Virus record (IMG/VR): IMGVR_UViG_3300025585_000150
Span: 1-25,559 of that record
DNA from: a virus
Length of the DNA stretch: 25,559 nt
Strand: one strand, 5' to 3'
A model generated the notes under the pieces. It did no database searches, was not told the DNA's origin, and worked only from the letters and a program-made list of their open reading frames with translations. Shown here one piece after another: positions 1-25,559 of the stretch; positions within the stretch are counted from its first letter, which is position 1; every line of letters begins with the position of its first letter. Position numbers and translations under genes: made by a program.

Positions 1-46
1 CTCTCCTGAAATCCCCCCAAAATTCAACCTTGGGTCCCCACCGGGC

Positions 47-74
47 TTGACTATTCACCGAGCTATAGCATACT
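47..74 (+). promoter_or_regulatory. Candidate sigma70-type promoter before the first gene
   Basis: TTGACT (47-52) is followed after 16 nt by CATACT (69-74), a reasonable -35/-10 pair. Transcription would start about 15-20 nt before the ATG at 98. The -10 lies in the 9-mer TATAGCATA (64-72), which recurs at 417-425 before the second gene. This is a by-eye match only; host sigma factor preferences are unknown. Confidence 0.35.
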
Positions 75-97
75 GGGTCCCTCACGGGGGTACAGCT

Positions 98-370
98 ATG
101 AGTGATGCAGGTAAGGGTGGTGGTAAGGGCCGTGGGCGTGGTTTTGCGTCTATGGACCCTGAGAAGCGGCGATTGATTGCGGCTAAGGGGGGTAGGGCTG
201 TTAGGCCGGAGAGTAGGAGCTTTAGCAAGGACAGGTCCCTTGCCAGTAGGGCGGGCAAGAAGGGCGGGCAAAACGTATCGCCGGAGAAGCGGAGTTTTGC
301 TCTTGATAAGGCGCTTGCTGTCCGGGCGGGGAGGATGGCCCGGAAGAAGAAGGCGGACGGGTCCCCCTGA
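98..370 (+). CDS. Small basic KGG-repeat protein
   Basis: The protein is 90 residues and strongly basic. After a Gly/Lys/Arg-rich start come three related units of about 23 residues: MDPEKRRLIAAKGGRAV, then RPESRSF...AGKKGGQNV, then SPEKRSF...AGRMARKKK. This resembles the KGG (Con-10/GsiB-like stress protein) repeat family, in which K-G-G follows a short helix; several phages carry such genes near the terminase. The ATG at 98 is preferred over an upstream in-frame TTG at 47 because that longer form would include the candidate promoter and lacks a ribosome site. GGGGG at 86-90 is a weak Shine-Dalgarno candidate. The role is unknown; DNA binding is possible from charge. It ends within a GGGTCCC cluster. 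Confidence 0.65.
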   Translation: MSDAGKGGGKGRGRGFASMDPEKRRLIAAKGGRAVRPESRSFSKDRSLASRAGKKGGQNVSPEKRSFALDKALAVRAGRMARKKKADGSP

Positions 371-416
371 TGGGTCCCTTTGGCGAGGGGGTCCCTTTGG
401 GTCCCCTTTTTCCCAG

Positions 417-425
417 TATAGCATA
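417..425 (+). promoter_or_regulatory. Second copy of the TATAGCATA element
   Basis: This 9-mer is identical to 64-72 and, like it, sits shortly upstream of a start codon (ATG at 438) and next to GGGTCCC repeats. It could be a -10-like or operator element shared by the first two genes. No clear -35 precedes this copy, so the promoter reading is tentative. Confidence 0.3.
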
Positions 426-437
426 TAGGGGGGTGAT

Positions 438-665
438 ATGACTACGCGCGGCGATATAGCCAATGAAAGCAACCGCAAGCTGTATCAGAACCATTTGGCG
501 TCTATGGCAAAGCTCCGTGAAGCCCGGCTACGGATACAGGATTTGGAGCGTGAGCTATCTGAAGAGCGTCACAGCCGAGAGGTTGCTTCTGAAAAGGCGT
601 GGGAGTTCGCCGCCCGTATCAGGGAATTGGAAGCCGCGTTGGAGCAAGCAAATGGCGAATCCTGA
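438..665 (+). CDS. Small coiled-coil protein upstream of terminase
   Basis: The protein is 75 residues and almost entirely helical. Heptad-like charge and leucine patterning runs from about residue 18 to the end (LREARLRIQDLERELSEE, then IRELEAALEQ). The start is well supported: GGGGGGTGAT directly upstream resembles an extended Shine-Dalgarno. Its place just before the large terminase is where a small terminase subunit would be expected, but 75 residues is short for one and no helix-turn-helix is recognisable, so this stays an unknown protein. The 3' end overlaps the next small gene by 14 nt. Confidence 0.7.
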   Translation: MTTRGDIANESNRKLYQNHLASMAKLREARLRIQDLERELSEERHSREVASEKAWEFAARIRELEAALEQANGES

Positions 666-732
666 GCTTATATTCATAGCTGCCGTCCTTCTGGCGGGGA
701 TTGGGTTTCTCTGGGTGGCGTCAGATTATTGA
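652..732 (+). CDS. 26-residue single-pass membrane peptide
   Basis: An ATG at 652 opens a 26-codon reading frame in a different frame from the preceding gene. GGAG lies at 641-644, 7 nt upstream. The peptide has a short polar start (MANPE), a hydrophobic stretch of about 18 residues (LIFIAAVLLAGIGFLWVA), then SDY and a stop. This is a typical mini-membrane protein. It overlaps the coiled-coil gene by 14 nt and ends 12 nt before the terminase start. Holin-like or other membrane functions are possible but unsupported. It falls below common gene-caller length cut-offs. Confidence 0.5.
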   Translation: MANPELIFIAAVLLAGIGFLWVASDY

Positions 733-744
733 CAGGGGGCAGCC

Positions 745-2445
745 GTGGCGTTTCTGGAAATTGACGGCGCTAAGATTGACATAGACAAGCAGCTTCTTCA
801 GCTAGACGCTACGGACTGTGAGGACGATCTCTATACGTTCCTCAAGGGCGGCTGGCAGCACATAGACTCTGTTGGCTTCACCGACGGTTGGCCGATCCAA
901 GCTGTGGCTGAACATCTGCAAGCCGTGGCCGACGGAGATATTAGGCGGCTTATCATCAACATCCCGCCCCGCTGCTCCAAGTCCTCGCTCACTTCTGTGG
1001 CGTTTCCGGCTTGGGTATGGGCGCAGCCGTGGCTTACCCCAACGTCTGGACCGGGCGTTCAGTTCCTTCACGCCTCATATGCCCAGCAGCTTTCTCTCCG
1101 CGATAGCGTCAAATGCCGACGCTTGATTGAAAGCCCGTGGTATCAGGCCCGCTGGGGTGACAGGTTCAAGCTCACCGGCGACCAAAACACCAAGACTAGG
1201 TTTGACAATGACAAGAACGGGTCCCGTCTTTCAACGTCAGTTGGTTCTGCGCTCACCGGTGAGGGTGGCTCAATTATTGTTGTGGACGATCCGAACGCCG
1301 CCCAAGAAGCGTTCTCCGAAGCAACCATCATGTCCACGATTGAGTGGTGGGACTCGGCCCTCTCAACCCGCCTCAATGACCCCAAAACGGGCGCGTTCAT
1401 CGTCATTCAGCAGAGGCTCTCGGAAGAAGACCTGACCGGACATATCCTCTCCAAGGACGTAGGAGAATGGACCCACCTCTGTCTGCCAATGAGATATGAA
1501 TGGCAGCGCCACAGCTATACCTCCATCGGGTGGCATGACCCCCGTGGCCTCGCTGATGACGGTACGCCCCTCGTAGAGGTAACCGAAGACGGTGAACGGA
1601 TACCGATTTCCCCCGAAGCGCAGGTGGAACTAGACGACCGTGAAGGCGCTCTCCTCTGGCCCGAACGTTTTGGCGAGGGTGAAGTCGCCATTTTGGAGCG
1701 TCAGCTCGGACCTTGGGCTGCTGCCGGACAGCTTCAGCAGCGCCCCGAGCCAAAAGGCGGCGGCATTATCAAGCGAGAATGGTGGCAGCCATGGGATAGC
1801 AGCATCTACCCCAACATGGAGCTCATCATCGCCTGCCTCGACACGGCCTACACCACCAAAACAGAGAACGATCCGTCCGCTCTAACCATCTGGGGCGTGT
1901 TCTCTGGTGACGTTGTAGCCCAAAACGTCAAGGTTTTAGGTGGCGACGAGCGTGCTTTTGCCGAAAGTCACCCCAGAGTCATGCTCATGTACGCTTGGCA
2001 GGGGCGTTATGAGCTACATGATCTTGTGTCACGGGTGTCAGATAGCTGCCGGAAATTCAAGGTTGACACCCTGCTCATTGAAAATAAGGCCGCAGGCCAC
2101 TCCGTAGCTCAAGAAATCCGCCGTTTGTACGGTTTTGAGCGGTTTGGCGTGCATTTGTTTGACCCAAAAGGCCAAGATAAGGTCGCCCGGCTCTATTCTG
2201 TGCAACATTTGTTTGCCGAAAACATAGTTTTTGCGCCAAATAAGCAATGGGCGGAGATGGTCATCGCCCAAGTCGGCCAATTTCCCAAAGGAAAGCACGA
2301 CGACTTGGTGGATACTGTCTCAATGGCGATGCGGCACCTCCGTGACACCGGAGTTCTGGTCCGTGGCGCGGAATGGTCAGCCGAAGCGGAAGCCAATATG
2401 ACCTTCCAAGGCAATAATACGTGGCAACCACTGTATCCAGCATAG
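745..2445 (+). CDS. terL: Terminase large subunit (DNA-packaging ATPase/nuclease)
   Basis: The 566-residue protein powers DNA translocation into the prohead and cuts genome ends, acting at the portal. The N-terminal ATPase shows a Walker A variant IPPRCSKS (about 73-80; the usual Gly before Lys is Ser, as in many phage PPRHSKS forms), Walker B IIVVDD (177-182) and a QQRL coupling motif (222-225). The C-terminal RNase H-like nuclease shows LDTAY (Asp366), LIENKAAG (Glu446) and KHDDLVDTVSMA (Asp519/520/523). Length is normal for the family. The start is GTG at 745, preceded by AGGGGG at 734-739. No convincing small terminase subunit is next to it. The portal gene follows after one small gene, the standard packaging order. 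Confidence 0.95.
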   Translation: MAFLEIDGAKIDIDKQLLQLDATDCEDDLYTFLKGGWQHIDSVGFTDGWPIQAVAEHLQAVADGDIRRLIINIPPRCSKSSLTSVAFPAWVWAQPWLTPTSGPGVQFLHASYAQQLSLRDSVKCRRLIESPWYQARWGDRFKLTGDQNTKTRFDNDKNGSRLSTSVGSALTGEGGSIIVVDDPNAAQEAFSEATIMSTIEWWDSALSTRLNDPKTGAFIVIQQRLSEEDLTGHILSKDVGEWTHLCLPMRYEWQRHSYTSIGWHDPRGLADDGTPLVEVTEDGERIPISPEAQVELDDREGALLWPERFGEGEVAILERQLGPWAAAGQLQQRPEPKGGGIIKREWWQPWDSSIYPNMELIIACLDTAYTTKTENDPSALTIWGVFSGDVVAQNVKVLGGDERAFAESHPRVMLMYAWQGRYELHDLVSRVSDSCRKFKVDTLLIENKAAGHSVAQEIRRLYGFERFGVHLFDPKGQDKVARLYSVQHLFAENIVFAPNKQWAEMVIAQVGQFPKGKHDDLVDTVSMAMRHLRDTGVLVRGAEWSAEAEANMTFQGNNTWQPLYPA

Positions 2446-2458
2446 TTTAAGGTGAGAA

Positions 2459-2671
2459 ATGAGCCGGGTTCTTGCTCAAGCGGTAGTAGACATCATCATC
2501 CCATCCTCTGTTTTTAGCCTTGGCAAGTTCAAGGTGGAGGTTTGGGGCAAGGAACCGCACGATTACGTGCGTCACTATGAAATCCAAGCAAAATCCGATA
2601 CACTAGCGGCCCAAGAGGGCATACGCCGCTTCGTAGAAGAGATGGAGCAGCTTGGCTCTGAAGAGGATTAG
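2459..2671 (+). CDS. Small unknown protein between terminase and portal
   Basis: The protein is 70 residues: a beta-rich first half (VDIIIPSSVFSLGKFKVEVWG) followed by an amphipathic acidic helix (AAQEGIRRFVEEMEQLGSEED). AAGGTGAG just upstream of the ATG is a good ribosome site. It sits 13 nt after the terminase and 2 nt before the portal start, so it is probably co-translated with both. The family is not recognised. Confidence 0.75.
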   Translation: MSRVLAQAVVDIIIPSSVFSLGKFKVEVWGKEPHDYVRHYEIQAKSDTLAAQEGIRRFVEEMEQLGSEED

Positions 2672-2673
2672 TC

Positions 2674-4941
2674 ATGCCGCTTACGCCCGGTCTTGTCCCG
2701 AACATCCGTCAGGCTGGCCCTGAAGAAGAAGCCCTGCCTGCGCAGACCGACGTAATCATTGAGTATGACGACGCCAGCGGTGAAGACCGCCCTGAAGTGG
2801 ATGTCGCTGGCAATATCCTCAAGATTGAACATGCCGACGGCTCTATCTCCGTGTCACTAGATGGCAGGCCGATTGAATCCGCCCGCTCGCGTTCTGGCGA
2901 GGGCTGGTTTGACAATCTGGTTGATGACATTGACGCTGCCGAACTGTCCCGTATCTCCGCTGACATCATGAAGGGCATCCAAGACGACTTGGATAGCCGC
3001 AAAGAGTGGATTGAAGACCGCGCGCAAGGCATCAAGCTCCTTGGTTTGAAGATTGAAATCCCCGGTCTGGCGGGCGCGGCTGACGGCGCACCGGTTGAGG
3101 GCATGTCAAAGGTCCGACACCCTCTGCTGCTGGAAGCTGTGTTGCGATTTCAGGCCAACGCGCGATCAGAGCTTCTTCCCACCGATGGCCCGGTGAAGAT
3201 CAGGAATGACTCTACCCGCGCCACGTTGCAGCAAGATCAGATGGCTAACGCGCTCCAGCGCGATCTTAATCACTATCTGACTAGCATCGCCACGGAATAC
3301 TACCCTGACACTGACCGCATGTTGCTCATGCTTGGTTTCGGTGGCTCGGCGTTCAAGAAGGTCTACTTCTGCCCGCTGCGCAACCGGCCCGTGTCAGAGA
3401 GCGTGGATGCCGACGATCTGATCGTCAACAACTCCGCCACCGATCTGCGCAACGCCAAACGCATCACGCATCGCGTGTACATGCGCCCTTCTACTGTGAA
3501 GCGGTTGCAGATTTTGGGCGTGTACCGTGACATTGATCTGTCTACGCCAAAAGCTCCGCAGCTTGATAGCGTGCAGCGCGAGCAGATGAGCCAGCAGGGT
3601 ATCAGTCCTGACAGCTACAACCCGGATGATCGCGACCGCGAAATCTACGAGTGCTATTGCGAGCTAGACATTCGCGGATTTGAGCATCGCTACAAGGGTA
3701 AGGAAACCGGGCTGGAGATTCCTTACCGCATCACGATTGACGCATCTACCAAAGAAATCCTGAGCATCGTCCGCAACTACGATGAGGACGATCAGGAGCT
3801 TCCTACCGCCCGTCAGAACTTTGTGAAATATACGTTTGTTCCGGGGATGGGCTTCTATGACATCGGCCTTCTTCACATTCTGGGCAACACGACTAACGCT
3901 ATCACTGCTGCGTGGCGTGAGCTACTTGACGCTGGCATGTATAACAATTTTCCCGGCTTCCTTATGGCGGACACGGGCGCACGCCAGAATACAAATATCT
4001 TCCGCGTTCCTCCGGGCGGAGGCGCAACTGTTAAAACAAATGGTATGCCTATCACGCAAGCTGTGATGCCGCTGCCGTACAAAGAGCCGTCCGGCGCACT
4101 CATGAACCTTGTCACGCAGATGGCTGACACGGGTATGCGCGTGGGTGGCACGTCTGAAGTCATGGTGACGGAAGGCAAGCCGGATGCTCCGGTCGGCACC
4201 ACGCTCGCGATGATTGAGCAGGCGCAGAAGGTGGTTAACTCGGTTCACAAGCGCCTTCATGCCGCGCAAGCTGACGAGTTCTCCCTTTTGGCGAGGGAGT
4301 TCAAGGAGCATCCCGAGAGCTTCTGGCAGAAGAACCGCCGTCCCGCTTACCCGTGGGATGAGAAGACGTTTATGGCTGCGTTGGATGATTGCGATCTTGT
4401 CCCGCAGGCCGATCCCAATACCGCGAGCCAGTCGCAGCGCCTCATGAAGATCATGGCGCTGAAGCAGCTTCAGCAGGCCAGCCCGTCTCTTTATGACCCG
4501 ATTGCGGTGGACGTTGCCGCCCTGCAAGCCATTGGCTGGAATAACCCCGAGCAGTTTATGGCCCCGGCCTCTGCTCGTGATAAGCCCCCGCCGGAGCTTC
4601 TGGAGGCCATGGCGGAAATGGAAAACAACAAGCGCAACTCCGAAGCGCGTATGCTGGATAGCCAAACCCGCGCCAAAGAGATTGACGCCAAGATTGGCAT
4701 GGACCAGCAGCGTGCGCAGTTGGAAATGTTGCGGGCCCAGAAAGACCTTGCGGGCGATGAAGACAAGATGGCGGAGATGCACAACGACCGCCAGAACCGT
4801 CTTAGCCAAGAGCGCACGCAGTTGATTGACTTGGCGCAGGACGTTCTTCAGCATCCTGAAAACGTCGGTCTTATTGAACCGCTTGTCCGTCCGGCCCTTG
4901 AAGAAGTCGAGGCTGACCGGCAACAGAAAGGGCTAATGTGA
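2674..4941 (+). CDS. Portal protein, P22-like large type
   Basis: At 755 residues it is in the size range of P22-type portals (about 725). The portal is the dodecameric ring at the capsid vertex through which DNA enters and leaves. The N-terminus is an acidic extension. The conserved core includes HPLLLEAVLRFQANARSELL (149-168) and LMLGFGGSAFKKVYF (about 218-232), followed by wing and stem segments and VGGTSEVMVTEGKPDAPVGT. From about residue 637 to 735 it is a long charged helix (AMAEMENNKRNSEARML onward), as expected for the C-terminal barrel. GAGG at 2664-2667 serves the ATG. Position right after terminase supports the call. The exact family match needs a profile search. Confidence 0.9.
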   Translation: MPLTPGLVPNIRQAGPEEEALPAQTDVIIEYDDASGEDRPEVDVAGNILKIEHADGSISVSLDGRPIESARSRSGEGWFDNLVDDIDAAELSRISADIMKGIQDDLDSRKEWIEDRAQGIKLLGLKIEIPGLAGAADGAPVEGMSKVRHPLLLEAVLRFQANARSELLPTDGPVKIRNDSTRATLQQDQMANALQRDLNHYLTSIATEYYPDTDRMLLMLGFGGSAFKKVYFCPLRNRPVSESVDADDLIVNNSATDLRNAKRITHRVYMRPSTVKRLQILGVYRDIDLSTPKAPQLDSVQREQMSQQGISPDSYNPDDRDREIYECYCELDIRGFEHRYKGKETGLEIPYRITIDASTKEILSIVRNYDEDDQELPTARQNFVKYTFVPGMGFYDIGLLHILGNTTNAITAAWRELLDAGMYNNFPGFLMADTGARQNTNIFRVPPGGGATVKTNGMPITQAVMPLPYKEPSGALMNLVTQMADTGMRVGGTSEVMVTEGKPDAPVGTTLAMIEQAQKVVNSVHKRLHAAQADEFSLLAREFKEHPESFWQKNRRPAYPWDEKTFMAALDDCDLVPQADPNTASQSQRLMKIMALKQLQQASPSLYDPIAVDVAALQAIGWNNPEQFMAPASARDKPPPELLEAMAEMENNKRNSEARMLDSQTRAKEIDAKIGMDQQRAQLEMLRAQKDLAGDEDKMAEMHNDRQNRLSQERTQLIDLAQDVLQHPENVGLIEPLVRPALEEVEADRQQKGLM

Positions 4942-5993
4942 TGGTTGCGATTATTCCTCCCGCCATTCTAGCCTTGCGGGCTTTGGCTCAAATGGGGGCG
5001 CGTTCTGCTCCTGCAATGCGAGGCGCTGCGGCTACGGAGCGCGCTGAGAAGATTGCTCGTGCGGCGCGTGGCACGCAGAGCATGGAGGGCGCTAATCGCG
5101 GCTTCAGCCTTGTTGGCAAGCCGAAGTTTGGCGACGTGGTGCCTGCCGGTCCTGTAACGACGCCTCCGGGTAGCGCGGTGGCTCTGCGCGGATCAACCTC
5201 TCCGGCGGCTCGCGCTCCTGCGGGCGTTCCGGCTGCGGCTGGTCCTGCTGCTGGTGTTCCGGCTGTTGCGGGCGCGCCGTCTGGCGGGGCCTTGACGGGT
5301 CAGGGAGCCCTGCTGGCTGATCCTCGTATGCAGCGTCTCCTCAATACCACGGGCGCGGCGGGCGCTACTGGCGCTGCGGTGCTGGCCGAATCACCCACAA
5401 GCCTGCTTGACTATCTGCCGCAGCGTGCGGAAGGCGACCCGGCTGGTGCCATAAACCGTCGCAATGCGCCAGTTGATTATGGGATGTCGGACGCTCAGTA
5501 CCGGTTCCGTGACCTGCCCGGCTATGAGAGCGAGGGAATGTCTGGCGGCGTTGCTGGGATGCCATTCTCCGACGACGTGCGCAGCGAAACTCCGGGGGTG
5601 CCTCTTACCGGCGGCTACACGGATGACGGACAGGCTGCTTATGCGGCTGCGGTTCGCAAGTCGGTTCCGCTGGCTCGTCGTGTCACGCAGGCCGCTGCTG
5701 CGCCTGCTGCGTCAGGACGTGAAGATTACCAGTCTACCAGCCAACGAGTGGTTGAGCGTCCGCAGGGGCCGACCGCTGGCGGGGCTCCGCAGCGCGCAGT
5801 TCTGAATTGGGGCGACGAGGGTAGTGCTGCTGACTTTGTTCGCGCAGACAAGGCAATGCGTGAGCTGGAAAAGAACAAGGAAGAGTTTGTTGGCCGGGCC
5901 TCTGGCGGGCGCACGGGCGCTGGCGCGGGGGGCAAAGACGCGGCGATCCATAAGGCTTTGGAGATCATCCATCATCTCCTGACGCAGCGCTGA
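4941..5993 (+). CDS. Ala/Gly/Pro-rich accessory virion-type protein
   Basis: The protein is about 350 residues. It opens with a short hydrophobic helix (AIIPPAILALRALAQMG) and continues as a long low-complexity Ala/Gly/Pro region to about residue 160. A more ordered part follows (SLLDYLPQRAEGDPAGAINR onward). The end is GGRTGAGAGGKDAAIHKALE plus a hydrophobic helix. ATG at 4941 overlaps the portal stop (TGATG); an in-frame GTG at 4938 is possible, but ATG is preferred. The C-terminal GG...KAL element resembles the tail of the next protein. Function is unknown; an internal virion or ejection role is inferred from context. Confidence 0.7.
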   Translation: MVAIIPPAILALRALAQMGARSAPAMRGAAATERAEKIARAARGTQSMEGANRGFSLVGKPKFGDVVPAGPVTTPPGSAVALRGSTSPAARAPAGVPAAAGPAAGVPAVAGAPSGGALTGQGALLADPRMQRLLNTTGAAGATGAAVLAESPTSLLDYLPQRAEGDPAGAINRRNAPVDYGMSDAQYRFRDLPGYESEGMSGGVAGMPFSDDVRSETPGVPLTGGYTDDGQAAYAAAVRKSVPLARRVTQAAAAPAASGREDYQSTSQRVVERPQGPTAGGAPQRAVLNWGDEGSAADFVRADKAMRELEKNKEEFVGRASGGRTGAGAGGKDAAIHKALEIIHHLLTQR

Positions 5994-5994
5994 C

Positions 5995-7050
5995 ATGAAG
6001 AAGCCCCGCCTCCTGCAAGACCAATATCCGACCCATTACCTTCCGCATGTGGGGCGTCAGGTCATGCAGGATGGCGGCACGCCGGAGGGCATGTTCCCGC
6101 GCACGCAGGAAGAGCAGAACGTCGCCGCGAATGATCTGGTCAACTACGCCAAGCAGTTGGACACCAGAGAGAAGATGGCGGATGTTGGCGAGGTTCTTGG
6201 TCAGACATGGCCTGTCAGAATGGCAAAGGGCATCATGAGCGGCGTGACAGCGCCCGGTGACGCCTATCAGGGACGCCTAGACCCCAAATCCGACGAAGCT
6301 ATTCAGCGCGCTACGGAACTAGCCGGAACCGTCATGGGCGGCGGGTTTGGAATGGCTCCGGCTGGGGCGCTGGGGTCAACAGGCGCTAAACTGGCGGCTT
6401 CTGAAGCTGAAAGATTAGCAAGAGCAAGGGAACTTGGTTTTACCAGTGATGTTTATCACGCCACGCGCGCGACGGAGCCTTTTGACGAATTTAGGATGTA
6501 TCGCGGCCCGCAAAGGCATGATCTTTTAGGGGTGCATGTTGGCAGCTTGCAAGCCGCTGAAGACCGTCTGCGTAAATATTTTGGTAAAGATTATGGGCTT
6601 GGAAGTGGGTTGGCTAATGAAAATCAGGCAGGCTCTATTATGCCTTTGCTTGCCCGCATGGAAAAACCATTTGTCAAAAGTAATGGAGAGCCGTTCTCTG
6701 AAGCTGAACTGCGCCGAAAAGTAACTGTCTTTGCAGACAAAAATAAACTAAAACCAGACTCTATAAATGCTAAAGTGGCTTACGAAAAATACTTAAAATC
6801 ACAAGGATATGACCATATCCCATATATCAATTCAGTCGAAGACAGAGGAAATGTCAGTTACTTAATTCTTCTGCCAGAAAACCTACGTTCTAGGTGGGCA
6901 GAATTTGACCCTGAGTACGCTAGGCAAATTGGCCTTGGCAAAAACAAGGGCGGCTCTGTTGTTGACAGGGCGCTTATGCTAAGTTTCCGCAAAGGCTTGC
7001 CGCTGCCCAAGCCCCCTTCCCGGCAGCATGGGGGACGCCCCAGAACCTAG
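5995..7050 (+). CDS. Putative ADP-ribosyltransferase-like protein with phage N-terminal module
   Basis: The 351-residue protein has two parts. The N-terminal half has a PGDAYQGRLDPKSDEAIQRA motif (87-106) and a Gly-rich hydrophobic stretch (108-130), a pattern remembered from large phage polyvalent proteins. The C-terminal half carries landmarks of ART-PolyVal domains: DVYHATR (152-158), GVHVGSLQAA (179-188), GYDHIPYI (271-278) and YLILLPENLRSRWAEFDP (289-306). It ends in GGSVVDRALMLSF. Hand counts give 32% GC at 6721-6840 against 65% at 6241-6300, so the effector half may have been acquired separately. If active, it would transfer ADP-ribose to host targets, perhaps after ejection with DNA as T4 Alt does. 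Catalytic residues cannot be assigned with certainty. Confidence 0.6.
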   Translation: MKKPRLLQDQYPTHYLPHVGRQVMQDGGTPEGMFPRTQEEQNVAANDLVNYAKQLDTREKMADVGEVLGQTWPVRMAKGIMSGVTAPGDAYQGRLDPKSDEAIQRATELAGTVMGGGFGMAPAGALGSTGAKLAASEAERLARARELGFTSDVYHATRATEPFDEFRMYRGPQRHDLLGVHVGSLQAAEDRLRKYFGKDYGLGSGLANENQAGSIMPLLARMEKPFVKSNGEPFSEAELRRKVTVFADKNKLKPDSINAKVAYEKYLKSQGYDHIPYINSVEDRGNVSYLILLPENLRSRWAEFDPEYARQIGLGKNKGGSVVDRALMLSFRKGLPLPKPPSRQHGGRPRT

Positions 7051-7062
7051 CTAGGAGCAAGC

Positions 7063-8334
7063 ATGTACGACGTTGCCAAGAAGGCCCGCGAGGCCATGAA
7101 GAGCAAGGCGAAGAGGATCGCCGCTGGCGAGCCCGGCGCTAAGGTTGATTCTTCCAGCTACGAGCCGCCCAAGGACGCTCTGAACGCTGACGTAAAGACG
7201 GGTCTGCGCCCAATTTCGCGCCGCGCGTTTAAGTCTGGTGGCAAGGTGACTGGCGAGAAGGCCAAGTCCAATCTGGGTGTCACGCCCCGCTCCTATGCCA
7301 ATGCCAAGATCAACCGCAACGTCAAGGACGCCAACGAGGACCGTGAGGGCCTCAAGCACGTTGGGGGCATGAAGAAGGGTGGTCGCGCCAAGAAAGAGCA
7401 TGGCGGAGGTCTTTACGAGGGCAACAAGAAGGTTGTCTCGCCTGCCGCGACCAAGGCGGAGCCCGAGAGCAAGCTGCCCAAAAACCCTCCGCTGCCGCCC
7501 GCGCGCCCGAAAGACCTTGATACCAAGCCTGAAATGCGTGGGATGTCTGCTGCTGAAGCGCAGAAGTTTATGGAAGGCCGCAAGTCCGGTGGCCGCACCA
7601 AAAAGATGATGGGTGGCCCGATGATGGGCGATCCCCGCATGTCCATGGTGAAAGACAAGGCCATGGAGTTCGCAGGCAACCCTGTCACGCCCGGCCTGAA
7701 GAACGGCGGCAAGGCCAAGCACCCTGACGAGGCGATGGACAAGGCCCTCATCAAGAAGATGGTGAAGCCTGAAGCTCGCACCGGTAAGTCTCAGGGTGGC
7801 ATGAAGCGCATGAACCGTGAGAGCGGCGGCGGTGTGTTTTCTGGCGCGGGCTATCCCGAAAAGGTTCCGGGCGTTGTTCCCGGTGGCCGTATGGCTCGCA
7901 AAGATGGCGGTCGCGCTAAGGGCAAGACCAACATCAACATCATCATTGCGGCTGGCAAGGGTGATCAGCCCGACGGCATGATGGCTCCTCCTCCGGGTGC
8001 GCCGCCTCCGGGTCTTCCGATTCCGGTTCCGGGTGGCCCGCAGGGTGGTCCGCCCCCGATGCCGATGGCCGCGCCTCCGGCTCCTCCGCCGCAGATGCCT
8101 CCTCAGATGCCGCCCATGGCGCGCAAGCGTGGTGGCCGCGCGTCTTATAAGAACATGACTGCGGGCGCTGGTTCGGGTGAGGGCCGTCTTCAGAAGACTG
8201 AAATTCAGGAGAACAAGCGGTCGGCTCGCAAGGCTGGCGGCAAGGTCTATCGCTCCTACAAGGATATGGACGCGGGCGCTGGCTCGGGTCTTGGCCGACT
8301 GGAAAAGACGGAAATTCAGTCGCGCAAACACTAA
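7063..8334 (+). CDS. Basic protein with repeated K-x-G-G-[RK] motifs
   Basis: The 423-residue protein is rich in Lys, Arg and Gly, with a Pro/Met-rich stretch at about 305-352. It carries seven short basic GG motifs: FKSGGKV (57-62), KKGGRAK, RKSGGRTK, KNGGKAK, RKDGGRAK, RKRGGRA and RKAGGKV. A segment GKTNINIIIAAGKG lies near 287-300. The C-terminus is a tandem pair of units containing AGAGSGEGRLQKTEIQ and AGAGSGLGRLEKTEIQ. AGGAG at 7052-7056 precedes the ATG. No enzyme fold is evident. It looks intrinsically disordered and could be an internal DNA-associated or linker virion protein; similar proteins occur in environmental podovirus contigs. Hairpins follow the stop. Confidence 0.75.
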   Translation: MYDVAKKAREAMKSKAKRIAAGEPGAKVDSSSYEPPKDALNADVKTGLRPISRRAFKSGGKVTGEKAKSNLGVTPRSYANAKINRNVKDANEDREGLKHVGGMKKGGRAKKEHGGGLYEGNKKVVSPAATKAEPESKLPKNPPLPPARPKDLDTKPEMRGMSAAEAQKFMEGRKSGGRTKKMMGGPMMGDPRMSMVKDKAMEFAGNPVTPGLKNGGKAKHPDEAMDKALIKKMVKPEARTGKSQGGMKRMNRESGGGVFSGAGYPEKVPGVVPGGRMARKDGGRAKGKTNINIIIAAGKGDQPDGMMAPPPGAPPPGLPIPVPGGPQGGPPPMPMAAPPAPPPQMPPQMPPMARKRGGRASYKNMTAGAGSGEGRLQKTEIQENKRSARKAGGKVYRSYKDMDAGAGSGLGRLEKTEIQSRKH

Positions 8335-8398
8335 TTCGCAGCGGCCCGAGACGTTGCGAATCGGGACGGGAGACTGGGCCCCCTCCATCTCCCGTCCC
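8334..8398 (+). terminator. Two tandem hairpins after the GG-motif gene, likely terminator
   Basis: Hairpin 1 pairs ATTCGCA (8334-8340) with TGCGAAT (8355-8361). Hairpin 2 pairs GGGACGGGAGA (8363-8373) with TCTCCCGTCCC (8388-8398), a perfect 11-bp GC-rich stem with a 14-nt loop. A clear T-run is lacking (ACCTTACAT follows), so termination may be partial, or the structure may be a processing or stability element. The region fills the gap between two genes. Confidence 0.6.
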
Positions 8399-8433
8399 AC
8401 CTTACATACAGGGGGATCGTCACGGGGGACGAT

Positions 8434-8652
8434 ATGTTGACCAATCATGCGCTGTTCAGGCGCAAGCTAGATGATCTTATTTCTCAAGAAATAGAGCGGC
8501 TTAAAGAGTCTCTGACAACTATTCATGTCATGGAAGACTTTGACTTTGCCACATACAAACACCAAGTAGGAATAATCAGAGGACTTCGGCAGGCTTTAGA
8601 GCTTGTTGATGAGGCGCAAGCCATTGTTAACGGTAAGGAAGAGGGGGCTTAA
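8434..8652 (+). CDS. Small conserved helical phage protein
   Basis: The protein is 72 residues and mostly helical, with the pattern YKHQVGIIRGLRQALELVDEA near residues 41-61. That pattern is typical of small conserved proteins found between portal and scaffold genes in many podoviruses. GGGGG upstream of the ATG (TCACGGGGGACGATATG) serves as ribosome site. Local GC is low (37% by hand count at 8521-8580). It ends 2 nt before the GroES-like gene. Function is unknown. Confidence 0.75.
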   Translation: MLTNHALFRRKLDDLISQEIERLKESLTTIHVMEDFDFATYKHQVGIIRGLRQALELVDEAQAIVNGKEEGA

Positions 8653-8654
8653 AC

Positions 8655-9047
8655 ATGCCATACATGGTGATGGATCATGAGGTTGATCCAAAGGAGAAGT
8701 TGATTAGCGAGATTGGCGATCTGTCAGGGATTGAATTGTTCAACAATAAACTCTTGATCGCGGTCTATTTGCGCCCGGAGAAGACCAAAAGCGGGTTCTT
8801 TTTGCCGGACCAAAACCGAGAAGAGGACAAATTTCAGTCCAAAGTCGGCCTTTTGGTTAAAAAAGGCAATCTTGCTTTTGAGGATGACGCCGGGAAGTGG
8901 TTTCAAGACGTTGAAATCAACATGCACGACTGGCTGATCGTGCGTCCTAGCGATGCTTGGAGCATCACTGTCAACGGCGTTCTTTGCCGAATTGTTGATG
9001 ACGCTCTTGTGCAAGGGCGCGTTCCGCATCCTGACGCTGCTTGGTAA
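8655..9047 (+). CDS. GroES-like co-chaperonin
   Basis: The 130-residue protein carries a Cpn10-type pattern: NKLLIAVYLRPEKTKSGFFL (31-50), then SKVGLLVKKGNLAF (62-75) and HDWLIVRPSDAWSITVNGV (91-109). KTKSGFFLPD matches the GroES mobile-loop region; its FFL (48-50) corresponds to the hydrophobic tripeptide that contacts GroEL. Phage versions, such as T4 gp31, replace host GroES so that the capsid protein folds in the host chaperonin. Position between the packaging genes and scaffold/MCP suits that job. No GroEL is in the window, so host GroEL would be used. A purine-rich GAAGAGGGGG lies upstream. Confidence 0.85.
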   Translation: MPYMVMDHEVDPKEKLISEIGDLSGIELFNNKLLIAVYLRPEKTKSGFFLPDQNREEDKFQSKVGLLVKKGNLAFEDDAGKWFQDVEINMHDWLIVRPSDAWSITVNGVLCRIVDDALVQGRVPHPDAAW

Positions 9048-9058
9048 GGAGATTTCCT

Positions 9059-9970
9059 ATGGCAGACGATAAAAACCAAATTAGCCTTGATCTTGGTGAT
9101 GAGCCAAAAGTGGAAGCAGAGCCGGAGGTTGTGCTTCTAGCTGAAGATGAGCCGGAAGCTCCGGCTCCTGAACCTGAAAAAGTAGCTGTCTCTCCTGATT
9201 CGGCCATTGAGGAGCTAAACCGGCGTCTTCAGGCAGAGCGTCAGGCCCGTGAAGAGGCGGAAAAGCGGGCTCGTGAGGCTGCTGCCCGCGCGAATCAGGC
9301 GGCAACAGAGGTGGAAGACACCCATCTTCACCTTGTCAAAAACGCGATTGACACGGTTAAGCGCGATCAGGAAATCCTGAAGGCGAACATCAAAGAGGCT
9401 TGGTCTATTGGCGACTACGATAAGGCCGCTGAATACCAAGAGATGATGTCAAACAACTCTGCCAAGTTGCTGCAACTGGAGCATGGGTTTCAGGAAATGC
9501 AGAACCGACCTCCGGTTCGGCCTGTGGCTCCGCCTCCGTCTAACGTGTCACCGGTGGATGACCTTATCCAGCGTGTCACGCCGCTGTCTGCTCAGTGGTT
9601 GCAGAACAACCGTGACAATCTGAAGGACCCCCGGTCTTTCCGTATTATGGCGCGGGCCCATGAAGACGCCGTTGACCACGGCATTATCCCCGAATCGGAC
9701 GAGTATTTCCGGTTTGTGGAAGGCAGATTGGGCATTTCTAAGAGTGAAACAGCGCCTCCAGAGCCCGCCATGTCTGTTGCGGCGGCTCCTGTGCAGCGCC
9801 GTCAGTCGCCTCCGGCGGCTCCCGTGTCACGTCAGCCCTCTACGTCCAGCGGAAACAAGCCGCACGTGGTCAAGTTGACGCCGGAACAGCGTGAAGCTGC
9901 ACGGATTAGCGGTGTTACTGAGGAAGAATACGCCCGTCAGATGATTAAAGAGCGCAATCGCGTTCACTGA
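9059..9970 (+). CDS. Capsid scaffolding protein
   Basis: The 303-residue protein begins with an acidic, Glu/Pro-rich region (1-45). A long charged coiled coil follows from about 48 to 145 (IEELNRRLQAERQAREEAEK onward), then a Pro-rich linker, a helical segment and a Ser/Pro-rich linker. The C-terminal helical motif (272-303, LTPEQREAARISGVTEEEYA) is the usual shape of a capsid-binding end. This layout and the place before the MCP define a scaffold, which organises prohead assembly and then leaves. The start is ATG at 9059, served by AAGGAGA at 9046-9052; an upstream in-frame start would overlap the previous gene without a better ribosome site. No separate protease is seen. Confidence 0.8.
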   Translation: MADDKNQISLDLGDEPKVEAEPEVVLLAEDEPEAPAPEPEKVAVSPDSAIEELNRRLQAERQAREEAEKRAREAAARANQAATEVEDTHLHLVKNAIDTVKRDQEILKANIKEAWSIGDYDKAAEYQEMMSNNSAKLLQLEHGFQEMQNRPPVRPVAPPPSNVSPVDDLIQRVTPLSAQWLQNNRDNLKDPRSFRIMARAHEDAVDHGIIPESDEYFRFVEGRLGISKSETAPPEPAMSVAAAPVQRRQSPPAAPVSRQPSTSSGNKPHVVKLTPEQREAARISGVTEEEYARQMIKERNRVH

Positions 9971-9980
9971 GGAGGATTAA

Positions 9981-10586
9981 ATGGACAACAACGCTGAAAA
10001 CGCCCCGCGCCCGCGTGGTCGTCGCCCCAATTCGCAGAAACCCGTGCTTCCTACCCGTAATCTGGCGGCTGAAGAGCCGGTGGAGACGATGGAGCGTCCG
10101 CCTATGAGGCCCCCGATGCGTGAAGAAGACCCTCGCGCGGCTGCTGCGCGTCGTGCCGCTGAAATTCGCGGTCATTTGGGCGATATGGAAGGCGGTATTG
10201 ACGAGTTTGCGCTGCCTGACGCTCCCGATGGCTGGACTTATGAGTGGAAGCGCAAGTCCACGCTTGGCGCGGAAGACCATACGCACATTCTTGGACTGAA
10301 GCAGAAGGGTTGGACAGAAGTTCCTGCCAACCGCCACCCGGAAGAGATGCCCTCTACCGGCTCTTATGCCACCATTGAGCGTAAGGGCATGATCCTTATG
10401 GAACGCCCGACGGTCATCACGGAAGAAATGCGGTCTCTTGAGCTTCGGAAGGCGCGCAATCAGGTCCGCGCCAAGGAAGAACAGCTTAATGGCCCGCCGG
10501 AAGGTGGTCTTGGGCACCGCGACCACGCACAGGTCAGGCCCAAGATCAACAAAGGCTACGAGCCCATTCCTGTTCCCAAGGAATGA
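9981..10586 (+). CDS. Conserved virion-associated protein of unknown function
   Basis: The 201-residue protein starts with a disordered basic/proline-rich stretch (MDNNAENAPRPRGRRP onward). It has an ordered core around DAPDGWTYEWKRKSTLG and QKGWTEVPANRHPEEMP, and an Arg/Lys-rich helical C-terminus. GAGGAGG (about 9969) precedes the ATG. The gene lies between scaffold and capsid genes and is followed by a terminator, so it closes the scaffold transcript. Related proteins appear in the same place in environmental podovirus contigs; a head-assembly or minor capsid role is inferred, not shown. Confidence 0.7.
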   Translation: MDNNAENAPRPRGRRPNSQKPVLPTRNLAAEEPVETMERPPMRPPMREEDPRAAAARRAAEIRGHLGDMEGGIDEFALPDAPDGWTYEWKRKSTLGAEDHTHILGLKQKGWTEVPANRHPEEMPSTGSYATIERKGMILMERPTVITEEMRSLELRKARNQVRAKEEQLNGPPEGGLGHRDHAQVRPKINKGYEPIPVPKE

Positions 10587-10587
10587 T

Positions 10588-10731
10588 ATGACAAAAGGGC
10601 CATCTACGGGTGGCCCTTTACTTTATGTTGTTAAGGTGTATTCTCACGGCATGGCTCCTGTATGGGAGCTTCCTCCCCCCGGCGTGGGAGGCTTAACTTT
10701 CCCGGTTCCTAGTGCCCCCGGTGTGGCATGA
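10588..10731 (+). CDS. Possible 47-residue peptide across the terminator region
   Basis: An ATG at 10588, 5 nt after AAGGA (10578-10582), opens a 47-codon frame ending at 10731. The product is Gly/Pro-rich (MTKGPSTGGPLLYVVKVYSH at its start). It overlaps two hairpins, the first a convincing terminator, so it may simply be fortuitous. It is listed because the ribosome site is good and the gap otherwise has no gene. Confidence 0.2.
   Translation: MTKGPSTGGPLLYVVKVYSHGMAPVWELPPPGVGGLTFPVPSAPGVA
10594..10619 (+). terminator. Intrinsic terminator before the decoration/MCP operon
   Basis: AAAGGGCCA (10594-10602) pairs perfectly with TGGCCCTTT (10611-10619) around an 8-nt loop, followed by ACTTTATGTT. 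The symmetrical A and T flanks fit a bidirectional-type terminator. It separates the scaffold transcript from the capsid genes. Confidence 0.7.
10672..10691 (+). promoter_or_regulatory. Second hairpin in the leader of the decoration/MCP genes
   Basis: CCTCCC (10672-10677) pairs with GGGAGG (10686-10691) around an 8-nt loop. GGGAG at 10664-10668 could pair alternatively with the same CCTCCC arm, so two structures compete. No T-run follows. It lies about 70 nt before the start of the decoration-like gene and could be a leader structure. No clear promoter was found in this gap. Confidence 0.35.
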
Positions 10732-10759
10732 TGGGACTTCCTGAAAAGGAGGCACCGTC

Positions 10760-11347
10760 ATGGCGAATACGAACGCGCCTTTCGGTTTTAGCCAGTACAG
10801 CGGCAATGGTTCCGCTCCGACCTATGAGCAGGTCCCGGTTGTAATCGCTTATAACGCTTCTGCCATTTACTACGGCGACCCCGTAGAGCCCGACGCCAAC
10901 GGCCTCGTGGTGCGCAGCGACGGCACGATTGCCGCTGCTGGCATTGCTGGTGTGTTTGTCGGCTGCAAGTACCTCTCGGTGTCGCAGAAGCGCACTGTCT
11001 GGTCCAACTATTGGCCCGGTTCTGATGTTGCTTCCAGCCAGACGGTTGAGGGCTACATCATCAATGACCCGAACGCCAAATTTGTTGTGCAGACTGGCGC
11101 TACTGGCGCTACGCAGTCCACCGTCAACCTGAACATTGGCTTTGACATTGGCACTGGCAACACCGCCAACGGCCTGTCGGGCGCGTTTGCTGACGTTACG
11201 ACCGCTGCCGTGACGACCACCCTTCCCTTCCGTGTCGTGGGCCTCGTCACCGATCCTCCGGGTTCGGCTGGCACTGAGGCTGGTGCGTACAACCGCATCA
11301 TTGTGGCGTTCAACAACGTCACGACCAAGAACGCCACTGGCATTTAA
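10760..11347 (+). CDS. Capsid decoration-like or minor head protein
   Basis: The 195-residue protein is beta-rich, with many Gly, Thr, Val and Ala and few charged residues. It opens MANTNAPFGFSQYSGNG, then QVPVVIAYNASAIYYGDPV, VFVGCKYLSV and VEGYIINDPNAKFVVQTG; the last resembles segments seen in head-stabilising virion proteins. AAAAGGAGG before the ATG is one of the strongest ribosome sites here, as expected for an abundant structural protein. It lies immediately upstream of the MCP in the same operon. Family assignment is by pattern and position only. Confidence 0.65.
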   Translation: MANTNAPFGFSQYSGNGSAPTYEQVPVVIAYNASAIYYGDPVEPDANGLVVRSDGTIAAAGIAGVFVGCKYLSVSQKRTVWSNYWPGSDVASSQTVEGYIINDPNAKFVVQTGATGATQSTVNLNIGFDIGTGNTANGLSGAFADVTTAAVTTTLPFRVVGLVTDPPGSAGTEAGAYNRIIVAFNNVTTKNATGI

Positions 11348-11362
11348 GAGGAGTAAGGACCA

Positions 11363-12268
11363 ATGGCTGTCAATCTTTCGGCTATTAAAGACCTTCTCCT
11401 CCCCGGCCTCCGTGGAATTGAAGGCAAGTACGAGCAGATTCCGTCTCAGTACGACAAAATCTTCACCAAGCATGACTCCAAGATGGCGCTTGAGCGTACC
11501 GCTGAAATGCGCTTCTTGGGCCTTGCTCAGTTGAAGACTGAAGGCGGTCAGACTGCTTTTGATAACAACGCTGGCGAGCGTTACGTGTACAACCAAGAGC
11601 ATACTGAAATTGCTCTCGGCTACGCGATCACCCGCAAGGCGATTGACGACAACCTCTACAAGACCCAGTTTGCGCCCAGCAACCTCGGCCTTATGGAGTC
11701 GTTCCAGCAGACCAAGGAAATTTACGGCGCGAACGTGCTTAACACGGCCACGACGTACAATGCTGCGGTCGGCGGTGACGGCAAGGCGCTGGTGGCGTCG
11801 GATCACCCGATTGATGGCGGTGTGATCTCCAACTACACCACCAACGAGCTTAACGAGTCTACCCTGCTGAACGCGATGATCGCGATCCGCACGAACTTCA
11901 AAGATCAGGCTGGTCTGAAGGTGTTCGCGCGTGGCCGCAAGCTGATCGTCCCGGCGGCTCTGGAACCGGTTGCTATCCGCCTTACCAAGACGGAACTGCG
12001 TCCGGGTACTGCGGACAACGACGTGAACGCGATCATGATGACCGCCGGTGGCCTGCCGGAAGGTTACATGGTCAACGACTTCCTCACGTCGGCGTCGGCT
12101 TGGTTCCTTCTCACCAACATTGACGGCCTCTCCTACATGGAGCGTGTCAAGTTTGAGACGGATATGCAGGTTGACTTTGTGACCGATAACCTTCTGGTTA
12201 AGGGTTACGAGCGTTATAGCTTCGGCTACTACAACTGGCGTTCCATCTACGGCGCTATCCCGTCGTAA
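11363..12268 (+). CDS. Major capsid protein, HK97 fold, possibly Mu gpT-like
   Basis: The 301-residue protein is the likely main shell subunit. It begins with an N-terminal arm (KYEQIPSQYDKIFTKHDS, 22-39), then RTAEMRFLGLAQLKTEGGQT (45-64) and HTEIALGYAITRKAIDDNLY (80-99). These are patterns of the Mu gpT-type capsid family with an HK97 fold. The spine-helix and A-domain regions follow, with no large insertion. AGAGGAGTAAGG upstream gives a strong ribosome site. A near-perfect terminator follows at once, consistent with a highly expressed gene. Scaffold, co-chaperonin and decoration-like genes upstream support the call. Confidence 0.85.
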   Translation: MAVNLSAIKDLLLPGLRGIEGKYEQIPSQYDKIFTKHDSKMALERTAEMRFLGLAQLKTEGGQTAFDNNAGERYVYNQEHTEIALGYAITRKAIDDNLYKTQFAPSNLGLMESFQQTKEIYGANVLNTATTYNAAVGGDGKALVASDHPIDGGVISNYTTNELNESTLLNAMIAIRTNFKDQAGLKVFARGRKLIVPAALEPVAIRLTKTELRPGTADNDVNAIMMTAGGLPEGYMVNDFLTSASAWFLLTNIDGLSYMERVKFETDMQVDFVTDNLLVKGYERYSFGYYNWRSIYGAIPS

Positions 12269-12277
12269 TTTTGACAG

Positions 12278-12303
12278 GGCGGGGGCTACGGCTCCCGCCT
12301 TTC
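12278..12303 (+). terminator. Strong intrinsic terminator after the MCP
   Basis: GGCGGGGGC (12278-12286) pairs with GCTCCCGCC (12291-12299; one G-T wobble) around the tetraloop TACG. C(UACG)G belongs to the extra-stable UNCG class. TTT follows. It lies 10 nt after the MCP stop. Confidence 0.85.
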
Positions 12304-12316
12304 ATCTAGGCTAATT

Positions 12317-12361
12317 GATCTTGTAGACCGGCCTAGCGGACGCTGCACAGACTACAAGATC
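12317..12361 (+). promoter_or_regulatory. 10-bp perfect inverted repeat in a gene leader
   Basis: GATCTTGTAG (12317-12326) and CTACAAGATC (12352-12361) form a perfect 10-bp stem around 25 nt, which itself holds a small AGC-GGAC-GCT hairpin. It lies between the MCP terminator and the AGGAGGG ribosome site at 12371-12377. It could be an RNA structure (stability or translational control) or a DNA operator. No T-run follows, so it is not a simple terminator. Confidence 0.6.
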
Positions 12362-12381
12362 GCATCGTGCAGGAGGGCCTT

Positions 12382-12837
12382 ATGGGCGCTACTACGTTTA
12401 CTGGTCCGATCAAGGCCGGTAACATCCTGAACACGAGCGGCACCACTCTTGGCTCGGACGTTACTAACGTCGGCTATGTGGTGATGGCTCAGTCTTCGGC
12501 TGTTACGCAGGCTTCGGGCGCGACCTCCATTGTGATCCCCGCCAACAGCCAGATTCTTTCCATCAGCGTCATGGTGACGACTGCTTGGGATGGCGTTGCC
12601 ACGACTTTTGGCGTTGGCACGACGGCTTCGGCTACGTTCCTGACGGCTGCTGGCGCGCTTGACGGCGTTGCTGTTGGCCCGCTTTCGGCGACTCCGGGCA
12701 CCGACGCTACCCGCGCTGGCAACTGGAATGACGTTGGCACCACGGATCGCAAGATCGCTGTGACTTCCACCAACACCGGCGCTGGCGTCGGCGTTATCAC
12801 TGTTACCTACGTTCAGGCGCGCAACCTGACGGCGTAA
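12382..12837 (+). CDS. Beta-rich virion protein downstream of MCP
   Basis: The 151-residue protein is rich in Thr, Gly, Val and Ala with alternating hydrophobic residues. It starts MGATTFTGPIKAGNILNTSG and includes NVGYVVMAQSSAVTQ, IVIPANSQILSISVMVT and GVGVITVTYVQARNLTA. This is a compact all-beta protein of the kind used as head decoration or head fibre. The start at 12382 is chosen over 12367 because AGGAGGG at 12371-12377 is correctly spaced from it and the earlier codon is a GTG with no ribosome site. Composition resembles the decoration-like gene upstream of the MCP. Confidence 0.7.
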   Translation: MGATTFTGPIKAGNILNTSGTTLGSDVTNVGYVVMAQSSAVTQASGATSIVIPANSQILSISVMVTTAWDGVATTFGVGTTASATFLTAAGALDGVAVGPLSATPGTDATRAGNWNDVGTTDRKIAVTSTNTGAGVGVITVTYVQARNLTA

Positions 12838-12857
12838 ACTAGCCATTGGAGGCTATC

Positions 12858-13121
12858 ATGAAGGGTCGTAATGCTCGCAAGACCGGTGGCGTTGTGATGA
12901 AGAACAGCGCGCCGACCGATGTGTACGCTGGCGCTAACTCGGAAGTCGTGAAGGAAGCCAAGGGCGGCACCAACGGCTTCAAGAAGGGTGGCAAGGCTAT
13001 GGGCAAGGTCCATGGCGAGGCTGCTAAGATGAACGCTGGTCGCAAGCCCCGTAAGGCTGGCGGCGGTGTGTTCTCGTCTGCCGCTTCGGGCTCGCCCCGC
13101 AAGGCAAGCTCCCATTACTGA
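12858..13121 (+). CDS. Small Lys/Gly-rich protein with GG motifs
   Basis: The 87-residue protein is strongly basic with no ordered domain visible. It carries RKTGGVV, FKKGGKAM and RKAGGGVFSSAA. The last matches ESGGGVFSGAG in the 423-residue protein encoded at 7063-8334, and the first two match its K-x-G-G-[RK] repeats. The start is ATG at 12858 behind GGAGG (12848-12852); an in-frame TTG at 12846 would place the ribosome site inside the gene. The stop codon lies inside a hairpin stem. Short proteins of this kind recur in environmental podoviruses next to the capsid genes. Function is unknown. Confidence 0.75.
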   Translation: MKGRNARKTGGVVMKNSAPTDVYAGANSEVVKEAKGGTNGFKKGGKAMGKVHGEAAKMNAGRKPRKAGGGVFSSAASGSPRKASSHY

Positions 13122-13145
13122 GTAAAGCTCCCATTCAGTAGTGGG
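13106..13145 (+). repeat. Direct repeat plus stop-codon hairpin
   Basis: AAGCTCCCATT occurs at 13106-13116 and again at 13125-13135. In addition CCCATTACTGA (13111-13121, including the stop codon of the preceding gene) pairs with TCAGTAGTGGG (13135-13145) through 11 bp with one wobble. This hairpin directly abuts the terminator at 13146. Confidence 0.6.
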
Positions 13146-13172
13146 AAACGGGGGCCATTGCGCCCCCGTTTT
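13146..13172 (+). terminator. Strong intrinsic terminator
   Basis: AAACGGGGGC (13146-13155) pairs perfectly with GCCCCCGTTT (13162-13171) around CATTGC, followed by a T. It is a textbook shape with an A-tract and a T-tract on either side. It lies between the Lys/Gly-rich protein and the next gene. Confidence 0.85.
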
Positions 13173-13186
13173 ACTAGGAGGATACG

Positions 13187-13426
13187 ATGCCCGGCGCATG
13201 GACACGCAAAGAAGGCAAGAACCCTGAAGGCGGTTTGAATGAGAAGGGCCGCGCGTCTCTCCGCGCCCAAGGCCATGACATTAAGCGGCCCCAGCCAGAA
13301 GGCGGCTCCCGCAAAGATAGCTTCTGCGCCCGGATGACCGGCATGAAGCGCAAGCTGACTGGCTCGGCTAAAGCTGCCGATCCTGACAGCCGTATCAACA
13401 AAGCCCTCCGTAAGTGGGATTGCTGA
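13187..13426 (+). CDS. Small conserved Cys-containing phage protein
   Basis: The 79-residue protein is basic. Its pattern is RKEGKNPEGGLNEKGRAS (7-24), then QPEGGSRKDSFCARMTGM (36-53), then SRINKALRKWDC at the end. The SFCARM core and C-terminal RxW-x-C are shared by a widespread family of small phage and cyanophage proteins of unknown function. AGGAGG before the ATG supports the start. It is directly followed by another small Cys protein, and the pair often travels together. Confidence 0.75.
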   Translation: MPGAWTRKEGKNPEGGLNEKGRASLRAQGHDIKRPQPEGGSRKDSFCARMTGMKRKLTGSAKAADPDSRINKALRKWDC

Positions 13427-13427
13427 C

Positions 13428-13826
13428 ATGGCGTCAAAGCCACAAAACTCCGGTCTTTGGGGCCGCGCCAAGGCTGCTGCCAGAGCCAAGTTTGACGTTT
13501 ACCCGTCTGCTTATGCCAATGCTTGGGCATCCAAGTGGTACAAGCAGCATGGAGGTAAATGGTCCGGTGATGACAACCGAGTTAACAAAGCGTCTGGCGG
13601 CGGACTTGGAAAATGGTTCGCAGAAGACTGGCGTGATGTGAAAACTGGTGAGGAATGTGGTAGGATTCCCGGTGAAAAGGGCAAAAGGCCATACCCGGCA
13701 TGTCGCCCTGCCGCTGCTGCCAAATCAATGAGTAGCTCGCAGAAGGAGACAATGGCTAAGAAGAAAACTGGCCCCGCTAGGAAATCTTGGCCTGTATCTC
13801 CATCCGGCGTGAAAAAGGAAAGCTGA
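13428..13826 (+). CDS. Small conserved protein, DUF5872-like
   Basis: The 132-residue protein has FDVYPSAYANAWASKWYK (22-39), LGKWFAEDWRDV (60-71), then Cys77 and Cys92 in ECGRIPGEKGKRPYPACRP. This matches what is remembered of DUF5872-type proteins, small basic proteins found in phages and large DNA viruses. An SGGGLGKW segment again carries a GG motif. The C-terminus is Lys-rich. It starts 1 nt after the previous stop. Function is unknown; a profile search would settle the family. Confidence 0.7.
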   Translation: MASKPQNSGLWGRAKAAARAKFDVYPSAYANAWASKWYKQHGGKWSGDDNRVNKASGGGLGKWFAEDWRDVKTGEECGRIPGEKGKRPYPACRPAAAAKSMSSSQKETMAKKKTGPARKSWPVSPSGVKKES

Positions 13827-13827
13827 A

Positions 13828-14154
13828 ATGCAGTACCGCACTATTTCTCTGACCGATGAAGGCCGCAGCGAGGTTATTGCTGTTGATGACTTCCAGACGC
13901 CTTTCAACCTTGGTCTGGCGGCAAATATCACGGCTGGCACGCCCACGTTCAGCATCCAGTACTCCTTGGATGATCCTAATGCTGTCGGCTATGACAAGGA
14001 CACGGCTCTGTGGTTCAGCGTCACCGGTCTTTCCGGTGTCACGGCGGACACCGCTGTTGGCATGACCATTCCTTGCCGCGCCATCAGCATCTACATGGCG
14101 ACCGGTCAGACGGGCACTGTGGAACTTAAAGTCGTTCAGGCTGGCCCCGCCTAA
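13828..14154 (+). CDS. Beta-rich virion protein
   Basis: The 108-residue protein has alternating beta strands: QYRTISLTDEGRSEVIAVDD, FNLGLAANITAGTPTFSIQY, MTIPCRAISIYMATGQTGTV, then ELKVVQ. It resembles single-domain virion proteins that lie just before the connector gene in related podoviruses. It starts 1 nt after the preceding stop with GGAAAG as ribosome site. Function is unknown beyond a likely structural role. Confidence 0.7.
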   Translation: MQYRTISLTDEGRSEVIAVDDFQTPFNLGLAANITAGTPTFSIQYSLDDPNAVGYDKDTALWFSVTGLSGVTADTAVGMTIPCRAISIYMATGQTGTVELKVVQAGPA

Positions 14155-14166
14155 TAGGAGAGCCGG

Positions 14167-14856
14167 ATGACAACCAGCGGGACGTACACGTTCAATCCGT
14201 CTTTGGGCGAGCTGACCCTGTATGCGTACAACCTGATCGGTTTGCGCAACACGTCGCTCGTGCAGGAACATATGCAGACGGCCCGCATGGCGACCAACCT
14301 GCTTCTGGCGAGGTGGTCTAACCAAGGCGTAAATCTTTGGGCTGTTGATCTTGAAACGGTTCCGCTGGTTCAGGGCACGTCTACTTATAACGTGCCTGCC
14401 GACACCGTCATGATCTTGGACGCTTACATCACGATTGCGCAGGGTAATTCTAATACTGACCGTATTATTTTGCCGATCTCGCGCACGGAATATGCGTCCT
14501 ATCCCAATAAAGAACAGCAGGGCTTTCCAACCACGTATTGGTTTGATCGCCTGCTTGATCCCACGATTACGCTTTGGCCCGTGCCAGATGGCGGCGAGGC
14601 AACCACGCTGAAGTACTACCGTGTCAGGCGTCTTCAGGATGCCAATTACACGGCGGGTCAGACGGTTGAAATCCCGTATCTGTGGCTGGAGGCGTTTGCT
14701 TACGGTCTTGCCACGAGGCTAGCGCAGGTCTGGTCGCCTGAAAAGGTCCAGATCATGAAGCCGTTTGCTGACGAGGCGTATCAAATCGCTGCGGATCAGA
14801 ACACTGAGTACGTCTCTCAGTACATCTCTCCGCAAATTCAGGGGTACTTTAGGTGA
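14167..14856 (+). CDS. Head-to-tail connector, P22 gp4-like
   Basis: The 229-residue protein starts FNPSLGELTLYAYNLIGLRN and continues with helical HMQTARMATNLLLARWSNQG and a small beta domain (VQGTSTYNVPADTVMILDAY). It has the WFDRLLDPTITLWPVPDGG segment and ends in helices (LWLEAFAYGLATRLAQVWSP). This order, alpha then beta then alpha, is that of P22 gp4-type adaptors, which bind the portal and seal the head. AGGAGAG precedes the ATG. Gene order (after capsid, before tail) agrees. Confidence 0.75.
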   Translation: MTTSGTYTFNPSLGELTLYAYNLIGLRNTSLVQEHMQTARMATNLLLARWSNQGVNLWAVDLETVPLVQGTSTYNVPADTVMILDAYITIAQGNSNTDRIILPISRTEYASYPNKEQQGFPTTYWFDRLLDPTITLWPVPDGGEATTLKYYRVRRLQDANYTAGQTVEIPYLWLEAFAYGLATRLAQVWSPEKVQIMKPFADEAYQIAADQNTEYVSQYISPQIQGYFR

Positions 14857-15590
14857 GGCCACACGGTCGCGCATCGGTAAGCTCTACCAACCCGCGTGCC
14901 TTTGGCATCTGCGACCGCTGTGGCTTTTTGTATAATCACCATGAGCTTCAGTGGCAGTTTGACTATCGTGGCGCTGCCCTGATGAACATCCGCATCTTGG
15001 TATGCGAGACGTGCCTTGATGTGCCTCAGAATCAGCTTCGGAACATCATCATTCCGGCTGATCCAACGCCCATCATGAACGCCCGTATTCAGGATTATGT
15101 CACGGCGGAAACCAATAACCGCTATACATCCAGTCAGGTTTTGCAGGTCTCTGCGGCCTCTGGCACGGGTTCTGTCGCCACGCTGACGTTCCCAGTGCCG
15201 TTGTCTCTGACTCCAATTACCGTTGGCAGCACTATTGTGGTGTCTGGCATGGAGCCCGCCACGTACAATGGCACCTATGTTGTCACGGCCTCCAGCAACT
15301 CTGGGTCGTACACGGTGTCATTTGCCAGCAATGCCACGGGGAGCATGACGCACGCTGGCTCGGTGGCGATCAACATTGATCCCATTACCGGCCTGCCCAT
15401 GGGCAACACCCAGAACCGAATCACTCAGAGCAGCCAGAACCGCGTCACCCAGACCACTGGCGAGCCCCCGTTTGGCCTCAATGAAGAGCCGGGCACGAGC
15501 CTATTTGTGCCTGACGATATTGGTGGCAATGACCCCGGCTTGCCGTATAATTTCAACCAAGTTCCGAAGACGGGTCCGTTAAATGGCTAA
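14853..15590 (+). CDS. Zn-ribbon protein with inserted beta domain
   Basis: The 245-residue protein has a Zn-ribbon signature, CDRC (Cys20/23) and CETC (Cys51/54), in the context [13 protein letters not shown]. Such proteins are common between connector and tail genes. Residues about 95-175 form a separate beta domain ([20 protein letters not shown]), an insert also seen in other phage virion proteins. The end is Asn/Gln-rich ([20 protein letters not shown]). The start is GTG at 14853, overlapping the connector stop; this keeps the cysteine motif complete. It overlaps the following fibre gene by 8 nt. Confidence 0.7.
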
Positions 15591-18075
15591 CATCCAGATT
15601 CCAAACCTTCCCGTTGCCGTGTCTCTGAATGGCACGGAGGAGATGGAACTTGTTCAGTCCGGCGTATCCGTCCGCGCTACGACTCAACAAATTGCTGATT
15701 TGCAGGGTGTTGGCCCCACGGGCCCTACGGGTGCTGTTGGTCCGACCGGCCCCACGGGCGTGACTGGCCCGACCGGCCCAACTGGGGCAACTGGTCCTAC
15801 CGGAACCCCCGGCAACTCAACCAGCTTGTTTCTGTTTCAAGCTAATACGGCTTCCACCAGCGGCTATCCGGGTGATGGATATATCCTCTGGAATAACGCT
15901 ACCCAAACGTCGGCCACGCAGCTTAACATCAGCCATCTGACCGATAACGGCATTGACGTAGATATTTTTCTCTCGCTGCTGACGATTGGCGAGAGAATTA
16001 TTGTTCAAGACCAATCGGCCAGCGCCAACTATCAGACGTTCACGATTACTGGTGCGCCGACTTCAGTTAACCCCGGCTCCCCAACTGCTTATTGGACCTA
16101 TCCTGTCAGCCTTTTCTCGTCTGGCGGCACGGGAACCACTGGATTTTCTTTCGGCCTTCCGCTGTTCTTAGCTCTAATTGTTGGTCAGGCTGGCCCGACC
16201 GGCCCGACTGGTAACAATGGCCCGACCGGTCCTACGGGCGTTGGGGGTGCTACCGGCCCTACGGGCGCGACTGGCCCCAGCGGCGGCACGAGCTATACGG
16301 AATCACCTACTCCCCCACTAAGCCCGGTGGTTGGCGACCGTTGGCTCGATACTGATTCTGGTATCGAGTACACATGGATTTCTGATGCCAGCGGCGCGCA
16401 GTGGGTGGAGATCAACACCTCTGGCTTCATTGGGCCAAGCGGTCCTACGGGTGCGACTGGCCCCACTGGAGCGACCGGTGCTGTTGGCCCTACTGGCCCG
16501 ACCGGATCGGTTGGCTCCACGGGTCCCACGGGTCCAACCGGCGTTTCTGGCCCGACTGGACCTACGGGTGCGGCTTCTACGGTGGCTGGTCCCACTGGAC
16601 CTACCGGCCCGACAGGCGTTTCCGGCCCTACCGGCTCTGGAGGTCCAACCGGACCCACTGGCGCGGCTTCTACTGTGGCTGGTCCGACCGGACCTACCGG
16701 TGCTACTGGCGCAGTTGGCCCCACCGGCCCCGGCGGCGCGCTTGCCAGCTATGGCTCGTTCTTCAGTGACGTTGACCAGACGGCGACGGTAAACACACCG
16801 ACGCCGATGACGCTGAACAACACAGCGGGCGCGACTAACATCTCTATCGTGTCAAACTCGCGGATTACGTTTGCTGCGGGCGGCACGTTTGACATTCAGT
16901 TCTCCGCTCAATTCCACAACACGGGCGGCGGCGGCTCTGGGCAGACGGTCAACATCTGGTTCCGCAAGAACGGTGTGGACATTCCAAGCTCTGACACCAA
17001 ACTGACGGTTCCAAGCAATGCGCCGTATGTTGTGGCGGCATGGGATTATCTGGATACGTTCGTAGCGGGCGACTACGTTGAACTGATATGGATGACGGAC
17101 AACGCCTCCATCATCCTTGAGCATGAGCCGATTGGGGCGCTTAATCCGGCCATCCCGTCTCTCATTGTCAGCGTTATGCAGGTCATGTACCTGCAAGTTG
17201 GTCCTACCGGCCCCACGGGCGCGGGAGCTACTGGCCCGACCGGTCCTACAGGCGCTACCGGCAGCGCAGGCATTGATGGCCCCACAGGACCCACCGGCGT
17301 AGCGGGCGCATCTGGTCCTACAGGCCCCACGGGAGCCAACGGCATTGATGGGCCTACTGGCCCTACGGGCGTGGCTGGACCTACCGGCCCAACGGGCGCT
17401 AATGGTATTGACGGCCCCACAGGGCCCACTGGTGTCGCTGGTCCGACTGGTCCAACTGGCACTGCGGGCGTTGACGGCCCGACCGGGCCAACTGGAACTG
17501 CGGGTGTTGCTGGCCCCACGGGCCCAACGGGTGATATTGGACCCACTGGCCCTACGGGAGCCGCTTCTACTGTAGCGGGTCCGACTGGCCCGACCGGTAC
17601 AGCCGGAACGGCTGGTCCCACGGGTCCTACTGGCCCGACTGGCGTTGCGTCCTACACCCGCACATCCTTCACGGCTACCGGCGGTCAGACGACGTTCTCG
17701 GTCACGTATACCGTGGGCTACATTGAGGTCTACGTTAACGGCGTATTCCTAAATGGCTCTGACTATACGGCCACCACGGGCACGGATGTTGTCCTTGCCA
17801 CGGCGTGTACGGCTGGCGATATTGTTGAGTTTGTCGCCATCTCTGTGAACACGTTCGGCGCTGGCCCGATTGGCCCGACTGGTCCTACGGGCGCGAGCGG
17901 CCCCACTGGCTTCTCGCCGCTGGTGGCTAACGACGCGATCATTCTTAACTACACAACGATCTCGGCTAACTACACGATGCCCACTTCTTACAATGGCATC
18001 TCTGTCGGCCCGATCACGATTGGCAGCGGGGCGACAGTGACGATTTCCTCGGGACAGCGCTGGGTGGTGATCTGA
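15583..18075 (+). CDS. Large collagen-like / C1q-like tail fibre
   Basis: The 830-residue fibre starts with an anchor (1-42, [20 protein letters not shown]). Collagen-like Gly-X-Y runs lie at 44-77, 203-234, 283-385, 539-688 and 761-776. Between them are globular beta domains: 78-202; 237-279 ([16 protein letters not shown]); a C1q/TNF-like domain at 388-538 ([27 protein letters not shown]); 690-756 ([19 protein letters not shown]); and an end domain at 778-830. Collagen triple helices form stiff trimeric stalks. The protein probably radiates from the tail and may bind the host surface. It overlaps its upstream neighbour by 8 nt and its downstream neighbour by 1 nt. Confidence 0.85.
15712..17910. 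repeat. Collagen-type GPTGPTG coding repeats
   Basis: Five blocks of Gly-X-Y lie at about 15712-15813, 16189-16284, 16429-16737, 17197-17646 and 17863-17910. Higher-order units are visible: a 21-residue unit based on [21 protein letters not shown] (residues 578-598 and 599-619, a diverged third at 620-640), and [13 protein letters not shown] three times (from residues 324, 354 and 653). Codons vary between copies. Confidence 0.85.
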
Positions 18076-18551
18076 TGAGTACGATTGCTGCGGGAACCAC
18101 TGGCACAACCGCCCTGCAAAGCACGGGCGACACGACCGGCAATCTGGTTTTCCAGACTAATGGCACCACGACTGCGCTGACGTTAACCAGCGCACAGGCG
18201 GCAAACTTTACGGGCGTCGTGTCGGATTCGGCTGGTAAACTGCGCGCTATTCCTCAGTCTGGATCGGCTAAGACCAGCAGCTATACGCTGGCTACCGGTG
18301 ACGTGGGTGAGTTCATTCAGGTCAGCACCGGCGGCAGCATTGTTATCCCTGACGCGACGTTTTCAACGGGTGACGTGGTGTCGGTGTTCAACAACACGTC
18401 TGGCAGCATTACGATCACTTGCACGATCACCACGGCCTACATTGGCGGCACGGACGCTGACAAGGCGACCGTTTCCCTCGCCACGAGAGGTGTCTGCACC
18501 ATTCTGTTCATCTCTGGCACGGTCTGCGTGATTACGGGGAACGTCTCGTGA
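18075..18551 (+). CDS. Fibre-type protein, cassette 1 (C-terminal type A)
   Basis: The 158-residue protein has an N-terminal segment with TALQSTGDTTGNLVFQTNG and TTTALTLTSAQAANF. Its C-terminal beta domain (type A) runs from IPQSGSAKTSSYTL (about 59) through GDVVSVFNNTSGSITITCTI to the end GTVCVITGNVS. The type A domain recurs, highly similar, at the C-terminus of the gene at 24676-25461. The N-terminal segment is related to that of the gene at 21245. ATG overlaps the upstream stop (TGATG), and the downstream GTG overlaps this stop by 4 nt, so translation is coupled in a chain. Confidence 0.7.
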   Translation: MSTIAAGTTGTTALQSTGDTTGNLVFQTNGTTTALTLTSAQAANFTGVVSDSAGKLRAIPQSGSAKTSSYTLATGDVGEFIQVSTGGSIVIPDATFSTGDVVSVFNNTSGSITITCTITTAYIGGTDADKATVSLATRGVCTILFISGTVCVITGNVS

Positions 18552-19399
18552 GCGGCATCCACCTCGCTCTTCTTGGTAGTCAATTTGGCAATGCAGGAAA
18601 TGCCCCGCCAACAGTAGAGTATTTGGTTGTTGCAGGTGGTGGGGCCGGTGGAGGAAACGCTGGCGGTGGCGGCGGCGCTGGAGGCATGAGAACAGCGTCC
18701 GGGTTTGCTGTTTCATCTGGTTCAGCAATAACCGTTACTGTAGGCGCGGGTGGGGCAATTGGCGCAAGCTTAGGTAGAGGCTCAAGCGGCAGTAATTCTG
18801 TTTTTAGTACAATTACATCCACGGGTGGCGGCGGCGGCGGTGCTGGCCGTAGTGGCTCAAACGCGAATGGGCTTGCTGGTGGATCGGGTGGTGGAGCTGG
18901 ATCAGCAGGGTCGTCAGGGGGCGTTGGAACAAGCGGGGAAGGTAATAATGGTGGGAACCCTTATGATGGAGGCGGTTCCGATGAAAACGGCGGCGGCGGC
19001 GGCGGCAAGAATGGGAATGGAGGAAGTGCTTCCTCTAATCAGGCAGGATCAGGTGGTTCTGGGGTTTCTTCTTCTATAAGTGGCGCTTCTGTTAATTATG
19101 CAGGTGGTGGCGGCGGTGGCGCTAATGCCGGAAGCGCGGGGAGCGGTGGCTCTGGTGGTGGAGGAGATGGCGGAAGGGCAACTACTGTAGGTCAGGCCGG
19201 GACAGCTAATACCGGCGGTGGCGGCGGTGCTGGGGGCGGAAGTGATGTCGCCGCCGGGGCGGGTGGATCGGGCGTCGTAATTGTCCGTTATGCTGACACA
19301 TACTCAGCCGCGACATCAACAACAGGCTCCCCAACAATCACTGTTTCTGGCGGCTTCCGCATTTATCGCTGGACCGGTAGCGGTTCCATTACGTTCTAG
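18548..19399 (+). CDS. Glycine-rich candidate tip/adhesin, cassette 1
   Basis: The 283-residue protein has a short leader (MSGIHLALLGSQFGNAG), then PPTVEYLVVAGGGAGGG, a long glycine-rich body with GGGGGGAGRSG-type runs, and a compact C-terminus (IVRYADTYSAATSTTGSPT ... YRWTGSGSITF). Known glycine-rich phage adhesins such as S16 gp38 fold such runs into polyglycine II helices at the tip of a fibre; that role is inferred here. The start is GTG at 18548, overlapping the preceding stop. The body and C-terminus are close to the gene at 23776. Confidence 0.7.
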   Translation: MSGIHLALLGSQFGNAGNAPPTVEYLVVAGGGAGGGNAGGGGGAGGMRTASGFAVSSGSAITVTVGAGGAIGASLGRGSSGSNSVFSTITSTGGGGGGAGRSGSNANGLAGGSGGGAGSAGSSGGVGTSGEGNNGGNPYDGGGSDENGGGGGGKNGNGGSASSNQAGSGGSGVSSSISGASVNYAGGGGGGANAGSAGSGGSGGGGDGGRATTVGQAGTANTGGGGGAGGGSDVAAGAGGSGVVIVRYADTYSAATSTTGSPTITVSGGFRIYRWTGSGSITF

Positions 19400-19408
19400 G
19401 AGTAAGAA

Positions 19409-19933
19409 ATGCCTGTAACGATAGTTGGCAGCAACACCCCTACCGCTGGCGGGGTTGGCTATGGCGATGGCGCTAATGTTGCCTTCACAGGTGCCGGAAC
19501 CTCTGGTCAGGTGCTTGTCTCCAATGGCTCCAGCGCGCCCGGCTTCTCGTCTACCATCTCTAGTGCCACTCTTTCTAGCCCGACGCTGACCAATCCAACC
19601 GTTAGCGCGTACACGGAAACCGTGGTCGCCCTTGGTACTGTGACAAGTTCTGCGACGATTGCGATCTCGGCTGGCACGGTCATCACGGCGACCCTTACTG
19701 CCTCTACGGCCTGCACGTTCACAATGCCGACCGCCACGGCTGGTAAATCATTTGTCCTGCTTCTCAAGCAAGCCGCCAGCACAGGTAATGGCACAGCGAC
19801 TTTCACTGGTGTAAAATGGCCCACGGCTGGCGCACCGACGATCACCGCTACCGCTGGTAAGATGGACATTTTGACGTTCATCTCTGACGGAACCAACTGG
19901 TATGGCACTTACGTTCAGGGGTATACGCCGTAA
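19409..19933 (+). CDS. Fibre-type protein, cassette 2
   Basis: The 174-residue protein has an N-terminus with GVGYGDGANVAFTGAGTSGQ and SNGSSAPGFSSTIS, common in phage fibre stalks. The C-terminal beta domain includes STACTFTMPTATAGKSFVLL, FTGVKWPTAGAPTITATAGK and DILTFISDGTNWYGTYVQGY. This resembles widespread fibre-end domains (WPxxxAPT...DILTF.SDG) but differs from types A and B of the neighbouring cassettes. AGGAGTAAG precedes the ATG. Its stop overlaps the next ATG by 1 nt (TAATG). Confidence 0.7.
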   Translation: MPVTIVGSNTPTAGGVGYGDGANVAFTGAGTSGQVLVSNGSSAPGFSSTISSATLSSPTLTNPTVSAYTETVVALGTVTSSATIAISAGTVITATLTASTACTFTMPTATAGKSFVLLLKQAASTGNGTATFTGVKWPTAGAPTITATAGKMDILTFISDGTNWYGTYVQGYTP

Positions 19934-20841
19934 TGTTTGCCGCCAAAAACATGCAGTTTTCTTCTTCTACCGCAGCGGCGGTGAGGTCTTTTACGATCTC
20001 CCCGGCTGTAGCGGGGAAATCTACATGGAACTTGGACACTGACGGGCCGTTGACGCTCTCTGCGTATGGGGACTGGACAATTGTGCCGACCGGCACCTTT
20101 TCTGCCACGGTAAAAATGTGGGGCGGCGGCGGCGGGCGAGGCAATAACACTGGAGCTACGGGCGGTGGCGGTGGCGCTGCCACGGGAACGGTTTCTTTTA
20201 CCGGTTCAACAACGCACCTTTTGTCTGTAGGCCAAGGTGGTCAGTACGGTAATCCGTCTGCGGCAGCTTTCAACGGTGGTGGACCCGGCAAAGGAAGCTC
20301 GCAAAACGCAGGCGGCGGCGCTGGTTACACTGGCATTTTCCGCAATTCCAAAACCCAAGGCAACGCCGTCCTTATGGCAGGCGGCGGCGGCGGAAATGGA
20401 TATTCTTTTGGCACCAATCAGGGCAATGGTGGTGCGGGTGGCGGCAGTAGCGGTCAGTCAGGTTATGGGGGTTCTGCGGCGGGTGATGTAAACAATCAAG
20501 GGACGCAATCCGCAGGCGGACCTAGCGGCAGCGGATCGGCCTCTAATGGGTCGGCGCTACAGGGTGGTGACGGAACCGGCGGCAGCTATAATGGCGGCGG
20601 CGGTGGTGGTTATTTTGGTGGCGGCGCTGGCGGTACTTTTAGCAGTCCAATTAGCACTAACTACGCAGGCGGCGGCGGCGGCTCTGGATACGTAAACAAC
20701 ACTTACGTTACGAGCAGTACCTTGTATACTGGCAACTACGCAACGCCCGGAAACAGCTCTGACGCGCAGCGCGGGACTTCAGGCGCAGGATCAACTTCTC
20801 AAGACACCAACGGCAATGATGGCCGCATTTACATTGCGTGA
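19933..20841 (+). CDS. Glycine-rich candidate tip, cassette 2 (divergent type)
   Basis: The 302-residue protein has an N-terminal beta domain (1-60, FTISPAVAGKSTWNLDTDGP) followed by a glycine-rich body: MWGGGGGRGNNTGATGGGGG near 62, LMAGGGGGNGY, GGSYNGGGGGGYFGGGAGG and YAGGGGGSGYV. The spacing of Gly runs recalls glycine-rich beta/PGII domains (PF12810-like), including those of ALK/LTK. It lacks the VEYLVVAGGG start of the other Gly-rich genes, so it is a separate lineage. It is a candidate receptor-binding tip for the preceding fibre gene. Confidence 0.65.
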   Translation: MFAAKNMQFSSSTAAAVRSFTISPAVAGKSTWNLDTDGPLTLSAYGDWTIVPTGTFSATVKMWGGGGGRGNNTGATGGGGGAATGTVSFTGSTTHLLSVGQGGQYGNPSAAAFNGGGPGKGSSQNAGGGAGYTGIFRNSKTQGNAVLMAGGGGGNGYSFGTNQGNGGAGGGSSGQSGYGGSAAGDVNNQGTQSAGGPSGSGSASNGSALQGGDGTGGSYNGGGGGGYFGGGAGGTFSSPISTNYAGGGGGSGYVNNTYVTSSTLYTGNYATPGNSSDAQRGTSGAGSTSQDTNGNDGRIYIA

Positions 20842-20850
20842 GGGGATAGA

Positions 20851-21243
20851 ATGGCTCACTTTGCACAACTGGACCCTAGCAGCGTCGTTCTTCAGGTAAT
20901 TGTTGTAAACAACAATGAATTGTTGGACGAGCAAGGAGTTGAGAGCGAGGCTAAAGGTATTGCGTTTTGTCAGTCGCTTTTTGGCCCTGAAACTCTTTGG
21001 GCGCAAACCAGCTATAATGCCAATTTCCGCAAAAACTACGCTGGGATTGGGTTTTCATTTGACGCGGTAAGGAACGCCTTTATTCCGCCAAAGCCTTACC
21101 CCTCATGGGTTCTCAATGAAGAAACTTGCCAGTGGCAGGCACCTATTCCGTACCCGAATGATGGCAATTCATATTATTGGGATGAATCATCTACGGGTTC
21201 TCCAACCTACCAAACGTGGGTTGAGGTAACTTACGAGGTCTAA
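20851..21243 (+). CDS. Conserved phage protein of the MAHFAxLD family
   Basis: The 130-residue protein starts MAHFAQLDPSSVVLQVIVVN and contains KGIAFCQSLFGPETLWAQTS, FRKNYAGIGFSFDAVRNAF, IPPKPYPSWVLNEETCQWQA and PIPYP. This family is very widespread in cyanophages and other environmental phages, where it lies among tail-fibre genes. Its function is not established. GAGGGGATAGA precedes the ATG. It lies 9 nt after cassette 2 and 1 nt before cassette 3. A fibre-assembly or tail-associated role is inference from position. Confidence 0.8.
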   Translation: MAHFAQLDPSSVVLQVIVVNNNELLDEQGVESEAKGIAFCQSLFGPETLWAQTSYNANFRKNYAGIGFSFDAVRNAFIPPKPYPSWVLNEETCQWQAPIPYPNDGNSYYWDESSTGSPTYQTWVEVTYEV

Positions 21244-21244
21244 G

Positions 21245-21820
21245 ATGCCTTCAACGATCAACGCCTCTAATGGAGCTTCAAGCGGCCTGATTTCCACAGG
21301 CGACGCTTCTGGCGTGCTTCAGCTTCAGACCAATAACGGCACTACGGCGCTGACGTTGGGAACGGATCAGTCTGCCACGTTTGCCAATAAGGTGACTATC
21401 ACCGGCACTACGTCGGCGCTTGGTCTGGTTGTGACAAACATGGTGGAGGCGACAACTGTTTCCGCCACGTCAGCAACAGGCACGATCACCTATGACGTGA
21501 CGACCCAATCCATTCTCTACTATACGGTTAACGCTGCGGCTAATTGGACGATGAATTTCCGCGCCAGCAGCGGGACCAGTCTGGACACGGCTATGGCAAC
21601 TGGGCAGACCATCACGGTCGTCTTCCTCGCTACCAATGGGCCGACTGCTTACTACAACAGCGCCGTTCAAATTGATGGCTCGTCCGTTACGCCGAAATAT
21701 CAGGGCGGCACCGCATGGACATCTGGCAACGCTTCCAGCATTGATGCGTACACATACACAATCATCAAGACTGGCTCTGCTACGTTTACCGTGTTGGCTT
21801 CTCAGACTAAGTTTGCGTGA
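21245..21820 (+). CDS. Fibre-type protein, cassette 3 (C-terminal type B)
   Basis: The 191-residue protein has an N-terminal segment SSGLISTGDASGVLQLQTNN GTTALTL, a module related to the start of the gene at 18075. The C-terminal type B domain runs from about residue 68: VSATSATGTITYDVTTQ, then TVVFLATNGPTAYYNSAVQI, DGSSVTPKYQGGTAWTSGN and YTYTIIKTGSATFTVLASQT to KFA. Type B recurs in the gene at 23191. The following gene starts after a 9-nt gap, the same spacing as after the other type B gene. Confidence 0.7.
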   Translation: MPSTINASNGASSGLISTGDASGVLQLQTNNGTTALTLGTDQSATFANKVTITGTTSALGLVVTNMVEATTVSATSATGTITYDVTTQSILYYTVNAAANWTMNFRASSGTSLDTAMATGQTITVVFLATNGPTAYYNSAVQIDGSSVTPKYQGGTAWTSGNASSIDAYTYTIIKTGSATFTVLASQTKFA

Positions 21821-21829
21821 GGTAGCTCC

Positions 21830-22888
21830 ATGCCCACCGCAATCAGCTTTGCCGCAGGATCAGCTAGAGGATTTGGGTTTGCAACCCTGTCTGCGGGTGG
21901 TTTTTTAGCTCTCTCACACGGTTTGACGCCGTTTGTGAGCGTCTATGCTTTCACTGCGAGTGGATTTGGCTCAAAATATGCAAATCCTGCTACGCTGCCT
22001 GCAAGCACAGGCGTGGGCGTTGCTTACAACCACAACTCAACTGTGTTGGCTGTAGCTCATGCAACAACCCCATTTTTAAGCGTGTATCCTTGGTCAGCTG
22101 GTGGGTTTGGAGCCAAATATGCCAATCCAGCTACTCTGCCAACAGGCTTAGGCAACGGCGTTGACTTTAACTCTAATAGCTCCGCGATAGCTGTTTCACA
22201 TGGTGCAACGCCATATATCACCGCTTATCCGTGGTCTTCTGCTGGTTTTGGAACAAAATACGCCAATCCGTCTACGTTGCCGACAGGAACCGGTAATGGC
22301 GTAGCTTTTAGTCCTAGCGATGCTGCACTTGCGGTTTCTCATAACGCTTCGCCGTTTATCTCCATATATGCCTTTTCCGGGAGCGGTTTTGGGTCAAAAT
22401 TTGCGGACCCAGCTACTTTGCCAACAGGAACCGGAAATGGCGTTGCGTTTGCGCCGAACGGCTCTCATGTGGCAGTTGCTCATACTACGACGCCCTTTAT
22501 CACGGCCTATCCTTGGTCGGGTGGCGGATTCGGAACTAAGTATGCCAATCCTTCAACTTTGCCGACAGGAACGGGTGATAGCGTTGCATTTAACCCAACT
22601 AGCACTGTTGTGGCGGTAGGACATGGAACAAACACTTTTGTCTCAGCCTATGCGTGGTCTGGCAGCGGATTCGGAACCAAGTATTCAAACCCCGCCACCC
22701 TCCCTACTGGCGAGGGTTTTGGCGTGACGTTTAACGCAGCCGGTACGGCCATTGCGGTTGCCCACGGCACTACGCCATTTGTCACCGCTTATCCTTGGTC
22801 CAACGCAACCGGTTTTGGAACTAAGTACGCTAATCCTTCTACACTTCCACCCAGCACTGGCACTAGCGTGTCATTTGGCACAGCTTAA
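21830..22888 (+). CDS. Seven-bladed beta-propeller candidate tip, cassette 3
   Basis: The 352-residue protein has a 24-residue leader (MPTAISFAAGSARGFGFATL...) followed by exactly seven repeats of 47 residues (the last is 46). A typical repeat is AIAVSHGATPYITAYPWSSA followed by GFGTKYANPSTLPTGTGNGV AF. Each ends with a short turn equivalent to SPSD or APNG. Repeat lengths near 45 and the SPDG-x-x-LAVxH rhythm are those of WD40/YVTN-like propellers. Seven is the commonest blade number, so the repeats probably close into one ring. It occupies the place of a glycine-rich tip in other cassettes, suggesting receptor or glycan binding. No enzymatic residues are evident. Confidence 0.75.
   Translation: MPTAISFAAGSARGFGFATLSAGGFLALSHGLTPFVSVYAFTASGFGSKYANPATLPASTGVGVAYNHNSTVLAVAHATTPFLSVYPWSAGGFGAKYANPATLPTGLGNGVDFNSNSSAIAVSHGATPYITAYPWSSAGFGTKYANPSTLPTGTGNGVAFSPSDAALAVSHNASPFISIYAFSGSGFGSKFADPATLPTGTGNGVAFAPNGSHVAVAHTTTPFITAYPWSGGGFGTKYANPSTLPTGTGDSVAFNPTSTVVAVGHGTNTFVSAYAWSGSGFGTKYSNPATLPTGEGFGVTFNAAGTAIAVAHGTTPFVTAYPWSNATGFGTKYANPSTLPPSTGTSVSFGTA
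21902..22885. repeat. Seven tandem 141-nt coding repeats
   Basis: Seven consecutive units of 47 codons (the last 46) encode the blades of the propeller. The most constant stretch is GFG[ST]KYANP[AS]TLP. The units are diverged in DNA, so they are old rather than a fresh expansion. Confidence 0.75.
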
Positions 22889-22909
22889 CTCTACAATCGG
22901 GAGACTGAA

Positions 22910-23164
22910 ATGGTTGACACTGTAGCCGCGCGATCCGCGATCCTTGTAACTGCTCTTGAGGCGCGTGAGCAGGAAGTCCTGCATTATCAGATTAACATTG
23001 ATAACTACACGCTGGCTCTTGAGCGTATTGCCGCCATGTCCGCGCAGGAACAGTCTGATCTTTCCGCGTTCAAAGATCAGTTGCAGAGCCTTCTGGCGTC
23101 TGAAAAGGCGGAACAGAAAAAGGCGCAGATCATGCTTGACGTTATTCGGGCGCAGGTCGGCTGA
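22910..23164 (+). CDS. Small coiled-coil protein in the fibre locus
   Basis: The 84-residue protein is almost all helix: SAILVTALEAREQEVLHYQI NIDNYTLALERIAAM, then SDLSAFKDQLQSLLASEKAE and KKAQIMLDVIRAQVG. The composition is that of a small two-helix coiled coil. Similar small proteins lie among fibre genes in related phages. A fibre-assembly chaperone role is possible but unproven. GGGAG (22901-22905) is the ribosome site. It separates cassettes 3 and 4. Confidence 0.7.
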   Translation: MVDTVAARSAILVTALEAREQEVLHYQINIDNYTLALERIAAMSAQEQSDLSAFKDQLQSLLASEKAEQKKAQIMLDVIRAQVG

Positions 23165-23190
23165 GTAGCTAGTTCTTTAAGGAGAGATCA

Positions 23191-23766
23191 ATGACGATCC
23201 CCCGCGACCTATCCAATCTTGCTCCGGGCGCTAACACGTCTGGCGTTTTGCAGCCGTCTAAAGGCGGGACGGGGGCCACCACTCTGGCGGGGGCTAATAT
23301 CCCCGTTACCACGGCGAACAACACGTTTACCGGCACTCAGAGCTTCACGGGCACGTCCTCCGCTTTGGCGGCGGTTCTCACTGACGTGGCAGAAAGCATC
23401 ACGGTTTCCGCTACTGCGGCAACCGGCACGATCAACTACGACGTGACCACGCAGAACGCCCTTTTCTACACCACCAACTCATCCGGCAACTTTACGGTCA
23501 ATTTCAGAGGTTCGTCTGGCACATCGCTGGACACTCTGATGTCAACCGGCCAGATGATTACCGCAGTGTTTCTCGTGACCAACGGTTCGCCTGCTTACTA
23601 CAATACGGCTGTGCAGGTGGATGGCTCGTCTGTCACTCCAAAGTGGCAGGGCGGCACCGCGCCAACGAGCGGTAATACGTCATCGGTAGACATCTACACT
23701 TACACGATCATCAAGACGGGAAGCGCCACGTTCTCTGTCTTTGCTTCGCAGACTAAATTTGCGTGA
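23191..23766 (+). CDS. Fibre-type protein, cassette 4 (C-terminal type B)
   Basis: The 191-residue protein has a different N-terminus from its paralogue at 21245: MTIPRDLSNLAPGANTSGVL, then QPSKGGTGATTL, a stalk-type start common in phage fibres. The C-terminal type B domain is highly similar: ITVSATAATGTINYDVTTQ, AVQVDGSSVTPKWQGGTAP and YTYTIIKTGSATFSVFASQT to KFA. AAGGAGAG precedes the ATG. The 9-nt gap to the next gene equals that after the other type B gene. Confidence 0.7.
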   Translation: MTIPRDLSNLAPGANTSGVLQPSKGGTGATTLAGANIPVTTANNTFTGTQSFTGTSSALAAVLTDVAESITVSATAATGTINYDVTTQNALFYTTNSSGNFTVNFRGSSGTSLDTLMSTGQMITAVFLVTNGSPAYYNTAVQVDGSSVTPKWQGGTAPTSGNTSSVDIYTYTIIKTGSATFSVFASQTKFA

Positions 23767-23775
23767 GGTGCAAAT

Positions 23776-24594
23776 ATGCCCACTATCGTCACGCGAGGCG
23801 TAGCATCTGCCAGAGCATTGGGCTTTGCAAGAATAACCGGCAATCCTCCTCCTACGGTTGAATACCTCGTTGTGGCGGGTGGTGGTGGAGCCGGATATGG
23901 CGGCGGTGGCGCGGGCGGTTATAGAACTGCCTCTGGGTTTGCTGTAACAAGCGGCTCTGCGATCACCGTTACTGTTGGCGCTGGTGGAAGCGGTAGCACC
24001 GGAAGCCCCTCTAATGGTTCAAATTCTGTCTTCAGTTCCATAACAAGTCTTGGTGGCGGTTATGGAGGCTCATCAAACGATTATACTGGTGATACTGGCG
24101 GGTCCGGCGGCGGCGGATTTCTTGGTAATGGCAGCGGAGAGGCGAATGGTTCTCCGGGAACGTCAGGACAAGGTAATAGTGGAGGGCGTGGCGGGAGCGA
24201 TGATGAAACGTACCGCACCGGCGGCGGCGGTGGTGGCGCAGGCGGGAGTGGAACGGATAGCGGCGGCGGCGGGGGTAACGGTGGTAACGGGTCATCGTCT
24301 AGCATCACTGGCTCATCCGTAACTTACGCGGGTGGCGGTGGCGGAAACGGCTCCACCTCTGATGGCGCTGGATCAGGCGGCTCTGGCGGTGGCGGCACAA
24401 ATGGTGGTTCCGGCACGGCAAATACCGGTGGTGGCGGCGGGGCCAATAGTGGAAGTGGCGGCTCTGGGGTGGTTATTATTCGGTATGCCGACACTTATTC
24501 TGCCGCGACAGCAACAACCGGGTCGCCTACAATTACTGTTTCTGGCGGGTATCGCATTTACCGTTGGACAGGCTCAGGCAGCATCACGTTCTAG
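23776..24594 (+). CDS. Glycine-rich candidate tip, cassette 4
   Basis: The 272-residue protein has a leader MPTIVTRGVASARALGFARI (1-20) that resembles the propeller leader at 21830. It then has PPPTVEYLVVAGGGGAG, a glycine-rich body (GGGGGGAGGSGTDSGGGGG and similar) and a C-terminus almost identical to that of the gene at 18548 (IIRYADTYSAATATTGSPT ... YRWTGSGSITF). Body and end match cassette 1 while the leader matches cassette 3, a clear mosaic. A polyglycine-type adhesin is the best guess. Confidence 0.7.
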   Translation: MPTIVTRGVASARALGFARITGNPPPTVEYLVVAGGGGAGYGGGGAGGYRTASGFAVTSGSAITVTVGAGGSGSTGSPSNGSNSVFSSITSLGGGYGGSSNDYTGDTGGSGGGGFLGNGSGEANGSPGTSGQGNSGGRGGSDDETYRTGGGGGGAGGSGTDSGGGGGNGGNGSSSSITGSSVTYAGGGGGNGSTSDGAGSGGSGGGGTNGGSGTANTGGGGGANSGSGGSGVVIIRYADTYSAATATTGSPTITVSGGYRIYRWTGSGSITF

Positions 24595-24596
24595 CG

Positions 24597-24625
24597 AGAA
24601 ACCATTGGTCGTGGTGGAGGTTTCT
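24597..24625 (+). promoter_or_regulatory. Hairpin in the gap before cassette 5
   Basis: AGAAACC (24597-24603) pairs with GGTTTCT (24619-24625) around 15 nt. The 81-nt gap (24595-24675) is the largest in the fibre locus, and the next gene lacks an obvious strong ribosome site. A weak terminator, or a leader structure for a separate transcript, are both possible. No convincing promoter is seen. Confidence 0.3.
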
Positions 24626-24675
24626 GCCCAATATGTTAGTATCCACCAAACTCCTGACCGTGACCGAGGCCACTC

Positions 24676-25460
<785 letters not shown>

Positions 25461-25461
<1 letters not shown>

Positions 25462-25559
25462 TGGCCGCAGTCCACCAAATCTGTCTTGCGACTCAGACGC
25501 CGCTACCGGCCCCGCCAAGCGTGCAATATCTGGTTGTGGCAGGCGGTGGTGGAGCTGGC
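25461..25559 (+). CDS. Glycine-rich candidate tip, cassette 5 (cut by window end)
   Basis: Thirty-three codons are visible, running off the window without a stop: a leader MAAVHQICLATQTPLPA, then PPSVQYLVVAGGGGAG. This matches the start of the Gly-rich genes at 18548 and 23776. The short leader is closer in form to that at 18548, the partner of the other type A fibre. ATG overlaps the upstream stop by 1 nt (TAATG). The full gene probably runs about 800 nt further. Confidence 0.7.

Follow-up and report, generated by a model that had tools for sequence, protein, structure and literature searches.

The window analysed here (the whole stretch of 25,559 nucleotides, positions 1 to 25,559 of the IMG/VR record IMGVR_UViG_3300025585_000150) is a 25.6-kb virus record in which terminase, portal and major capsid genes precede collagen-like tail-fibre genes and a run of small genes. 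The gene under study (21830-22888) lies between a stem gene and a small partner gene, and a sister cassette with its own stem and head comes next. The features of the locus are as follows:

21245..21820, + strand: stem gene, 191 aa, phrog_5906-like, directly upstream of the propeller head (same order in relatives)
21830..22888, + strand: head protein, 352 aa (ORF with ATG start), short leader plus predicted closed seven-blade beta-propeller
21830..21892, + strand: shared head leader MPTAISFAAGSARGFGFATLS, residues 1-21, proposed docking peptide (leader profile E 3e-6; pLDDT < 50)
21905..22045, + strand: blade repeat 1 (strands b-c-d-a), from repeat analysis
22046..22186, + strand: blade repeat 2, from repeat analysis
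22187..22327, + strand: blade repeat 3, from repeat analysis
22328..22468, + strand: blade repeat 4, from repeat analysis
22469..22609, + strand: blade repeat 5, from repeat analysis
22610..22750, + strand: blade repeat 6, from repeat analysis
22751..22885, + strand: blade repeat 7, ending in the C-terminal ring-closing strand (residues 344-351)
22910..23164, + strand: partner gene, 84 aa, predicted helical hairpin, directly downstream of the propeller head
23191..23766, + strand: second stem gene, of the sister cassette, 63% identical to the stem at 21245-21820
23776..24594, + strand: sister head with a Gly_rich_2 body (Pfam PF21722, E 2.8e-19) and a leader of the same type, MPTIVTRGVASARALGFARITG

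Two other genes of the window deserve mention. The one at 20851-21243, flanked by a Gly-rich head and the next stem, belongs to phrog_7759 (unknown function, E 1e-46), and a look-alike is also found 3' of a Gly-rich head in the relative L207. In the head-gene region, positions 8655-9047 give a weak PHROG match (E 0.0046) to a GroES-like co-chaperonin.

Repeats, predicted fold and family of the head protein

The head protein contains seven repeats, with anchor spacings of 47, 47, 47, 47, 47 and 48 residues. Its self-identity at a lag of 47 is 0.50, while 1000 shuffled sequences gave at most 0.18 at any lag, and the repeat signal is therefore far beyond chance. The first-pass annotation had described exactly seven repeats of 47 residues; the number and the basic spacing are right, whereas the final spacing measures 48 residues and the seventh blade is shorter than the others, its innermost strand being, in the AlphaFold2 model, the C-terminal one (344-351), which closes against blade 1. 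Blades 1-6 share about 50-70% amino-acid identity with one another. Recent blade duplication was also considered and ruled out, because nucleotide identity among these six blades is just 54-70%.

An AlphaFold2 model, computed from a 49-row alignment of relatives, is a confident seven-blade propeller (pLDDT 92.4, pTM 0.88), in which the ring comprises residues 24-352, with its first (24-30) and last (344-351) strands placed as velcro closure predicts, and disorder is confined to leader residues 1-21 (pLDDT < 50). Compared with the PDB using Foldseek, the model matches the seven-blade design 7bid and the natural seven-blade proteins 3fgb and 1ri6 (TMq 0.70-0.75). The head is thus predicted to be a closed beta-propeller made of seven four-strand blades.

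Blade number in relatives bears on this prediction. It was counted in 72 deduplicated complete viral proteins, which are the best-matching set and not a random sample: 39 have seven blades, 26 have 14 and four have 21, with single proteins of 5, 9 and 15, so that 69 of these 72 distinct proteins have exactly 7, 14 or 21. In those with 14 or 21 blades, the spacing is 50-54 residues at every seventh boundary and nearly always 46-48 within the rings. Because blade numbers are locked to multiples of seven and linkers fall at the boundaries, ring closure is supported independently of the model. The alternative of an open solenoid or fibre, which the 5, 6, 9 or 15 blades of some relatives would favour, is extremely improbable, since the model predicts a ring with terminal strands sited as closure requires, and counts locked to multiples of seven with boundary linkers are not a solenoid pattern. 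The earlier proposal of a single closed ring on a short leader, for which structure prediction had been the suggested check, is consequently borne out by the model, the Foldseek matches and the blade counts of relatives, and the multivalent surface that it foresaw is inherent in seven similar blades. Repetitive, recently amplified propellers form a continuum of blade numbers (PMC9218822), in contrast to the multiples of seven of this viral family. The locking of blade number by whole rings appears to be new, and provides a natural test case for propeller growth by whole rings. The exceptions to the multiple-of-seven rule, L021, L058, L059 and L091 (with 15, 9, 5 and 6 blades, respectively), could represent genes that are decaying, recombined or misassembled, or else rings with another mode of assembly.

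Searches of Pfam, PHROG, NCBIfam and (with the single sequence) the PDB gave nothing useful for the head protein, whose family has no entry in the first three of these databases. Pfam WD40 (PF00400) does not match it at E <= 1, and the YVTN beta-propeller family is not matched in NCBIfam or Pfam; in the blade consensus, strand c ends in YPW(S), and neither WD nor GH dipeptides occur. A profile search, on the other hand, matches the repetitive WD40 protein 2ymu (E 1.4e-29) and 7bie (E 8e-20) and, judging from the former match, the propeller is a remote relative of the WD40 superfamily. It shares the seven-blade fold with the recently amplified WD40 propellers (2ymu and the WRAP designs 7bid-7big) and profile similarity with 2ymu, but differs from them in lacking a PF00400 match and both dipeptides. 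A sugar-binding surface had also been suggested, with a search against lectin propellers as its check; in Pfam, none of the family profiles (tachylectin-2, fungal fucose lectin, PVL) matches the head.

The family is abundant among viruses, with at least 592 matches in IMG/VR, and just 15 loci were found among 84,980 bacterial and archaeal species genomes. Two public records belong to the same family: MW202701.1, a "wD40 repeat protein" of Caudoviricetes sp. ctYwJ313 from Manatee Spring (59.5% identity to the head), which has two rings, a different leader and, downstream, a partner homologue (60% identity), and the BFVD entry A0A6J5SDD4, "WD40/YVTN repeat-like", from an uncultured Caudovirales phage (46% identity), also with a different leader. 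Both are annotated by repeat type alone, with no mention of the head role or of the partner. More distant relatives are present in the Pseudomonas phages POR1 and ZRG1 and in the Salicola phage CGphi29.

An exchangeable slot behind a common leader

A profile of the head leader, built from 62 non-propeller heads only (consensus MPLIITRGAASARGFGFFAA), detects the leader of the propeller in the window with E 3e-6; control leaders give no score. Among relatives, a start resembling this leader (about 20 aa) is present in 65 of the 67 genes located directly 3' of this stem. The bodies that follow were assigned with Gly_rich_2, Laminin_G_3, DUF7483 and SBBP among the types used, and differ: Gly-rich in 24 of the 67, LamG in 19, DUF7483/LamG in 12, an SBBP propeller in five, the propeller described here in another five, and unknown in two. 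In the near relative L187, whose stems are 77%, 97% and 100% identical to those of the window, a DUF7483/LamG head occupies the position of the propeller, with matching genes on either side. The ring itself is also found on other short leaders and at the C-terminus of long proteins with N-terminal matches to PHROG tail-fibre families (the fusions L010, L026, L042, L057 and L064).

That the propeller fills an exchangeable head slot, with exchange taking place at the leader boundary, is strongly supported, and a common leader joining unrelated heads appears to be new. The view of the first-pass annotation that the propeller stands in place of a glycine-rich tip was right in substance, the slot being wider and accepting also LamG, DUF7483 and SBBP heads. 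A further type of head, of 322 aa (GDGTVAIFQLGW...), is carried on the same stem and leader by L196 (4454-5419), with the same head in L225, and has no Pfam match.

The downstream partner gene

The 84-aa partner (22910-23164) has no match among Pfam, PHROG or PDB families. A member of its family is located directly 3' of 145 of the 152 viral propeller genes; none of the 56 other heads behind the same stem is followed by one. Of the seven propellers without an adjoining partner, four are the second propeller of a locus in which the partner lies 3' of a different propeller gene. When viral contigs were searched with the partner as seed, all 102 distinct readable upstream genes were propellers, the query having come from propeller loci, so that remote members elsewhere could escape. 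The coupling between propeller and partner is strongly supported, and such a propeller-specific helical partner appears to be new. The AlphaFold2 model of the protein is a helical hairpin (pLDDT 95), for which Foldseek retrieves only generic helical hairpins (E > 0.1). Two subfamilies, weakly alike in profile comparison, can be distinguished: the a-type, which accompanies short leaders, and the b-type, which is found almost only with fused long stems.

Head-specific assembly chaperones help fibre heads to fold, trimerise or attach. The gene place occupied by the partner is taken, behind DUF7483 heads and a single SBBP head, by PF16778 (Phage_tail_APC) tail assembly chaperones, which likewise are small head-type-specific genes directly downstream of the head, although the propeller's partner belongs to an unrelated helical-hairpin family. 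The partner does not match PF16778; only the fused protein of L005 does, in its C-terminal half. Its identification as a known chaperone was accordingly rejected for want of any family match. By analogy with those pairs, the partner is perhaps an assembly chaperone for the propeller, and would most likely aid its folding, trimerisation or attachment as head-specific chaperones do.

The main competitor of this proposal, less probable but to be taken seriously, is that the partner remains in the virion as a structural component (a helical connector or a clamp for ring trimerisation) rather than acting as a transient chaperone. The partner could be structural because it has no sequence match to chaperones and because, in many phages, a separate chaperone-like gene is found 3' of it; moreover, it accompanies the ring whatever the leader or the number of rings, its hairpin is very confidently predicted, and its two subfamilies are split according to N-terminal architecture. 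Against this, its position and head specificity mirror those of the PF16778 chaperones after other heads, and one member (L005) is fused to PF16778. This fusion (L005:8010-8540, in one frame) may be real; alternatively, a deletion or an assembly chimera may have joined two adjacent genes, given that many relatives have a distinct chaperone-like gene on the 3' side of the partner. LamG heads (L209:3848-4150, L234:7050-7373 and similar loci) are also followed by a small gene of their own (M.YSKNGSIPK.ETDGT.GW...), weakly similar to Pfam ALTTAQ_rpt, which is a possible further head-specific helper.

Variable face and proposed role

In propellers in general, the b-c and d-a loops share one face. 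An entropy profile of 535 blades has its highest values at blade position 6 (b-c loop) and at positions 37 and 35 (d-a loop and start of strand a), where replacement to silent changes in pairwise comparisons amount to 573:50, 556:70 and 541:58, respectively (about 8-11 to 1). At most other positions silent changes exceed replacements, or the ratio is far lower, and the a-b loop (at the bottom, on the other face) is moderately variable. Some loop variability is expected in any protein; the pattern found here is consistent with a recognition face. A receptor-binding protein diversified by a diversity-generating retroelement was also considered and rejected, no reverse transcriptase being found in 22 related records, several of them incomplete.

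Fibre heads determine which bacteria are open to infection by a phage. The gene at 21830-22888 probably encodes an exchangeable, distal receptor-binding head of a phage fibre, served by a dedicated helical partner. Three observations point to this role: the window holds terminase, portal and major capsid genes together with collagen-like tail-fibre genes, the ring is C-terminal on tail-fibre stems, and it is interchangeable with other adhesin heads. The 20-residue leader would dock the head onto the stem encoded just upstream, and the remaining 330 residues are predicted to close into a rigid seven-blade ring, as the blade counts in sevens support, which probably touches the host surface with the face bearing the b-c and d-a loops, where the variability is concentrated. 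Related phages exchange the whole head while retaining stem and leader. A more specific version, in which the ring on its shared docking leader and a hairpin chaperone form a cassette that is swapped as a whole and thereby changes host recognition, is advanced tentatively, at a little under even chances.

It is unlikely that the propeller is instead an enzyme borne on the fibre, of the lactonase or depolymerase type. Phage tail propellers are sometimes enzymatic, and the nearest natural folds in the PDB include the 6-phosphogluconolactonases 1ri6, 6nau and 3scy; however, identity to these proteins is just 10-12%, no enzyme family is matched in Pfam or NCBIfam, and the invariant columns are structural G, P, F, Y, W and T residues repeated across blades, the sole invariant charged residue being one Lys, with no blade-specific Asp, Glu or His invariant. 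Even less probable is a minor structural part of the tail with no receptor role, comparable to the nozzle propellers of SU10 or T7. Podovirus nozzle proteins do include seven-blade propellers (PMC9509320), but the protein described here is a stand-alone head in a swap slot with lectin-like alternatives, the ring is C-terminal in tail-fibre fusions, and the replacement by a LamG head in a near relative (L187) would be unexpected for a core tail component.

The receptor-binding role has precedents, as propellers are used or have been proposed for host recognition in phi11 (Gp45), PRD1 (P2) and phiKZ (gp131C) (PMC4901313), and the claim that propellers at this position of a fibre cassette are little described was overstated, given these proteins and the close relatives annotated as "WD40/YVTN repeat-like" in public phage records. 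Literature searches for tail heads of the YVTN or WD40 kind in phages, or for a chaperone specific to propellers, found nothing direct. Like the head of the window, gp131C is seven-bladed, whereas Gp45 and P2 are five-bladed; in Gp45, the propeller is located mid-protein within one trimeric chain, while the present ring is a C-terminal head in its own right, which can be swapped and has a dedicated partner gene. From sequence it is possible to read where the swap unit is bounded (about 20 residues in), which alternatives the slot accepts and which gene is a candidate cognate helper; this makes a rule of head exchange testable in uncultured aquatic phages, and two abundant families with no Pfam or PHROG entry gain a hypothesis of function. 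In some loci (L035, L043, L052 and L074), two or three propeller genes that differ in their leaders stand in tandem, with the partner between them.
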